DNA of 64,000 nucleotides, taken from contig CACOMO010000002.1 of NCBI GenBank assembly GCA_902628335.1, positions 1-64,000 on the forward strand, written 5' to 3'. The notes under the pieces were generated by a model. That model worked only from the letters and a program-made list of their open reading frames with translations, was not told where the DNA came from and made no database searches. Origin of the DNA: an uncultured Gammaproteobacteria bacterium. GTDB taxonomy: Bacteria; Pseudomonadota; Gammaproteobacteria; GCA-002705445; GCA-002716945. Of this stretch, positions 1 through 64,000 are shown in pieces; position 1 is the first letter of the stretch, and the number at the start of each line of letters is the position of its first letter. Position numbers and translations under genes: made by a program.

Positions 1-30
1 AATGCTATTCTAAGAGCGGGTATAGATTAA
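1..30 (+). CDS. kdsD: Arabinose-5-phosphate isomerase, C-terminal end (partial)
   Basis: Only the last nine codons lie in the window; they read NAILRAGID and stop. KdsD proteins usually end with a similar leucine-arginine-alanine-glycine tail, and kdsD normally sits just before kdsC, so the identity rests on this short match plus position. The stop codon shares one base with the kdsC start (TAATG). KdsD makes arabinose 5-phosphate, the precursor of the LPS sugar Kdo. Confidence 0.55.
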   Translation, partial: NAILRAGID

Positions 31-560
31 TGGTTGATAGATTTTATGAAGATACTATGAATAATATTAAGCAGGATATTATCAATAAAGCTAGAGAAAT
101 TGAATTAGTTCTTTTCGATGTTGATGGAATATTAACGGATGGTGGTATTTACTTGACTAGAGAGGGCCATGAATCAAAAAGATTTCTTGCCCAAGATGGA
201 CATGGGATATTTCTACTAAAGTCAATTGGTATTGAAATCGGAATCATTAGTGGTAGATCCTCAAAATGTGTAGAACTCCGCGGGAAAGAATTGGGGATTA
301 ATAAAATCCTACAAAATTCAAGAAATAAACTAAAAGATTTCGAAGACTCATTTCTATCGGAATTTGATTATGAGAATACTTGTTTCGTTGGAGATGACGT
401 GGTTGACAGCAATCTCCTATCAAGAGTAGGGCTCTCTATTACTGTGCCTAATGCAAATTATAAGCTCTCAGAACAATCAATTGATTGGGTAACACCAAGA
501 GCTGGTGGTTATGGAGCAGTCAGAGATGTATGTGATCTCATTTATTATTCAAAAAAATAA
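30..560 (+). CDS. kdsC: 3-deoxy-D-manno-octulosonate 8-phosphate phosphatase
   Basis: Cytoplasmic HAD-superfamily phosphatase that removes phosphate from Kdo-8-phosphate, the last step before Kdo activation for LPS inner core. The HAD motif FDVDGILTDG places the nucleophile and acid/base aspartates at residues 30 and 32, and GDDVVD near residue 121 is the metal-binding motif IV. At 176 residues without a cap domain it has the normal size of the family (E. coli 188). The ATG at 30 overlaps the kdsD stop; a second in-frame ATG at 57 is possible but gives up the coupled junction. It opens the LPS-export operon with lptC and lptB. Confidence 0.93.
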   Translation: MVDRFYEDTMNNIKQDIINKAREIELVLFDVDGILTDGGIYLTREGHESKRFLAQDGHGIFLLKSIGIEIGIISGRSSKCVELRGKELGINKILQNSRNKLKDFEDSFLSEFDYENTCFVGDDVVDSNLLSRVGLSITVPNANYKLSEQSIDWVTPRAGGYGAVRDVCDLIYYSKK

Positions 561-562
561 TT

Positions 563-1285
563 ATGCAAATACTTATAGAGTCTTTTAGAAAAAATAAATA
601 TATTTGGGTACTAGTAATTGTTTTGACAATTATTATCTTGGTTGAATTTAAATTGAAAAGTGTATTTGAAAAAAATACTAATAGAAATCTAAATATTGCG
701 AATCATTTTCTAAATGACTTCTCAATGATGGAGACCAATAAGAGTGGTGTTGCTGACTGGAAATTAGATGGAAAGAGGCTCGAAAAATATCCAAAGAGTG
801 AGAGATCTGAGGTATTCTCTCCGAGTATGAGAATTTTTAATCAGGATAAATCTTATTGGGAAATAACAGCTTCACATGCATTGGACCCGGACTCAGTTTT
901 TGAATCTATTTATTTGACAGGTAATGTTGTTTTTAACAAAGTTGGGATTGATGACTCTAGTGAGGTCACCATAAATACCATTAGTGCTATTGTTTATCCG
1001 AGCAAAGAGCTAATAGAGACTGATGAATTTGCTGAGATTAAGACTCCAACATCTGTTACAACCGGCACCGGAGTTATTGCGAATATCAGAGAAGGATATG
1101 TTGAAATTCTCTCAGACGCTAAGAGGATATCATCGAAAAATGATAAAACAGAACAAATATCTGGCGATAGAATGATATATAATCTTAATGAAAAAACTTG
1201 GATGGTTACTAGAGAAAAAAACACTAGTAGAAAAGAAATAACTGATCGAGTAAAAACTATACTCCGCACAAAGAAAAGTAATTAA
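563..1285 (+). CDS. lptC: LPS export ABC transporter periplasmic protein LptC, with LptA-like tail
   Basis: LptC is a bitopic inner-membrane protein that receives LPS from LptB2FG and passes it to LptA. One membrane helix is visible at about residues 14-30, followed by a periplasmic beta-jellyroll region. At 240 residues it is about 50 longer than E. coli LptC. The added C-terminal part, from about residue 195 (QISGDRMIYNLNEKTW... to DRVKTIL), resembles the last strand-and-tail segment of LptA/OstA proteins. The usual lptA gene between lptC and lptB is missing: lptB starts one base after this stop. This may be a partial LptC-LptA merger, or lptA may lie elsewhere. The LptC call is well supported by context; the LptA-like reading of the tail is inference. 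Confidence 0.85.
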   Translation: MQILIESFRKNKYIWVLVIVLTIIILVEFKLKSVFEKNTNRNLNIANHFLNDFSMMETNKSGVADWKLDGKRLEKYPKSERSEVFSPSMRIFNQDKSYWEITASHALDPDSVFESIYLTGNVVFNKVGIDDSSEVTINTISAIVYPSKELIETDEFAEIKTPTSVTTGTGVIANIREGYVEILSDAKRISSKNDKTEQISGDRMIYNLNEKTWMVTREKNTSRKEITDRVKTILRTKKSN

Positions 1286-1286
1286 A

Positions 1287-2012
1287 ATGACAACACTTAG
1301 CTGCTCAAACCTAACAAAAGAATATACTGGAAAAAAAGTAGTTAGTGATGTGTCGGTTAATGTGGGTACTGGAAAAGTAGTAGGCCTCCTAGGACCTAAT
1401 GGTGCTGGAAAGACAACTACATTCTACATGTTAGTGGGTCTAATAAAATCTGATGGTGGTGAGATAAAGATTGATGCCCACGACGTAACCTCTCTTCCTA
1501 TGCATACAAGATCAAATTTGGGTATCAGCTATCTTCCTCAAGAAGCATCTATTTTTAAGAATCTAACAGTAGAAGAAAATATTCTTGCTATTCTTCAAGT
1601 CAGAAAAGATCTGTCCAAAAAAAATCAAATTAAAAAGCTTAATAACCTTATTGAGATGCTTCAAATAAGTAATATTACGAAGAGCAATGGTGCGAGCTTG
1701 TCAGGTGGTGAGAGAAGGAGAGTCGAAATTGCTCGTGCATTAGCTATTGAGCCAAAGTTTTTACTCCTAGATGAACCTTTTGCAGGAATTGATCCACTAT
1801 CTGTTATTGAAATACAAAAAATAATAAAATCACTTGCCAAATCAAAAATTGGAGTCCTAATAACTGATCATAATGTTAGGGAAACATTAAAAGTGTGTGA
1901 TGAATCTTATATTCTTAGTGATGGAAAAGTAATAGCACATGGTAAACCAAAAGAAATCGTAAAAAACGAACTTGTTCAAAATGTGTATCTCGGTGATAAT
2001 TTTAAGTTATGA
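1287..2012 (+). CDS. lptB: LPS export ABC transporter ATP-binding protein LptB
   Basis: Cytoplasmic ATPase of the LptB2FGC machine that extracts LPS from the inner membrane. All ABC motifs are present: Walker A GPNGAGKTT (residues 36-44), signature LSGGERRR (138-145), Walker B FLLLDEP (158-164) and the switch histidine at 195. The 241-residue length matches the family. It lies one base after lptC, and its stop overlaps the rpoN start (ATGA), the same order as the E. coli kdsC-lptC-lptA-lptB-rpoN cluster except that lptA is absent. Confidence 0.95.
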   Translation: MTTLSCSNLTKEYTGKKVVSDVSVNVGTGKVVGLLGPNGAGKTTTFYMLVGLIKSDGGEIKIDAHDVTSLPMHTRSNLGISYLPQEASIFKNLTVEENILAILQVRKDLSKKNQIKKLNNLIEMLQISNITKSNGASLSGGERRRVEIARALAIEPKFLLLDEPFAGIDPLSVIEIQKIIKSLAKSKIGVLITDHNVRETLKVCDESYILSDGKVIAHGKPKEIVKNELVQNVYLGDNFKL

Positions 2013-3373
2013 ATATTAAAGTCAAACAATCTATTAACTTAGCAAATAAGGTTGCAATGACACAACAGATTCAACTGGCGATAAAACTACTTCAACTCAA
2101 TACTATTGACCTTCAAAAAGAAATAGATGAAAAACTACTCAATAACCCATTCCTAGAAAATGAGACTTCCTTCAATTACCGTGATTTTCCTCAACAGAGC
2201 TTGTCTGTAGTTCGTAAAAATAACGACTTTTCTTCAACAAAAACTAATGATGATTTCATTGATCAAACTCCAGCGAAAAGTCAGACGCTAAGAGAATATT
2301 TAGTATGGCAAATTAGAATGTCGACACTGAATAAAATAGATAAATTAATAGCGTATACAATTATAGAATGTATCGATGACAGTGGATATCTAACGTTAAG
2401 TTTGGATGAGATATTTGTCCAATTAAATAGAAGCGAGGATATTAATTACCAAGAAATATTTGCTGTTCTCCATAAAATACAACACCTTGATCCTGTTGGT
2501 GTGGGAGCAAGGTCACTCTGCGACTGTTTACTTATACAACTAGAGCATTATCATAAAAATAATAAAAAATATAATAAAGCCAGAAGTATTATTGAAAAAC
2601 TAGAGAACAATTTAAAGACAAAATTAACTAATTTCAAAGTCTTCTCTGATGAAATTGAGAGAATTAAAAAAGAAGAAAAGGATATAGCAAATATTATTAT
2701 TTCGTTAAATCCTAGACCTGGAAATATAATATCATCTGAACTTCCTCAACAACATATTATACCAGATGTGATCGTATACAAAAAAAATGGTGCATGGGTA
2801 ACAGAATTAAATCCAGAGATTAATCCAAAAATTCGGATTAATAAGATGTATGAAGGTCTTCTGTCAAATGTAAAAAATAAAAAAGATATAGATTACATAA
2901 AAACTAATCTTCAAGATGCAAAATTTTTTCTAAAAGCGCTCAATAATAGGAATTTAACAATCCATAGAGTGGCTAAAGTAGTAATGAAAAAACAAGAGGA
3001 TTTTATTATACACGGTGAAATAGCACTTAAACCTCTAGTATTAAAGGATATATCATCAGTCTTGGATTTGCATGAATCTACTATCTCAAGATCTACAAGT
3101 AATAAATATGTCCAGACACCAAGAGGAGTATTTGAATTAAAGTATTTTTTCGCTTCTAAAATTGAAACAAATTATGGGAAAAAATTATCATCTGTAACGA
3201 TTAAAGAAATGATTAAAAAATTAATTAATGATGAAGATGCAAGGTCTCCTATGAGTGACTCACAGATTGCCAAAAGTTTTTGTGAGAATGGTATAAAAGT
3301 TGCTCGTAGAACAATAACAAAGTATAGGGAGTCAATGGGTATTTCATCTTCAACTGATCGGAGAATCAAATAA
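2009..3373 (+). CDS. rpoN: RNA polymerase sigma-54 factor
   Basis: Alternative sigma factor that needs bacterial enhancer-binding ATPases. The glutamine- and leucine-rich activator-interaction region I is at residues 14-50, and the RpoN box that reads the -24 element, ARRTITKYRE, is at 432-441. A helix-turn-helix-like core-DNA region (HESTISRSTSNKYVQTPRG) precedes it. The 454-residue length is slightly short for the family (E. coli 477), mainly in the acidic linker. It overlaps lptB by four bases and is followed one base later by ptsN; the hpf gene commonly found between rpoN and ptsN is absent. Confidence 0.95.
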   Translation: MNIKVKQSINLANKVAMTQQIQLAIKLLQLNTIDLQKEIDEKLLNNPFLENETSFNYRDFPQQSLSVVRKNNDFSSTKTNDDFIDQTPAKSQTLREYLVWQIRMSTLNKIDKLIAYTIIECIDDSGYLTLSLDEIFVQLNRSEDINYQEIFAVLHKIQHLDPVGVGARSLCDCLLIQLEHYHKNNKKYNKARSIIEKLENNLKTKLTNFKVFSDEIERIKKEEKDIANIIISLNPRPGNIISSELPQQHIIPDVIVYKKNGAWVTELNPEINPKIRINKMYEGLLSNVKNKKDIDYIKTNLQDAKFFLKALNNRNLTIHRVAKVVMKKQEDFIIHGEIALKPLVLKDISSVLDLHESTISRSTSNKYVQTPRGVFELKYFFASKIETNYGKKLSSVTIKEMIKKLINDEDARSPMSDSQIAKSFCENGIKVARRTITKYRESMGISSSTDRRIK

Positions 3374-3374
3374 C

Positions 3375-3830
3375 ATGAATGTTGCAGACTTAATTAATCA
3401 AGATTCAATTCTACTCAATATTGAATCAAAAAGTAAAAAGCATATTCTCGAAACCATAAGTGGTAATTTAGCAAATGGTGACTCTGGTCAAAAAGATACC
3501 ATTTTTGATAAATTATATGAACGTGAAAAACTTGGTACTACTGCATTTGGGCATGGTATTGCTATACCACATGCTCGAGTTCCGAATATTAATTCACCTA
3601 AAATATTATTTATAAAATTATCTCAAGGTATAGATTTTGATGCACTAGATAAAAAGAAAGTTGATCTAATATTTTCTCTTATAGTTCCTGATACGGAAGA
3701 TGATTCTCATATAGAGATACTATCTAAAGTTGCCTCAATAGCAGATAGTGAAACCTTTGTACAAAAAATCAGAGACTTATCAGATAAAGAAAAAATTTTA
3801 GACCTTTTAAAGAATAATTTGCAGTCATGA
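3375..3830 (+). CDS. ptsN: PTS EIIA-Ntr nitrogen-regulatory phosphocarrier
   Basis: Phosphate acceptor at the end of the regulatory PTS-Ntr chain; it signals by binding partners such as potassium transporters and kinases rather than by moving sugar. The active-site histidine is His66 in GIAIPHARV. At 151 residues it is a single EIIA-fructose/Ntr domain. It sits directly after rpoN, as in most proteobacteria, and is separated by about 115 bases from the downstream EIIA-Man, HPr and EI genes that would phosphorylate it. The rapZ gene often found next is not present. Confidence 0.92.
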   Translation: MNVADLINQDSILLNIESKSKKHILETISGNLANGDSGQKDTIFDKLYEREKLGTTAFGHGIAIPHARVPNINSPKILFIKLSQGIDFDALDKKKVDLIFSLIVPDTEDDSHIEILSKVASIADSETFVQKIRDLSDKEKILDLLKNNLQS

Positions 3831-3866
3831 TAAAAAAAATAATCAAGTTGTTCGCATAACTGATTA

Positions 3867-3906
3867 ATATAGTATAGAAAATACTATATAAGTTACTCAT
3901 GAGTAA
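3867..3906 (+). promoter_or_regulatory. Hairpin plus perfect palindrome upstream of the EIIA-Man gene
   Basis: In the 115-base gap after ptsN there is a 9-bp inverted repeat (3867-3875 with 3881-3889, five-base loop) followed directly by a perfect 14-bp palindrome TTACTCATGAGTAA (3893-3906). The hairpin is all but one pair A-T and has no T-run, so it is a weak terminator candidate. The palindrome looks like a dimeric regulator site. Neither has been tied to a known family; the role is unknown. Confidence 0.4.
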
Positions 3907-3945
3907 ATATAATGAAATTATAATCAAATGTAGGAATGTAAATTA

Positions 3946-4329
3946 ATGGTTGGTTTATTGTTACTTACACATAATGACATAGGTTTACAATTATTGTTGG
4001 CTGCAAAATCAACATATGGATCGATCCCTTTTAGAACAGAAATACTAGCTATTGATCACTATGACAAACCAACAGATATAAGTAGATTGGCTCAACAATA
4101 CGTAAAAGTCTTAGACAGCGGAAAGGGTGTTTTAGTACTAACCGATATGTTCGGATCAACTCCGAGTAACATTGCAAAAGAGTTCTGTAATAATAAAAAA
4201 GTTAATGTTGTATCCGGTATAAACTTATCTATGCTTCTTAATATATTTAATTATCCAAAACTATCACTCAAAATTCTTACTGAAAAAGCAATTGAGGGTG
4301 GCAAAGATGGAGTAATAATAATAAATTAA
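3946..4329 (+). CDS. PTS EIIA component, mannose family
   Basis: Single-domain EIIA-Man protein of 127 residues. The phospho-accepting histidine is His9 in LLLTHND, and LVLTDMFGSTPSN (about residues 65-77) is the second family signature. No IIB, IIC or IID partner is encoded nearby, so it is probably regulatory, as in the incomplete PTS of many alpha- and betaproteobacteria. It is followed after two bases by HPr and then EI. The start is the ATG at 3946 after a 115-base gap containing inverted repeats. Confidence 0.88.
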   Translation: MVGLLLLTHNDIGLQLLLAAKSTYGSIPFRTEILAIDHYDKPTDISRLAQQYVKVLDSGKGVLVLTDMFGSTPSNIAKEFCNNKKVNVVSGINLSMLLNIFNYPKLSLKILTEKAIEGGKDGVIIIN

Positions 4330-4331
4330 AA

Positions 4332-4598
4332 ATGGAAAAAAGAGTAACAATTATGAATAAATTAGGTTTACATGCACGCGCAGCTGCAAAAATTGTCACT
4401 TTAACAAATAATTTTAAATCTAACATTCAAATTAGAAATGGGGAAAAAATAGCAGATGCAAAAAGTATTATGAAACTCCTGATGCTATCTGCGCCAAGAG
4501 GAACAGTGTTAACAATCATTGCTAATGGAGATGATGAGTCTAACGCCATGAAAAGCCTTATAAATCTGATTAAAAATAAATTTGACGAAAATGAGTAA
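4332..4598 (+). CDS. ptsH: Phosphocarrier protein HPr
   Basis: Small cytoplasmic protein (88 residues) that carries phosphate from EI to EIIA proteins. The catalytic His14 lies in LGLHARAAAK. The regulatory serine position is kept (Ser45 in AKSIMKLL), although no HPr kinase gene is visible in this window. It begins two bases after EIIA-Man and its last eight bases overlap the ATG of EI, so the two are likely translated together. Confidence 0.93.
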   Translation: MEKRVTIMNKLGLHARAAAKIVTLTNNFKSNIQIRNGEKIADAKSIMKLLMLSAPRGTVLTIIANGDDESNAMKSLINLIKNKFDENE

Positions 4599-6339
4599 TC
4601 TTACACCTATTATTATTAGAGGATTGACTGTTTCAAAAGGTATAGTCATAGCTAAGTGCAAACGTTATGAACACGGGCAAAATGATTACCAAAAGAAAAT
4701 TATTAAAAAAAGCGAAGTACAAAGGGAGATTAATAAATTTAACAAATCAGTAGAAATCACTCTTAAAGAAATCAACTCTATCAAAAATAAACTTACACCG
4801 AGTCTGAGAAATAATGTCGGTATATTCCTGGATACACATATTCATCTTATTAACGATAAATCTTTTCTGAATAACATACGTAAAAATATTGATGAGAAAT
4901 TATATAGCGCAGACTGGGCGATTGACGATGAGTTTCAATTTATAAAATCATCATTCTCTGAAATGAAAGATACTTATATTAAACAAAGAATTGATGATAT
5001 AAAACATGTGGTGAAATTATTGATAAAGAATATCAAGCAAACAAAAAGAACTAAAAATAATATTCTAACCGATCTAGAGAATACCATACTTGTTACAGAT
5101 GATTTAAGCCCTGCTGATGTTTTGATTGCACATCAATCAAAATGTAGTGGTTTGATTTCTGAATATGGTGGTAGATCATCTCATAGCTCAATCTTATCTA
5201 GGGGTCTTGAAATTCCCTCAATTGTAGGATTAAAAAATTCTCTGAATATAATCAAAGATCAGGACTTTATCGTTCTTGATGGTAATAATGGCATTGTAAT
5301 TATAAATCCTGATCGATCGTGCATAAATCATTATAGACAAATCAAAAAAGAAGATAATAATCGAAAGACATTACTATCTAAGGTCATGGAAAAAAAATGT
5401 ATTACAATTGATAAGCAAAAGATAGAAATTATGGTTAATCTAGAGCTTCCTCAGGAGTTAAAGATTATTAAAGGAAAAAATATTGACGGTGTTGGATTAT
5501 TCAGAACAGAATATCTCTATACAGATAGATCAGACATACCAACTGAAGCAGAGCAAGTTTCAGATTATAAAAAAATTGTCAGGAGTTTAAAGGGCAAACC
5601 AGTAACGTTCAGAACACTAGACATTGGGTCAGATAAAGAAATACCTGAAAATATACAAACAGGCTCTATTGCGAGAAATCCGGCACTTGGCCTCAGAGGA
5701 ATAAGATACAGCCTAAATAATCAAGAAGTTTTTTTAAATCAAATCAAAGCTATACTGAGATCAGGTTATTATGGCGATGTAAAGATAATGCTGCCGATGA
5801 TTACTACATTATCTGAGATACAGGAAGCAAAAGATTTAATCGAAATTGCTAAAAATCAATTAAGGAAGCGTAAAATACTGTTCAGTGATAAAGTACCGAT
5901 AGGAATCATGATAGAAGTTCCAGCAACTGCGGTACTATCATCTCGCATTGCTGAGTTTGTCGATTTTTTATCTATAGGTACTAATGATCTTGTCCAGTAT
6001 ACTCTGGCAATTGATAGAGTTGATGATGAAGTAAATTATTTATATGACCCTTTCAATTCAGCTGTTTTGACGCTAATTAATAATGTAATTCAAAGTGGTA
6101 AAGAACATGGAGTTGATGTATCACTTTGTGGTGAAATGGCTGGTGATAAACAATTTACTAAGATTTTATTGGGTATGGGATTAAAATCTTTTAGCATGCA
6201 TCCAAGTGCAATACCTGAGGTCAAAAAAATCATTGTAGAATCAAATATAAAAAATTTGTCCAAGTTATCCTCACAAATAATAAAATGTGTGAATAGCAGA
6301 GAGAAGCAAAATCTTATTGAAAAAATTAACAGTACTTAA
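4591..6339 (+). CDS. ptsI: Phosphoenolpyruvate-protein phosphotransferase (Enzyme I)
   Basis: Takes phosphate from phosphoenolpyruvate and passes it to HPr. The phospho-histidine is His198 in GGRSSHSSI, and the catalytic cysteine is Cys513 in SLCGEMAGD. The protein is about 582 residues with the N-terminal HPr-binding helical domain, swivelling His domain and PEP-binding barrel of PtsI, and has no GAF domain, so it is not PtsP. I chose the ATG at 4591, which overlaps the HPr stop (ATGAGTAA); an upstream in-frame TTG at 4582 is less likely. Its stop is one base from the convergent argF stop. Confidence 0.94.
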   Translation: MSNLTPIIIRGLTVSKGIVIAKCKRYEHGQNDYQKKIIKKSEVQREINKFNKSVEITLKEINSIKNKLTPSLRNNVGIFLDTHIHLINDKSFLNNIRKNIDEKLYSADWAIDDEFQFIKSSFSEMKDTYIKQRIDDIKHVVKLLIKNIKQTKRTKNNILTDLENTILVTDDLSPADVLIAHQSKCSGLISEYGGRSSHSSILSRGLEIPSIVGLKNSLNIIKDQDFIVLDGNNGIVIINPDRSCINHYRQIKKEDNNRKTLLSKVMEKKCITIDKQKIEIMVNLELPQELKIIKGKNIDGVGLFRTEYLYTDRSDIPTEAEQVSDYKKIVRSLKGKPVTFRTLDIGSDKEIPENIQTGSIARNPALGLRGIRYSLNNQEVFLNQIKAILRSGYYGDVKIMLPMITTLSEIQEAKDLIEIAKNQLRKRKILFSDKVPIGIMIEVPATAVLSSRIAEFVDFLSIGTNDLVQYTLAIDRVDDEVNYLYDPFNSAVLTLINNVIQSGKEHGVDVSLCGEMAGDKQFTKILLGMGLKSFSMHPSAIPEVKKIIVESNIKNLSKLSSQIIKCVNSREKQNLIEKINST

Positions 6340-6340
6340 A

Positions 6341-7252
6341 TTAGACATTAACTTCTAGCAAAAATTCCAGTAAAGCTTGTGTAGTGTATAGGCGGTTATG
6401 AGATTGCTCCCAGACACGACTGGATGGTCCATCAATCACTTCAGATGTAACCTCTTCATCTCTATGCGCCGGTAAACAATGAAGAAATATTGCATCCTTA
6501 TTTGCTTTATCCATTATATTTTGATTGATTTGGTAACCTTTAAAAAGCATTTTCCTCCTCTCATGATCCTCTTCATCACCCATGCTTGCCCATACATCTG
6601 TAGTGACTAGATCTGAATTTTCTACTGCTTTACCGGGAAGGTCACAAAATTCAACAGTATCTGATGAAGAATTAACGACAGATGCATCTGGCTCAAAACC
6701 ATTAGGTGTTGCGATTTTTAGATTAAATCCGAGTATTTTTGATGCGTTGATGTAAGAATTACACATATTACATCCATCACCTACCCATGAAAAAGTCCTA
6801 TTTTCAAAACTCCCTTTCTCTTCATAATATGTCAGCATATCTGCAAGAAGCTGACATGGATGAAATTTTTGAGTAAGCGCATTTATTACTGGTACAGATG
6901 ATATCTCACAAAGTTCAAGTAGTTCACTATGATCATGAGTTCTTATTGCTATAAAATCAACCATACCTGAAAGCACTTTCCCTGTATCATGTATTGATTC
7001 ACCTCTGGCTATTTGTGATGTTAGATGTGAAATGAAAACAGCATTTCCCCCTAATTTGTTTATGGCGGTCTCCATCGACACTCTAGTTCGAGTAGAATTT
7101 TTTTTGAAAATAAGTGCTAATGTTTTTTTTGCTAGGGAATTTGGCAATTGATTCTCATTTCTCAGTTTCTTTAATTCCAAAGATCTATCAAGTATTCTTA
7201 TGAATTCTTGTCTGTTTATATCTAGAAGAGATCTGAAGTGTCTTATATTCAT
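6341..7252 (-). CDS. argF: Ornithine carbamoyltransferase
   Basis: Makes citrulline from ornithine and carbamoyl phosphate in arginine synthesis. The carbamoyl-phosphate motif STRTR is at residues 53-57, HPCQ is present in the middle (KFHPCQLLADM), and the ornithine-site motif HCLPAHR is at 258-264. The 303-residue length is typical of the anabolic enzyme. It is cotranscribed with argD, starting one base after its stop (TAGCATG), and runs convergent to ptsI with one base between stops. Confidence 0.95.
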   Translation of the reverse strand: MNIRHFRSLLDINRQEFIRILDRSLELKKLRNENQLPNSLAKKTLALIFKKNSTRTRVSMETAINKLGGNAVFISHLTSQIARGESIHDTGKVLSGMVDFIAIRTHDHSELLELCEISSVPVINALTQKFHPCQLLADMLTYYEEKGSFENRTFSWVGDGCNMCNSYINASKILGFNLKIATPNGFEPDASVVNSSSDTVEFCDLPGKAVENSDLVTTDVWASMGDEEDHERRKMLFKGYQINQNIMDKANKDAIFLHCLPAHRDEEVTSEVIDGPSSRVWEQSHNRLYTTQALLEFLLEVNV

Positions 7253-7253
7253 G

Positions 7254-8414
7254 CTAATCTATTAGTTTATCTAATATTTCTATTATATCATGGACTTGAT
7301 TTTTATTAATGATAAGTGGTGGAAGCATTCTTATTATATTTCCTTTTGTTATATTAACAACTAGACCATTTTCAAGAAGAGTATTACCGAGTGTAGAGCA
7401 ATCATTCTTCAACTCTATTCCTATCATTAGGCCTTTACACCTTATATCAAGCACAGATTTTTTAGATGAAAATCTCAGTTTTAATTCTTTACTAAATAAC
7501 TCACCCATTTTTCTAGCATTGATGCAAATTTGTTGATCTCGCATAATATCTAGTACTTTTAGTCCTACGCTACAAGATAAAAAATTACCACCAAAAGTTG
7601 ATCCATGTGATCCTGGGATCAAGATATCTGATGCATTAGTTGCGGCAAGACAAGCTCCAATTGGGATACCATTGCCTAGTGCTTTTGCAATTGTAATAAC
7701 GTCTGGGATAATATTTTCGTGTTGATGTGCAAACCATTTACCTGTTCTGCAAAATCCCGATTGGACTTCATCTATCATTAATAATATATTTTTATCGTGT
7801 GTTATCTCTCTAAGGTTATATAAATAACCATGATCTGGAATAATTATGCCACCCTCACCCTGAATAGGCTCTAAAAGGATCGCAACGATATCATTATGAA
7901 TTTCTAGAGCTTTTTTAACAGCATCAATATCGTTAAATGGGACCCTTATAAAACCGTCAACGAGAGGTGTGAAGCCAGCATGAGACTTAGCGCTCCCAGT
8001 TGCAGATAATGCTGCCATTGTTCTTCCATGAAAACTGTTATCCATTACTAATATTTTCGGAGAGCGAATATTTTTATCATTACCAAACTTTCTTGCGATT
8101 TTTATGCTAGCCTCTACTGCCTCAGCTCCAGAATTACAAAAAAATGCTGTAGTCATCCCGCTTAATTGACATAGTCTCTTAGCCAGTTTCTGTTGTGGCC
8201 CTATGTGAAAAGCATTAGATGTATGAATAAGTGTGCTACTTTGTGATTTTAGAACTTCAGTGATTTCTATTTGAGAATGACCAAGACTCGTCACGGCTAA
8301 TCCACAAAGAGCGTCAATATATTTTTTGTCCTTATCATCATACAAATAAATCCCCTCTCCTTTGACAAAAGATACAGGCTTCCTATTGTATGTCTTCATC
8401 AAATAATCTTTCAT
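7254..8414 (-). CDS. argD: Acetylornithine aminotransferase
   Basis: PLP-dependent class III aminotransferase for N-acetylornithine synthesis, and possibly also succinyl-diaminopimelate in lysine synthesis. The PLP lysine is Lys244 in IAKALGNGIP, with NSGAEAVE for phosphate binding and IDEVQSGF for the pyridine ring. The 386-residue length is usual. The ATG at 8414 is used; an ATG five codons in would also fit. First gene of an argD-argF operon whose promoter must lie in the 220-base gap shared with porin 1. No convincing ARG box was seen. Confidence 0.93.
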   Translation of the reverse strand: MKDYLMKTYNRKPVSFVKGEGIYLYDDKDKKYIDALCGLAVTSLGHSQIEITEVLKSQSSTLIHTSNAFHIGPQQKLAKRLCQLSGMTTAFFCNSGAEAVEASIKIARKFGNDKNIRSPKILVMDNSFHGRTMAALSATGSAKSHAGFTPLVDGFIRVPFNDIDAVKKALEIHNDIVAILLEPIQGEGGIIIPDHGYLYNLREITHDKNILLMIDEVQSGFCRTGKWFAHQHENIIPDVITIAKALGNGIPIGACLAATNASDILIPGSHGSTFGGNFLSCSVGLKVLDIMRDQQICINARKMGELFSKELKLRFSSKKSVLDIRCKGLMIGIELKNDCSTLGNTLLENGLVVNITKGNIIRMLPPLIINKNQVHDIIEILDKLID

Positions 8415-8459
8415 ACAGAATACACAAGCAAATCAATATATTAATATAAATCAGCTGTA

Positions 8460-8488
8460 ATGCTAATAAAATATAGACTTTTTAGCAT
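8460..8488. repeat. Inverted repeat in the argD/porin 1 intergenic region
   Basis: Arms ATGCTAA (8460-8466) and TTAGCAT (8482-8488) are separated by 15 bases. They sit 46 bases upstream of the argD start in the 220-base divergent gap. This could be an operator or a weak hairpin in a leader; there is nothing to identify a regulator. The rest of the gap is AT-rich with no clear promoter I would defend, apart from a GGGGAG ribosome-binding site just before porin 1. Confidence 0.3.
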
Positions 8489-8634
8489 GTTCACGATATT
8501 TTTCCTCTTAGTCATTTCTATATTATTATCTCATTATTAGCCTAAAAAACCTCAATTATTCCCTATAAGTGTTTATTTGTAGAGCATAATGTGTCAATAT
8601 TATCTGTAAATATAAATAATAAACGGGGAGTGAA

Positions 8635-9723
8635 ATGTTTAAAAATATCTTTACAGCTGCACTTTTTGCTGCAGTAACATCGATGCCTGTGGTCGCGGGT
8701 GGGAAAATGGACAACTCGCAAAATTATACATCTGGGGCGCAAGGATCAAGTGGTGTCCATTTTTTTGGACGACTTTACGTAGGTTATGACCATAAAGCGA
8801 CTGGTTCCGCAAACTCAGTTGATAGTATAAGAGATAATGGTGGTAAAAGTAGATTAGGACTTAAATTTAAGGAAAATATTGGTGGTCTAACTATGCTAGG
8901 TCACGCTGAGTGGAGGTTTGATCTTGCTGATGGATGGGCAACTAGTGACAGTAAAAATTGTAATACAGACGCCAATGGCTCGTCACCTTGTCAAAGCATA
9001 GAGCTTCATATTGGTCACCTTGGTTTTATGACGCCAATCGGATATCTGGGCATGGGATCTTATGAAACACCATACAAGACAATGGGTTTTTATGATAAAA
9101 ATATGGATACTGCTATAGGCATGAATAATCATGGTGCAAGTAGTTCAACAGATTTTGGTCAAGCAGGAACATGGGATTCAAGTATCATGTATCATGGTAA
9201 AATTGGTCCGTTTCATATCGCCTACCTTAGAGGCATGGGCGAGAATTCAAACAATAACAACGTATCTAAAAATGACTACTCTTTTGGTTTGAAAGTTGAA
9301 AATATTTTAGTTGCAAATCTTGAGTTAGGTGTTGCCAGAACTTTTGATAAAAGTGAAGGGGCTGACGGTGAGTCAAACGACAAAATATTTGCTTCATATA
9401 AAGTCATGCCTAACTTAGATGTTTTTTATACATCTGAAGATCTAGAAATTACTAGTACCGGTAACGGATTTACGAATGGTGAAGGTGACATAGAAACTTT
9501 TGGCGCACACTACACTACGGGAATGCATAATCTACAACTTGTATATGCTACAGGTGATAGTAGAGAAGTAGCAGCTAATGAAGATTATAGAACAATCGGA
9601 ATTTCTAACACTATGCAGTTAAGTAAATCTACTGATATAACAATTGGTTATATTAGAAAAGGACTTCAAGGCAGTGGTAATGCAATTAGAACTTATGGTT
9701 TAGGGATAACACATAGTTTCTAA
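8635..9723 (+). CDS. Outer-membrane porin 1 (Gram-negative porin family)
   Basis: Trimeric-type general diffusion porin. A signal peptide is visible (MFKN..., hydrophobic to about residue 21, cleavage near VVAG), followed by repeated amphipathic strands beginning FFGRLYVGYD and a C-terminal phenylalanine (THSF) typical of Bam-recognised barrels. Its 362 residues fit a 16-strand porin. Cys109 and Cys119 flank a DANGxSP loop that is also conserved in porin 2 at 35106-36218, suggesting a disulfide in a surface or constriction loop. A strong GGGGAG ribosome-binding site precedes the ATG and a rho-independent terminator follows, so it is probably a highly expressed single-gene unit. Confidence 0.88.
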   Translation: MFKNIFTAALFAAVTSMPVVAGGKMDNSQNYTSGAQGSSGVHFFGRLYVGYDHKATGSANSVDSIRDNGGKSRLGLKFKENIGGLTMLGHAEWRFDLADGWATSDSKNCNTDANGSSPCQSIELHIGHLGFMTPIGYLGMGSYETPYKTMGFYDKNMDTAIGMNNHGASSSTDFGQAGTWDSSIMYHGKIGPFHIAYLRGMGENSNNNNVSKNDYSFGLKVENILVANLELGVARTFDKSEGADGESNDKIFASYKVMPNLDVFYTSEDLEITSTGNGFTNGEGDIETFGAHYTTGMHNLQLVYATGDSREVAANEDYRTIGISNTMQLSKSTDITIGYIRKGLQGSGNAIRTYGLGITHSF

Positions 9724-9743
9724 TTAAAATTTCAAATTATAAA

Positions 9744-11546
9744 TTAACCCGTCAAAGTTGGCGGGTTTTTTTTATCTAAATTGACTTGGAACCATCTCTC
9801 AAAAACTGCAAGATGCCATAGTTTGTTTCCATCAAGTTTTGTGAAGTATTTATTTGGATTTCTTAATAATTTAGTAATATTCTGCTGACTGAAAATACCT
9901 CGATCTTTACATTGAAACGAGCAAAGCGCCTCTCTAGCAAAGTTTAAAATCTTACCATTTAGAATTTTTAAAGGGGGGACTGGGAAATGAAACTTTTTTC
10001 TGTTAATTACCTCAGGGTCAAGATATTCTAGTGCTAATTTCTTCAAATAGTATTTACCATGATTTTTGACTTTTTCTGAAGATCTCACTGAACACATGAA
10101 TTCAATAAGCTCCTGGTCTAAAAAAGGTACGCGTGTCTCAAGTCCCCAGGCCATAGTCATACTATCAACCCTTTTTACAGGGTCATCAACAATCAAATGT
10201 GAAATATCAAATCTCAAAAGTTTATCTAGGAAAGATAAATTAGAATCATAAACATCAAACGACTCTTTGATGAAGTCAGAAGTATTATTGAATGTAGTAT
10301 ATTTTTTTGATATTGTAAGTTCATAATCCTGTTGCGTTCTATCTAAATAATATTTTTGAAATTTCTGAATGTCTGGTGTGCTTTTATCTTCATTCATATG
10401 CAAGTACCATGGATACCCACCAAATAACTCATCAGCACCTTGTCCACTTAAGACAACTTTTTGCTTTTTTGAAACTTCTCTAGCTAATAAGAAAAAAGCG
10501 GATGCATCTTGACTAGACATAGGTTCAGGCATATGTCTTATCACCATATCTAAATTATCAAAAAGTTGATCGTTATTAATTTTAATTTTATTGTGGTTAG
10601 TTGAGTGATTCTTACTAACTATATCTGAAAAATAAAACTCATCTCCTGGTTCTTCATTTATAGATTCAAAACCAATAGAAAAAGTATTTATATCAGATAG
10701 CTTATGTTTTGAAGCCATAGCGGCAATTAAACTTGAATCAAGCCCTCCTGAAAGTAGAATACCAACAGGAACGTCAGACGTGGATAGTCTTTTTTTTATA
10801 GCTTGTAATAAGTAATAATCAATTGCTTCAATTATTTCATTTTCGCTACCAAATTCCACTATAGGAAGATGATCAATTGAATAATATTTTTTTGTTGTAA
10901 CTCGATCATTATTATTGTCAATAAGCATAAAATGGCCTGGTTTAAGTTTAAATATATTTTCAAATAACGTATGTGGGGCAGGGACAACTGAGTGTAAGAA
11001 AAAATGGTAATTGATAGCATCTTTATTTACTTTCCCTACGTCTTTAGAGAGTAGCGACTGCATAGAGGATGAGAATGAGAAATAATCTTTATTAATTTTA
11101 TAATATAAAGGTTTAATGCCAAAACGATCTCTAGCGATAAATGCCTTTTTATTTTTTAAGTCATATATACAGAATGCAAAGACACCGTCAAGATGCTCGA
11201 CACATTTCTCTCCATAAAAATGGTAAGCTTTCAAAATCACTTCTGTGTCACCGCTAGATTCGAATACATATCCTCTCTTCTTTAAATCATTCTTAAGTGA
11301 AATATAATTATAAATTACGCCATTGAAAACTATGATGAGAGATAACTCTTTATCAAACATCGGCTGATTAGATTTAGCCGAGGTATCTATGATAGACAGC
11401 CTATGATGTCCTAAAAAAATCGATTGATTGCTGAAATGACCACTATTATCTGGCCCTCTAGCTGATATCGCATTCATCATGCATTCTTTAGTAAGTTGAT
11501 CAATAACTGCTCTGTCGAACCTTATTTCTCCACATATTCCACACAT
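9744..11546 (-). CDS. asnB: Asparagine synthetase, glutamine-hydrolysing
   Basis: Cytoplasmic two-domain enzyme converting aspartate, glutamine and ATP to asparagine. The class II glutaminase nucleophile is Cys2 (MCGICGE), and the synthetase ATP-pyrophosphatase loop is SGGLDS at residues 266-271. At about 600 residues it belongs to the larger AsnB/AsnO group, longer than the E. coli enzyme (554). This subgroup can also amidate other substrates, for example in surface polysaccharide synthesis; there are no such genes next to it here, so asparagine synthesis is the default reading. It is transcribed divergently from the nickel SOD operon, 74 bases away. Confidence 0.9.
   Translation of the reverse strand: MCGICGEIRFDRAVIDQLTKECMMNAISARGPDNSGHFSNQSIFLGHHRLSIIDTSAKSNQPMFDKELSLIIVFNGVIYNYISLKNDLKKRGYVFESSGDTEVILKAYHFYGEKCVEHLDGVFAFCIYDLKNKKAFIARDRFGIKPLYYKINKDYFSFSSSMQSLLSKDVGKVNKDAINYHFFLHSVVPAPHTLFENIFKLKPGHFMLIDNNNDRVTTKKYYSIDHLPIVEFGSENEIIEAIDYYLLQAIKKRLSTSDVPVGILLSGGLDSSLIAAMASKHKLSDINTFSIGFESINEEPGDEFYFSDIVSKNHSTNHNKIKINNDQLFDNLDMVIRHMPEPMSSQDASAFFLLAREVSKKQKVVLSGQGADELFGGYPWYLHMNEDKSTPDIQKFQKYYLDRTQQDYELTISKKYTTFNNTSDFIKESFDVYDSNLSFLDKLLRFDISHLIVDDPVKRVDSMTMAWGLETRVPFLDQELIEFMCSVRSSEKVKNHGKYYLKKLALEYLDPEVINRKKFHFPVPPLKILNGKILNFAREALCSFQCKDRGIFSQQNITKLLRNPNKYFTKLDGNKLWHLAVFERWFQVNLDKKNPPTLTG
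9746..9773 (+). terminator. Rho-independent terminator of porin 1
   Basis: Six-base-pair stem AACCCG/CGGGTT (9746-9751 with 9762-9767) with a ten-base loop, followed by a run of eight Ts. It starts 22 bases after the porin stop. It overlaps the last codons of the opposite-strand asnB, so those codons double as terminator. Confidence 0.85.
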
Positions 11547-11620
11547 AACATTTCCAGTTTTAAAATTTGAATGATAAAATAGTTTACAACATTTATGAAA
11601 ATCATTTAAGGAGAAGATTC

Positions 11621-12091
11621 ATGATTAAAATTAATAAAGCACATGCACATTGTGATATACCCTGTAAAGTGTACGATCCTGCTATAGCACAATATGCAGC
11701 ATTAAGTGTAATAAGGCTCATTGACCTTATACATGAAGTTGATGAAAGTTTACCACAAAGAAATTTTACCGCTCAGATTGCTAGGCTTTCAGCATCAAAA
11801 GAAGAGCAGGCACAAGCAGTGAAAGATGAGATTACCGTTATATGGGGTGATTATTTTAAAGATCCTCAAATTAAAGAATTCCCTGGTGTCCACGAGTTAG
11901 TTCACTCAATAATGATGGCGGGTTCAAAAAGTAAACAGGAGTTATCTAGAGAAAACGCTGAGAGTTTACTGGCAAAAGTTAACGAATTTGCAGAGATGTT
12001 TTGGGCAACAAAAAGCATTCAAACGAAAAGGTGTAAAGCACCTTATCCACCAAATATGGAGATAGTTTGTCCAATTTTAGAAGATGCTTAG
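11621..12091 (+). CDS. sodN: Nickel-containing superoxide dismutase
   Basis: Disproportionates superoxide using nickel bound by the N-terminal hook. The start is the ATG at 11621, behind AAGGAG; an upstream in-frame start at 11567 would add an unlikely leader. The nine-residue propeptide MIKINKAHA is followed by HCDIPCKVY, so removal after Ala9 would leave His1, Cys2 and Cys6 as nickel ligands with Asp3 and Tyr9 also conserved. The usual glycine after the second cysteine is lysine here. The 156-residue precursor has the four-helix-bundle length. The adjacent overlapping gene encodes the matching peptidase. NiSOD lets iron-poor marine bacteria avoid Fe-SOD; that point is established knowledge, the habitat is inference. 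Confidence 0.94.
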   Translation: MIKINKAHAHCDIPCKVYDPAIAQYAALSVIRLIDLIHEVDESLPQRNFTAQIARLSASKEEQAQAVKDEITVIWGDYFKDPQIKEFPGVHELVHSIMMAGSKSKQELSRENAESLLAKVNEFAEMFWATKSIQTKRCKAPYPPNMEIVCPILEDA

Positions 12092-12452
12092 ATTTTTCAA
12101 GATAGAAGGCAAAAGTATGGAGCCTACTATAATGTCCGGATCCCTAGTTGCTACATTGAGATTTGATAAATACAACATCAATGACATAATAGTACTACAA
12201 ATCAATGATTACCATCATATAGCTAAACGTATCGCCGGACAAATAAATACAAAGTATAAAATAAATAGCGACAATAAAAATACCTCATCTTCTTTATGTG
12301 ATTATACGTACACTAACGAAGCTATAATTGGTAAGGTAATATTTAAATTTAATCCAACATGGAAATTCTCAAGATTTGTAAAATGTTTTAAAAAATTGTT
12401 AAAATATGATACAAAATATGCAGATGAAGATAATCAAATAAAAGGAGAATAA
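12084..12452 (+). CDS. sodX: Nickel SOD maturation peptidase (S24/S26 family)
   Basis: Serine protease of the signal-peptidase/LexA fold that trims the SodN propeptide to expose the nickel-binding His1. The nucleophile is Ser11 in GKSMEPTI and the general-base lysine is Lys48 in HHIAKRIAG. At 122 residues it is a short single-domain form with no obvious N-terminal membrane anchor. It overlaps the sodN stop by eight bases, and its own stop shares one base with the grxD start (TAATG), so all three are probably one transcript. Confidence 0.9.
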   Translation: MLRFFKIEGKSMEPTIMSGSLVATLRFDKYNINDIIVLQINDYHHIAKRIAGQINTKYKINSDNKNTSSSLCDYTYTNEAIIGKVIFKFNPTWKFSRFVKCFKKLLKYDTKYADEDNQIKGE

Positions 12453-12769
12453 TGATGACAACGCTAGAGAAAATACAAAAGCAAATAGAAGAAAATCCTG
12501 TAATAATATATATGAAAGGTACACCAGACATGCCAATGTGTGGTTTCTCCTCTAGAGCGGTTGAGGCACTCAAGAAATGTGGAAAAGAATTTGCATACGT
12601 AAACATAATCCTTGATCAAGAGGTAATGCAAGAACTACCGAAATATAAAGATTGGCCGACATTCCCTCAAGTCTATATCAAAGGAGAATTGATTGGAGGT
12701 TGTGATATTACACTTGAATTATTTGAATCTGGAGAGCTGAAGCAGATGGTTGAGAATGCAGCCAAGTGA
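12452..12769 (+). CDS. grxD: Monothiol glutaredoxin Grx4
   Basis: CGFS-type glutaredoxin that binds a shared [2Fe-2S] cluster with glutathione and delivers clusters or senses iron. The motif is CGFS at residues 30-33, with the glutathione-contacting WPTFPQVY and GGCDI segments downstream. At 105 residues it is the normal single-domain form. Two consecutive ATGs (12452, 12455) are possible starts behind AAGGAG. It lies in an operon with nickel SOD, an unusual partnership that groups oxidative-stress and metal-sparing functions. Convergent with the next gene, two bases apart. Confidence 0.93.
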   Translation: MMTTLEKIQKQIEENPVIIYMKGTPDMPMCGFSSRAVEALKKCGKEFAYVNIILDQEVMQELPKYKDWPTFPQVYIKGELIGGCDITLELFESGELKQMVENAAK

Positions 12770-12771
12770 AG

Positions 12772-13395
12772 TTACTTACTGTTAGTAGCGTGGATGATAT
12801 TCCAATAATCAAAAATATTAACTTTGGAAATTTCTCTAACATCTAAGTTAGCATAGCTATTGAATTCAGAAAATGGAAAATAAGGTTTCCATCCTAATAT
12901 TTTACTGACTGGCATCAATGCTTTTTCAAACGTTTTAATGAAGATATTATCTGTGTCACAGCTGAAGTGGTTCACAATAAAAATGTCTCCATCTTCTTTG
13001 CAAACGCGTTTCATCTCGGATATTAACTTTTTTGGATTATGAGTGACCGAGATTACATACATTGCAACGACTTTATCAAAAGTATTGTCATCAAAAAAGA
13101 GCTCTTCGCCATTCATCATTGCGATATTTTTATTAGGAATTTTTCCGTTCTTAATTTTCTGACTGGCACGACCCAGCATATCTGGCGATATGTCTATACC
13201 GACTACTCTTGTATCTAATGGATAATATTTAAAAGAGGACCCTGTGCCTATTCCTATTTCTAGAACTTGATCATCCGAGCTACAGCTCATTTTTTCTATT
13301 GATGTTTTCTGGCCAGGCTTGAAAACCTTACCGAAAGTAAAGTCGTATATGCTTGATACTCTTTTGTAAGATTTAATTATTGAGTTTTGATCCAA
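12772..13395 (-). CDS. pmtA: Phosphatidylethanolamine N-methyltransferase, PmtA type
   Basis: Class I SAM-dependent methyltransferase: motif I VLEIGIGTGSS at residues 44-54, GIDIS acidic end of beta-2, and VVAMYVISV for motif post-I. The N-terminal IYDFTFGKVFKPG and the later RVCKEDGDIFIVNHFS and LGWKPYFPF segments closely resemble the Rhodobacter-type PmtA that methylates phosphatidylethanolamine toward phosphatidylcholine. UbiE-like methyltransferases are the main alternative. The start is a TTG (complement of 13393-13395) with AAAGGA seven bases upstream; no ATG is available in the right place. It is divergent from the unknown membrane protein at 13437. Confidence 0.72.
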   Translation of the reverse strand: MDQNSIIKSYKRVSSIYDFTFGKVFKPGQKTSIEKMSCSSDDQVLEIGIGTGSSFKYYPLDTRVVGIDISPDMLGRASQKIKNGKIPNKNIAMMNGEELFFDDNTFDKVVAMYVISVTHNPKKLISEMKRVCKEDGDIFIVNHFSCDTDNIFIKTFEKALMPVSKILGWKPYFPFSEFNSYANLDVREISKVNIFDYWNIIHATNSK

Positions 13396-13436
13396 TGTGA
13401 TATCCTTTCATAAATAAGATTAATTATAGCATCAAT

Positions 13437-13979
13437 ATGCCGTTAAATTTGAAAATATTTCTAGATATAATTGTTTTTTCTAAAGGACCTCAAGATCTAC
13501 CATCTAGTAGTAGGTTATTGAACCTAGTTATGCTGGCTAACCTTTTAGTAGCGCTCATATCCTTTATCCCTCAAACAATCGTGGCTATGAATATCTTAAA
13601 CGCACTAATATTCATAGTAGTGACTAGTTTATTTATAAAAGCTGCTTTAAATATTAAAGAAAAATCAGTAAATAGTCAGGATTACAGCTCAAGATATGTT
13701 CAAGTTTGCTCCGGCACACTTGGAGTACATGTGATCTTTATTCTTGTCCAAGGTATTTTGATTACACTTTTTACTGACAGTAATGAGATTACAGAAACTG
13801 AGATCCCGACTAACGTGGCAATTATATTTCTATTTGTGAGCCTGTACGCATGGTTCGTTAATGGACATATTTTCAAAAATGCACTTGACACTTCAATGAT
13901 GGCAGGACTTGGTATTTCACTATTACATGGGCTCGCAATTATATTTGTAACGCTAATAATATTACAAGCAGTGGCATGA
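13437..13979 (+). CDS. Unknown integral membrane protein
   Basis: I do not recognise a family with confidence. The 180-residue protein has about five predicted membrane helices (roughly 26-45, 47-67, 92-112, 125-143 and 153-175) and a polar N-terminus with a SKGPQDLPSS segment that looks like the most conserved part. A cysteine lies at about residue 90 before the third helix. Its stop overlaps the mpl start (ATGA), so it heads an operon with mpl, msrB and the LON-domain gene; a link to cell-envelope upkeep is only suggested by that position. The ATG has a weak ribosome-binding site. Confidence 0.7.
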   Translation: MPLNLKIFLDIIVFSKGPQDLPSSSRLLNLVMLANLLVALISFIPQTIVAMNILNALIFIVVTSLFIKAALNIKEKSVNSQDYSSRYVQVCSGTLGVHVIFILVQGILITLFTDSNEITETEIPTNVAIIFLFVSLYAWFVNGHIFKNALDTSMMAGLGISLLHGLAIIFVTLIILQAVA

Positions 13980-15304
13980 ATATACATATATTAGGTATTG
14001 GAGGCACTTTCATGGCTGGTATTGCAATTATTGCAAAGGAGATGGGGCATGAAGTAACCGGCTCTGACACAAACTTGTATGATCCCATGAAAACTGTTCT
14101 CATAAACAATAAAATAAGTTTTACTGAGAATTATAACTCTAAAACATTAGATAATAATTATGATCTAATAATTGTTGGTAATGTAATGACTAGAGGTATG
14201 GATATAATAGAGAAACTATTAGATAAAAAGATACCATTTACTTCCGGACCAGAGTGGTTATATGATAATGTTCTCTCAAAGAAAACTGTCATTGCTATAT
14301 CTGGAACACATGGTAAAACTACTACGTCTTCTATGGTGACTCATATATTAAAGTACGCTAAAAAAAATCCTAGCTATTTAATAGGTGGTTTGCCAGTCGG
14401 AACTAAGTCACCTGCAAAATTAACGAATTCAGAATATTTTGTAATTGAAGCAGATGAATACGATACAGCTTTTTTTGACAAGAGATCAAAATATCTACAC
14501 TATCACCCTGACGTAATGGTTATAAATAATATCGAATTTGATCATGCAGATATATTTGAGAATATCGAAGCAATAATAAAAAATTTTCATCATGTATTAA
14601 GAACTATGCCTAGATCAGGTAAGATCATATACAACGTTGATGATGGGAACATTCGTAAACTTATAGAGAAAGGTATTTGGTCAAAACCTATTTCTTTTTC
14701 ATCAAGTGCGAAAAAGTGTGACTGGCTTTTAGAAGAAAAAGATAATGAATTTTATTTATACAATAAATCGACTAAAAAGAAAATTGTATCTAGTTTAATT
14801 GGATGTCATAACTATAAAAATATTTCTCTAGCTATCATCGCAAGTATACAATCTGGTATTTCACTACCTAATTGTCTCAAGGCAATAAAAACATTCAAAG
14901 GTGTCAAAAGAAGAATGGAATTAGTTGGATCTTATAAAAATATTAAAATTTATGATGACTTTGCGCATCATCCAACAGAGATAGATAGTTCAATAACATC
15001 AATCAGGAAGAATTTTCCTGATAAAAAAATACTAGCAATCTGTGAAATTAAATCTAATTCTATGATCTCTGGCACACACAGAGTGAATCTTTCTAAAGCA
15101 CTTAATAAAGCGCACAGAAGCATTGTTGTAAAATCTAGGTTAGTAAAATGGTCACTATCGAATAAAAACCATAAAATTAACACTATTGAAACTTATGATG
15201 AAATAAAGGAATATATTGATAATAATATAGATAATATTGACATCATGTTAATAATGAGTAACAAGAGCACAGTAGAGTTAAGAGAAACAATTAAAAATGG
15301 CTAA
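13976..15304 (+). CDS. mpl: UDP-N-acetylmuramate:L-Ala-gamma-D-Glu-meso-DAP ligase
   Basis: Murein-recycling ligase that attaches the recovered tripeptide to UDP-MurNAc in the cytoplasm. The N-terminal HILGIGGTFMAGIA nucleotide-fold segment and GHEVTGSD match Mpl rather than MurC, the ATP loop SGTHGKTTT is at residues 109-117, and DDFAHHPTEI marks the C-terminal domain. The 442-residue length is usual. Together with ampD and ampE at 19075-20456 it indicates active peptidoglycan recycling and meso-DAP peptidoglycan. It overlaps both neighbours by 4 and 8 bases. Confidence 0.95.
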   Translation: MNIHILGIGGTFMAGIAIIAKEMGHEVTGSDTNLYDPMKTVLINNKISFTENYNSKTLDNNYDLIIVGNVMTRGMDIIEKLLDKKIPFTSGPEWLYDNVLSKKTVIAISGTHGKTTTSSMVTHILKYAKKNPSYLIGGLPVGTKSPAKLTNSEYFVIEADEYDTAFFDKRSKYLHYHPDVMVINNIEFDHADIFENIEAIIKNFHHVLRTMPRSGKIIYNVDDGNIRKLIEKGIWSKPISFSSSAKKCDWLLEEKDNEFYLYNKSTKKKIVSSLIGCHNYKNISLAIIASIQSGISLPNCLKAIKTFKGVKRRMELVGSYKNIKIYDDFAHHPTEIDSSITSIRKNFPDKKILAICEIKSNSMISGTHRVNLSKALNKAHRSIVVKSRLVKWSLSNKNHKINTIETYDEIKEYIDNNIDNIDIMLIMSNKSTVELRETIKNG

Positions 15305-15698
15305 ATTTAATAAAAGTAATGACGAATGGAAGCAAGATTTGAGTGATCTTTCTTTTAAAGTGACAAGAGAAGGTGCGACTGAGAGACCTTTTAGTGGACA
15401 GTATAATAATTTTTATCATAAAGGGGTATTTGAATGCATTTGCTGTGGTAATAAACTATTCGACTCATCTAGAAAATTTGACTCAGGTACTGGGTGGCCT
15501 AGCTTCGATAATCCGTTTTCGTCTACATCACTTGAAGAAATAGAGGACAACTCGCATGGAATGAAAAGAGTTGAAGTAAGATGTAGTAATTGTAATGCTC
15601 ATTTAGGTCATGTATTTGATGATGGACCTGCGCCTACTAATAAACGTTATTGTATCAATTCAGCATCTCTAAACTTTATTGAGAGTACGAATGAATAA
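15297..15698 (+). CDS. msrB: Peptide methionine-R-sulfoxide reductase
   Basis: Repairs the R epimer of methionine sulfoxide in proteins. The catalytic cysteine is Cys119 in RYCINSASL. Structural zinc is held by Cys47/Cys50 and Cys96/Cys99. In the motif SGTGWPSF, threonine replaces the resolving cysteine found in SGCGWPSF, so recycling must use another cysteine (Cys49 is a candidate) or direct thioredoxin reduction. The length of 133 residues is normal for a single domain. The start overlaps mpl by eight bases. Confidence 0.94.
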   Translation: MAKFNKSNDEWKQDLSDLSFKVTREGATERPFSGQYNNFYHKGVFECICCGNKLFDSSRKFDSGTGWPSFDNPFSSTSLEEIEDNSHGMKRVEVRCSNCNAHLGHVFDDGPAPTNKRYCINSASLNFIESTNE

Positions 15699-16287
15699 CC
15701 TACCAATTTTCCCTTTAAAAAGCATTGTACTACCCGGGGGTCTATTTCCATTGCGGATATTTGAGAGACGTTATCTTGATATGGTAAGAGATTCAATCAA
15801 GAATGAATCATGCTTTTGTATTGCACTGGTAAAAACAGAATCAAAAGATAAATATATTGATGATGTTTACCCTATTGCATCACTAGTAAAAATTATAGAT
15901 TGGAATCAATTGGAAGATGGCTTACTAGGGATAACAGTTGAAGGGATGAATTTAGTAGATATACAATCATGTAAACTAGATGGAAATAATTTATTAAATG
16001 GTGAATTAAAAAATATTGAGCCAGAGAGAGAATATATGATACCTGAAAAATATAGATTATTATCTAAGTTCTACAAGAAAATACATCCTGGTATAAAAAA
16101 CTTTATCGATTACAAAAAAGAGAGATATTCAGATGCATCTTGGGTAGGATTTAGGCTCACAGAATGTCTCCCACTTGATTTATCTACAAAAGCGAATTTA
16201 ATATCATCGAATGATGCAATTGAGCGTCTTGAAAAAATACATGAGATTATCCATAAACTCTACCGCGAGGAACTTAAAGTCTTATAA
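15691..16287 (+). CDS. LON substrate-binding-domain protein (stand-alone)
   Basis: Contains only the N-terminal LON domain, which in Lon protease recognises substrates: LPIFPLKSIVLPGGLFPLRI at the start and FERRYLDMV just after are the signature. No ATPase or protease domain follows in its 198 residues. Stand-alone LON proteins are widespread in proteobacteria and poorly characterised. The ATG at 15691 overlaps the msrB stop by eight bases (an upstream TTG at 15679 is less likely). Last gene of the mpl operon, four bases from the convergent ilvD stop. Confidence 0.85.
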   Translation: MNNLPIFPLKSIVLPGGLFPLRIFERRYLDMVRDSIKNESCFCIALVKTESKDKYIDDVYPIASLVKIIDWNQLEDGLLGITVEGMNLVDIQSCKLDGNNLLNGELKNIEPEREYMIPEKYRLLSKFYKKIHPGIKNFIDYKKERYSDASWVGFRLTECLPLDLSTKANLISSNDAIERLEKIHEIIHKLYREELKVL

Positions 16288-16291
16288 TAAA

Positions 16292-17959
16292 CTAATCCAC
16301 AGTTATGGCACCTGAATGTGCTTGGCTGACTAGTTTTGCATACTTTGTTAAAACTCCACTCATGGTTTTTTTCGTTGGTTTTTTAACTCTAATCATTCTT
16401 GATTTAATCTCTGTTTTTGATACTTTCAGATTTAATTGCTTCTTGATGGCATCAATCTCGATAATATCGCCATTTTTAACAATTGATAACAAACCTCCAA
16501 CATGGGCCTCTGGTGATATGTGGCCGACAACAAATCCATGACTGCCACCTGAAAATCTTCCATCAGTGATTAATGCAACATCCTTTCCTAAGCCTTTACC
16601 CATAACAGCAGAAGTAGGAGATAACATCTCTCGCATACCAGGACCTCCTCTAGGCCCCTCATATCGAATAACTATAACAGTTCCCTTTTTTACCTTATCA
16701 GAGAGTATATCTTTAAGAGCTTGTTCTTCTGAATTATATACTCTTGCTTTACCAGTGAATGAGTTACCCTCTTTGCCTGATATTTTTGCCACAGCACCAT
16801 TCGGTGATAGATTACCACGTAGAATTATCAAATGACCATTCTTTTTAATTGGATCAGAAAAAGATTTGATTATTTTTTGTCCTGATGGGTATGGCTTAAC
16901 TTTACTGAGATTCTGTCTCATTGTCTTGCCTGTAACAGTTAAACAGTCACCATGAAGTAGCTTCTTGTTTAACAACATTTTCATCAAAGGGGCAACTCCT
17001 CCTATTGCCACTAATTCTGACATTGAATACTTGCCACTAGGTTTCAGATCTGCCAAAACTGGAGTTTTGTTACCGATTCGATCAAAATCTCTTAGTGACA
17101 ACTTAATGTTTGCTGAATGAGCAATGGCTAATAGGTGTAACACGGCATTAGTTGATCCACCTAATGCCATGACTACAGTGATTGCATTTTCGAGAGATTT
17201 TTTAGATATTATATCCGACGGTTTTATATCATTCCTTATACATTGCATCAGAGCTTTGGCAGAGAGCTTACAATCATTTTTTTTCTTACTAGATATGGCT
17301 ACTTGTGCTGAACTGTTAGTCAGACTCAATCCCAACGCCTCTATAGCGCAAGCCATCGTGTTTGCAGTATACATTCCACCGCAGGACCCTGGTCCAGGTA
17401 TAGCTTTTTTCTCGATTTCAGTTAATTCTCTATCTGATATCTGTTTATTAGCGTTCTTTCCCACTGCTTCAAATACCGAAACAATATCAATTTTTTGTGA
17501 TTTATGATCGCCAGGAAGAATTGTTCCACCATAGACGAAAATTGATGGTCTATTTAACCTAGCCATTGCCATCACGCATGCAGGCATATTTTTATCACAA
17601 CCTCCTATGGACAGAAAGCCATCGAAACCCTCACAACCTATTACTGTCTCGATGGAATCAGCGATAACTTCTCTGGAAACAAGAGAATATCGCATACCCT
17701 CTGTTCCCATCGATATTCCATCAGAGATAGTTATGGTGTTGAAAATGATTGATTTCCCGCCATTTTTATCCACTGAATTTGCTGATAATTGTGCTAATTT
17801 GTCCAAATGCATGTTACATGGTGTCACCATACTCCATGTTGTTGCCACGCCAACTTGAGGCAACTTAAAATCTTTATCCTTGAAACCAACTGCTCTTAGC
17901 ATTGACCTACTTGGAGCCCTATCTTTCCCATCAACAATTATTGAAGAATATTTCCGCAT
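16292..17959 (-). CDS. ilvD: Dihydroxy-acid dehydratase
   Basis: Dehydrates dihydroxyisovalerate and dihydroxymethylvalerate in valine, leucine and isoleucine synthesis. Three cysteines that hold the Fe-S cluster are visible: Cys48 (TPCNMHL), Cys121 (GGCDKNMP) and Cys193 (GSCGGMY). The 555-residue length and the TPCNMHL segment place it with the [2Fe-2S] dehydratases of plants, mycobacteria and cyanobacteria rather than the longer oxygen-sensitive [4Fe-4S] E. coli type; that classification is inference from sequence. It is followed by no other ilv gene; rnd precedes it by three bases on the same strand. Confidence 0.94.
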
Positions 17960-17962
17960 ATA

Positions 17963-19024
17963 TTATTGTACCAATTTACCAAAAATTTTAAATCGCCATC
18001 CTTTAAGAAATTTTATATCTTCCTGACCTCTCGCAAAATAATCTATGTCTCTTTTGTTTGCAATTAAAGATGGTGATATTTGTTGCTCCTCAGATATCTT
18101 CATCAAGAGAGTGTTACATTGATTAATTTTTTTGTTGTAAGTATTCATGTCAATTTGATTAACTGGCTGATTATTTTTTTTATTTTGCTTAAGTAGCATA
18201 ACTATATTGTCTTTATATGACTCTGATATTTTGTTTTTGGTTTTATCAAGTATTGAATTAATCAGTTCGACTTTGGCACAAGCTAGCTTTATTATTTCTC
18301 CATCAGTTAAAATCCATTTTTTAGGTATATCAGTATTTTTAGCCTCTACCTCACGCCACGCTGCTATAGACCTTACATTGGATCTTTGCTTACTATCTAA
18401 GTTAATTGGGATAGTGATTTTATTCCATGCGTCGAAAGGGTCGATTATTATCTTTCTCAAGCTTAATTCATTAATATGCTCTTCCTCAAGCCAATCTAAT
18501 CTATTCAATTTAGAAACCTCTTCTCTAAGATTTTTTGAGAGATCTAATAAATATTTAACATCATTTGCCGCATATTCGATTTTTTCATCAGATAATGGTC
18601 TTTTGAGCCAGTCTGTTCTCCATGATCCCTCTTTTAATTCAACTGAAAAATATTTTTTTACTAATGAGGAGTAACTTGGATTCATTAATGTTGAAATTAG
18701 ATTAAATGCGATTTGTGTATCAAAAATATTATTAGGGAAACACTTAAAATATCGATGTATGGTCTCCAAATCCTGCTTAGCAGAGTGAAGAACCTTAAGT
18801 TTTCTGTCATCGGTGAGGATATCAACCAATAAGCTCTTAGATGTTATTGTTTGAGTATCAATAATGTAGTTATTGTGTTTAGTGGAAAACTGAATAAGCG
18901 CAAGTTTCGGGAAATAGGTTGACTCTCTTATAAATTCAGTATCGACACCCAGGGATGTCGATTGCAATAAATCATCCGAAATATTTAACAACTTTTTATC
19001 TGTATTAATGTAAAAATTTGGCAT
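17963..19024 (-). CDS. rnd: Ribonuclease D
   Basis: 3'-5' exoribonuclease of tRNA and structured-RNA 3' ends. The DEDD catalytic residues appear in GVDTEFIRES (Asp28, Glu30), LHSAKQDLETI and YAANDVKYLLDL, and an HRDC domain follows (SNVRSIAAWRE onward). I chose the ATG at 19024, which gives 353 residues starting MPNFYINTD and aligning with the family N-terminus; a longer reading to 19132 would run into the divergent ampD gene and adds an unrelated hydrophobic leader. It probably drives ilvD downstream. Confidence 0.92.
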   Translation of the reverse strand: MPNFYINTDKKLLNISDDLLQSTSLGVDTEFIRESTYFPKLALIQFSTKHNNYIIDTQTITSKSLLVDILTDDRKLKVLHSAKQDLETIHRYFKCFPNNIFDTQIAFNLISTLMNPSYSSLVKKYFSVELKEGSWRTDWLKRPLSDEKIEYAANDVKYLLDLSKNLREEVSKLNRLDWLEEEHINELSLRKIIIDPFDAWNKITIPINLDSKQRSNVRSIAAWREVEAKNTDIPKKWILTDGEIIKLACAKVELINSILDKTKNKISESYKDNIVMLLKQNKKNNQPVNQIDMNTYNKKINQCNTLLMKISEEQQISPSLIANKRDIDYFARGQEDIKFLKGWRFKIFGKLVQ

Positions 19025-19074
19025 AATTAAGATAGTAGTATAATAACAATGAAAAAGAGTTTGAGATACAAGTA

Positions 19075-19614
19075 ATGTTAGAAATTGATGAAAAAACGTC
19101 AAAAATTTCCAAAGTAGAGTTTGTGACTTCACCTAATTTTGATGATAGACCAAAATCAATTTCAATAGATACGATAATCATTCACTGTATAAGCCTCCCA
19201 GAGGGTCAATACGATAATAATTATGTGATAGATTTTTTCCAGAATAATCTTGATATTTCTTTGGATAGTACTTTCGAATCACTTAAAAATTTCAGGGTGT
19301 CACCTCACCTCTTTGTTAGGAGAAATGGTAAAATTATTCAAATGGTACCGTTTGATAAAAGAGCTTGGCATGCAGGAAAATCATCCTATAATGGAAGAAG
19401 TAATTTTAATGACTTTTCAATTGGAATCGAATTAGAGGGAACAATTAATAGTAAATATACAGATAATCAATATCAATCTCTAGATAACGTGATTACTTCA
19501 TTAAAAACTTTATATACTGATATTACAAATGATAATATACTAGGACATTGTGATATAGCTCCGGATAGAAAAAGTGATCCAGGAGAATTTTTTGATTGGG
19601 AAAAAATAAAATAG
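19075..19614 (+). CDS. ampD: 1,6-anhydro-N-acetylmuramyl-L-alanine amidase
   Basis: Cytoplasmic zinc amidase that releases peptides from anhydro-muropeptides in murein recycling. Zinc ligands are His37 (IIIHCIS), His158 (GHCDIAPDRKSDPG) and Asp168, with the same 10-residue spacing as in E. coli. VPFDKRAWHAG and NDFSIGIELEG are family hallmarks. The 179-residue length is normal and there is no signal peptide. It is divergent from rnd and followed by ampE, the conserved ampDE pair; no ampC/ampR is present in the window. Confidence 0.95.
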   Translation: MLEIDEKTSKISKVEFVTSPNFDDRPKSISIDTIIIHCISLPEGQYDNNYVIDFFQNNLDISLDSTFESLKNFRVSPHLFVRRNGKIIQMVPFDKRAWHAGKSSYNGRSNFNDFSIGIELEGTINSKYTDNQYQSLDNVITSLKTLYTDITNDNILGHCDIAPDRKSDPGEFFDWEKIK

Positions 19615-19625
19615 GGAGAAAGATT

Positions 19626-20456
19626 ATGATTACAGCATCATTACTTATTTTTTCTCTCATCATTGAATATATGTATGATCCTATCGTTGAAAAACCATCT
19701 GATCGAATCATTAAAAAAACTTTTTTATTGTTTAAAAGTTTTTCAAATACAATATTCGATAAATTTTATACTTACTTATTATTTCCGATATCTGCGTATA
19801 TAATTCTAACAATACTTGTTTTAGTCTTTAGTTATTTATTACATCCATTCTTCTCTTTTTTAGTAAATTTAATTATTCTTTTTTATTGTCTTAAGCCAAA
19901 CGAATTTATTTTAAATATGGAGAAGATCAAAAATGATAAGTTCTTGGATAATTGTAAAGAAGATAAAATATTTATAAGAATGATGTCTACAAAAAAATAT
20001 GACTTAAGAAGCCTAAAAAATAATTTATTTTATAATTCTCTAAGGAACATTTTCTCTATAATTTTTTATTTCCTTCTTCTCGGTCCTGCAGGATCACTAG
20101 CTTATTTAATCTTAGACTCTTTTGTAAATGACTCATCATTTAAAGTAGATGCAAAATCAAAGAATAGATTATCAATCATACTTGGTATTTTAGAATATGT
20201 TCCAGCACATCTAACAATTTTATCATATGCTATAGTAAGTGATTTTGAAGTTTGCGTTAAATCATTCAAAAGTACAGAATATAATCATGACCTTTATGCC
20301 TATAATAAGGGTTTAGTGAATAATGTTGGAGTGAATCTGATATCAGAATCTGATTCGGATGATAGTATCGTTCAATATAAGAATATTATAACTCGTGCAC
20401 TACTTGCTTGGTTAAGTATTGTAGCGCTATTGATTTTCAGTGGAGTTTTTATCTAA
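19626..20456 (+). CDS. ampE: Inner-membrane protein AmpE
   Basis: Polytopic inner-membrane protein cotranscribed with ampD; its biochemical role remains unclear, with a sensory link to beta-lactamase regulation proposed in enterobacteria. The start is the ATG at 19626 behind AGGGAG. Four main hydrophobic stretches are seen (about 1-13, 48-80, 140-160 and 255-276), and LDSFVNDSS and ILEYVPAHLTILSYA match conserved AmpE segments. The 276-residue length agrees with the family (284). Its last 30 bases overlap the convergent queH. Confidence 0.85.
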   Translation: MITASLLIFSLIIEYMYDPIVEKPSDRIIKKTFLLFKSFSNTIFDKFYTYLLFPISAYIILTILVLVFSYLLHPFFSFLVNLIILFYCLKPNEFILNMEKIKNDKFLDNCKEDKIFIRMMSTKKYDLRSLKNNLFYNSLRNIFSIIFYFLLLGPAGSLAYLILDSFVNDSSFKVDAKSKNRLSIILGILEYVPAHLTILSYAIVSDFEVCVKSFKSTEYNHDLYAYNKGLVNNVGVNLISESDSDDSIVQYKNIITRALLAWLSIVALLIFSGVFI

Positions 20457-21098
20457 AAACGAATAATATTTTAATCCAAACTCTATTCTAGATTTATTAT
20501 TTTTTATTCTCCAATCGTTAGTATCTCGTAACGAATAGATGCAACCACAGTACTCTTGCATGTAAAAGTTTTCTTCTTTGGAAACTTTAATCATATTCTG
20601 AGAACCATTATTTTTCCTCCAATTAAAATCCCAATAATCTACATTTTTAAATTGAAGAGTAGATTTAAATCCAGCTCGGTTTATTTGAGAAAAATCTTTC
20701 CATCTTGATATGCCAAGAGTGCTAGAGATTAAATCAAAGTCATGTTGTGATGCATATTGCGCTGTTTTTAAAAGCCTCATGTCAAAACAAGTGTCGCATC
20801 TTATACCTCTTTCAGGCTCCCATTCCATCCCTTTTGTAACATGGAACCAATTATTAGAATCATACTCTGCATCGATAATTGGTATATTATGTTTGATAGC
20901 AAAATTGATATTCTCGTCTTTCCTAAGTAAATATTCTTTCTTGGGGTGGATATTAGGATTATAAAAGAAGAGATTAAAGGGAATCGATGAGTCTATTAAT
21001 CTTAACATTATGTCACCAGAACATGGTGCGCAACACGTATGAAGTAATAAGTTCTTTTTTCCCTTTGGTAGATGTAATTTTTTAGACTGGTTGATCAT
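20427..21098 (-). CDS. queH: Epoxyqueuosine reductase QueH
   Basis: Last enzyme of queuosine tRNA modification, the QueH (DUF208) type that is unrelated to cobalamin-dependent QueG. Conserved cysteines occur in LLHTCCAPCSGD (residues 22, 23, 26) and later in RCDTCFDMRL and EYCGCIYS, which bind a 4Fe-4S cluster and an adjacent iron. The protein has 223 residues. Choosing QueH spares B12 compared with QueG, a point of interest because this organism imports cobalamin. It starts inside the end of tatD (17-base overlap) and is the last gene of the mcl-mtk operon. Confidence 0.92.
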   Translation of the reverse strand: MINQSKKLHLPKGKKNLLLHTCCAPCSGDIMLRLIDSSIPFNLFFYNPNIHPKKEYLLRKDENINFAIKHNIPIIDAEYDSNNWFHVTKGMEWEPERGIRCDTCFDMRLLKTAQYASQHDFDLISSTLGISRWKDFSQINRAGFKSTLQFKNVDYWDFNWRKNNGSQNMIKVSKEENFYMQEYCGCIYSLRDTNDWRIKNNKSRIEFGLKYYSFLDKNSTENQ

Positions 21099-21888
21099 TA
21101 ATGGAAAAAAACTCTTTTGTTGTTTTGTATGTAGATTTTCTAACTAAATCTAATTCTCTATTTAAGCATTTTGCTACGAAACTTGCAACGTATGGTAAAT
21201 AATGAGGATAATTTATTTTACCTACATTTTTTTCGATATTATGTGGTATGAGATATGGGCAATCTGTTTCAATCATCAGTCTATCACTAGGGATATATTG
21301 TATTATTTCATGAAGGTGTGAGCCTCTAGCTTTATCAGTTATCCAGCCTGTTATTCCAATATATGAACCAAGATCTAAGTATTTTTTCAAAATATTTTTA
21401 TCTCCAGTAAAACAGTGAACAACAAATTTTTTTAATTTAGTAGATGCTGATGCAAGTATTGTATAAAAATCATTATGTGCATTTCTTTCATGTAAAAATA
21501 ATGGTGTTTGTGAATCTATAGCAAGGTTTAAATGATTTTCAAAACAAAATATCTGATCTTTTTTTTCTGAATATAATCTATAATAATCTAATCCACATTC
21601 ACCAATCGCTACGATGAATTTATTTTGCAACAGAGCTTTTATGTCCTTAATATCGGTATGATTAAATTCTTTTGCATTATGAGGATGAAAACCAACAGTT
21701 GCATATAACTTCCCTGGAAACTTTTCCGCTATTGAAATAGCTCTATGAGCATCATTTAAGGTTGCAGATATAATTACAGCATGTGTGACATTTACATCGC
21801 TCATCTGTTGTATGATTTTTTTTATATTGGGGTATAAATCTGGATGAGTTAAGTTTGCTCCAATATCTATTATTGGAGATTCAGACAT
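21082..21888 (-). CDS. tatD: TatD-family metal-dependent deoxyribonuclease
   Basis: TIM-barrel amidohydrolase-fold 3'-5' nuclease. IDIGANLTH, VGFHPHNAKEF, AIGECGLDYYR and IETDCPYLIPH hold the metal-binding residues. IGITGWITDKARG resembles E. coli TatD itself more than YcfH or YjjV, although the usual metal-binding HxH at the N-terminus appears as GANLTH. Length 268 residues. Its ATG shares one base with the mtkB stop (TAATG), placing a DNA-repair-type nuclease in a central-carbon operon, probably by compaction rather than function. Confidence 0.88.
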   Translation of the reverse strand: MSESPIIDIGANLTHPDLYPNIKKIIQQMSDVNVTHAVIISATLNDAHRAISIAEKFPGKLYATVGFHPHNAKEFNHTDIKDIKALLQNKFIVAIGECGLDYYRLYSEKKDQIFCFENHLNLAIDSQTPLFLHERNAHNDFYTILASASTKLKKFVVHCFTGDKNILKKYLDLGSYIGITGWITDKARGSHLHEIIQYIPSDRLMIETDCPYLIPHNIEKNVGKINYPHYLPYVASFVAKCLNRELDLVRKSTYKTTKEFFSINDQPV

Positions 21889-22775
21889 TACACTTTTGAT
21901 AAGACAGAAGCTACAGTCTCACCTATAACGGAAGGATTCTTTGCAATTGTGATGCCCGCATTTTTGAGGATTTCCACTTTCTCAGCAGCAGATTCTCCAC
22001 CAGCACTTACAATAGCGCCTGCATGTCCCATTCTTTTTCCTTTAGGAGCAGTCAATCCAGCAATGTAAGCCACAACTGGCTTTGAGATATTTTCTTTGGC
22101 ATACTCAGCTGCTTCTGCCTCTTGCGGTCCACCAATTTCTCCGATCATTAAAATAACCTTCGTCTCATCATCTTTTTCAAATTTTTCTAAGTGATCTCTG
22201 AATGCGCTTCCATTAATAGGATCACCACCAATCCCTACGCTTGTAGAGATACCTATGTCTAGGTCTTTCATTTGCTGTGCTGCTTCGTATCCAAGTGTTC
22301 CAGATCTGCCTATTACACCTACATTTCCCTCATTATATATATGCCCTGGCATTATGCCTAACATGCATTTGCCGGGGCTAATCACACCAGCGCAATTAGG
22401 GCCAACCATAGTCATCCTGTCTTCATTTTTATACCTTCTCATGTATCTCTTTACCTTGATCATATCATGTGCAGGTATACCATCAGTTATTGCAACCAGT
22501 GTTTTAATGCCTGCATCAGCTGCCTCCATAGCTGAATCTGCTGCAAAAGCTGGAGGTACAAACAGGATGCTGCTATCTGCTCCAGTTTCCTCAACAGCCT
22601 CTTTTACAGTATTAAATACAGGTTTATCTAAATGAGTCTGGCCACCTTTACCAGGTGTTACTCCGCCTACTACATTAGTTCCATATTCCATCATTTCTTC
22701 GGCATGAAATGTACCTATTTTACCTGTAAAGCCTTGGACAATTATTTTAGAATTTTTATCTATCAAGATTGCCAT
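21888..22775 (-). CDS. mtkB: Malate-CoA ligase, alpha subunit
   Basis: ADP-forming ligase subunit that carries the phospho-histidine; with MtkA it makes malyl-CoA from malate, ATP and CoA in the serine cycle. The CoA-binding fold starts IVQGFTGKIGTFHA, and the active His251 lies in RMGHAGAIVSAGG. It resembles succinyl-CoA synthetase alpha, but GSNVVGGV-type wording, ITDGIPAHDMIKVKRYMRRY and MLGIMPGHIY match Methylobacterium MtkB much better. The pairing with mtkA and malyl-CoA lyase in one operon supports this. Succinyl-CoA ligase remains the alternative until a separate sucCD is shown elsewhere in the genome. Confidence 0.88.
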   Translation of the reverse strand: MAILIDKNSKIIVQGFTGKIGTFHAEEMMEYGTNVVGGVTPGKGGQTHLDKPVFNTVKEAVEETGADSSILFVPPAFAADSAMEAADAGIKTLVAITDGIPAHDMIKVKRYMRRYKNEDRMTMVGPNCAGVISPGKCMLGIMPGHIYNEGNVGVIGRSGTLGYEAAQQMKDLDIGISTSVGIGGDPINGSAFRDHLEKFEKDDETKVILMIGEIGGPQEAEAAEYAKENISKPVVAYIAGLTAPKGKRMGHAGAIVSAGGESAAEKVEILKNAGITIAKNPSVIGETVASVLSKV

Positions 22776-22778
22776 TTT

Positions 22779-23945
22779 TTACAGTGACTCCAGTGCTTTT
22801 ACGGCTTTGTTAGCAGCATCCTCGAGTGTGAATGCTTCTATGTAATCAATTTTACTATCTTTTAGAATTTTAATCCCTTCATCAACATTTGTTCCTGCGA
22901 GTCTTATAACAAGTGGTTGTGTAATTTGGATTGAGCTTAAGGCGTCAACAATACCTTGGGCAACCCAATCACAACGATTAATTCCAGCAAAAATGTTAAT
23001 GAGTATAACTTTTACGTTTGGATCACCTGATATAAGCTTAAAAGCTTTCACAAATTTTTCAGGAGTAGCGCCACCGCCAACATCTAGAAAATTTGCTGGT
23101 TTACCACCTGCAAGTTGAATCATATCCATTGAAGCCATTGCCAAGCCAGCACCATTGATGATGTTACCAATATCACCATCTAACGCAATGTAATTTAATC
23201 CTCGATCAGCTGCATAAGTTTCTTTTGGATCTTCTTGTGTTTTATCCCTCAACTCTGCTAGAGCCTCATTTCTATATAATGCATTATCATCAAATGACAT
23301 TTTGCAATCTAGTGCTAATATATGATCATCCCCTGTGAGAACAAGTGGATTTATCTCTACCATAGTAGCATCAGAAGTACTGAAAGCTTTATAAGCTCCA
23401 AGTATGGCTTGTGCACATCTTGAAATTGCTTTTGCATCTAAACCTAGCGAGAATGCAATCTCTCTTGCTTGAAACGCTTGCATACCAACTGCAGCTTCAA
23501 TTTTAGTTTTAATTAAAGTCTCTGGTTTTTCTTGAGCAATTTCCTCTACACTCATTCCTCCAGCAGATGATGCAACTACCATTATACTCTCAGTGCTCCT
23601 GTCAAATACTAAACCAAGGTAAAATTCTTTTTTTATATCTGTACCTTCTTCAATATAAATTCTCTGAACAGTTTTGCCTTCTGGGCCAGTTTGATTTGTT
23701 ACTAGCTTTTTTCCGAGAAGATTGTTAGCAGCATCTGATACCTCTTGAAGACTCTTGCATACTATGATGCCACCTGCTTTACCTCTCGCACCTGAGTGAA
23801 TTTGTGCTTTTACAACCCACATTTCACCTCCAAGCTCTGAAGCTCTATCTTTTGCATTCTCAGGGCTATATGCTATTCCACCTTTTGGTATTGATACACC
23901 ATATTTAGATAGAATTTCTTTTGCTTGATACTCGTGTATATTCAT
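22779..23945 (-). CDS. mtkA: Malate-CoA ligase, beta subunit
   Basis: ATP-grasp subunit of the malate-specific CoA ligase. [12 protein letters not shown] and [14 protein letters not shown] are the ATP-grasp start, MVEINPL the metal site, and the C-terminal domain has [13 protein letters not shown]. The segment [16 protein letters not shown] is characteristic of MtkA, whereas SucC has the form FGGIVRCDLIA. The 388-residue length fits. The ATG shares one base with the malyl-CoA lyase stop, and mtkB follows three bases after its stop, so lyase and both ligase subunits are expressed together. Confidence 0.9.
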
Positions 23946-24886
23946 TATTTTTTGGATTCTATTAACTCACTTATGTTCACAACATTTCTAGCCATCCTCT
24001 CTGATGCTGCATCAATCATTCTTCCATCAAGTTGTGCAGCACCCTTACCTTGGTCAGCTGCTTTCTTTAGTTCGTCTATGATTCTTTTTGCTCTCGTAAT
24101 CTCTTCCTCTGGTGGAGAAAATACGTTATTCGCATACTCTATCTGTGATGGGTGAATTGCCCATTTCCCCTCAATACCAATTGCAGCTCCTCTCTTCGCA
24201 GCAAGAACATAACCATCGGGATCATTAAAATCACCGAATGGTCCATCAATTGGTCTCAATCCAAATGCCCTGCATGTTGCAACTAACTTTGATAACCCGT
24301 GATGCCATTGATCTCCTGGATAATCAGGATTTAGTCCCCCTATGACAACAGTTCTTGCACGTAAACTAGCAGCATAGTCTGCTACACCAAAATGTAAAGC
24401 TTCTAACCTATTAGATGATTGAGCAATTTCCTCGATATTGACCATACCAAGCGCTGTCTCAATTAAACATTCAAGCCCCACTTTGTTGACCAATCCTCTT
24501 TCCTGTTCTATTTGACTTATCATGCAGTCTACCATGTAGACGTCACCTTTAACGCCAACTTTTGGAATCAAAATTGTATCTATGTATTCCCCGGCTTGGA
24601 TCATTAACTCAACAACATCTCTGTACATATAATGAGTGTCAAGTCCGTTGATTCTGACAGAGATAGTTTTACCATTTCCTCTCCAATCTAATTCTTTCAA
24701 AGCTTGAATTACATTTTCACGAGCGATGACTTTATCGCTTGGAGAAACTGCATCCTCTAAATCTAGAAAAATGTAATCAGCAGCTGATTTAAGTGCTTTT
24801 TCAAACATTTTGGGTGATGATCCAGGAACGGCTAGTTCACTTCTCTGTAATCGCGATTTTGCGTTAGGATAAGATGTATGACTCAT
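23945..24886 (-). CDS. mcl: Malyl-CoA lyase (CitE-like family)
   Basis: Cleaves malyl-CoA to glyoxylate and acetyl-CoA, and can run in the condensing direction. [29 protein letters not shown] (metal/acidic site), [24 protein letters not shown] and KWAIHPSQI are all present, and the text follows Methylobacterium MclA closely. At 313 residues it has a slightly shorter loop after GGLNPDY than MclA. It heads the operon mcl-mtkA-mtkB-tatD-queH, with a 138-base region upstream that holds an inverted TTGACA repeat. This is the enzyme set of the serine cycle and of related glyoxylate pathways. Confidence 0.9.
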
Positions 24887-24981
24887 TTTTTCCGCCCTTT
24901 ATATTAACTTAATTATTATAAGCTTGATATACATATTGTTTATCTGTTATAACTCAGTAAGTTTACGTGAGTATGCAATAT

Positions 24982-24998
24982 TGTCAATTTATTTGACA
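24982..24998. promoter_or_regulatory. Inverted TTGACA repeat between mcl and yadG
   Basis: TGTCAA (24982-24987) and TTGACA (24993-24998) form a perfect inverted repeat with a five-base spacer. Read on the minus strand, the first arm is a consensus -35 TTGACA with TAAACT 16 bases further on as a possible -10 for the mcl operon. The same repeat could be an operator for either divergent gene. The rest of the 138-base gap shows nothing else definite. Confidence 0.4.
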
Positions 24999-25024
24999 GA
25001 AAAACACCAAAAAATAGGCGATTT

Positions 25025-25954
25025 ATGGGAAATGCACTAAAAATTATTAGCTTAAATAAAATCTATAGAAATGGATATGAGGCTTTAAAAAATATAAATT
25101 TAGAGATAGCAGCAGGAGATTTTTTTGCTTTTTTGGGTCCTAACGGTGCAGGTAAATCAACGGTAATAGGAATCATTTCATCTCTAGTAACGATTACCTC
25201 AGGAAAGGTATTTGTTTTAGGTGAAGATATTATTGAAAATCCTGATCACGCAAAAAAAAATATCGGAATTGTACCCCAAGAGTATAATCTAAATCAATTC
25301 ATACCCATTGAAGAAACAATGATAAATGTTGGAGGTTATTTTGGTATCGAGAGAGTTCAAGCTCAAGAGAGAACTCATAAACTATTTAATCAACTTGGGA
25401 TTTGGGAAAAAAGACATCTGACTCCCAGAGAATTGTCTGGTGGAATGAAGAGAAGGTTGATGATAGCTAGAGCATTGATACATAATCCAAAAATTCTAAT
25501 ACTTGATGAACCAACTGCAGGTGTTGACACTGAATTACGGCTAACTATGTGGGACTTCTTTCAAAAAATTAATAACGAAGGTGTGACAATTATACTCACG
25601 ACACATTATTTAGAGGAGGCTGAGAGGCTCTGTAAAAATTTAGCAATAATACATAAAGGTGAAATTATACAAAATTCTTCTATGTCCGATATATATAATC
25701 TTAGAAAAAATAAAACATACATCATCAAGTCTAAGTCAAAAATAATAGACGAGATAAATTCTGAGGTATTCACATCTAAATTAAATGATGATTTTACACT
25801 AGAGATAACGTGCGATAATACTATAAATGTTACTGATATTATTAATGAGCTAAAAAGCCACAAGATTGCTGTATTAAACATTATAAGCAAAAGAAATCAA
25901 TTAGAGGAATTGTTTATGGAATTAACAAATGAGAGTGTTTTCAATGAATCCTAG
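25025..25954 (+). CDS. yadG: ABC-2 type exporter ATP-binding protein, YadG-like
   Basis: Cytoplasmic ATPase of an ABC exporter of unknown substrate. Walker A GPNGAGKST is at residues 38-46, signature LSGGMKRRLMIARAL about 139-153, Walker B LILDEPTAGVD follows, and a C-terminal accessory domain ends LEELFMELTNE. Length (309) and sequence follow E. coli YadG closely (ISSLVTITSG, VPQEYNLN, LTTHYLEEAE). It overlaps the permease gene. The pair is widespread in Gammaproteobacteria, and no substrate has been firmly assigned. Confidence 0.9.
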   Translation: MGNALKIISLNKIYRNGYEALKNINLEIAAGDFFAFLGPNGAGKSTVIGIISSLVTITSGKVFVLGEDIIENPDHAKKNIGIVPQEYNLNQFIPIEETMINVGGYFGIERVQAQERTHKLFNQLGIWEKRHLTPRELSGGMKRRLMIARALIHNPKILILDEPTAGVDTELRLTMWDFFQKINNEGVTIILTTHYLEEAERLCKNLAIIHKGEIIQNSSMSDIYNLRKNKTYIIKSKSKIIDEINSEVFTSKLNDDFTLEITCDNTINVTDIINELKSHKIAVLNIISKRNQLEELFMELTNESVFNES

Positions 25955-26714
25955 TCAAGTTGTTGCATTAAAAACAATTGTTAGAAAAGAATTTCTCAGA
26001 TTTGCAAGAATATGGATACAAACAATTCTCCCTTCTGTTATAACAATGTTTTTATATATAACAATATTTGGTAATTTTATTGGGGATAAAATTGGAAATA
26101 TTAAAAATTTCACATATATCGAATACATTATTCCTGGATTGATTATCATACCTATTATAACGAACTCGTATATGAATGTAGTTGGATCCTTCTATAGTGG
26201 TAGGTTCCAAAAAAGCACAGAAGAACTGCTCGTTTCGCCGGTTCCAAATTACATAATTTTAATTGGCTATGTTAGTGGCGGTGTTCTAAGAGCATTTATT
26301 GTTGGCTTTTCAGTTTATTTAGTTACAATTTTTTTTATTGATATTCCCATAAATAATCTACCTTTTATAATTCTAATGACATTCCTAACAGCTTTTCTTT
26401 TTTCAACTGCTGGTTTTATCAATGCTGCATATGCAAAGAGTTTTGATGATATAAATATTGTGCCTACATTTGTTCTTAATCCGCTAACTTATCTAGGAGG
26501 CACCTTCTATGCTATTGATTCATTACCAAACATATGGCAGGACGTTTCTTTATTTAACCCCATAGCATATATAGTTAGTGCTTTTAGATATGGTTTTCTC
26601 GGTCTTGAAGAGAACAGTATTTTGCTGTCTCTCGGGATAATTATTGTTTTTATTTTTATTTTGTTTAGGATAGGTTTAGTAATGCTTGATAAAGGTATTG
26701 GTATTAAAAATTAA
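25929..26714 (+). CDS. yadH: ABC-2 type exporter permease, YadH-like
   Basis: Six-helix inner-membrane permease partnering the preceding ATPase. FARIWIQTILPSVITMFLY, EYIIPGLIIIPIITNSY, ELLVSPVP and DDINIVPTFVLNPLTYLGG match YadH and the wider ABC-2 family. The start is ATG 25929 (261 residues) or ATG 25944 (256 residues); the second is closer in length to YadH and has GAGAG in front, so the true start is undecided. It ends just before the cobalamin riboswitch, whose control it lies outside. Confidence 0.88.
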   Translation: MRVFSMNPSQVVALKTIVRKEFLRFARIWIQTILPSVITMFLYITIFGNFIGDKIGNIKNFTYIEYIIPGLIIIPIITNSYMNVVGSFYSGRFQKSTEELLVSPVPNYIILIGYVSGGVLRAFIVGFSVYLVTIFFIDIPINNLPFIILMTFLTAFLFSTAGFINAAYAKSFDDINIVPTFVLNPLTYLGGTFYAIDSLPNIWQDVSLFNPIAYIVSAFRYGFLGLEENSILLSLGIIIVFIFILFRIGLVMLDKGIGIKN

Positions 26715-26716
26715 GC

Positions 26717-26811
26717 TTATGAAGTAGGGAAAGTCTAGTTTATCCTAGCACTACCCCCGTAGCGGTCTGAAGTCCGAAAACCTACAAGATAAGTATTTAG
26801 AGACGGGAGGT
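26717..26811 (+). promoter_or_regulatory. Cobalamin riboswitch, compact class-II-like
   Basis: The conserved B12 box appears as AGTCCGAAAACCTAC (26771-26785), with the GGGAA core upstream and the GCACTACCCCCGTAGCGG hairpin (about 26748-26765) before it. GTAGG (26724-26728) can pair with CCTAC (26781-26785) to close the element. The loop CCCGT (26756-26760) is complementary to ACGGG (26803-26807), which overlaps the Shine-Dalgarno sequence GGGAGG (26805-26810) of the next gene. This gives a direct translation-off switch by a kissing loop, the arrangement known for small marine Cbl-II riboswitches. Coordinates of the ends are approximate. Confidence 0.85.
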
Positions 26812-26819
26812 TTCGATCT

Positions 26820-28592
26820 ATGATAAAAAAATTTTGTCAATTTCTTCTAATAGTACTTTTCTCCATTTCATCTCCACTAAATGCTCAATCTACTCTAGAT
26901 AGAGTAGTTGTAACTCCAAATAAAAGATCTACTTTAGTTTTCGATACACTCAATTCTGTAGAAGTAATAACATCTGAAATGATTAAAAAAAGTGGCAATG
27001 TTACACTTGAGAGTATTCTTAATCAATCTAGCTCAATTAGCATTGGGAGTAATGGTGGTTTTGGGCAAACTAAATCTATCTTTATGAGAGGAACTGAGAG
27101 TAATCATACAAAAGTTCTAGTAAATGGTGTCGAACTTAATCCAGGAACTCTTGGTGTTCCATCTATTCAACATATATCAGTTGATTTGATTGAAAGAATT
27201 GAAATATCGAAAGGTAGCATGTCAACCCTATATGGTAAAAACGCTATTGGTGGTGTCATAAATATAATTACAAAAAAGAACTTTCACAACGAAGTTAAAT
27301 ATCTTACTGGTAGATATGGAACTCAAAAGATCTCTTATTCAGATGGCATTAATTATCTAAAACATGATTTTAACTTAAACATCTCTAGATTTATAAGTGA
27401 CTCCTATAAAGCAAAGGTCACCTCGTCACAAAATCATAAATATGACAATGCTAATATTGACATGGCTTACAAGTATAATGTTACTGATCAGACTCACATT
27501 AATCTAGATTATTACAGAAATACTGGCAATACGGAATATGATAGCTTTGGAAGTAATTTGAATCAGAATCACAGGGATAATCACATTAAATTTAGTTTAA
27601 ATACAATTAGTAAGGATTCTAATTTGGATGTTTTTTATGTCAGAAAAGGAAACGAGATTAATCAGGCGGTTGCAGGAGCAACTGATTTTACACATACAAA
27701 ATCAGATTTAATTGGATTAGAATATTCGTTAGATGATTCAGATGATGGAAGTATACTATTAGGTTTTAACTACAGTGATGAATCTATGTACGAACTATCC
27801 TTTGGAACTTCATTTAAACATTCAAATCGAATCAGAGAATTCCTCATCAGTAGGTCTATGATTTATCAGGATAATTTAAGTGTGAACTTAGGATTAAGAT
27901 TTATAAATCACTCTGTATTCAATGACTATACAATTGGAAATATAAATTTAGGATATACCATTACTCCAGATTTAATAATTAATGCAAGTGTTGGCAAATC
28001 ATTTAGGCCTCCGGATGCTACTGATTTATTTGGTTTTAGTGGTAATGCTAACTTAAATCCTGAAAAATCAATCTCATCAGAATTTGGCATGAAATATAGG
28101 ATAAATAATAACGATTCTTTATCACTATCAATTTTTAATAATGAAATCAGAAATTTAATCGAATCTGATGGCTCACAAATGCAGAATATAAATAAAGCAA
28201 GAATAACAGGATTTGAACTAAATTTTGACAAAACACTTAATGATATGACTTATAAGCTTAATTATACCTATCAGGAAGCTGATGATTTAACAAATGATAC
28301 ATTACTGTCACGAAGACCGAGAAACAAGATTAGTGCAAATATTTTAAAAATTTTTAATGATGAACAGACATTGAGTATGATGATAAGAGCAGAATCGAGA
28401 AAAGATAACTCAATATATGACTCACACCGTTTAGGTGGATATATGATAATTGATGCAAACTATATTAGAAAATTTAATAGTTTCGATGTTAGTCTGAGAC
28501 TTGAAAACATACTAGATAAAAAATACCGATTAGCGCATAACTATAATACTGATGGTAGATCCCTATTCATAAGTCTAGGTAGTAGTTTCTAA
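26820..28592 (+). CDS. btuB: TonB-dependent outer-membrane receptor, probably for cobalamin
   Basis: Outer-membrane active transporter of 590 residues. A signal peptide ends near LNAQS (residue 22-23). RVVVTPNK just after it is a plausible TonB box. The plug domain contains VFDTLNSVEVIT, RGTESNHTKVLVNG and IERIEISKGSMSTLYGKNAIGGVINI, and the barrel ends with GSSF. Placement right behind a cobalamin riboswitch is the main reason for the B12 call; sequence alone would also allow a siderophore receptor. Translation starts nine bases after the GGGAGG that the riboswitch can mask. A probable inner-membrane partner follows at 28627. Confidence 0.87.
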   Translation: MIKKFCQFLLIVLFSISSPLNAQSTLDRVVVTPNKRSTLVFDTLNSVEVITSEMIKKSGNVTLESILNQSSSISIGSNGGFGQTKSIFMRGTESNHTKVLVNGVELNPGTLGVPSIQHISVDLIERIEISKGSMSTLYGKNAIGGVINIITKKNFHNEVKYLTGRYGTQKISYSDGINYLKHDFNLNISRFISDSYKAKVTSSQNHKYDNANIDMAYKYNVTDQTHINLDYYRNTGNTEYDSFGSNLNQNHRDNHIKFSLNTISKDSNLDVFYVRKGNEINQAVAGATDFTHTKSDLIGLEYSLDDSDDGSILLGFNYSDESMYELSFGTSFKHSNRIREFLISRSMIYQDNLSVNLGLRFINHSVFNDYTIGNINLGYTITPDLIINASVGKSFRPPDATDLFGFSGNANLNPEKSISSEFGMKYRINNNDSLSLSIFNNEIRNLIESDGSQMQNINKARITGFELNFDKTLNDMTYKLNYTYQEADDLTNDTLLSRRPRNKISANILKIFNDEQTLSMMIRAESRKDNSIYDSHRLGGYMIIDANYIRKFNSFDVSLRLENILDKKYRLAHNYNTDGRSLFISLGSSF

Positions 28593-28626
28593 TATACTAT
28601 ATATGGTAACATTGAGTAGTTGAATC

Positions 28627-29181
28627 ATGATTAAGCTAAAGGAAAAAATATACGATTTGAAATTACTGCTGGCTATAATAGGATTTTTTTTGATCCTGTT
28701 AATCTTAAGTAGATTGCTTGTAGAAGTACCCAATTTTACTCCAACATTATCATTAGTTATTTTCGCATCACTTTTTATAAGAAATATTTATGCACTAATT
28801 TTCATAGTAATAGCCTCGCAGTTAATTAGTGATTATTTCTTAGGGTTCTATGAAAGTATGTTTTTTGTTTACATATCATACATACTCATAGGGATTTACT
28901 CGTTGCTTTTTTTAAAGAAAGTTAATTATTTTCCAATATTGAAGACATCGATAGGTGCGGCTGTATTTTTTTACATTATTACCAACTTTGGTGTTTGGTT
29001 TACAATGAATTTATATGAACCTGATATGCAAGGTCTAATCAATAGTTACATTGCAGGACTTCCTTTTCTTAAGTCGTCGATCTTATCTACTGTTATTTAC
29101 TCGTCAACAATATATGTCTTTTGCAAGTATCTTTTTGTTGTAAACTTTGAAAAGATTCAAACTATTAAAAAAATAGATTAA
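28627..29181 (+). CDS. Membrane protein of the DUF6580 type, probable vitamin transporter component
   Basis: A 184-residue protein with about five membrane helices. The form (repeated [15 protein letters not shown] and [29 protein letters not shown]) resembles the DUF6580 family, whose members are often found under cobalamin riboswitches and recall S-components of ECF transporters. It lies 34 bases after btuB with no terminator, so it is probably under the same RNA switch. A role in B12 or corrinoid-precursor entry across the inner membrane is inference. Its stop overlaps the convergent nrdB stop. Confidence 0.7.
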
Positions 29182-30353
29182 TCAAACTTTAACTGTCCAC
29201 CAGTTTTGTATTCAGTAACTCTAGTCTCGAAAAAGTTCTTCTCTTTTTTAAGATCCATTATTTCAGACATCCATTCAAATGGATTAGTTGCGCCAGGGAA
29301 TTGTTCTGGTAAACCTACTTGAGTTAATCTTCTGTTCGCAATATATTTTATGAATTCTTCATACAGACTTGCGTTAATTCCTAAAATCGGTTTTGGCATT
29401 GTGTCATATGCGTACTGAGTTTCTAATTTTACTCCAGTCATAATCAGTTCCACCATCTCTGATTTAAAACTATCTGTCCATAATTCTGGATTCTCAAGTT
29501 TTATTTGATTAATAACATCAATACCAAAATTCATGTGCATAGATTCATCTCTTAAAATATATTGAAATTGTTGTGCAACACCAGTTAATTTATTTCTTCT
29601 ACCCATAGATAATATTTGTGTGAAACCTACGTAGAAGAAGATGCCCTCAAATACAACATAAAATGCTATTAGATCTCTAAGTAACCTTTGATTATTTTCT
29701 TTGGATCCTGTTCTGAAATTTGGGTCTCCCAGACTCTGGGTAAATGGTAATGCCCACTCTGCTTTTGTCGCTACAGCAGGTATTTCTCTATACATATTGA
29801 ATATACGTGTTTCTTCAAGTCCAAGTGATTGAACACAATATGTATATGCATGCGTATGTATTGCTTCTTCAAATGCTTGTCTCAGTAAATATTGTCTACA
29901 TTCTGGATTTGTTATATGTCTATATACTGCTAGCACTAAATTATTCGCGACTAGTGAATCAGCAGTAGAAAAAAACCCTAAATTTACCTCAACAATTTTC
30001 CTCTCATCTTCAGTAAGTCCTTTAGGGTCATTCCATAACTTAATGTCGTCATGCATGGCTATTTCTTCAGGCATCCAGTGATTGGCAGATCCATCTAGAT
30101 ATTTCTTCCATGCCCACTCATATTTAAATGGTACCAGTTGATTCAAGTCTGCCCTGCAATTGATGATTGCCTTATCATCTACTCTTATTCTATTAGCACC
30201 TTTTTCTATATTCTCAATACCAGTGAGACCCTCCTGAGGATCAGTATTTTCATTTTGAATAATAGATTCGTTAAGATTATCAGTTTCAGGTTCTGATATT
30301 TTTGGCTCAGGTTTGCTCAATGCTTCATTTATAGGATCGTCCCAGTTTCTCAT
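29178..30353 (-). CDS. nrdB: Ribonucleotide reductase class Ia, beta subunit
   Basis: Carries the diiron-tyrosyl radical that activates NrdA. Iron-ligand motifs are visible: DSLVANN (Asp), [12 protein letters not shown] (Glu, His and the radical tyrosine region), [10 protein letters not shown] (Glu) and [10 protein letters not shown] (Glu, His). I chose the ATG at 30353, with AAGGCGG eight bases upstream, giving 391 residues starting [12 protein letters not shown]. Extending this frame to 30539 would run through the small ORF and into nrdA and adds a cysteine-rich stretch unlike the family. An acidic, proline-rich N-terminal segment of about 50 residues precedes the conserved core. Confidence 0.94.
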
Positions 30354-30358
30354 AATAA

Positions 30359-30514
30359 TTACCGCCTTTGTTTGTTCGTTAAATGCTGCCATCCTTTCAG
30401 CGCAGACAAATTCTTTTTGGTTATTTCGAGTTCTTCCAGTTCTCTTTTGATATTCACAATTGTATACAACAGTAGTGTCACAACAACTGCAATTGATGAA
30501 ATAATATATATCAT
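30359..30514 (-). CDS. Small single-pass membrane protein between nrdA and nrdB
   Basis: A 51-codon ORF fills the gap between nrdA and nrdB. Its ATG overlaps the nrdA stop (ATGA) and has GAGG seven bases upstream; a second ATG two codons earlier (30520) is possible. It ends five bases before the nrdB ATG. The product has one strong membrane helix (about residues 2-22: [20 protein letters not shown]) and then a charged, helix-forming tail ([20 protein letters not shown]) ending in basic residues. Exact fit between the two genes and a sensible protein pattern argue that it is real. I do not recognise a family; function unknown. Confidence 0.72.
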
Positions 30515-33366
30515 TGACATGCCTCACATTCTGGATCATCTATCAAGCACTGCTTGTCCTCAGTATTATTACTTACCGCATTTAGAGCAGAACCACTATT
30601 ATCTGTTGTACTCTTTTCAACATGTGTAGCTCCAAGTGATCGTAAATAATAAGTCGTTTTCAATCCTCTAATCCATGCAAGTTTATAAGCACTATCTAGT
30701 TTTTTACCATCCGTGTCTGGAATATATAAATTGAGAGATTGAGACTGATCAATCCATTTTTGTCGTCTCGCAGCTGCTTCAACAAGCCACCTAGTATCTA
30801 TCTCAAAGCATGTTTGATAGAGAGTTTTCAGATCATCCGGCACTCTACTAATTGAGCCAAGTTGACCATCAAAATATTTTAAATCTTTAATCATTACTTC
30901 ATCCCAAATATTTGCCTTCTTAAAGTCTTCAATTAAATAAGGATTGATCACTGTGAATTCGCCTGATAAATTTGATTTAACATAAAGGTTTTGATATGTT
31001 GGCTCTATCGACTGAGAGACACCACATATATTTGATATCGTAGCTGTTGGAGCAATGGCTAATGTATTCGAGTTTCTCATACCATTCTTCTTAATCTGAT
31101 CTCTAAGTTTTTGCCAATCAAGTGTCTCGCTCATATCAACATCTAAATATTTACCACGTATTTTTTTCAGATTTTTCAGGCTATCTATCGGAAGTATTCC
31201 TTGACTCCAAAGTGAACCATCAAAAGATTCATATGAACCTCTTTCCTTTGCTAACTCCATCGATGCAGAAATAGCAAAGTAGCTTATAACCTCCATACTT
31301 TTATCTGCGAAGCCTACAGCATCTTCAGATGCATATGACATTCTAAGTTTATAAAGTGAATCTTGAAAACCCATAACCCCTAAACCTACCGGTCTATGTT
31401 TAAAATTAGAGTTTTTTGCTTTGTCTACACTGTAATAGTTATAGTCAATGACATTATCGAGCATTCTCATTGCAGTTTTTACAGTCTTCTGTAATTTTTT
31501 GATATCAAGCTGCATATCATCTGTTATATGAGCAGACAGATTGACAGAGCCTAAATTGCAGACAGCGATTTCGTCTTTTGATGTGTTTAGAGTAATCTCA
31601 GTACATAGATTTGAAGAGTGAACGACGCCTGTGTGTTGTTGAGGTGATCTCAAGTTACAAGGATCTTTGAAAGTTATCCATGGATGCCCTGTTTCAAAAA
31701 GCATACTTAATATTTTTCTCCATAAATCAACAGCTTTAACTCTTTTAAAATTGCTTATCTTGCCTTGGTCAGCTAAATTTTCATACTCAGTATATTTTTT
31801 TTCAAAATCTAAACCTGTCAAGTCATGAAGATCTACAGTGTCATTTGGTGAAAAAAGCGTCCATTCTTCGTCGCTGTGCACTCGTTTCATAAATAGATCA
31901 GGAATCCAATTTGCAGTATTCATATCATGAGTTCTTCTTCTATCATCACCAGTATTTTTTCTTAGTTCTAAGAATTGTTCTATGTCTAAATGCCAAGTTT
32001 CTAAATAAGCACACATAGCTCCTTTTCGTTTGCCACCTTGATTAACCGCAACTGCTGTATCATTAGCAACTTTTAAAAAAGGTATAACCCCCTGACTTTT
32101 TCCATTGGTTCCTTTTATATATGACCCAAGCGCTCTAACTTGTGACCAATCATTTCCAAGACCTCCTGCAAACTTAGATAGCATCGCATCATCACTTATG
32201 CCCTCAAAAATGCCCTTAAGGTCATCTGGTATAGTTGATAAGTAACAAGAGGACAATTGTGGACGAAGAGTCCCCGAATTGAATAAAGTTGGTGTACTAC
32301 ACATAAAATCAAAAGATGAGATTAAATTATAAAACTCTACAGCTCTTTCTTCTCTATTCTTCTCATTTATTGCAAGCCCCATAGCCACTCTCATAAAAAA
32401 TGCTTGAGGCAATTCGAACCTAGTCTCTTTCGAATGTATAAAATATCTATCATATAAAGTTTGTAAACCAAGATATGTGAAGGCTTTATCTTTATCAGCA
32501 TCAATATGCTTACACAAATAATCAAGATCAAAATTTAATAATTCCTTGTCAAGCAAATTAAGTTCACACGCTTTGACTAAATATGATTTAAAATAAGAAG
32601 GATAAAGATCATTAATGTCATCTAGTGTAGGAGCATTATTGGACTCACCTAAAAAAGTTAGTGCTTCCTCGTAAATATTGCTTAAGAGAAGTCTGGCTAC
32701 TACGTATGAATAATTTGGATCTTTTTCGATTAAGGGTCTTACTGAAATCAATATTGAGCTTGGTAGATCTTCTTTTTTTATGCCATCGTAGATATTTTTA
32801 TCAATTGTTTGATAAACTACTTCAGCAGATACATCACTGATATTTTGACAACTCTGGGAAATAATTAAACGTAATTTTGATAGATCTAATTCTTCCGTTG
32901 TTCCGTCTTCTAGTGTTACAGATTTGTCTATTGGCAAATCTTCTAGGTCTTCGGTTATATTTTGGTTTCTCGCCTTAGTTCTTTCTTCACGATAAAGTAC
33001 ATACGATCTTGCCACATCTTGGTAACCCGCACGCATTATAGCTAACTCAACCTGATCTTGTATATCTTCAATGTGGACAACTCCGCCTTCAGGGAATCTC
33101 CTCTTAATTGCAGAGTCGACTTTGTTAGCCAAATTCTCAACTTCATTATGGATTCTTGTCGACGCCGCAGCACTACTACCCTCTACGCTTAAGAAAGCCT
33201 TAGTCATAGCTACTACTATTTTGCTAAGATCATATGATGTTACCTTGCCATTTCTTCTCATTACTCGATACTTACCTGGTATAGGTGGCATACTTAGATC
33301 TTTTTCGTAGACATCAGCTTCCGCTAACTCAGCATGCTGATTTTCATTATGTAATTCTTCTTTCAT
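30511..33366 (-). CDS. nrdA: Ribonucleotide reductase class Ia, alpha subunit
   Basis: Catalytic subunit reducing ribonucleoside diphosphates. At 951 residues it is about 190 longer than E. coli NrdA because two ATP-cone domains appear at the N-terminus (about residues 30-125 starting [19 protein letters not shown], and about 150-235), as in Pseudomonas aeruginosa. [11 protein letters not shown] and NLCTEITL carry active-site cysteines, and the C-terminal CEAC pair receives electrons. Two cones suggest dATP inhibition through one of them. The promoter region upstream holds paired NrdR boxes and DnaA-like sites. The stop overlaps the small membrane ORF. Confidence 0.95.
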
Positions 33367-33468
33367 ACTTTAACTGTTACCTTATTCTTTATAATTTTTG
33401 CTTATCTAATGTCCCTATCTATTCTTCAGGCATTCAGAAATGTCTTCACCGACACTGCTACAATTAAA

Positions 33469-33497
33469 ATTATACCACTAAATATTGTGGTTGTAAG
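33469..33497 (-). promoter_or_regulatory. Promoter of the nrdA operon
   Basis: On the minus strand a perfect -10 TATAAT (33474-33469) follows a -35 CTTACA (33497-33492; four of six consensus bases) with 17 bases between. NrdR box 1 fills the spacer exactly. The implied leader is about 95 bases to the nrdA ATG. The rest of that leader shows nothing else definite. Confidence 0.65.
33475..33490 (-). promoter_or_regulatory. NrdR box 1
   Basis: CCACTAAATATTGTGG, a near-palindrome that fits the NrdR consensus acaCwAtATaTwGtgt at its core positions. It lies between the -35 and -10 of the nrdA promoter, so a bound repressor would block RNA polymerase. Confidence 0.85.
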
Positions 33498-33506
33498 TAC
33501 GTTGAA

Positions 33507-33522
33507 ACTCAATATGTTGTGT
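33507..33522 (-). promoter_or_regulatory. NrdR box 2
   Basis: ACTCAATATGTTGTGT, fitting the same consensus with few changes. Its start is exactly 32 bases from that of box 1, the three-helical-turn spacing typical of paired NrdR sites. Confidence 0.82.
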
Positions 33523-33528
33523 TTTTTT

Positions 33529-33548
33529 TGTGGTAAAGTTGTGGAAAA
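33529..33548 (-). promoter_or_regulatory. Pair of DnaA-box-like sites upstream of nrdA
   Basis: Read on the minus strand, TTTTCCACA (33548-33540) fits the relaxed DnaA box TTWTNCACA exactly, and TTTACCACA (33537-33529) differs from it at one base. The sites are 11 bases apart and lie just upstream of NrdR box 2. DnaA boxes are known at the E. coli nrdA promoter; here the role is inferred. Confidence 0.45.
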
Positions 33549-33593
33549 CCTGTAAATACTTGAGTATAAGAATCTACTAATATTCTAAAGGTA

Positions 33594-34961
33594 TTACATT
33601 ATCAAAGTTGCGACTCCGAGCAATGATATAAATCCAACGATATCTGTGATGGTTGTGAGTATTACTCCTCCTGCTATGGCTGGATCGATGTTTAATTTTT
33701 TGAGAATCAATGGAAGAGTGACACCACTAATAGCTCCAATAATCAGGTTTACTAATAAGGCAACCGCAATAACTACTCCAAGGAAAATACTATCAAACCA
33801 GAGATAAACTGCTATTGATACAACTGATGACCATAAAATACCATTAAGTACACCAATCGCACTTTCCTTAAGAATTAGTAACTTTGAGTTTGATGATCCT
33901 ATTTGGTTCGTTGCTTGTGATCGAATTATAAGCGCAAGGCTTTGCATACCAGCTATCCCACCCATACTAGCGACAATAGGCATCAGTATTGCAAGGGCTA
34001 CAATTTTCTCTATCGTCGCTTCAAATATTCCTATTGCAGCAGCTGCAAGGATTGCCGTAATCAGGTTCGCTCCTAACCATAAAGTTCTTCTTTTTGTGCT
34101 TTGTATTATAGGTGCAAAAATATCGTCTTCTTTATTCAGACCTGCCATATTTAATACTGAATCATCTGCCTCATCCCTTATGACATCGACAACATCATCT
34201 ATAGTAATCCTGCCAAGTAGTATTCCATCTTTATCGACAACAGCTGCCGATAAGAGATCGTGATCTTCAAATATCTTTGCAACTTCGTGCTCGTTTACTT
34301 TTGGATCTATGATATTTTTATCCTCTGTCATGATATCTGATATGAGCGCTGTAGGTTTAGCAACTAATAGATTCTGAATAGAGACATATCCGAAATACCT
34401 ATTCATGATATCTGTTACGAATACATTATCGGTTTGTTCGGGTAACTCACCTAATTTTCTTAAATACCTTAGAAGTACTTCAACAGTCACATTTGCACGA
34501 ATATTAATTGTATCTGTGTTCATAAGACCGCCAGCTGTATCATCTGGGAAAGACAAAACTTTTGCTAGTCGATCTTGGTTTTGCTTATCTAAACTACTAA
34601 CAGCCTTTTTAATAAGATTTGAAGGAAGTGACTTTATGATGTCAGCTAGATCATCTGTATCAAGATTTTCAGCAATCTTAGCTAATCCTTCAGTCCCTCC
34701 TTCATCTATAAGTTCATCTAATAAATTGCCACGTATCTCTTCACTCAATTCAGCAAGGGTTTCCCCTTTGTTTTGATTAGAGACAAGCTTCCAAATTAAG
34801 TCTCTTCGATTACGAGGTGAACTCTCAATAACATCGGCAATCTCAGATGGGTAAAGAGAGTTGAGCAGATTCCTTGCTTGAATAATTGCACCACTATCAA
34901 GCACCTCAGATAATTGGTCTAAGGTGAGTGCATCTTGTTTTTGCTCTAATTTTGCTTCCAT
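33594..34961 (-). CDS. mgtE: Magnesium transporter MgtE
   Basis: Dimeric Mg2+ channel with a cytosolic gate. In order: N-terminal MgtE domain (about residues 10-130, with ALTLDQLSEVLDSG and SLYPSEIADVIES helices), two CBS domains (FVTDIMNRYFGYV to DDVVDVIRDEADD), a plug helix and five membrane helices with the pore segment PIVASMGGIAGMQSLALIIR. I chose the ATG at 34961 (455 residues); an upstream in-frame GTG at 34985 is possible and neither has a good ribosome-binding site. It sits downstream of porin 2 on the same strand, with a possible structured leader between. Confidence 0.92.
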   Translation of the reverse strand: MEAKLEQKQDALTLDQLSEVLDSGAIIQARNLLNSLYPSEIADVIESSPRNRRDLIWKLVSNQNKGETLAELSEEIRGNLLDELIDEGGTEGLAKIAENLDTDDLADIIKSLPSNLIKKAVSSLDKQNQDRLAKVLSFPDDTAGGLMNTDTINIRANVTVEVLLRYLRKLGELPEQTDNVFVTDIMNRYFGYVSIQNLLVAKPTALISDIMTEDKNIIDPKVNEHEVAKIFEDHDLLSAAVVDKDGILLGRITIDDVVDVIRDEADDSVLNMAGLNKEDDIFAPIIQSTKRRTLWLGANLITAILAAAAIGIFEATIEKIVALAILMPIVASMGGIAGMQSLALIIRSQATNQIGSSNSKLLILKESAIGVLNGILWSSVVSIAVYLWFDSIFLGVVIAVALLVNLIIGAISGVTLPLILKKLNIDPAIAGGVILTTITDIVGFISLLGVATLIM

Positions 34962-35036
34962 GAAACCATTATGCTCTTTAAACACAAGGTTTCAAATTTA
35001 TTTGTTGGAATTTTTTACTTATGGTGTTTTCAATTT

Positions 35037-35088
35037 AAGGTTGGTTTGAACAACGGGGAGTTAAATAATGTCATCCAAACCCTACCTT
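35037..35088 (-). other. Hairpin between porin 2 and mgtE
   Basis: On the minus strand AAGGT and GGTTTG pair with CAAACC and ACCTT, giving stems of 5 and 6 base pairs split by a small internal loop, around a 27-base apical loop. It starts 18 bases after the porin 2 stop and lacks a T-run. It may be a structured leader of mgtE or the end of the porin message. I compared it with the M-box magnesium riboswitch and did not find that consensus. Confidence 0.35.
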
Positions 35089-35105
35089 ATGGGAATGTCT
35101 CTATC

Positions 35106-36218
35106 CTAGAAGTCGTGCCTTAAAGCTATCAATGTTGACTCGATATTATGATTTACACCATCGCCTGATCCCGCATCACTTTTAGAGTGAGCTAAATAAA
35201 CTCTCGATGTTTTTGATAATTTATAATACATACCAATATTATACCCATCTCTATCATAAGTAGGACCTTGCTTTGCATCAGTCTCAGCATATGAATATTG
35301 AAATTCCATTGGACCTGTTTTATAACGAATACCGTACCAGTTAGCCTCACCATCGTTGCCGGAGCCTGTAAACATCTTGCTATCAACGCCAATGTCTTCA
35401 TGCATATACCATATCTTGATCTTATCTCCGCTTTGAAGTTTAAAGTCTTTTGTTAATGTAACTTTTTCATTGTAGTCTTGCCCTGAGCTATGACTGTCAT
35501 CTGTATTTCTAGCATAGACAATACTCAAACCAGGCAGAAAAAGATTTTTGTATTCAATGCCTATTCCATTATCTTTGTTTGTTGTTGATGTATTGGAATT
35601 TTCTCCAACACCGTATATAGCAGCGAATCTAAAGTTACCTGATTTTAACTCATATAACATAGATTCTCTCCAATAAGAACTATGTGCCATAGATCCCTGA
35701 GAAATCATCCTTGTATCACGAGCTTGAGAAATTGTATCGTGAAAAATATCATGCTTCGCCAGATATTTGTATGGTGATTCAAGTGAACCGAATTTAAATT
35801 GGCCGAACGGCGTTAATAATCCAACCCAACCTTGTTTCAAAACAAAAGTATTACACGGTGACTTACCATTTGCATCACTATTACAATTTGTGCTGTTGGA
35901 TGTTGCCCAACCATCAGAAATATCAACTGCATATTCTACTTTGTAATTAACAGCATAACCATTGCCTATAGTATTTTTACCTTTAACACCAACTCTTCCC
36001 ATACCCTCATCATCACGAAGATTAGATATTTTTTTATTATTACTAGTTGAATTATCAGAGTTATCGTATTGAACAAATAATCTCCCATAAAAAATTGCGC
36101 TTGAGCCTTTTTTTTCTGTAGCTGCATATGTATCTTCAGATATCATCAATCCACCAACAAAACTAAATGCGGGAATTGCAACTATTGTTATAATTAAATA
36201 TTTATATATTTCCTTCAT
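35106..36218 (-). CDS. Outer-membrane porin 2, phosphate-regulon porin
   Basis: Gram-negative porin of 370 residues with a signal peptide (hydrophobic residues 6-25, cleavage near TYAA), strand start IFYGRLFVQYD and terminal phenylalanine (LRHDF). It is a paralogue of porin 1 and keeps the two-cysteine loop (Cys112 and Cys122 around DANGxSP). It lies directly downstream of phoB, and a two-unit Pho box sits 111 bases upstream of its ATG, so it is probably induced by phosphate starvation and may favour anions, as PhoE does. It is not in the OprP family by sequence. AGGAAGAG precedes the ATG. Confidence 0.86.
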   Translation of the reverse strand: MKEIYKYLIITIVAIPAFSFVGGLMISEDTYAATEKKGSSAIFYGRLFVQYDNSDNSTSNNKKISNLRDDEGMGRVGVKGKNTIGNGYAVNYKVEYAVDISDGWATSNSTNCNSDANGKSPCNTFVLKQGWVGLLTPFGQFKFGSLESPYKYLAKHDIFHDTISQARDTRMISQGSMAHSSYWRESMLYELKSGNFRFAAIYGVGENSNTSTTNKDNGIGIEYKNLFLPGLSIVYARNTDDSHSSGQDYNEKVTLTKDFKLQSGDKIKIWYMHEDIGVDSKMFTGSGNDGEANWYGIRYKTGPMEFQYSYAETDAKQGPTYDRDGYNIGMYYKLSKTSRVYLAHSKSDAGSGDGVNHNIESTLIALRHDF

Positions 36219-36328
36219 TGTATCTCTTCCTATTTAAATTATTGATCTAAGATGTCAAAATCATAAATAGTATATGATTAATAGTAGTATGTTTTTATAA
36301 AAGTAATATGAAAGAATTAAGTATCAAT

Positions 36329-36346
36329 TATTACAAAAATGTTACA
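36329..36346 (-). promoter_or_regulatory. Pho box upstream of porin 2
   Basis: On the minus strand, TGTAACA (36346-36340) and TGTAATA (36335-36329) are direct repeats with an 11-base period, the 7+4+7 layout of PhoB sites. The same TGTAACA unit recurs upstream of pstS and pstC. Confidence 0.65.
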
Positions 36347-36354
36347 AGGTAATA

Positions 36355-37041
36355 TTAATTTTTATCATCGAGTGAATAGCCTGAGGATCGTATGGTTCGT
36401 ATTACCTTGCATTCCTCACTAACGCTTAAGGCTTTACGTAATCTTCTTATGTGTACATCAATAGTTCTATCTGTGATATAAACATTAGTACCCCATACTG
36501 CGTCAAGAAGTTGCTGTCTACTGTAAACCCTCCCTGGATTTTTCATTAAAAATTCTAAAATTCTATACTCCCTTGGTCCGAGCTTAGTTTCTTTATCACA
36601 ACAGTAAACTCTATGCATATCAGTATCCATAACTATATTTCCATATTTAAGTTTAGATGTAACGCTTGATTCATTACTTCTTCGCAATAGAGCACTTATC
36701 CGCGCCAGTAACTCTTTTGGGCTAAAAGGTTTTATGAGATAATCATCTGCACCATTGTCAAAACCTTGAAGCAAATCCTCCTCTTCGCCTTTTGCTGTGA
36801 GCATTATTACTGGGATCCTTTGAATCTCTTTTTTAGATCTTATAAATTTACAGATCTCTGTGCCCTCGATATCAGGCAACATTCTATCTAGGAGTATTAG
36901 GTCAGGCTTCAACTCCTGAATTCTGAGCATACCGTCATATCCATTTAACGAAAAATCAAATTTATATCCAGCAGATTTTATATTGTATTCAAGCAAGGAG
37001 ACCAGTGATTCTTCATCTTCAATAGAGAAAATGGTTTTCAC
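36355..37041 (-). CDS. phoB: Phosphate regulon response regulator
   Basis: OmpR/PhoB-type transcription activator. The receiver domain has acidic residues at 8-10 and the phospho-acceptor Asp52 in LILLDRMLPD, with MLTAKGEEED for the switch lysine; the winged-helix domain ends in RTIDVHIRRLRKAL and IRSSGYSL. Length 228. The start is a GTG (complement of 37039-37041) that overlaps the phoU stop (GTGA), coupling the two. The histidine kinase partner phoR is at the far upstream end of the same gene row instead of next to phoB. Confidence 0.94.
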   Translation of the reverse strand: MKTIFSIEDEESLVSLLEYNIKSAGYKFDFSLNGYDGMLRIQELKPDLILLDRMLPDIEGTEICKFIRSKKEIQRIPVIMLTAKGEEEDLLQGFDNGADDYLIKPFSPKELLARISALLRRSNESSVTSKLKYGNIVMDTDMHRVYCCDKETKLGPREYRILEFLMKNPGRVYSRQQLLDAVWGTNVYITDRTIDVHIRRLRKALSVSEECKVIRTIRSSGYSLDDKN

Positions 37042-37739
37042 TGCTCTGATTCACCTTTCGGTCTTGGGGTTGTAAGAATTTCACCAGTAACAGTATAAAA
37101 TATTTCCTCTGCAATATTAGTAATGTGATCACCCGCTCTCTCGATGGTTTTTATGGTGAAAAGTAATTTGGTATTCGCTAATGTTTTAATCTTGTTCGGT
37201 TTGCTTTTGATATCTTCTATTATTTGGTTATAAATCATCTGATAGTGCTGATCTATAGCTGCATCAGCATTTCTAACTTCTAGTGCTTTATCTTTATTTT
37301 TAGTGACGTATGCATCAATCACACGTTTGAGCTGACCCTGAACCATAACTGTCATTCTTAAAATTTCATTTTTTATTTCTGCTGGTGGAATTTCCTCCAA
37401 GGCCTGAATTCTCAGGGATATATTTTTACAATAATCTCCTAATCTCTCCAAGTCTGTTGATATCTTAAGTGCGGTTAAACCCTCTCTGAGATCTATTGCC
37501 ATCGGAGATCGCAAAGTTATAAAAGTTATAACCTGATCCCTTATCTTTCCATCAAATGCATCTAGCTTTGGTTCATTTTCAAGGACATCCTCAACTGTGG
37601 ATGCAGAACCTGTATCTATGATGTGATGAAGGAGTTTATATTGCTCCTCCACTAATGTAGCCATTTTAGTGACGGATCTTCTTATCGATGCTATGTCATC
37701 ATCAAAAGATGAAACAATATGACCGCTTTGTTCACTCAT
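37038..37739 (-). CDS. phoU: Phosphate signalling protein PhoU
   Basis: Two-repeat helical bundle that links the Pst transporter to PhoR and keeps the regulon off when phosphate is plentiful. The repeats are seen around DLREGLTALKISTDLERLGDY and ANTKLLFTIKTIERAGDHITN, each with the metal-binding E/DxxxD pattern. The 233-residue length is normal. It lies between pstB (40 bases upstream) and phoB (overlapping). Confidence 0.94.
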   Translation of the reverse strand: MSEQSGHIVSSFDDDIASIRRSVTKMATLVEEQYKLLHHIIDTGSASTVEDVLENEPKLDAFDGKIRDQVITFITLRSPMAIDLREGLTALKISTDLERLGDYCKNISLRIQALEEIPPAEIKNEILRMTVMVQGQLKRVIDAYVTKNKDKALEVRNADAAIDQHYQMIYNQIIEDIKSKPNKIKTLANTKLLFTIKTIERAGDHITNIAEEIFYTVTGEILTTPRPKGESEQ

Positions 37740-37779
37740 ATAACTTACCTCTCATTGAATTATATCAATAATCCCTATT

Positions 37780-38544
37780 TTAACCAATTCTACCAGTTAT
37801 ATAATCTTGAGTTTTTGCATGCTCAGGATTAGAAAAAATATTCTTTGTGAGTCCAGTCTCCACAAGCTCACCCATGTGCATGTAAGCAGTTCTATTGGAT
37901 ACTCTTGCAGCTTGTTGCATTGAATGTGTGACTATAACAATTGTATATTTCTCTTTAAGCTCCTCAATCAATTCTTCAATTTTTGCAGTTGCAATCGGGT
38001 CAAGAGCAGAGCAAGGTTCATCCATTAAAATGATTTCAGGATTCACTGCAAGAGCTCTTGCAATACAAAGCCTTTGTTGCTGACCACCTGAAAGCCCAGT
38101 ACCCGGTTCAAATAACCTATCTTTAACTTCGTTAAATAATCCTGCTTTTTGTAAACTCGATACAACAATTTCATCTAGATCATCTTTATTCTTATACATA
38201 CCATGAAGTTTAGGACCATATGCAATATTGTCATAAACTGATTTTGGAAAAGGATTTGGTTTTTGAAATACCATCCCAACTCTTGTTCTTAAACTCACAG
38301 GATCTGTGGATGTATCATTTATATTCTCTCCATCAATCAGGACTTCTCCATCGTATTTACAAATTTCTACTAAATCATTCATTCTATTAAAACACTTAAT
38401 GAGAGTTGATTTACCACAACCAGATGGTCCAATTAATGAGGTAACTTCGTTCGAAAAGATATTTAAATTTATATCAAACAATGCCTGTTTTTTTCCATAG
38501 AAAACATTTAAATTTTTGACTGCTATTTTTAAAGACTCACTCAT
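37780..38544 (-). CDS. pstB: Phosphate ABC transporter ATP-binding protein
   Basis: ATPase of the high-affinity phosphate importer. Walker [10 protein letters not shown] at residues 39-47, [12 protein letters not shown]-loop, signature [15 protein letters not shown] and Walker [13 protein letters not shown] are all typical of PstB. The 254-residue length is standard. It starts ten bases after pstA. Confidence 0.96.
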
Positions 38545-38554
38545 AAATTCTATG

Positions 38555-39772
38555 TCACCATTTTTTTTCTAATTTCTTTCTTAAATACACTGCAGTAATA
38601 TTTAATAAAAATAAAAATATTAGTAGCACTATTATAGCTGCAGATGTTCGTTCAACAAAAGCACGTTCAGGGCTATCCTGCCATAAAAAAATTTGTACTG
38701 GGAGCGCGGTAGATGCATCTAACGGCCCTTGAGGAATATCGACAATAAATGCTACCATCCCTATCATCAATAGAGGTGCTGTTTCTCCAATTGCTCGAGC
38801 AATACCTATAATTGTCCCCGTCAATATACCTGGCATTGCGAGCGGTAAAGTAAAATTAAATATGGTTTGAACTTTGCTTGAACCTAGGCCTATGGATGCC
38901 TCCTCAATTGACGGAGGAACTGACTTGATTGCAGATCTAGAAGCAATTACGATGGTTGGAAGCGTCATCAAACCAAGTGTAAGCCCTCCAACTAAAGAAG
39001 CAGAACGAGGTAATTCAAAAAAGTTGAGAAAAATAGCTAACCCTAGTAAACCGAATACAATTGAAGGCACAGCAGCTAAATTATTAATATTAGTCTCGAT
39101 TAAATCAGAGAAGGCATTTTGTTTTGTTAACTTCTCTAAATAAATTGCAGTTAAGACACCCAAAGGGAAGGAAGTTACAAAAGCAATAAGTATGGCAAAT
39201 AGTGATCCATAAATAGCTCCCAGGATACCAGCCATTTCAGGATTTCTACTATCTGCTGAACCAAGAAGATATCTATTAAACTGAAGTTCTATAAGATTCA
39301 TTTTCACAAATTCATCTACAAACTTCATCTGACTAGGTTTAATTCTTCCTGCGCTGTTGCCTTGTCTGGTCACAGTGCCTTTAAAATACATATCTAAATC
39401 ATCAGATGCCAAAAAGTAATAATACCCATCAATTACATCACCATCATATGCTTCAAGCATTTCCTCAAATTCAATATAAGCGCCCGGACTGAATAAAGAA
39501 TAGAGGTTTTTCTTGTCAGACCTGCTCTTAGCCTCAGGAAACATATTCCTTAGATTTTCTCTTAGAGTTGATCTTGCATCTAGCTCTGATAAGTTTTCGC
39601 CTTTCTCAATTTGAATCTTGACTCCTAGATAGGTTTGATTGAATGCGCTAAAACCTGTACTGAAAATTTTCAACAACAGAACCAAAAGCAAAAAAATGGC
39701 AAGACCTACAGCTAGTAAGCCATAAAATTGGAATCTTTTTTCACTCTTATTTCTCTGTACAATATTACTCAT
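38555..39772 (-). CDS. pstA: Phosphate ABC transporter permease PstA
   Basis: Inner-membrane permease of 405 residues. The first helix (about 16-37) is followed by a long periplasmic section of about 150 residues, then five helices with the ABC permease loop ([27 protein letters not shown]). The large periplasmic insert makes it longer than E. coli PstA (296), a form common in marine and other proteobacteria. Its ATG overlaps the pstC stop by eight bases. Confidence 0.93.
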
Positions 39773-41141
39773 ATTGCTCTCTGAATTTCTTCACAATAGA
39801 TAGTGAAATTATATTAAGTATTAAAGTAAGGAAGAATAAGACGAATGCAAGTGCGAATGCAGACATGGTTTTTGGACTATCAAATTCTTGATCCCCAGTA
39901 AGGAGCCCGACAATTTGAACAGTAACTGTTGTCACTGCGTTAAAAGGATTCGCAGTAAGATTTGCCGCGAAACCCGCTGCCATCACCACAATCATCGTCT
40001 CGCCTATTGCTCTTGAGAAAGCTAATAAAAAACTTCCTACTATTCCATGAAACGAAGCTGGAATAATAACTCTTGTTGTTGTCTCTGATAACGTGGCGCC
40101 CATTGCCAAAGAACCCTCTTTCAATGACCTAGGCACAGCCGATAACGAATCATCCGTCAGTGATGCAATAAAAGGTATTATCATGATACCCAAAACTGAT
40201 CCTGCTATTAAAGCACTCTCTGAACTAAAACCATCAATATTAAAAAAAATGCCTAGATCTCTAAAAAATGGACCTACGGTTATAACCGCAAAGAAGCCAT
40301 AAACGACAGTCGGAATACCTGCTAATACTTCAATAATTGGTTTTGCATATGATCGAACTCTATTCGAAGCATATTGAGATAGGTAGATTGCAGAAAATAA
40401 ACCTATTGGCCCAGCAACTAACATAGCTATTATTGATATTAACAAAGTACCTGTGAATACCGGAACTGCTCCAAAGCTTCCTGATGACCCGACTTGGCCT
40501 TCTCTAATTGACATCTGCGGACTCCAATGCGTTCCAAATAAAAATTCTGTGACTGCAACTGATTCAAAAAAACGGAGTGTTTCAAATAATAATGATAATA
40601 CGATTCCGAGCGTAATGAAGATTGCAAATATTGATGCATATTTCATTGTTCTGATTACAATGTCTTCGACTAAATCACGTGCTTTAAATTTAGCGGTGAC
40701 TAAATTCAGTGAATATCTGAATGCAATAAGAGTAATGATCACTATCACAATAGACTTTAACGCTAAACTCATTTTAGTAGAAGTCTCATAATATTCGACT
40801 GCAGCGGAAAAATTCGAATGATTCATCAGGGTATCACTAGCACCAGCGACGAAGCTTTTTACACCAGAGACGTAAAAGTTTACCTTATACGGATCAACAA
40901 CATCAGAAAAATACGACTCAAGATTACTTTTAAATATTGAATTCTCAAGCCAAGACCAAAGAAATAATAGAATGATTGCAGGTGCGATTGTTAGTATTGC
41001 CGAAAAGAGACCATGGTAATGTGGCTGTGAATGAACATCTAGAGGGTTTATAACGTTCAAAGCCGATGCTTTTCTTTTGCTTAAGAAAAAACTATAAGCG
41101 GTTAGGCCTAGGATTGTTAGTATTAAAAATTCAATTGTCAT
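39765..41141 (-). CDS. pstC: Phosphate ABC transporter permease PstC
   Basis: Inner-membrane permease of 458 residues, longer than E. coli PstC (319) because of an N-terminal part with two extra helices (1-20 and 45-66) and a periplasmic section. The core holds the permease loop LKEGSLAMGATLSETTTRVI. A Pho-box-like element and a terminator-like hairpin lie between pstS and this gene, which would let pstS be made in excess. Confidence 0.93.
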   Translation of the reverse strand: MTIEFLILTILGLTAYSFFLSKRKASALNVINPLDVHSQPHYHGLFSAILTIAPAIILLFLWSWLENSIFKSNLESYFSDVVDPYKVNFYVSGVKSFVAGASDTLMNHSNFSAAVEYYETSTKMSLALKSIVIVIITLIAFRYSLNLVTAKFKARDLVEDIVIRTMKYASIFAIFITLGIVLSLLFETLRFFESVAVTEFLFGTHWSPQMSIREGQVGSSGSFGAVPVFTGTLLISIIAMLVAGPIGLFSAIYLSQYASNRVRSYAKPIIEVLAGIPTVVYGFFAVITVGPFFRDLGIFFNIDGFSSESALIAGSVLGIMIIPFIASLTDDSLSAVPRSLKEGSLAMGATLSETTTRVIIPASFHGIVGSFLLAFSRAIGETMIVVMAAGFAANLTANPFNAVTTVTVQIVGLLTGDQEFDSPKTMSAFALAFVLFFLTLILNIISLSIVKKFREQYE

Positions 41142-41179
41142 ATATATATTTCATCTTTAGAAACATATTATTCACTAAT

Positions 41180-41197
41180 TGTTACAAATATATTAAA
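41180..41197 (-). promoter_or_regulatory. Possible Pho box upstream of pstC
   Basis: On the minus strand, TTTAATA (41197-41191) and TGTAACA (41186-41180) repeat with an 11-base period, 39 bases from the pstC ATG; TAATAT downstream could be the -10. The first unit is degenerate, so this is weaker than the other two sites. Confidence 0.45.
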
Positions 41198-41227
41198 TGT
41201 CTAAATAATCTAAATATTGTTTAACAA

Positions 41228-41255
41228 TAGCGCCAATATTGATATATCGGCGCTA
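41228..41255 (-). terminator. Hairpin after pstS
   Basis: Seven-base-pair GC-rich stem TAGCGCC/GGCGCTA (41228-41234 with 41249-41255) around a 14-base loop, 12 bases after the pstS stop. There is no strong U-tract, so it may be a partial terminator or an mRNA-stabilising 3' end that sets pstS above pstCAB. Confidence 0.6.
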
Positions 41256-41266
41256 ATTCTTCCTAT

Positions 41267-42298
41267 CTAGTATTGGATGTTAGCTAGGCTTTTACTGTCT
41301 TTTTGGAATTTAGCACGCATTGCTTTAGGCATTGGTATAAGACCATTATCTAACAAATAGCCCTCATCTCCGATCGCATTCTCACTCATGAATTCTGCCA
41401 TGTATTCTCTAATGCCTGGAATAGATCCTATATGATCTTTCTTCACGTAAAAAAATAATGAGCGTGAGACTTTGTAATCACCAGAAGCTATTGTCTCAAA
41501 AGTTGGGCTTATTCCATCAACAACTGCTCCTTTAACAGAGTCTGTATTTTGATCTAAAAAACTAAATCCAAAAATACCCATGGCATTTGGGTTACTAACA
41601 AGTTTTTGAATTATAAGATTATCATTTTCTCCAGTTTCAATATATCTACCATCTTCTCGTATGGTATAGCATAACTTCTTCCATGAAGATTTATCTTTCT
41701 TTTTGAAAGCTTTTATCCAAGGGATAGCATTACATCCGCCTCCAAGAGCTAATTCGACAAATGCATCTCGTGTTCCAGATGTTGGAGGAGGCCCGTAAAC
41801 TTCTATTTTAATATCTGGTAAAGATGAATTTACATCTTTCCATGTCGCAGATTCGTTGATACATGTAACTTCATCTTGCATTCCACATGGTACTTTTGCT
41901 GCTAGCGCTAGATATAAATCCTTCCTAGAGATGTTAAACGACGGTCCATTATTAGAATTAGCTACAACAATGCCATCGAATCCAATTTTATGTTCTATAA
42001 TATCGTTGATTCCATTTCCCGCGCACAAACTAATTTCACTCTTTTTTATTCTTCTTGAAGCATTGGTTACATCAGGTGTAGAAGGGCCTTTACCAGAGCA
42101 GAATAACTTCAGTCCTCCCCCAGAACCAGTTGATTCAATAATTGGCGTCTTAAACCCATTGTCTGCTCTTCCAAAAGTTTCTGCAACGACTGTGGCAAAC
42201 GGGTAAACGGTTGAAGAACCTACAATCCTTATAGTATCTCTAGCTTCAGCTGGTAATGTCATAACTAATAAAACCAGAAACAGTGGAATTTTATTCAT
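41267..42298 (-). CDS. pstS: Periplasmic phosphate-binding protein
   Basis: Substrate-binding protein of the Pst importer. A signal peptide (MNKIPLFLVLLVMTLPAEA) precedes the mature start RDTIRIVGSSTVYPFA, whose SSTVYPF segment contacts phosphate; STGSGGGLKLFCSG and PTSGTRDAFVEL are further phosphate-site motifs. About 343 residues. The ATG at 42298 follows GGAG at good spacing; a GTG three codons upstream is less likely. A three-unit Pho box overlaps the end of phoR just upstream. Confidence 0.95.
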   Translation of the reverse strand: MNKIPLFLVLLVMTLPAEARDTIRIVGSSTVYPFATVVAETFGRADNGFKTPIIESTGSGGGLKLFCSGKGPSTPDVTNASRRIKKSEISLCAGNGINDIIEHKIGFDGIVVANSNNGPSFNISRKDLYLALAAKVPCGMQDEVTCINESATWKDVNSSLPDIKIEVYGPPPTSGTRDAFVELALGGGCNAIPWIKAFKKKDKSSWKKLCYTIREDGRYIETGENDNLIIQKLVSNPNAMGIFGFSFLDQNTDSVKGAVVDGISPTFETIASGDYKVSRSLFFYVKKDHIGSIPGIREYMAEFMSENAIGDEGYLLDNGLIPMPKAMRAKFQKDSKSLANIQY

Positions 42299-42357
42299 TG
42301 TTATCACTCCAAAAAAAAATTAACTCTTGTCATTACGAATGGTTTAAATTAAACACA

Positions 42358-42386
42358 AATGAACCTTTTGTTACAGATTTGTTAAC
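42358..42386 (-). promoter_or_regulatory. Three-unit Pho box upstream of pstS
   Basis: On the minus strand GTTAACA (42386-42380), TGTAACA (42375-42369) and GTTCATT (42364-42358) repeat every 11 bases. The site overlaps the phoR stop codon and ends 60 bases before the pstS ATG, so pstS can be switched on separately from phoR. Confidence 0.7.
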
Positions 42387-43599
42387 TTACATCATCAGAA
42401 TATTTTGGGATACTTACCGAGAATTTACTGCCTTTTCCAACTTCGCTAGTAATCTCGAGTTTACCCTCGTGACGATTTAAAATATGTTTTACAATTGCTA
42501 GACCTAGACCAGAGCTATTGCGTCGATAATCCACACTATTTTGAGCTCTAAAAAATCTCTCTGTCAATCTTGCAATCTCATTGGTTGGTATCCCAATCCC
42601 ATTATCAATTATAGAGATTTGCTCATACTCAGCTAATGATTTATATTCTATGTTGATTTTACCCTCCATATCACTATAAGTGACCGCGTTTTCAAGTAAG
42701 TTTTCAAAAACTTCAATGATTTGATCAGTGTTACCTCTTACATATATCGAACTTATTTGTTGAGATAATTCGATAGATATTTTTTTCTTTTTTGCAATTA
42801 CATTGAGTGCATCCATCGCAGAGTGAATGCATGCACCTAAATCAACTTTTTCATTTGGTAACTGAAATTCTGATTCCTCGACTCGCGAAAGAGATAACAA
42901 ATCATTCACTAACCTCTGCATCCTCTCTGCTTCACTTTTTATTGTTTGAAAGAATTCTTTCTTTTTTCTCTCGTCATCCTTGGCTGGTCCTTCAATTGTC
43001 TCTATGAAACCAAGAATTGATGATAGTGGTGTGCGTAGCTCATGACTAACATTGGAAACAAAATTAGTTTTTAGTTTATCAGCAGCTTTAAGATCAGAGA
43101 TATCCGTAATAGAGAGTAGAACGAATTTTCTATCATGCTTTATGGTGAATAATTGTGCTAATAAAAACTTTTCAACAGATTGAAAAATGCTAAATTCAAC
43201 ACTTTTAAAAACCTTTTGAGAGTTAACACTCTCTATTGCAGTATCTATGTCCGGTGATCTCAAAGATATAGAAATAGGTTTATTATCTGGATTAGTTCCG
43301 CAAAAATTTTTAAAAGCTTGGTTTGACGATCTAATTATATATGCATCATCGACAATTACCATTGGTTGTTCATTGTGTGTAAACAAAGGTGATTTTTTAA
43401 TCATGGTATATTCTGTTTCTTTCTTTAAAGCATCACTGCTCGAGCGAATGATAATATCATTAGTCTCAAAATTTTTATTTGTAACATAAAAAGATATTCC
43501 GAAAAAGATTAGCAAAGATAAAATATAAATTGTTGGAATTTCGAGATAGATAAGTAATGCAACCACTGGAGCCGATATAATTAAGAATAGTTTTTTCAT
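42382..43599 (-). CDS. phoR: Phosphate regulon sensor histidine kinase
   Basis: Membrane sensor that phosphorylates PhoB. Two closely spaced N-terminal membrane helices (about 3-20 and 24-40) have almost no periplasmic loop, as in PhoR. A PAS domain follows (about 70-170), then the HisKA box NVSHELRTPLSSI with His186 and the ATPase motifs (N box ENLLENAVTYS, DNGIGIP, SSGLGLAIVKH). Length 405. It is the first gene of the Pho row; phoB is the last regulator gene, with pstSCAB-phoU between them. Confidence 0.93.
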   Translation of the reverse strand: MKKLFLIISAPVVALLIYLEIPTIYILSLLIFFGISFYVTNKNFETNDIIIRSSSDALKKETEYTMIKKSPLFTHNEQPMVIVDDAYIIRSSNQAFKNFCGTNPDNKPISISLRSPDIDTAIESVNSQKVFKSVEFSIFQSVEKFLLAQLFTIKHDRKFVLLSITDISDLKAADKLKTNFVSNVSHELRTPLSSILGFIETIEGPAKDDERKKKEFFQTIKSEAERMQRLVNDLLSLSRVEESEFQLPNEKVDLGACIHSAMDALNVIAKKKKISIELSQQISSIYVRGNTDQIIEVFENLLENAVTYSDMEGKINIEYKSLAEYEQISIIDNGIGIPTNEIARLTERFFRAQNSVDYRRNSSGLGLAIVKHILNRHEGKLEITSEVGKGSKFSVSIPKYSDDVS

Positions 43600-43668
43600 T
43601 TGATATAAGGAATAATTGTTGTCAAGAAATACGCATGTTATTATCTCATGGTAATATAATATACTATA

Positions 43669-44820
43669 ATGACTGATATATTAATCCATAAATCATCGAA
43701 ATATATTGAGGAGGATCGAGATTATTATTGCTCGGATATCCGTGATAAACATGGGATGATTAAACCTAGTGATAATCTTATCAGTTTATCTTGTGACTCT
43801 GAGATAATTAGACCAGATATTGATTGTGGTGAACTGTGCTCTATTTACTACCCATTTGAAAAACACTCATTTAATAGAATTTATTTAGGCATAAGTTTCC
43901 CATTATTCGCTAATAATTGGGGAGCGGCCTTTCTCAGATATCTAATGTATCTTATCAAAAAAGATGGTGCGGTAATTCTCCCTGTGTACGCTGAAAGGCA
44001 AGGAGTAGAGAAAAACTATTGGTCAAGAAGCTCGCTTGAAGTTATGTTTCAAAGCAGACAAAAATGGTGGGGGATGAGTAATATTTGGGCTGAAAATGAC
44101 GGTGTTATGTCTATGAGAATAGGCAAAAAAGAACCTCCTCTAATAGATAGTACTTTAAATCATTTGTTTGATAATGAGTTTCAAAAAGCTAATAGGTCTG
44201 CAGATGAGGATTATTTAAAAACTGTGATGAGGCATCACAATAATGCAACTACCAGCGCAATCATCGAACAAATTATTATAAATTATCATGGCAGAAAAAA
44301 GTCTGTCTCTTTACTTAATGTCCTAGGTGATTCATTATTGCCATCAGAAATTCTCATGAGCGACTATGTAAATGTTACAGAGGCAACTCAACATTTCAAC
44401 CAAAACTCTGAGTCAAATTACAAGAGTGGTTATTTATCAGAATCTTTCACTAAAAATCTAGGAGTTATCATCAATGATCAAATCCCTCATGTAAGTGAAA
44501 AAAGATACGATATAATCACAATGATTGATTCTCTTTGTGATAAATCAGAGAACGAAAAACTATCAATTATTTCTAACCTTAAAGGTTCACTCAACAAAAA
44601 CGGTATAGTTGTAATTAGGGATAGCGCATTTGATAAAAAAGAATTCTGTGAGAAAATAAAAAATAATCTAAACATAAACGAGCTTGATCAATACTCCTCC
44701 ATTGTAGCTGCCAAACACATCAAAGATAAAAAGATTGCACATTATTCTGATATTATTTTCGATGAGCTCAACAAAGAAAATCAGAGTAGACAAAGTGTAT
44801 TTAATATTATCCGATTTTAA
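43669..44820 (+). CDS. Unknown protein with two methyltransferase-like halves
   Basis: I do not recognise this 383-residue soluble protein as a named family. Each half looks like a degenerate Rossmann methyltransferase fold. The first half has FNRIYLGISFPLFANN followed by FLRYLMYLIKKDGAVILPVY, which resembles the motif II and III region. The second has SVSLLNVLGDSLLPSEIL, YDIITMIDSLCDKSENE and SLNKNGIVVIRDS. Neither half has the glycine-rich SAM loop in usual form. It is divergent from phoR and followed by an AGCS symporter two bases after its stop. No membrane helices or signal peptide. Confidence 0.6.
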   Translation: MTDILIHKSSKYIEEDRDYYCSDIRDKHGMIKPSDNLISLSCDSEIIRPDIDCGELCSIYYPFEKHSFNRIYLGISFPLFANNWGAAFLRYLMYLIKKDGAVILPVYAERQGVEKNYWSRSSLEVMFQSRQKWWGMSNIWAENDGVMSMRIGKKEPPLIDSTLNHLFDNEFQKANRSADEDYLKTVMRHHNNATTSAIIEQIIINYHGRKKSVSLLNVLGDSLLPSEILMSDYVNVTEATQHFNQNSESNYKSGYLSESFTKNLGVIINDQIPHVSEKRYDIITMIDSLCDKSENEKLSIISNLKGSLNKNGIVVIRDSAFDKKEFCEKIKNNLNINELDQYSSIVAAKHIKDKKIAHYSDIIFDELNKENQSRQSVFNIIRF

Positions 44821-44822
44821 TT

Positions 44823-46148
44823 ATGGATATTTTTCTTAATCATCTCAGCAGTTTCCTTTGGGGTCCTTTTACGCTGGCGTTTCTGTTATTAGTTGGAGTG
44901 TATTTGATGTATGGATTAAGTGCATATCCACTTACAAATGTAGGTTATGCTCTAAGGTCTTTATTTAAAAAAGAAGATAAAGAGTCCGGAGACATCTCTT
45001 CTTTTGAATCTCTCATGACTGCTCTATCTGCAACTGTTGGTACAGGGAATATTGCAGGTGTGGCGACTGCAATCTTTCTCGGTGGCCCAGGTGCTATTTT
45101 TTGGATGTGGATTACTGCGATATTTGGTATGGCTACAAAATATGCGGAGGCTTTTCTAGCTATTAAATATAGACAGAAGAACCTCAATGGTGAGTATGTT
45201 GGTGGTCCTATGTATTACATTAAAAATGGTTTGAGCAAAAAGTTTGGTTATTTAGCTTATTTTTTTGCCCTATTTGGTATGATCGCTGCTTTTGGAATTG
45301 GCAACGGTGTTCAGTCTAATTCGGTTGCTCAAGTTGTTACTAATGAATTTGAAATTGATAAATTAACTGTAGGCATAGTAATAGCACTCCTAGTTACACT
45401 AGTTATATTAGGGGGGATAAAGAGTATAGGCAAAACTGCATCTAAATTAGTACCTATTATGTCATTGATTTATATCATTGGAGGGCTTTATATTATAGTG
45501 ATAAATTATAATCAAATACCTACGATATTTTTTATGATCATAGAGTCTGCATTTACTGGTACTGCTGCAAGTGGAGGTTTTGCTGGTGCGACTATTTGGA
45601 TGGCAATAAGATTTGGTGTATCACGAGGTGTTTTCTCAAATGAAGCAGGGTTAGGTAGCTCGCCAATTGCACATGCTGCTGCTAGAACAAACAGTCCAAT
45701 AAAACAAGGTTCTGTATCTATGCTTGAGCCACTTATTGATACAATAATTGTTTGTACGATAACTGCTTTCGTAATTCTATTAAGTCAAAGTTGGTTATCT
45801 GGTGTGAATGGTGCAGCTCTCACATCTAATGCGTATGAACAAGGTCTACCCTCCTTTGGGAAATACATAGTAATTTTTGGATTAGTGCTCTTTGCATTTA
45901 GTACTATCATAGGCTGGAGTTACTATGGGGAAAAATGTGCAGAATTTATATTCGGAAATAAAATTATAATACCTTATAGGGTATTTTGGATTATTATTAT
46001 TCCTGTTGGAGCTGTTATTGAGTTAAACCTTGTATGGTTAATAGCTGATATAATGAACGCATTAATGGCATTACCAAATTTAATTGCTCTAGTACTACTA
46101 AGTCCTATAGTATTTAAGGAAACCAGAGCATATTTGAAAAATGAATAA
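44823..46148 (+). CDS. Sodium:alanine/glycine symporter (AGCS family)
   Basis: Inner-membrane amino-acid importer with about ten to eleven helices in 441 residues. Family signatures are ATVGTGNIAGVATAIFLGGPGAIFWMW (shown in parts: TVGTGNIAG, GGPGAIFWMW), GGPMYYI and FSNEAGLGSSPIAHA. It would use a sodium gradient, which the Mrp-like antiporter at 47002-54120 could supply; that link is inference. The stop overlaps the nadC start by eight bases. Confidence 0.93.
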   Translation: MDIFLNHLSSFLWGPFTLAFLLLVGVYLMYGLSAYPLTNVGYALRSLFKKEDKESGDISSFESLMTALSATVGTGNIAGVATAIFLGGPGAIFWMWITAIFGMATKYAEAFLAIKYRQKNLNGEYVGGPMYYIKNGLSKKFGYLAYFFALFGMIAAFGIGNGVQSNSVAQVVTNEFEIDKLTVGIVIALLVTLVILGGIKSIGKTASKLVPIMSLIYIIGGLYIIVINYNQIPTIFFMIIESAFTGTAASGGFAGATIWMAIRFGVSRGVFSNEAGLGSSPIAHAAARTNSPIKQGSVSMLEPLIDTIIVCTITAFVILLSQSWLSGVNGAALTSNAYEQGLPSFGKYIVIFGLVLFAFSTIIGWSYYGEKCAEFIFGNKIIIPYRVFWIIIIPVGAVIELNLVWLIADIMNALMALPNLIALVLLSPIVFKETRAYLKNE

Positions 46149-46965
46149 AAAATTAAAAGATAAAATTAACAGTCATGTAAAATTATCTTTATTAGAAGAT
46201 CAAATAAAAAAAGACTGCACTACAAAAAAAATAAAAAATCAAGATGTTAAAGCTTCATTATTTTTTAAAGAAGAGTCTGTACTATTTGGCAAGGTGTGGT
46301 TTGAACAATCCTTCAGGCTTTTTGATAAAAAGATCAAATTCAAATGGAATTATAACGACGGAGATCTTATTAGAAAAAATAGAAAAGTATGCGAGGTGAC
46401 TGGTAACGCAAAATCTATTCTATCATGCGAGAGAGTTTCCTTGAATTTTCTACAAACACTCTCAGCAATTTCAAACAGCGCTTATCTTTATAATAAGAAA
46501 GTATCGAAAAAGAGGATACAAATATTATATACTCGTAAAACAATTCCTGGTTGGAGATATGCAATTGATTTAGCGTGTCAAAAACATAATTGTCTACCAC
46601 ATAGACGAGATCTTGAACATCAGATATTAGTTAAGGAAAATCATTTAAACTGTATAGATGATTTTTCAGAATACATTAGACAATGCAAAAAACTCAAAAA
46701 AAGTATTATTGTCGAAGCAAAAAGTATAAATGAGGCTATGAAATTCTCAAAAATAAAAGGAATAAAAAGAGTATTACTCGATAATTTCAAACCAAGTGAC
46801 ATCAAAAGATTTTTGTTAGGTATTAATCATATGGAAATAGAAATTTCTGGAAATATAAATTTAAATAATATCAACAAATATCTAATAAATGGTGTTGATT
46901 ACATTTCTATAGGTTCTATTACTAAAAACATCAAAGCCACAGATATGACATTACTAATCAAGTAA
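46141..46965 (+). CDS. nadC: Nicotinate-nucleotide pyrophosphorylase, divergent
   Basis: Makes nicotinate mononucleotide from quinolinate and PRPP in NAD synthesis. ERVSLNFLQTLSAIS, TRKTIPGWRYAI, LVKENHL, VLLDNF and YISIGSITKNIKATD follow NadC order and spacing. Some conserved positions differ: YTRKT replaces DTRKT, and the GG...NHR segment reads NCLPHRRDLEHQ. ModD-type paralogues are an alternative, but no molybdate genes are near. 274 residues; lysine-rich and AT-rich. Confidence 0.8.
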   Translation: MNKKLKDKINSHVKLSLLEDQIKKDCTTKKIKNQDVKASLFFKEESVLFGKVWFEQSFRLFDKKIKFKWNYNDGDLIRKNRKVCEVTGNAKSILSCERVSLNFLQTLSAISNSAYLYNKKVSKKRIQILYTRKTIPGWRYAIDLACQKHNCLPHRRDLEHQILVKENHLNCIDDFSEYIRQCKKLKKSIIVEAKSINEAMKFSKIKGIKRVLLDNFKPSDIKRFLLGINHMEIEISGNINLNNINKYLINGVDYISIGSITKNIKATDMTLLIK

Positions 46966-47001
46966 TATGGTGAAAATGTGTATATGCAGTTATAATATGG
47001 T

Positions 47002-47520
47002 ATGGCTGACATATCCAAAATCAACCTAAAGAGGAATTACCTTACAAAAGTATTCATAACAATTGTGATTTTGTGGCTAGTTCTGTCAAGTATGTTTTTG
47101 CCTTTGATGATATCACTTGGAATCCTATCTGCGCTAGTGACTACTTATATCTTATTTATCATGAACGTATTTAATTCAAAGGACGCTGCTGTGAGCATTA
47201 ACTTAGTGAAGATGACAGCTTACATTTTCTGGTTATTCAAAGAAATCATAATATCAAATTTCAAAGTTTGCTGGCTTATCCTCAACCCTCAATATAAAAT
47301 AACACCAATAATAGGCGAGACAAAGTCTGAATTATCCACAGATTTCACAACGACAATATACGCTAACTCTATTACACTAACTCCTGGAACAATTACAATA
47401 GATATAAATGATAACGTGCTTACAGTTCATTCTTTGGATGAAAAATTTAAAACATCTCTAGATTCAAGAGTTATGTATGAAAAAGTAAAATCTACTGAGA
47501 TATCAAAGGAGCTCAAATAG
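47002..47520 (+). CDS. mrpE: Mrp-type antiporter subunit E
   Basis: First gene of a ten-gene Na+/H+ antiporter operon. MrpE/MnhE/MbhA family: two to three N-terminal membrane helices (about 15-52 and 68-92), then a cytosolic domain with the motif ANSITLTPGTITIDI. Length 172. Its stop shares one base with the GTG start of the next subunit. A TATAAT lies six bases before the ATG, too close for a normal leader. Confidence 0.92.
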   Translation: MADISKINLKRNYLTKVFITIVILWLVLSSMFLPLMISLGILSALVTTYILFIMNVFNSKDAAVSINLVKMTAYIFWLFKEIIISNFKVCWLILNPQYKITPIIGETKSELSTDFTTTIYANSITLTPGTITIDINDNVLTVHSLDEKFKTSLDSRVMYEKVKSTEISKELK

Positions 47521-47783
47521 TGATAATTGATCCAATATATCCAATTATATCTCTTGGTATTCTGATCTTTTTGTCTATGATCAGGTTCCTTAGTTGTCAT
47601 GATATATTTACAAAAATTTTGGCGGTAAATGTTGTTAGCACGAAAATTATTCTTATAATTTCGATGATAAGTATACTTGTTATACAAAGAGATTATCTTG
47701 ATATCGTACTAGTATACGGACTCATTAATTTTATAACTATGATTGTTGTAGCAAAATATTTCCTGGAGAAAAAGCAATCATGA
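47520..47783 (+). CDS. mrpF: Mrp-type antiporter subunit F
   Basis: Small three-helix membrane subunit (87 residues) of the MrpF/MbhB family; FLSCHDIFTKILAVNVVSTK contains the conserved polar segment between helices. It starts with GTG at 47520, overlapping the mrpE stop (TAGTGA), and overlaps mrpG by four bases. Confidence 0.88.
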   Translation: MIIDPIYPIISLGILIFLSMIRFLSCHDIFTKILAVNVVSTKIILIISMISILVIQRDYLDIVLVYGLINFITMIVVAKYFLEKKQS

Positions 47784-48073
47784 GCATTTTTTCCTTCTTT
47801 ATAGTAACTTTTGGTGTTCTTATAATTTTTATTGGGACTTTAGGTCTTTTTAAATTTCAAGATTTTCTTACAAGAACTCATGCTGCATCTGTCATTGATA
47901 CTCTAGGAACAACTCTTATTATATTTGGATTGGTCATTGTAGAGGGTTTTACAATTACTTCATTCAAATTAATCTTGTTGCTAGTGGTACTATTAGTATC
48001 GAATAGTACGATCTCACATATACTTGCTCAAACATTTTTTAAGATAAATAACAAAAAAGGAGAAGTATCATAG
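47780..48073 (+). CDS. mrpG: Mrp-type antiporter subunit G
   Basis: Three-helix membrane subunit (97 residues) of the MrpG/MbhC family. The hallmark is GTLGLFKFQDFLTRTHAASV followed by DTLGTTLIIFGL. The start overlaps mrpF (ATGA). The stop TAG at 48071-48073 overlaps the beginning of the next gene. Confidence 0.92.
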   Translation: MSIFSFFIVTFGVLIIFIGTLGLFKFQDFLTRTHAASVIDTLGTTLIIFGLVIVEGFTITSFKLILLLVVLLVSNSTISHILAQTFFKINNKKGEVS

Positions 48074-48600
48074 ATAATATCCTAATAGAAATCTTTCTTG
48101 TTATTCTCATTGTGCTATCAATATTTATAATATTTACAAGAAGCTTATTATCCTCAATTTTTGCAGTATCTTTTTACAGTATGGTTTGTGCTACGATATT
48201 TTTCATATCTGATGCAGTAGATGTTGCTCTTACAGAAGCTGCGGTAGGCGCAGGTATTTCAACTTTATTATTTATCAAAGTCCTTCATAATATTGATGAC
48301 ACTCTACCGAAGAATACAGCTCGTGATCTCTCTAGTTTTATTCTGTTTTTTTTACTTTCTATAATTTTAATATCATTCTCACTCAATTTTCCAGAATTCG
48401 GATTATCATCAATTACTAATGATGCACCAAGCACTCAGTATTATCTTAACCAGTCACAAGTTGACATAGGGATACCAAATGTCGTGACATCTATACTTGC
48501 TGGTTATAGAGCATTTGATACTCTAGGTGAGGTTTTAGTTATTTTCATTGCTGGTATTTCAGTATTGGGCTTACTTAGAGAGGAGAAAGATAATGGATGA
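48070..48600 (+). CDS. Antiporter subunit with MbhD- and MbhE-like domains
   Basis: Corresponds to the C-terminal part of MrpA. The first half holds SDAVDVALTEAAVGAG (MbhD/DUF4040), and the second half ends with GIPNVVTSILAGYRAFDTLGE, the MbhE signature, so two Mbh-type subunits are joined. The first normal start codon in frame is GTG at 48112, but that would cut the first helix in half. In-frame codons from 48070 on (IDNILIEIFLVILIVLSIF) complete a normal first helix and contain no ATG, GTG or TTG before 48112. I place the start at the ATA at 48070, overlapping the mrpG stop, with low certainty. Confidence 0.75.
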   Translation: MDNILIEIFLVILIVLSIFIIFTRSLLSSIFAVSFYSMVCATIFFISDAVDVALTEAAVGAGISTLLFIKVLHNIDDTLPKNTARDLSSFILFFLLSIILISFSLNFPEFGLSSITNDAPSTQYYLNQSQVDIGIPNVVTSILAGYRAFDTLGEVLVIFIAGISVLGLLREEKDNG

Positions 48601-49015
48601 TAATGTTGTAATTAAAATTATTAGCACACTGATGATCCCCCTTATTCTTATCTTCGGCTTATATGTTCAGTTTCATGGTGAATATTCTGCTGGCGGTGGT
48701 TTTCAAGCTGGTGTAATACTAGCAGCAAGTTTTATTTTATATGATCTTGTATTTAGCAATGAGAATACTAGTTTAAAATTGAACACTGAAATAATTCTAA
48801 ACTTCATAGCTGCTGGAGTCGCACTATATGTATTAGTAGGTATTTTTGGACTCCTCTATGGTGGTAATTTTCTAGACTACAGCTCTCTCTCGTTGTCTAA
48901 TGATGCGAGCTCGGGACAAAAAATTGGAATATTTCTAGTTGAAATAGGTGTGGGATTAACAGTCAGCGGTGTAATGGTTCTCATATACAAAATGTTTAAC
49001 AAAAGTAAAGCTTAG
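48593..49015 (+). CDS. mrpB: Mrp-type antiporter subunit B
   Basis: Four-helix membrane subunit (140 residues) of the MnhB/MbhF family. The signature is FGLYVQFHGEYSAGGGFQAGVILAASF. The ATG at 48593 follows AGGAGA at good spacing and overlaps the previous stop by eight bases; a longer reading from 48548 lies within the preceding gene and is less likely. Confidence 0.92.
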   Translation: MDDNVVIKIISTLMIPLILIFGLYVQFHGEYSAGGGFQAGVILAASFILYDLVFSNENTSLKLNTEIILNFIAAGVALYVLVGIFGLLYGGNFLDYSSLSLSNDASSGQKIGIFLVEIGVGLTVSGVMVLIYKMFNKSKA

Positions 49016-49017
49016 CA

Positions 49018-49347
49018 ATGATTTATGCTCTGAATATGATTCTGTTTACTCTTGGATTAGTTATAATGATTCGAGAGTCAAATCTAGTCAAAAAAGTTAT
49101 TGGTTTGAATATTTTTCAAAGCTCTATATTTATTTTTTTTATTTTATTGAGTAAATTAAATGATAGTCTTCCACCCATATTAGAAGACTATAGCTATGAT
49201 TATTCTAATCCTCTTCCTCATGTCCTGATATTGACAGCTATAGTTGTAAGTATTTCAACAACTAGTCTTGCACTAGCATTAATATTAAAAATCAAAAAAC
49301 AATTTAATACAATCGACGAAGATGAAATAAGTAAGGACGATCAATGA
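49018..49347 (+). CDS. mrpC: Mrp-type antiporter subunit C
   Basis: NuoK-like three-helix subunit (109 residues). IGLNIFQSSIFIFFILLS and PLPHVLILTAIVVSISTTSLALALI match MnhC/MrpC, including the conserved LPHVLxLTAIVVS. It begins two bases after mrpB and overlaps the next gene by four bases. Confidence 0.93.
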   Translation: MIYALNMILFTLGLVIMIRESNLVKKVIGLNIFQSSIFIFFILLSKLNDSLPPILEDYSYDYSNPLPHVLILTAIVVSISTTSLALALILKIKKQFNTIDEDEISKDDQ

Positions 49348-50813
49348 GCCAGATACCAGTATTAATAATAATTTTGCCTTTATTGTTCGTACCAATAGTA
49401 ATTTTAATGAGGATGTTTAAGGTATCTTACCTAATTGTAGTTTTAAGCTCAGTGTTAAATTTTATTTTAATAACAATACTGACTTTAGATGTCTTCACGA
49501 ATGGAGCTGTTTTTTACGAATTAGGTGGATGGCCAGCACCAATAGGGATTAGATTAAATGCAGATATGTTGTCCTGTTTGTTTCTAATGTTAATTGGATT
49601 TATGAATTTGGTATGTGTTATTTCTTGTAAAGAGATTGTTGAAAAAACTGTCTCCTCAAGCAAAGTTTATTTATTCTATACAGCATGGTTATTATGTAAT
49701 ACCGGTTTTACTGGCATAATCTTAACAGATGACATATTTAATATGTTTGTTTTTCTCGAAATATCTTCATTATCAAGTTATTTTTTAATTTCACAAGGCA
49801 ATCAGAAAAAATCTACATTTGCGGCTTTGCAATATCTATTTATTGGAAGCATAGGTGCAATTTTTGTCCTTTTTGCAATAGGACTTCTTTATATGATTAC
49901 TGGTACACTTAATATGCAAGATCTAACTAAACAGCTTGCTGTCGTTGAAGAAAAACAAATAGTACTTTTTGCGATTGTATTTTTACTTGTAGGAGTTGGG
50001 GTCAAATCCGCATTGTTCCCACTCCATGGTTGGCTTATTAAAACATATGCTTACTCACCATCAATAGTTACAACGTACTTTTCAGGTACTTCAACGAAGA
50101 TTGGAATTTATATTTTCTTTCGAGTTTTTCTTGATATTCTTAATGATATTGGCCCATTAACATTATTTTCACTATCCGACATTCTAATTGCTCTATCTTC
50201 AATTGGCGTAGTTTTGATTACCTATTATGCAATTAAGCAGACTGATATTAAAAAGATGTTAGCTTACTCGAGCGTGGGACAACTAAGTTATATATTTATC
50301 GCAATGATACTTTATATACCTGATGGCATTACAGCCTCTCTTGTACATGTTATTAATCACTCAATAATTAAAACATCTCTTTTTTTAACGCTGACGCTTT
50401 TATTTATTTCTAAAAAAGAGGTGTTGCTAACAGATCTGGCTGGATTATCAACTAAACAACCAATTATTACAAGTTGCTTTCTCGTCATGTCCTTAGCTCT
50501 TGTGGGATTACCACTTACAGCAGGTTTTATAAGTAAATGGTACTTGATTTTATCGCTTATTCAATCTAAATATTGGATGTTCACTAGTATTGTAGTATTA
50601 ACATCATTTATGACACTATTTTATGTTTGGAAAATGATTGATCAGGTCTATTTCAAAGAAAATTCTAATGGGGAGATGTTCGAACTTAAAAAACATCAGT
50701 TTATCCCGATAGCGTTTCTAACGCTTCTAATTATATATTTGGGTGTTGAAACAAGTTTAACAGTTGGGGTATCACAGAGTATTGCTTACGATATCATATA
50801 TGGAGTAATTTAG
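49344..50813 (+). CDS. mrpD: Antiporter large subunit D, copy 1 (NuoN/MrpD-like)
   Basis: Fourteen-helix proton- or cation-translocating subunit of 489 residues. The family motifs are GVKSALFPLHGWLIKTYA (helix 7 lysine region), DIKKMLAYSSVGQLSYI, and the conserved glutamate in VFLEISSLSSYF. It is the first of three such subunits in the operon. Which of the three acts as the MrpA-like partner is not settled from sequence. Confidence 0.9.
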   Translation: MSQIPVLIIILPLLFVPIVILMRMFKVSYLIVVLSSVLNFILITILTLDVFTNGAVFYELGGWPAPIGIRLNADMLSCLFLMLIGFMNLVCVISCKEIVEKTVSSSKVYLFYTAWLLCNTGFTGIILTDDIFNMFVFLEISSLSSYFLISQGNQKKSTFAALQYLFIGSIGAIFVLFAIGLLYMITGTLNMQDLTKQLAVVEEKQIVLFAIVFLLVGVGVKSALFPLHGWLIKTYAYSPSIVTTYFSGTSTKIGIYIFFRVFLDILNDIGPLTLFSLSDILIALSSIGVVLITYYAIKQTDIKKMLAYSSVGQLSYIFIAMILYIPDGITASLVHVINHSIIKTSLFLTLTLLFISKKEVLLTDLAGLSTKQPIITSCFLVMSLALVGLPLTAGFISKWYLILSLIQSKYWMFTSIVVLTSFMTLFYVWKMIDQVYFKENSNGEMFELKKHQFIPIAFLTLLIIYLGVETSLTVGVSQSIAYDIIYGVI

Positions 50814-50814
50814 A

Positions 50815-52254
50815 ATGTCGCTTATCCTAATACATCTTATTTTCCTTACTCTGTCTTTAGTGATGCTCTATATTCTTAGACATAAGTCTAATATTAATAA
50901 ATATCATAATTTCATCAGCTTTTTTTCATTTGTTATTTCTTCAAGCATTTTTCTTAAAAGAGATTTATTATTAGGTACAAAAGTAGAACTCATAGAAGTG
51001 TTTGATAAAGTCTCAATTACTTTTTATCTAGATGAGATTGGTATTGTATTTCTTCTGGTCTCAAATTTCTTATGGTTTCTGACATCTTTATATGCTTCTA
51101 GGTATCTTGTTTTAAATGATTACAATAATCAGAATATTTTCTACATATTTTTCTTGTTTGCTATGCTTGCAACAAATGGAATTATTTACTCAGAGAATTT
51201 ATTCACTATTTTTATTTTTTACGAAATCCTCACACTATCAACATACCCTCTTGTAACTTTAAAGAAAAATGAAGATATCCTAAAGTCGGGTAAAAAATAT
51301 TTATTTATACTTCTTGGCACATCAGTAATTTTTCTTCTTCCAGCCATTATAATTACTTATTCTCTTACAGGATCTATATCGTTTAGTGATCCTATACCAT
51401 TTTCTGGAGTGAGCGAAATAATATTAATTTTTACCATGCTACTATTTATCTTTGGTACAGCTAAAAGTGCTGTCATGCCGTTTCATAAATGGCTGCCATC
51501 CGCTATGGTTGCACCAACTCCTGTAAGCGCCCTTCTACATGCAGTAGCAGTCGTAAAGTCCGGAGTTTATATACTTACAAAAATTTTCTTACTTATCTAT
51601 GGATCTAGTATTTCTTTTATGACAAGTATGCAAGTTTTTGTGGTTTTAATTTGTTATACAATAGTGGCATCGTCAGTTATTGCACTTAGACAAGATAGTA
51701 TAAAGCTCAGACTTGCCTATTCAACAATCGGTCAATTATCATATATCCTACTAGGTGTAATTATACTAGCACCCCTATCAATACTTGCTGCTTTATTACA
51801 TTTTATTTTTCATGCATTTGGAAAAATAGTGCTATTCTTAAGCGCTGGTATATTTGCAACGAATTTCAAAGTTAAAAATGTCTCTGAAATGGATGGGCTG
51901 GCTACGATCGCGCCCTTCACATGCTTTTCAATGACTGTAGGTGCTTTAATAATGATAGGATTGCCTCCGACAATAGGTTTTATAAGTAAATGGTATCTTC
52001 TTTTGGGTTTATCGAGCTCAGAAGAATATTTAGCGATAAGCGTGATAATTATAAGCACCTTACTCAATGCAGGATATTATCTACCAATGATATACAGAGT
52101 GTATTTCAATGACGGTGCTACTACTAACTCCGAAATAAGAGAAGACGTATATCTAGTAACTCCTGTTTTTCTCGTTACACTTGTTGGAGTTATGATGTTC
52201 TTTTTCTCTACGCCAATAGTGTCTTTCATACAACAGATAGGATACATGCAATGA
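50815..52254 (+). CDS. Antiporter large subunit D, copy 2 (NuoN/MrpD-like)
   Basis: Second NuoL/M/N-type subunit, 479 residues and about 14 helices. IFYEILTLSTYPLV holds the conserved helix 5 glutamate, GTAKSAVMPFHKWLPSAMVA the lysine/histidine helix, and QDSIKLRLAYSTIGQLSYI the broken-helix region. It lacks any MbhD/MbhE extension, which is encoded separately at 48070. It begins one base after the previous stop and overlaps the small ORF after it (ATGA). Confidence 0.88.
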   Translation: MSLILIHLIFLTLSLVMLYILRHKSNINKYHNFISFFSFVISSSIFLKRDLLLGTKVELIEVFDKVSITFYLDEIGIVFLLVSNFLWFLTSLYASRYLVLNDYNNQNIFYIFFLFAMLATNGIIYSENLFTIFIFYEILTLSTYPLVTLKKNEDILKSGKKYLFILLGTSVIFLLPAIIITYSLTGSISFSDPIPFSGVSEIILIFTMLLFIFGTAKSAVMPFHKWLPSAMVAPTPVSALLHAVAVVKSGVYILTKIFLLIYGSSISFMTSMQVFVVLICYTIVASSVIALRQDSIKLRLAYSTIGQLSYILLGVIILAPLSILAALLHFIFHAFGKIVLFLSAGIFATNFKVKNVSEMDGLATIAPFTCFSMTVGALIMIGLPPTIGFISKWYLLLGLSSSEEYLAISVIIISTLLNAGYYLPMIYRVYFNDGATTNSEIREDVYLVTPVFLVTLVGVMMFFFSTPIVSFIQQIGYMQ

Positions 52255-52466
52255 AAACAAGAAAAAACATCATATACACGATATTCGTTATAATAAGTTT
52301 TACGCCGTACTTATATCTTTTCTATGATTTTAAAAAGGTAAAATTTTCTGTGGATAACTTAGTAGGTTTTTATCCTATTTATGGATTTTTCGCATGTGTT
52401 GGATTAATAATATTTGCCAAACTTCTTGCTTTAGTACTTAAAAAAGACGAGGATTTTTATGATTGA
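52251..52466 (+). CDS. Small two-helix protein of the antiporter operon
   Basis: A 71-residue protein with two membrane helices (about 6-27 and 42-64). Its C-terminus FYPIYGFFACVGLIIFAK followed by KKDEDFYD looks strongly conserved in type and recalls small proteins seen in similar Mrp-like clusters. It overlaps both neighbours by 4 and 8 bases, so it is almost certainly translated as part of the complex. It has no assigned Mrp letter and its role is unknown. Confidence 0.82.
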   Translation: MKTRKNIIYTIFVIISFTPYLYLFYDFKKVKFSVDNLVGFYPIYGFFACVGLIIFAKLLALVLKKDEDFYD

Positions 52467-54120
52467 CCTTATATCGTACCCAGTTGTCTATCTAGTACTC
52501 GGTGCTGTAGCAATATTCCTGAGACCAAAGTTTGCTAATACGATTGGAATGCTATCTATAATCTCCTCAATGCTCTGTCTATTAATAGTGTCTGACAGTC
52601 AAGTATTAAATTATCAAATAATGTCATTTGATAATGTATTTTATGAAATTAGTGATTTGTCATTTTTATTTTGCGTTGTGTTTTTGACTATTGGTTTATT
52701 TGGAAAAATCTTCTCTGTTTACAGAGAAAATAGTAGTGAAAAAGGGTATGTGCTTCTCTATATTGCTTCTGCTTTAGGTGTTGTACTATCTGGAGATTTC
52801 CTAACACTTTATGTATTTTGGGAAGCAATGGCCATAACATCGACATTTGTTATTTGGTCAACTAAAAATCAGCTTTCTTTAGATAGTGGTAATAGATACA
52901 TAATTCTCCATCTGATTGGTGGGTTGATTCTTCTTGTAGGACTTATTGGTCTGTATGGTCAAACTTATGATTTAACGATTCGTGAGATTTCTCTCAATAC
53001 TTGGTACAGCTGGTTTATATTAATTGGTTTGTTACTCAATGCAGGCGCTCCTCCATTCTCACAATGGATACCTGATGCTTACCCAGAGGGGAGCTACTCC
53101 TCATCAGTTTTCTTATCTGCTTATACCACCAAAACAGCTGTGTATGTTCTCATTGTGACATTTGCTGGTAATAGTATTCTAATTTACATAGGTATTTATA
53201 TGATTCTTTATGGCATCGTTTACGCTCTTTTGGAAAATGATATCAGGAGGATTTTGTCCTATAGTATTGTGAATCAAGTAGGATTTATGATCGTGGGTAT
53301 TGGAATTGGGACAGAACTTGCAATAAATGGTACATCTGCACATGCATTTTCTCATATTATCTATAAAGGTCTTCTCTTGATGTCTGCTGGAAGTGTTCTT
53401 TACGTAACAGGTAAAAGAAAATGTACGGATGTCGGAGGTTTATATAAAACCATGCCAATAACTGCAGCATGTGGAATAATTGGAGCTTTTGCAATTTCGG
53501 CATTTCCCTTTACATCTGGGTTTATCTCAAAATCAATGATTGTAGAGTCAAGCTATATAGAGGGGCTAGAAATTATTTGGTATTTTCTCTTGATTGGATC
53601 GGCAGGTGTTTTTCTACATGCAGGGATAAAATTTCCATGGTTCGTATTTTTTCACAGAGATAGAAAACTTGAGGCTACTGATCCACCAATTTTTATGATA
53701 GTACCTATGGTTTCATTATCCTTTATATGCATAATACTTGGGATATTTCCAAATCTACTCTACATTTTACTACCATACAGTGTTGATTATATCCCATATA
53801 CAGGAAATCATATCGTATCACAGTTACATCTACTATTATTTTCTGGTCTAGCTTTTTTTATGGCATTGAAGTATCTTGAGAGAACACTTACTATAACATT
53901 AGATATAGATTACCTATATCGTAGGAAATATACTTTCATAAAGATAATATTTTCGAAAATTGTTAGTTATTTTGTATCAATTATAGAGCACTTTAAACAC
54001 ACAAAAATAAATAAAAATCTATATCTAATAGAAAATACATTACTTAATCAGTCATCAATATCGATTATGTTATCAGTAATTACTACTATAATTATTTTGG
54101 TTTTCTTGTTGAATATATAA
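52459..54120 (+). CDS. Antiporter large subunit D, copy 3 (NuoN/NuoL-like)
   Basis: Third and longest large subunit (553 residues). LYVFWEAMAITSTFVIW has the conserved glutamate; GAPPFSQWIPDAYPEGSYSSSVFLS and ENDIRRILSYSIVNQVGFM are family motifs. The C-terminal tail, from about residue 480, adds an amphipathic stretch and one more helix (SIMLSVITTIIILVFLLN), a possible version of the long lateral helix of NuoL/MrpA. It closes the operon and ends one base from the convergent pmbA stop. Confidence 0.88.
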   Translation: MIDLISYPVVYLVLGAVAIFLRPKFANTIGMLSIISSMLCLLIVSDSQVLNYQIMSFDNVFYEISDLSFLFCVVFLTIGLFGKIFSVYRENSSEKGYVLLYIASALGVVLSGDFLTLYVFWEAMAITSTFVIWSTKNQLSLDSGNRYIILHLIGGLILLVGLIGLYGQTYDLTIREISLNTWYSWFILIGLLLNAGAPPFSQWIPDAYPEGSYSSSVFLSAYTTKTAVYVLIVTFAGNSILIYIGIYMILYGIVYALLENDIRRILSYSIVNQVGFMIVGIGIGTELAINGTSAHAFSHIIYKGLLLMSAGSVLYVTGKRKCTDVGGLYKTMPITAACGIIGAFAISAFPFTSGFISKSMIVESSYIEGLEIIWYFLLIGSAGVFLHAGIKFPWFVFFHRDRKLEATDPPIFMIVPMVSLSFICIILGIFPNLLYILLPYSVDYIPYTGNHIVSQLHLLLFSGLAFFMALKYLERTLTITLDIDYLYRRKYTFIKIIFSKIVSYFVSIIEHFKHTKINKNLYLIENTLLNQSSISIMLSVITTIIILVFLLNI

Positions 54121-54121
54121 C

Positions 54122-55447
54122 CTATGTTCCACCAATAGTTACTTTATCTATTAATATGGACCCAGTCCTTATATTACCGCGAATATCATAATCTTTGCCA
54201 ACATGAAGAATATTTTTAAACATTTGTGTTAGATTTGATGCAACAGTAATTCCGGTTACAGGATATTTTATCTGTCCATCTTTAAAATAATAACCAAAAG
54301 CTCCTCTTGAATAATCACCTGTTAATAAATTAGCACCACTACCCATCATCTCAGTAATAATCACTCCCTCATCGACTAGATTAATTAAATTATCTGTTTG
54401 CTCTTCTGATGACTCAACTAGAATGTTTGTTAGTACTCCATTTCCTGTACAATTCAAATTCAGTTTCCTCGCTGAATAAGTATCTAAGAGATAAGTTTCT
54501 AAGATACCTTTGTTTATTATATTCTTACTTTCGGTTAAAACTCCATCTGAATCAAAAGGTCTTGTTCCCATCCCTTCTACGATAGAGGGATCTTCACGAA
54601 TAGTTATAAACTCAGGAAAAATTTCTGACCCTAATTTATCTAGCAAGAAACTTGATTTCTTGTAGATAGCATGACCATTAATTGCACTAAGAAAATTATT
54701 GAAAAAAGATGTGGCGACTTCTGCAGGAAAAATTATAGGGCAAACTCTTGATGATATAGTTTTCGCATTTAACCTTGAAATTGCTCTAGATGATGCTTTT
54801 TTACCTATCTCTTGCGGAGATTCTAGATTTTCATATCTTCTTGTTGACGAATACCAATAATCTCTCTCCATTGCTTGATTATCTCCTGCAAGCATAACAC
54901 ATGATAGTGAGTAATCTGTTGATTTGAAATGACCATACATACCTTCGGAATTTAGTATCAAGCACTCACTATTTGATTGAGAATAGGAGCTACCTTCAGA
55001 ATTACTGACTCGTTTGTCATATTCGAAACCAGCAGATTCACAAATCTTGGTAAGTTCTGTTGCTTCATCTATTTCAAAATGTTTTGGAAAATAGATCCCA
55101 ATATCCTCTGACTCACATGTCGTGAATGATTCTATAGGTAGTCCTTGGCAATTATCTTTTTGAGTGTTGATAGCGATATTGGTCGCTTTATCTAGTGTTT
55201 GTTTAATGCTATCGAATGATAAATTATTAGTAGAAGCGCTACCTTTTTTAAAATCATTATAGACTGTTACAGTAAGTGATGTGTCATTATGATGTTCAAT
55301 ATTTTCAAGTTGATTAGACCTATAATTAATTGTGACACCATTTGAAATTGTCAAATTAAATTGTGCTTGGGTATTTTTATTCATTGAGCTTGTTGTTTTT
55401 AAAATGTTTTCCTTATGCTCTAAAACTCTGTTCCCTGATTCACTCAA
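54122..55447 (-). CDS. pmbA: TldE/PmbA metalloprotease partner subunit
   Basis: Inactive partner in the TldD-TldE protease that degrades unstructured peptides and matures microcin-type precursors. It has no HExxxH, as expected. FKKGSAST, MERDYWYS, ARKLNLNCTGNG, MGSGANLLTGDYSRGAFGYYF and the tail GNIRTGSILIDKVTIGG follow PmbA. The start is TTG (complement of 55445-55447), overlapping the tldD stop (TTGA). 441 residues. Cotranscribed with tldD. Confidence 0.92.
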   Translation of the reverse strand: MSESGNRVLEHKENILKTTSSMNKNTQAQFNLTISNGVTINYRSNQLENIEHHNDTSLTVTVYNDFKKGSASTNNLSFDSIKQTLDKATNIAINTQKDNCQGLPIESFTTCESEDIGIYFPKHFEIDEATELTKICESAGFEYDKRVSNSEGSSYSQSNSECLILNSEGMYGHFKSTDYSLSCVMLAGDNQAMERDYWYSSTRRYENLESPQEIGKKASSRAISRLNAKTISSRVCPIIFPAEVATSFFNNFLSAINGHAIYKKSSFLLDKLGSEIFPEFITIREDPSIVEGMGTRPFDSDGVLTESKNIINKGILETYLLDTYSARKLNLNCTGNGVLTNILVESSEEQTDNLINLVDEGVIITEMMGSGANLLTGDYSRGAFGYYFKDGQIKYPVTGITVASNLTQMFKNILHVGKDYDIRGNIRTGSILIDKVTIGGT

Positions 55448-56874
55448 ACTTCTGTACCTCCTACAGTAATCTCGTCAATTTTGAGTGTAGGCTGACCAAC
55501 ACCAACTGGGACACTCTGCCCATCTTTACCACAAGTCCCAACACCATCATCTAGTTTAAGATCATTCCCAACCATTGATACCTTTTTTAAAACTTCGGGA
55601 CCATTTCCAATTAGTGTCATCCCTTTTATTGGTCTCGTAACTTTACCATTCTCGATTAAGTATGCTTCTGAAGCAGTAAAAACAAACTGACCATTTGTTA
55701 TATCAACCTGACCGCCTGAGAAGTTAGCAGCATAAATTCCATTTTTTACTGATGATATTATATCACCTGGCTCAAAGGAGCCTGGCATCATAAATGTGTT
55801 TGTCATTCTGGGCATTGGCAAGTGAGCATAACTCTCTCTCCTACCATTTCCAGTTGATTTAGTAGACATTAACCTAGCATTCAATTTATCTTGCATATAA
55901 CCTTTTAAAATCCCGTCTTCAATAAGCGTCGTGCATTCAGTTGGAGATGCTTCATCATCAATTGACAATGATCCTCTCCTATTTGAAAGCGTTCCATCAT
56001 CAACTATCGTGCAGTCAGAAGAAGCGACCTTTTGTCCGACACAACCCGAATACGCTGAGGTCTGTTTTCTATTAAAATCACCCTCTAAACCATGACCAAT
56101 AGCTTCGTGAAGTAAAACTCCTGGCCAGCCAGGACCAAGTACTACCGTAGTAGATCCAGCTTTTGAATTAATAGCCTCAAGATTAACCTCGGCTTGTCTG
56201 ATAGCTTCATCAGCAAATTTCCTACTAAAATTTTGATCAAAAATTTGATCATAATAAAATCTTCCGCCCCCACCAGCAGAACCTCTCTCTCTTCTATCTC
56301 CTTTTTTCAGGATAACCATAACATTAAATCTCACCAGTGGTCGTTCATCACTTGCTCTCTCACCGTCACTGTTAATGACGAACATTGAAGTATGGGAAGC
56401 CGCTAAATTAATTATAACCTGCTCAACATCAGAATTTTTTGATCTGATATAAACATCCATTTCCTTTAGAAAAATAACTTTTTTTAAATCGTCGATTCTC
56501 TCGAGAGGTGATCCTGCCTCATAAAGTTTTTTATAATCTATATTTGAGCCGATTTGAAATTTTTTTTCACTTTCAAATGGTGCAATAGATCTTGACATTT
56601 GAGCTGCTCTTGTCAAGTCTCTAAATTCAAATGTATTACTATAAGCAAAACCCGTTTTATCACCAGCAATCGATCTAATACCTACCCCACTGTCTATCAT
56701 TGATGTGCCATTTTTAACAATGCCATCTTCAATTGACCAACTCTCTGAAGCTGAATATTCAAAATAAACATCCGAAAAATCTATTCCCCTCGGGCAAGAA
56801 ACAGACAAGAGTTTTGACAACTTATCATCAGTAAGATTATGTTCTGATAGAATATTTTTAATTTTTGTAATCAT
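55444..56874 (-). CDS. tldD: TldD metalloprotease catalytic subunit
   Basis: Zinc protease subunit. The catalytic motif HEAIGH lies at residues 256-261 within LLHEAIGHGLEGDF, and a later conserved cysteine is in GVGTCGKDGQSVPVGVGQP. ASDERPLVRFNVMV and GSAGGGGR are family segments. The 476-residue length is normal. With pmbA, amidase and yhdP it keeps the gammaproteobacterial yhdP-nit-tldD-pmbA order. The ATG overlaps the stop of the amidase gene. Confidence 0.95.
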   Translation of the reverse strand: MITKIKNILSEHNLTDDKLSKLLSVSCPRGIDFSDVYFEYSASESWSIEDGIVKNGTSMIDSGVGIRSIAGDKTGFAYSNTFEFRDLTRAAQMSRSIAPFESEKKFQIGSNIDYKKLYEAGSPLERIDDLKKVIFLKEMDVYIRSKNSDVEQVIINLAASHTSMFVINSDGERASDERPLVRFNVMVILKKGDRRERGSAGGGGRFYYDQIFDQNFSRKFADEAIRQAEVNLEAINSKAGSTTVVLGPGWPGVLLHEAIGHGLEGDFNRKQTSAYSGCVGQKVASSDCTIVDDGTLSNRRGSLSIDDEASPTECTTLIEDGILKGYMQDKLNARLMSTKSTGNGRRESYAHLPMPRMTNTFMMPGSFEPGDIISSVKNGIYAANFSGGQVDITNGQFVFTASEAYLIENGKVTRPIKGMTLIGNGPEVLKKVSMVGNDLKLDDGVGTCGKDGQSVPVGVGQPTLKIDEITVGGTEV

Positions 56875-57689
56875 TTTTCTATTAATCTAATATGCTCTAA
56901 TACTGGAAATTTTTGTCTAATAGATTGTAATTGTTTTCTATTAATCTCACATTCAATGAATCCATTACCTGATTGTATCCTTTTTAATACTTGCCCCCAA
57001 GGATTAACTATAATGGTATTTCCATGTGTTTGTCTCCCACTGATATGATAACCATCTTGGCATGATGTTACTAAATAACATAAATTTTCTATTGCTCTTG
57101 CTTTCACTAAAGTTTCCCAATGAACTCTCCCTGTTTGCTCTGTAAAAGCTGCGGGTAAAATAAATGTCTCTACTCCGTCTTTGTGTTGCATTCTAAATAA
57201 TTCAGGAAACCTAAGATCGTAACAACATCCTATACCTGTTATCCCTATTGGTGTCTCTATTACTTTTATATCTCGACCATGCTCAAAAGTCTCAGATTCA
57301 TTATAAGATTCATCTACATCAGGAAGCTTTACATCGAAAAGATGTATCTTGTTATATTTATAGACTACATCGCCTTTATCGTTATAGACATAAGTAGTAG
57401 CATTCACTTTTTTAGGGTTATTCGTTTTTGTGGGTATTGTGCCAGCAACAATCCAAATCTTATATTTACTCGCTAAATCCCTGATAAAATCTTGAACATG
57501 ACCGCTACCATCATCCTCAGACTTTTCGAGGAATTCTTTATCATTCTCGGGCATTAATGAGAAGTTTTCAGGTAAGACTACGACTTTCGCCTTAGTTTTT
57601 GATATTTGTTCAAATATCTCCGATACTACGAGCAAATTTGCTTGTGTGTTCGGACCTGAATTAAGCTGTATTGTGGCTATGTTAGACAT
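56871..57689 (-). CDS. Nitrilase-superfamily amidase (deaminated-glutathione-amidase-like)
   Basis: C-N hydrolase of 272 residues with the catalytic triad Glu41 (VVLPENFSLMP), Lys114 (YNKIHLFDV) and Cys156 (GIGCCYDLRFPEL). The pattern follows Nit1/YbeM-type enzymes that clear deaminated glutathione. Its steady place between yhdP and tldD in many Gammaproteobacteria supports a housekeeping repair role. An extra cysteine (155) sits beside the nucleophile. Confidence 0.85.
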   Translation of the reverse strand: MSNIATIQLNSGPNTQANLLVVSEIFEQISKTKAKVVVLPENFSLMPENDKEFLEKSEDDGSGHVQDFIRDLASKYKIWIVAGTIPTKTNNPKKVNATTYVYNDKGDVVYKYNKIHLFDVKLPDVDESYNESETFEHGRDIKVIETPIGITGIGCCYDLRFPELFRMQHKDGVETFILPAAFTEQTGRVHWETLVKARAIENLCYLVTSCQDGYHISGRQTHGNTIIVNPWGQVLKRIQSGNGFIECEINRKQLQSIRQKFPVLEHIRLIEK

Positions 57690-57720
57690 AATATCTCTCC
57701 AAATATAAGCCTAGGATATA

Positions 57721-60700
57721 TTAATTCTCTATTTGTTTAAATGGTTCTAATAATATTATTTCAGGATCAGACCAAGATCCTGTTATAGAGTACTCAACAG
57801 CAGCGAGTTCATTTGTATCTATACCTATCTGCTTTAGAACCTTATCGTAGAAAATAGATGCTACAGCCCCGATTGGTCCCCCCAATAACGTTCCTGATAT
57901 TAGACTCATTGATGATAAGTCGGGAACGTATACAAGTTTATGATCGTGTGTCTCTTTTTTTAGATCTGAAATGCCGTTGATTGTCATCTCTCCAAAAGTA
58001 CCCGTTAGATTCAATGACTTAACATTAGAGGTAGAGTCGAGAAATGCAAATTCACCAGTCATTTGATCAAAAGACAGACCAGAAGAGAAAAAATCACTGA
58101 AGTCCAGGGAAAGTCTTTTTTGTAGAGATGCAATACTAAATAATCCTAGTAATTGACCAATAACTTTTGTTTCCCTTGTCACTTGAAGAAAGTCACCATC
58201 CTTTAAATCAAGAATTATTTTTCCATCAAAATTTTTTAAAGAAAAAGTCTCAGGAGAATTAGGCCATTGTCCAATTAATCTAGAATTCAACTTTCCCTTT
58301 TTAATGAGGTTTTTATATCCGAAGTTATCTAACGATTTTCCGAAGTTTGTACTATTGAAGTTACCATCAAAGAATGTCATTTGTCCGGCGGTATTATCAA
58401 GCCATTTACCTTGTCCATTCATCGTTAAATAATCATTTGCAAAAGAAATTTTATCAATAGATACTCCATCAGTATGCATAGATGTTTGCAAATTAAAATT
58501 ATTAAAGAAACTATCATATATTTTTAGTTTTTTAATTTGTAGTTTCACTGGCAGATACTCTCTAGGATCTGCAATACCACTAAATTGATTAAGATCAAAA
58601 TATTGTAATTTAGCAAGTATTTTATTCTTATCTGTTATGTTATTAGGAATTTTAACATTACCTCTCAGAAATGGTGATACTATATTGATATTCATAATTT
58701 CTAGTTCATTAGAGATTCTCATATCATAAACATCATATGAAATATCAAAATATCCTCTATCTTTCATAAGATCACTCTTTACTAATAACTTTCTCTCTTC
58801 GTTTTTATTTTTTTTTAGAGGACTAAACAAATCAAGTTTAAATCCAATCATGTCACTCCTAATCTCTCCTATCAAAGAGGGATTTTTAGATTTAGTGTAC
58901 TTTAAACTAATGGTTGATTGAGCCTCTCCATCTAACGAATTTAGTAATTTCATTTTTACTACAGACTTAATATTTTCCGAGGATAGTAATCCAGTTGCAG
59001 TAATTCTATAGAAAAGATCACCTCTACTAATTCCGCTGTCAACTTTTAACTTATATTTATCGTTATTTAGCATCACTATACTCTCGTTAGCTAATACTAA
59101 TTTATCTAGAAATGCTACTTTATATCTATCACTAGAAACAAAAATATTTTTTGAGCTGTTCTTTAATGAAAAACCATCAAATTCGATTATCCCATAATTT
59201 TTAAACTTTGATTTATTTTTCATCATGACAAACTCTAATGAATAACCAGAATTAATCACATAGTTCTTATTTAGACTAATATTTTGAAAAAAATTTTGCT
59301 CCTTCAGTAAGTCGAGATTACCGTTGGTAACAAATCTGAGATTGTATGAATCTTTTGATATTTTCCCACTTAAGTTTAAAATCTGTTGATCATTAATATT
59401 AATATCATCTGAATATATCTTTATACTATTTGGACGAATTTTGAAGATCATTGACCCAGAGAGATTATTTAGACCTAGTAAAAATTTATTATCTTCAGTT
59501 ACAGATAATTCTGACGAAGATGTTCTTAAAATACCTGAGTTTCCATTACCAATCACAACACCATTAAGTCCATTAATAAAATATTTCCCACTGGACAAGT
59601 TCGTACCAATATCTCTATATGAAAATTCATAATTAAAGTTTAGAATAGATTGAAGATTAGCTAGTACAATATTTTCAAGATATCCTCTCTGACTAAGCGT
59701 GTTATCAGCGAACAATAACTTGTCTTTTTTGGAAAATAAATTTTCATATAAACTTATTGCTGTTTTAACGAATATTTTTTTGACTTTGATATTATCCAGA
59801 CGATTATTTTTCAATTCTAGTGATACCTCATTATTCTCATAATCAAGATTGTCAATATTCATATTCAATCTATCAAATGTAAATAATCTTTTTTCATTTA
59901 GATGTTCATATTTGAATCTAAAATTACCATCATTGATTTTGTGTAACTGGTTTGTTGAACTACTTGATAGATAGGCATTGTCAAATTTTACATTACCATT
60001 ACTTTGTTTTAATTTGTTATTCTTAATTTCAGCCCATAGTGTAAAATTTAGATTATTTAAGGATAATGTAATATCACTAGAAATTAGATCATCATAACTA
60101 TGATCTACATTAGCACCTTTGAGGTAAAGTGATCCGCTAAATTTTTTATTATCAATGGTAAATCTAGAGGCTAGGTGAAAAATTTGCTTATCATTATTAC
60201 GATTAAACGTTGTAAATAGATTATATGAATCAGAACCATCAAAAATCACTGCATTTAAATTTCTTAAATTATACTTCTCTCCAGTATTTGAGTTATATAG
60301 ATTTATAATTGAATTGGACAATCTAAATTTTATTTTATCTTTTGAATATTCTTTCAGTTCTGAATTAAGGTTCGCAAAGACATCATAATCATTGATCAAT
60401 ATTTCGCTTTGATTGAATTGAACTGATAAATTAGATCCTACTAAATCTAATTCTTTAATAGTAAAAAGAGCATGTTCAGATGGCAGCTTTAAGCCGGTTC
60501 TTACGATAAGCTTTTCACTTACTAACAATTGGCTGTCTTGTTTATGTAAAACTAAGTTTTTAATTATAATTGATGGACTTAAACCATTCCATTTTATTGA
60601 TAATGAATCAAAGTTTACTTTTAAATTTGTTCTTTTTTCGAATTCACTTTTTATATTATCTTTGTAATATCTATAAATAACATCAGTATTCTCTGTAATT

Positions 60701-60771
60701 ATAACAACCGAAAAAACTAATATTAAAAGAATACCCAAGATTTTTGAGAGATATAAAAATATTCTGCTCAT
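57721..60771 (-). CDS. yhdP: YhdP, AsmA-like envelope lipid-transport protein
   Basis: Large inner-membrane-anchored protein of 1016 residues: one N-terminal helix (about 8-28), then a long periplasmic beta-groove region (DUF3971/AsmA type) ending in the conserved segment GTLLGGPIGAVASIFYDKVLKQIG and YSITGSWSDPEI. In E. coli YhdP (1266 residues) helps carry phospholipids to the outer membrane. This copy is shorter, in keeping with a reduced genome. It lies four bases after rsfS. Confidence 0.88.
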   Translation of the reverse strand: MSRIFLYLSKILGILLILVFSVVIITENTDVIYRYYKDNIKSEFEKRTNLKVNFDSLSIKWNGLSPSIIIKNLVLHKQDSQLLVSEKLIVRTGLKLPSEHALFTIKELDLVGSNLSVQFNQSEILINDYDVFANLNSELKEYSKDKIKFRLSNSIINLYNSNTGEKYNLRNLNAVIFDGSDSYNLFTTFNRNNDKQIFHLASRFTIDNKKFSGSLYLKGANVDHSYDDLISSDITLSLNNLNFTLWAEIKNNKLKQSNGNVKFDNAYLSSSSTNQLHKINDGNFRFKYEHLNEKRLFTFDRLNMNIDNLDYENNEVSLELKNNRLDNIKVKKIFVKTAISLYENLFSKKDKLLFADNTLSQRGYLENIVLANLQSILNFNYEFSYRDIGTNLSSGKYFINGLNGVVIGNGNSGILRTSSSELSVTEDNKFLLGLNNLSGSMIFKIRPNSIKIYSDDININDQQILNLSGKISKDSYNLRFVTNGNLDLLKEQNFFQNISLNKNYVINSGYSLEFVMMKNKSKFKNYGIIEFDGFSLKNSSKNIFVSSDRYKVAFLDKLVLANESIVMLNNDKYKLKVDSGISRGDLFYRITATGLLSSENIKSVVKMKLLNSLDGEAQSTISLKYTKSKNPSLIGEIRSDMIGFKLDLFSPLKKNKNEERKLLVKSDLMKDRGYFDISYDVYDMRISNELEIMNINIVSPFLRGNVKIPNNITDKNKILAKLQYFDLNQFSGIADPREYLPVKLQIKKLKIYDSFFNNFNLQTSMHTDGVSIDKISFANDYLTMNGQGKWLDNTAGQMTFFDGNFNSTNFGKSLDNFGYKNLIKKGKLNSRLIGQWPNSPETFSLKNFDGKIILDLKDGDFLQVTRETKVIGQLLGLFSIASLQKRLSLDFSDFFSSGLSFDQMTGEFAFLDSTSNVKSLNLTGTFGEMTINGISDLKKETHDHKLVYVPDLSSMSLISGTLLGGPIGAVASIFYDKVLKQIGIDTNELAAVEYSITGSWSDPEIILLEPFKQIEN

Positions 60772-60774
60772 TTT

Positions 60775-61113
60775 TTAATTTGAATGAACCCCAGAATTAA
60801 TGCTTTCATCCCATAGCTTCTCCAAAGAGAAAAATTCTCTTGCTGTAGGATGCATTACGTGAACTAAAAGGTCGCCATAATCTATTAAAATCCACTCTGA
60901 TTGATTATAGCCCTCTATGCCAAGTGGTTTAATCTTATCCTTTTTCAATTTATCTATCAGATTATCTGCGATTGCCTGAATATGTCTAGTCGAGCGTCCA
61001 GAAGCGATCATCATGAAATCAGTGACTGAAGATTTATCTTTTACATCTAGAATAGAAATATCCTCAGCTTTGTTATCCTCTAAAATATTTTGTACGTTAG
61101 ATAATAATTTCAT
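60775..61113 (-). CDS. rsfS: Ribosomal silencing factor RsfS
   Basis: Binds ribosomal protein uL14 and blocks subunit joining when nutrients run short. DVKDKSSVTDFMMIASGRSTRHIQAIA, GIEGYNQSEWILIDYGDLLVHVM and REFFSLEKLW are the family motifs. 112 residues. Directly after nadD, its near-universal partner. Confidence 0.95.
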   Translation of the reverse strand: MKLLSNVQNILEDNKAEDISILDVKDKSSVTDFMMIASGRSTRHIQAIADNLIDKLKKDKIKPLGIEGYNQSEWILIDYGDLLVHVMHPTAREFFSLEKLWDESINSGVHSN

Positions 61114-61115
61114 TA

Positions 61116-61754
61116 CTAATAAATCTTATGCAGAGCTAACCACTCTTGTAAATCCTTATCCACGAGTCCTTCGACCGATTGGTTATTTTTCAATTTTTCT
61201 CTTACCATGCTTGATGAGATTTTGATTTCCATAGCATCTTCATACAATATATTACCATATCTTTTACTATCAAATACAGTAACGTCTTTTGTGATTTTCT
61301 CAGATAGAAATTTGGGCGTACTTTTCACAAGGTCATCAAAAGGGTGCCCATCTCTTTTTAGAATGATAATATTACAAAAATCTAAAATTTGCTTATATTC
61401 TTTCCACGCTGATAAGGTATGGAAAGCATCAGAACCTAAAATTAAAACTAAATCTGCTTTTGAGAATTCTTGTCGAAGCGATCTCAAAGTATCAACTGTA
61501 TAAGATGTACCTTTTCTTTGAATTTCACGTAAATCTATTTTTAAATTATGTTTATCCAAACTGATATCCAACATTTTTATTCTTTGTTCAGGAGTCGCGA
61601 CAATTTTTTTTGTAGAATTAGTAATAAATGTAGGTATAAATATTATCTCGTCAAAATTATGAGATTTTTTAATTTCCAACAGAGTTGTAATGTGTCCCAA
61701 GTGAACTGGATCAAATGATCCACCGAAGATACCAAGCTTTTGTTTAGAGTTCAT
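61116..61754 (-). CDS. nadD: Nicotinate-nucleotide adenylyltransferase
   Basis: Forms nicotinate adenine dinucleotide from NaMN and ATP. GIFGGSFDPVHLGH (residues 8-21) holds the HxGH nucleotidyl-transfer motif, LILGSDAFHTLSAW the middle of the active site, and ISSSMVREKL the second ATP motif. 212 residues. With nadC at 46141 the window carries two of the NAD-synthesis steps. Confidence 0.95.
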   Translation of the reverse strand: MNSKQKLGIFGGSFDPVHLGHITTLLEIKKSHNFDEIIFIPTFITNSTKKIVATPEQRIKMLDISLDKHNLKIDLREIQRKGTSYTVDTLRSLRQEFSKADLVLILGSDAFHTLSAWKEYKQILDFCNIIILKRDGHPFDDLVKSTPKFLSEKITKDVTVFDSKRYGNILYEDAMEIKISSSMVREKLKNNQSVEGLVDKDLQEWLALHKIY

Positions 61755-61755
61755 T

Positions 61756-63012
61756 CTATTGTCTTATTTTTCCTTTACTTGTAACAATATACTTTTGATT
61801 AGTTAAACCAATTAACCCTACAGGACCACGTGCATGCAATTTATCAGTACTTATTCCTATCTCAGCTCCTAGACCATACTCGAAACCATCTGCAAATCTT
61901 GTAGATGTATTTACCATGACTGAACTTGAATCTACATTCTGTAGAAATCTCTTGATAGCATCTTTATCTCTAGAAATTATAGCATCTGTATGCATAGAAC
62001 CATATTTAGAAATATGCGATATCGCATCATCTAGAGACTTAACAATCTTAACTGCTAAAATTGGCCCTAAATATTCCCTATACCAGTCGCTCTCAAAAGC
62101 AATCTTTGATTTAGGAAATATTTTCTTTATTTTTTTGCAACCTCTTATTTCAATACCCGAGTCTCTCAATGCCGATAATATCTCCGACGATTTCTTAATA
62201 GAATATTTTTCATGTATAAGTAAAGTCTCTATGGCATTACAAACACCAAGTCTCTGCACCTTAGAATTTAACGAGACATTCAAAGCTACCTTATGATCGG
62301 CATCTCTATCAATAAAAACATGACAATTACCATCTAAGTGTTTTATCATTGGAATTTTAGATTCTTGCATAATCATCTCAATAAGTGACTTTCCTCCTCT
62401 AGGAATCACAACATCAATATGATCAGTTTTCTTTAATAAATATTTCAATGCTTGTCTATTTGTTGTCCTAACAAGTTGAACTAAATCACTACTCATATTC
62501 GCCTTCTTTAGCGCAATCTCTATAAGTTTCACTAAATACTGGTTTGTATTCAACGTATCAGACCCACCTTTCAGGATAACTGAGTTCCCAGATTTTAAAC
62601 ATAAACATGCAGCATCTATGGTTACATTAGGTCTAGATTCATATACTATCGCTATGGTTCCCAGAGGTACTCTCATTTGTGACAAATAAATCCCATTTTC
62701 TAATTTAGTAGATTTTGTTTTTTTATAGAGGGGATCTGGTAGCTTGATTATGTGTCTTATACAATTTATCATCGATTTTATCCGATCAGAAGAAAGAGTC
62801 ATCCTATCAATAAAGCTCTCAGAAAGTTTTTTTTTCTCTGCGACGATTAAATCTTTTTTATTATATGATATTATGCTTGATTGGTTCTGTTTTATTAATA
62901 GACAAAGATTTTTCAACATAGCATTCCTTTGTCGTATGTCATAATCTCCAACATCTAAACGTGAGTTACGAGCTCTGTCACACATTTCATCTATAGATTT
63001 CTTAATATTCAT
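61756..63012 (-). CDS. proA: Gamma-glutamyl phosphate reductase
   Basis: NADPH-dependent aldehyde-dehydrogenase-fold enzyme of proline synthesis. The catalytic cysteine is Cys258 in RLGVCNAIETLL; VYESRPNVTIDA, LKGGSDT and VNTSTRFADGFEYGLGAEIGIST are family motifs. The ATG at 63012 (418 residues) is preferred over the TTG two codons upstream. It overlaps the holA stop by 11 bases. proB is not in the window. Confidence 0.95.
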   Translation of the reverse strand: MNIKKSIDEMCDRARNSRLDVGDYDIRQRNAMLKNLCLLIKQNQSSIISYNKKDLIVAEKKKLSESFIDRMTLSSDRIKSMINCIRHIIKLPDPLYKKTKSTKLENGIYLSQMRVPLGTIAIVYESRPNVTIDAACLCLKSGNSVILKGGSDTLNTNQYLVKLIEIALKKANMSSDLVQLVRTTNRQALKYLLKKTDHIDVVIPRGGKSLIEMIMQESKIPMIKHLDGNCHVFIDRDADHKVALNVSLNSKVQRLGVCNAIETLLIHEKYSIKKSSEILSALRDSGIEIRGCKKIKKIFPKSKIAFESDWYREYLGPILAVKIVKSLDDAISHISKYGSMHTDAIISRDKDAIKRFLQNVDSSSVMVNTSTRFADGFEYGLGAEIGISTDKLHARGPVGLIGLTNQKYIVTSKGKIRQ

Positions 63013-64000
63013 ATACAAGTCTCTTTTCTATCATATCACGATGATGGGATGAAGTTAGCATTACTACTATCTCCTCGAAATTATCCCAAACATATGACAT
63101 TTCTGAATTGGATTTTATATATTTATCTAGCAAGAAACAATGCCTTATTAAGATCTCTAGAGACGAAGAACTAAACTGAGACATTACTTCATTATATTGT
63201 TTTTGTTTGAAACTTGGGATATAAGGTTTAGGAGATAAGTTTTGTTTTAGATATAGAAATTTCCTCACTTCACTCTGTAATAAATAAAGCACGTAGACTT
63301 CAGAGACATTTAAGTCTCTGAGGTGTCTTAATATTTTTAAGCTTCTGCCATGATTTTGATTCAGAATAGAATCTATCAGGTCAAATTCTGAGTATTTTGA
63401 TGTCTTGTGTACACTAGACAGATACTCGTCAACTCTTTCTGGTTTTAAAATCGACATTTTATAAATTTCTTGTGACATATTTGAAGTATTACCATCATGC
63501 ATCTCTTTAATTAATTCAAGTGACTTATTATCGTAACATATACCTGCAGAACTCAGTTTTGATTTTAACCACACATCTAAATTATTATTATTCAAAGGTC
63601 TTATTTCTATAGCCACATAGTGTTTATCAATAAAGTCTAAAAATTTATTTTTTTTAATTGAGGTGTTTGATTTCGTAAATTTCAATATAATAGTTACACC
63701 ATCTAGTAATTTTACATCTTGTATATAATCTGATAATTTTTTTGGTACAGATGAAGATACGATATTGATAATAATAACATCGTTGCGAGAAAATAAAGAT
63801 GAAGACTCACAATCATTCTTTATCTCTTCAAGTGATGAATCATTATCGACATAGTGAGTATTATAATTTGTCTCATCATCAAAGTTCTTTTTAAGTATCG
63901 ACTGCGTCTCGTTCATAAGATGGTACGGGTCTCCGTAAATTAGATATAGACGCGATTTAGGTATAGGATTATCATTCAAGATTTGGCTAAATGTTATTTT
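63002..64000 (-). CDS. holA: DNA polymerase III delta subunit (partial at window edge)
   Basis: Clamp-loader subunit that opens the beta sliding clamp. YLIYGDPYHLMNE, FDEKI-type acidic stretches and the C-terminal LDKYIKSN segment match HolA in order and spacing. An in-frame TTG at 63979 could start a protein of 325 residues, but codons continue open to the window edge and read KITFSQIL, which matches the region just after the start of E. coli HolA. The true start is therefore probably just beyond 64000. In this gene order lptE would lie upstream. Confidence 0.87.
   Translation of the reverse strand, partial: KITFSQILNDNPIPKSRLYLIYGDPYHLMNETQSILKKNFDDETNYNTHYVDNDSSLEEIKNDCESSSLFSRNDVIIINIVSSSVPKKLSDYIQDVKLLDGVTIILKFTKSNTSIKKNKFLDFIDKHYVAIEIRPLNNNNLDVWLKSKLSSAGICYDNKSLELIKEMHDGNTSNMSQEIYKMSILKPERVDEYLSSVHKTSKYSEFDLIDSILNQNHGRSLKILRHLRDLNVSEVYVLYLLQSEVRKFLYLKQNLSPKPYIPSFKQKQYNEVMSQFSSSSLEILIRHCFLLDKYIKSNSEMSYVWDNFEEIVVMLTSSHHRDMIEKRLVYEY

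Follow-up and report, generated by a model that had tools for sequence, protein, structure and literature searches.

The nrdA-nrdB Locus

The window (the whole stretch of 64,000 nucleotides that was analyzed) belongs to an assembly of 910 kb in 19 contigs and carries the two subunit genes of a class I ribonucleotide reductase (RNR), with a short open reading frame (ORF) wedged between them. The features of the locus are as follows.

33507..33522 and 33475..33490, minus strand: two NrdR-box-like sites with 1 and 2 mismatches, their starts 32 bp apart
33497..33469, minus strand: promoter-like CTTACA-17-TATAAT with TG, overlapping the second NrdR-box-like site
30511..33366, minus strand: nrdA, class I ribonucleotide reductase large subunit, 951 amino acids (PF02867, PF00317, and PF03477; NF005544; ATP-cone matches)
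30522..30525, minus strand: GAGG, Shine-Dalgarno (SD)-like, within the last codons of nrdA and 7 nt 5′ of the ORF's ATG
30518..30520, minus strand: alternative in-frame upstream ATG giving a 53-amino-acid form, the less likely start
30359..30514, minus strand: microprotein gene, 51 codons plus stop, with one predicted membrane helix (about residues 4-20) and then a charged helical tail
29178..30353, minus strand: nrdB, ribonucleotide reductase small subunit, 391 amino acids (PF00268; NF005550)

The ATG of the ORF (30514..30512) overlaps the nrdA stop TGA (30513..30511) as ATGA, the terminal codons of nrdA being GAG GCA TGT CAA TGA; its stop TAA lies at 30361..30359, and the ATG of nrdB begins 5 nt further, from position 30353. 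The original prediction had described this arrangement (a 51-codon frame starting on the nrdA stop, with GAGG 7 nt upstream and its end 5 nt before nrdB), and its coordinates were confirmed, on the minus strand. The shorter form is preferred over the 53-amino-acid form because an ATG overlapping the nrdA stop is found at all 22 junctions of the order described below (as ATGA at 17 and TAATG at 5), compared with 13 of 22 that have ATG at the upstream position, where GTG (3), TTG (5), and CTG (1) also occur. When the bases of the gap were shuffled 20,000 times at random, 234 shuffles kept 50 codons open, and only 2 of these 234 had a 17-residue window with a hydropathy of at least 1.9, compared with 2.57 in the real ORF. 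Since shuffles so rarely match both its openness and its hydropathy, and since the frame also evolves as coding sequence, the ORF is more than a chance opening.

A longer frame of 453 amino acids that reaches position 30539 could have made the region an N-terminal extension of nrdB; it is broken by a stop in one relative (G024) and out of register with nrdB in another (G022), and this candidate was rejected. No RNA element was found in the gap, there being no Rfam match at gathering scores across the whole window. On the 3′ side of nrdB, and facing it, are genes for a DUF6580 membrane protein (window 28627..29181) and a TonB-dependent receptor (26820..28592). Farther away (21888..24886), sucD/sucC-like genes adjoin a CoA-ester lyase-like gene, a group that presumably resembles the set formed by malate-CoA ligase and malyl-CoA lyase.

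Conservation within the Order

Our sample of the order, whose members are gammaproteobacteria with small genomes, consists of 25 genomes from one family and six genera, with assemblies of 0.7-1.2 Mb. NrdB is present in 22 of them, and the nrdA-nrdB junction is uncut in 21, of which one (G021) carries it on two contigs, giving 22 junctions in all; outside this count are G023, in which NrdB is cut, and G005, G009, and G014, in which NrdB was not found. A one-helix ORF lies between nrdA and nrdB at 22/22 junctions and in all six genera, so that a comparison of the gap in related genomes, which the original prediction had proposed as a check, found the frame conserved in 21/21 genomes with an uncut junction. 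The ORF is 42-67 codons long, its end lying at every junction within a range from 12 nt short of the nrdB start to 8 nt beyond it, and a purine-rich, SD-like stretch for nrdB falls in or just after its last codons.

The sequence itself is far more variable than the placement. A search with the window's protein located the ORF between nrdA and nrdB in 14 genomes; in the seven genomes of genus g2 it is too diverged for a sequence search and was located by position. Outside g1 and g6 the copies are 15-46% identical to that of the window (15-26% in g2), and in an alignment of 19 of the 22 sequences, from which the second G021 copy and the N-bearing copies of G020 and G017 were omitted, the only invariant columns are I2, Y3, and R24. 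The alignment gives the copies of g5 and g2 an N-terminal extension, which was also seen by eye in g4, and on this reading the start site would have shifted between genera. The alignment supports homology of the junction ORFs, that of the g2 copies being suggested by position, architecture, and alignment at 15-26% identity. The tail is nearly unchanged among four g1 genomes (G000, G024, G022, and G020, the last with N's and one K to R change), but from genus to genus it differs greatly, and g2 has a shorter one. NrdA and NrdB are about 75-97% identical to those of the window except in G002, whose NrdB aligns in three pieces.

In G021 the nrdA-ORF-nrdB junction occurs twice, on contigs C5 and C8 (L016 and L005), with the same microprotein; the assembly is reported to be 4% contaminated, and perhaps two strains were binned together.

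Selection on the Reading Frame

The original prediction had also named an excess of synonymous over nonsynonymous change as a sign of a coding frame. As a null model, the base changes observed in each genome pair were moved at random among sites carrying the same base, and their codon effects were counted. The seven disjoint pairs showed 54 synonymous changes where the null mean was 28.2, 60 nonsynonymous changes where it was 79.5, and 0 stops where it was 6.3, and the highest of 4,000 null synonymous counts was 44; with the pairs reversed the counts were 51, 61, and 0. The excess that had been looked for is thus present (54 synonymous changes and no stops, compared with 28.2 and 6.3 expected). 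Adding an eighth pair (G021a-G019) gave 73 synonymous, 82 nonsynonymous, and 1 stop change against 38.0, 107.5, and 10.4 expected, with 40, 30, and 86 changes at the three codon positions and no synonymous excess in the two shifted frames (P = 0.96 and 0.95). The nrdA tree groups G021 with g5 (support 0.79), against its genus label of g1, and because of this conflict the seven-pair result is taken as the basis, although the pair G021a-G019 is still disjoint in that tree.

Both halves of the protein show the signal, the helix more strongly: in the eight pairs the helix part has 48 synonymous changes against 22.3 expected and the tail 23 against 14.5 (P = 0.004), and rough nonsynonymous-to-synonymous ratios from the same counts are about 0.27 for the helix and 0.57 for the tail. 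Twelve pairs were tested singly, among them pairs that share branches; the pooled figures come only from the disjoint sets of seven and eight. One of the twelve, G013-G015, is contrary (3 synonymous and 14 nonsynonymous changes), and three (G000-G024, G006-G007, and G004-G002) are too close for significance alone.

Selection may also act on initiation. The Glu codon of nrdA that forms the SD-like sequence is GAG in 21/21 genomes of the order, compared with 164 of the 574 Glu codons (28.6%) found elsewhere toward the 3′ ends of these nrdA genes. Among outgroup loci, this position is GAG in 38 of 83 overall and in 8 of the 24 with low GC; a few of these loci are the same contig counted twice, and the order's genomes are related to one another, hence the comparison is given without a P value. 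On the evidence of its evolution and placement, the ORF is almost certainly a real protein-coding gene.

Upstream Region and Predicted Co-expression

NrdR-box-like sites were sought with a consensus pattern. At 3 mismatches this pattern has 21 matches in the window, where 18.5 are expected, so a single match is uninformative. A pair with the same 32-bp spacing lies upstream of nrdA in all 11 named relatives that could be tested (L053 is cut), the upstream box having zero mismatches in 9 of the 11, one in L043, and three in L044; binding of NrdR to two boxes about three helix turns apart has been described (PMC9110341). Promoter-like sites, of which one overlaps the second box, occur in the region no more often than expected (18 against 19.9). 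Because the spaced pair recurs in 11/11 relatives, the microprotein gene very probably shares an NrdR-controlled transcript with nrdA and nrdB, and its position would imply both co-transcription and translational coupling with the two genes.

Predicted Protein and Family Searches

The product is predicted to be a single-pass membrane protein. The strongest 17-residue hydrophobic window scores 2.1-3.0 in all 22 copies, and all 22 lack Lys and Arg before this window but have 1-5 of them within the 15 residues that start at its end. By the positive-inside rule, this pattern predicts an N-out/C-in orientation with the charged helical tail in the cytosol. An AlphaFold2 model consists of one helix spanning residues 2-50 (mean pLDDT 76), with a mean pLDDT of 91 for residues 11-20, 80 for residues 21-30, and 65 or less from residue 31. 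Prediction by hydropathy and by this model thus bears out the membrane helix and charged helical tail that had been proposed at the outset.

Five members of the family were scanned against Pfam and NCBIfam with no match over cut-off (best E 0.014 and 0.0048, respectively) and against PHROGs with a best E of 0.013; the profile found no relatives in the PDB at E 1, and no conserved Cys or His and no metal or redox motif is present in the 19-row alignment. The g2 sequences suggested a CcmD relocated to the nrd operon. This identity was rejected because five nrd ORFs have no PF04995 match at E 1 and because the genome has a separate CcmD-like ORF on another contig, which scores 25.3 bits against a cut-off of 25.6 and adjoins CcmE (110 bits). 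A phage homing gene was likewise considered and rejected: the 53-amino-acid form has no match at E 1 in the phage collection and no nuclease domain.

Distribution and Origin

A first survey covered named loci whose NrdB is related, namely the best 80 among the matches listed. The ORF is present in all 12 loci of the order; among the 68 others, 55 have NrdA upstream, and at none of these 55 does a short one-helix ORF of this kind sit on the nrdA stop. Inserts of 1.2 kb in L079 and 4 kb in L093 do hold frames with a hydrophobic stretch, but these are longer and unrelated; the frame in L079, read mechanically, starts before the nrdA stop. The insert of L079 (3830..5001, a Methylococcus bin) places about 1.2 kb of other frames between nrdA and nrdB, one of them, by eye, cytochrome b561-type-like.

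A second survey turned to the other families of the class, with 68 loci drawn from the best NrdB matches listed and some contigs in common with the first, and found no counterpart at the 61 junctions with NrdA upstream; at 13 of the 61 the NrdB N-terminus was unmatched, so that the scan continued as far as the retrieved sequence went, a point that by the listed match positions falls inside nrdB. Three loci have a hydrophobic frame of 30-46 amino acids away from the nrdA stop (at +87, +109, and +198), which we take as chance. At five loci (L076, L085, and L103 in the first survey, L149 and L163 in the second) the nrdB match overran the end of nrdA and left the gap unscanned; on a second look nrdB starts about 15 nt after nrdA in four of the five, the exception being L085, whose gap was not resolved. 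Many outgroups have nrdB some 15-60 nt after nrdA with no extra cistron, and in others the two genes are hundreds of nt apart. When the 19-sequence profile was run against 369 genomes of the class, it matched four family members at E 1.2e-11 or better and seven other genomes weakly (E 0.015-0.058); in the two of these whose nrdB has a known place (G068 and G122), the weak match lies away from it.

Three other gammaproteobacterial records (L107 99..366, L106 159..441, and L075 102..366, counted from the nrdA stop) have a different conserved ORF in the nrdA-nrdB gap, of about 87-93 amino acids, which ends at or just past a possible nrdB start. The L107 copy reads MSLKAELKQIFYDL...PGRDEIAHFC...WWMILEPLR and has no Pfam match at E 1.

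In the surveys made, the microprotein gene was found in this order alone, and on the simplest reading it arose or was inserted in the order's ancestor, in a gap that in outgroups is often tens of nt long. An order-specific gene thus seems to have originated within an operon that is itself ancient and highly conserved, and the outgroups that do without it offer a clear comparison.

Possible Roles

The reading that we prefer is that the microprotein is a membrane anchor or regulator of RNR that acts by tail binding, to which we give a probability of about 0.4. Its synthesis, controlled by NrdR, would keep pace with that of NrdA and NrdB, and it would insert in the cytoplasmic membrane so that the N-terminus is exposed outside and the charged helical tail faces the cytosol; the tail would bind NrdA or NrdB during their synthesis and hold or adjust the reductase at the membrane. 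The invariant placement, the selection seen in both halves of the protein, the pair of NrdR-box-like sites, the fixed GAG, and the near-unchanged g1 tail all point in this direction. It is also unlikely that an extra 130-200 nt kept inside the operon is idle, because the assemblies are of only 0.7-1.2 Mb. Against this, the helix is more constrained than the tail in the pooled test, unlike the expectation for a tether that works by tail binding alone, and the tail diverges strongly between genera while NrdA and NrdB stay about 75-97% identical to those of the window. The G013-G015 pair, with no synonymous excess, argues in the same direction; the RNRs of the surveyed outgroups manage without the microprotein, and a shared operon is no proof that the products meet. 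The wider proposition, that across the order as a whole a dedicated, co-translated microprotein holds the class I RNR at the cytoplasmic membrane or controls it from there, is one that we advance a little more hesitantly still.

The location of bacterial RNR has itself been disputed, a proposed replication hyperstructure that holds RNR standing against a report of NrdB spread evenly through the cytoplasm (PMC2826317). A membrane anchor or regulator, if real, would give an enzyme regarded as cytosolic a dedicated membrane partner. It would also provide a genetic handle on the location of RNR and represent a novel means of positioning or controlling the supply of dNTPs.

Many small proteins with a single helix belong to respiratory or transport complexes as subunits, and the ORF could accordingly encode a membrane protein of this size that serves some other process (respiration, transport, or the envelope), came to lie in this operon, and is merely co-expressed with the reductase. 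We regard this as rather unlikely: the gene lies between nrdA and nrdB in all six genera, only weak profile matches occur outside the family (7/369 genomes of the class, E 0.015-0.058), and the product is not CcmD, which is carried elsewhere in the genome.

The ORF might instead serve as a translational-coupling cistron, passing ribosomes from nrdA to nrdB and so setting the NrdA:NrdB ratio, with a peptide that matters little so long as it is harmless. The start on the nrdA stop and the end close to the nrdB start (22/22 for both), the SD-like stretch for nrdB in or just after the last codons, the fixed GAG codon that suggests selection on initiation, and the wide variation of length and sequence between genera would all fit such a device. 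Amino-acid selection in both helix and tail, the one-helix architecture kept in 22/22 copies, and the many outgroups that place nrdB 15-60 nt after nrdA with no extra cistron argue against it, and it seems to us a slightly less likely explanation still.

A role as a cofactor helper, in which the peptide aids the supply of iron, electrons, or a thiol reductant to the center of NrdB or NrdA, is improbable. The gene does lie directly 5′ of nrdB, and there is a precedent in MntS, a small E. coli protein reported to help metal reach manganese enzymes, with NrdEF among those tested (PMC4361602); the microprotein, however, has no conserved Cys or His and no metal or redox motif in its alignment, its invariant residues being only I2, Y3, and R24. 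A chance ORF with no selected product, for which AT-rich DNA (which often gives hydrophobic frames) and the G013-G015 pair might speak, is already refuted within the limits of the permutation test by a pooled synonymous count above all 4,000 null draws, by the lack of signal in the shifted frames (P = 0.96 and 0.95), and by the same placement in six genera.

Comparison with Known Systems

Small proteins that serve or bind RNR are familiar from bacteria (NrdI, YfaE, and NrdH) and yeasts (Sml1, Dif1, and Spd1), and all of these are soluble. The microprotein resembles them in being small and, if the anchor or regulator reading holds, in acting on a class I RNR, and the bacterial ones are often encoded beside RNR; it differs in its predicted membrane helix, which none of them is known to have, and in matching no family over cut-off. 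The original prediction knew of no membrane partner of NrdA or NrdB; a search of the open-licence PMC literature likewise showed no described partner of this kind from bacteria and no small membrane protein encoded between the two genes. Reading frames between nrdA and nrdB do occur in phages, in the form of homing endonucleases (T5-like AKFV33 and, as cited, phage U5; PMC3326045; PMC3322345); these share the location of the microprotein but are phage DNA-cutting enzymes, and the microprotein has no nuclease domain. CcmD (PF04995) is similar in its length of about 40 amino acids, its single helix, and the basic residues that follow it, whereas the five nrd ORFs scanned do not match its profile at E 1.

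The closest parallel in form is with single-pass microproteins of the CydX, KdpF, AcrZ, MgtR, and SgrT type, which bind a larger partner and in some cases come from the partner's operon. Like the microprotein described here they are about 30-70 amino acids long with one membrane helix, and several are encoded in the operon of the protein they bind; their partners, however, are membrane proteins, whereas the operon partners here are the soluble subunits of an enzyme.
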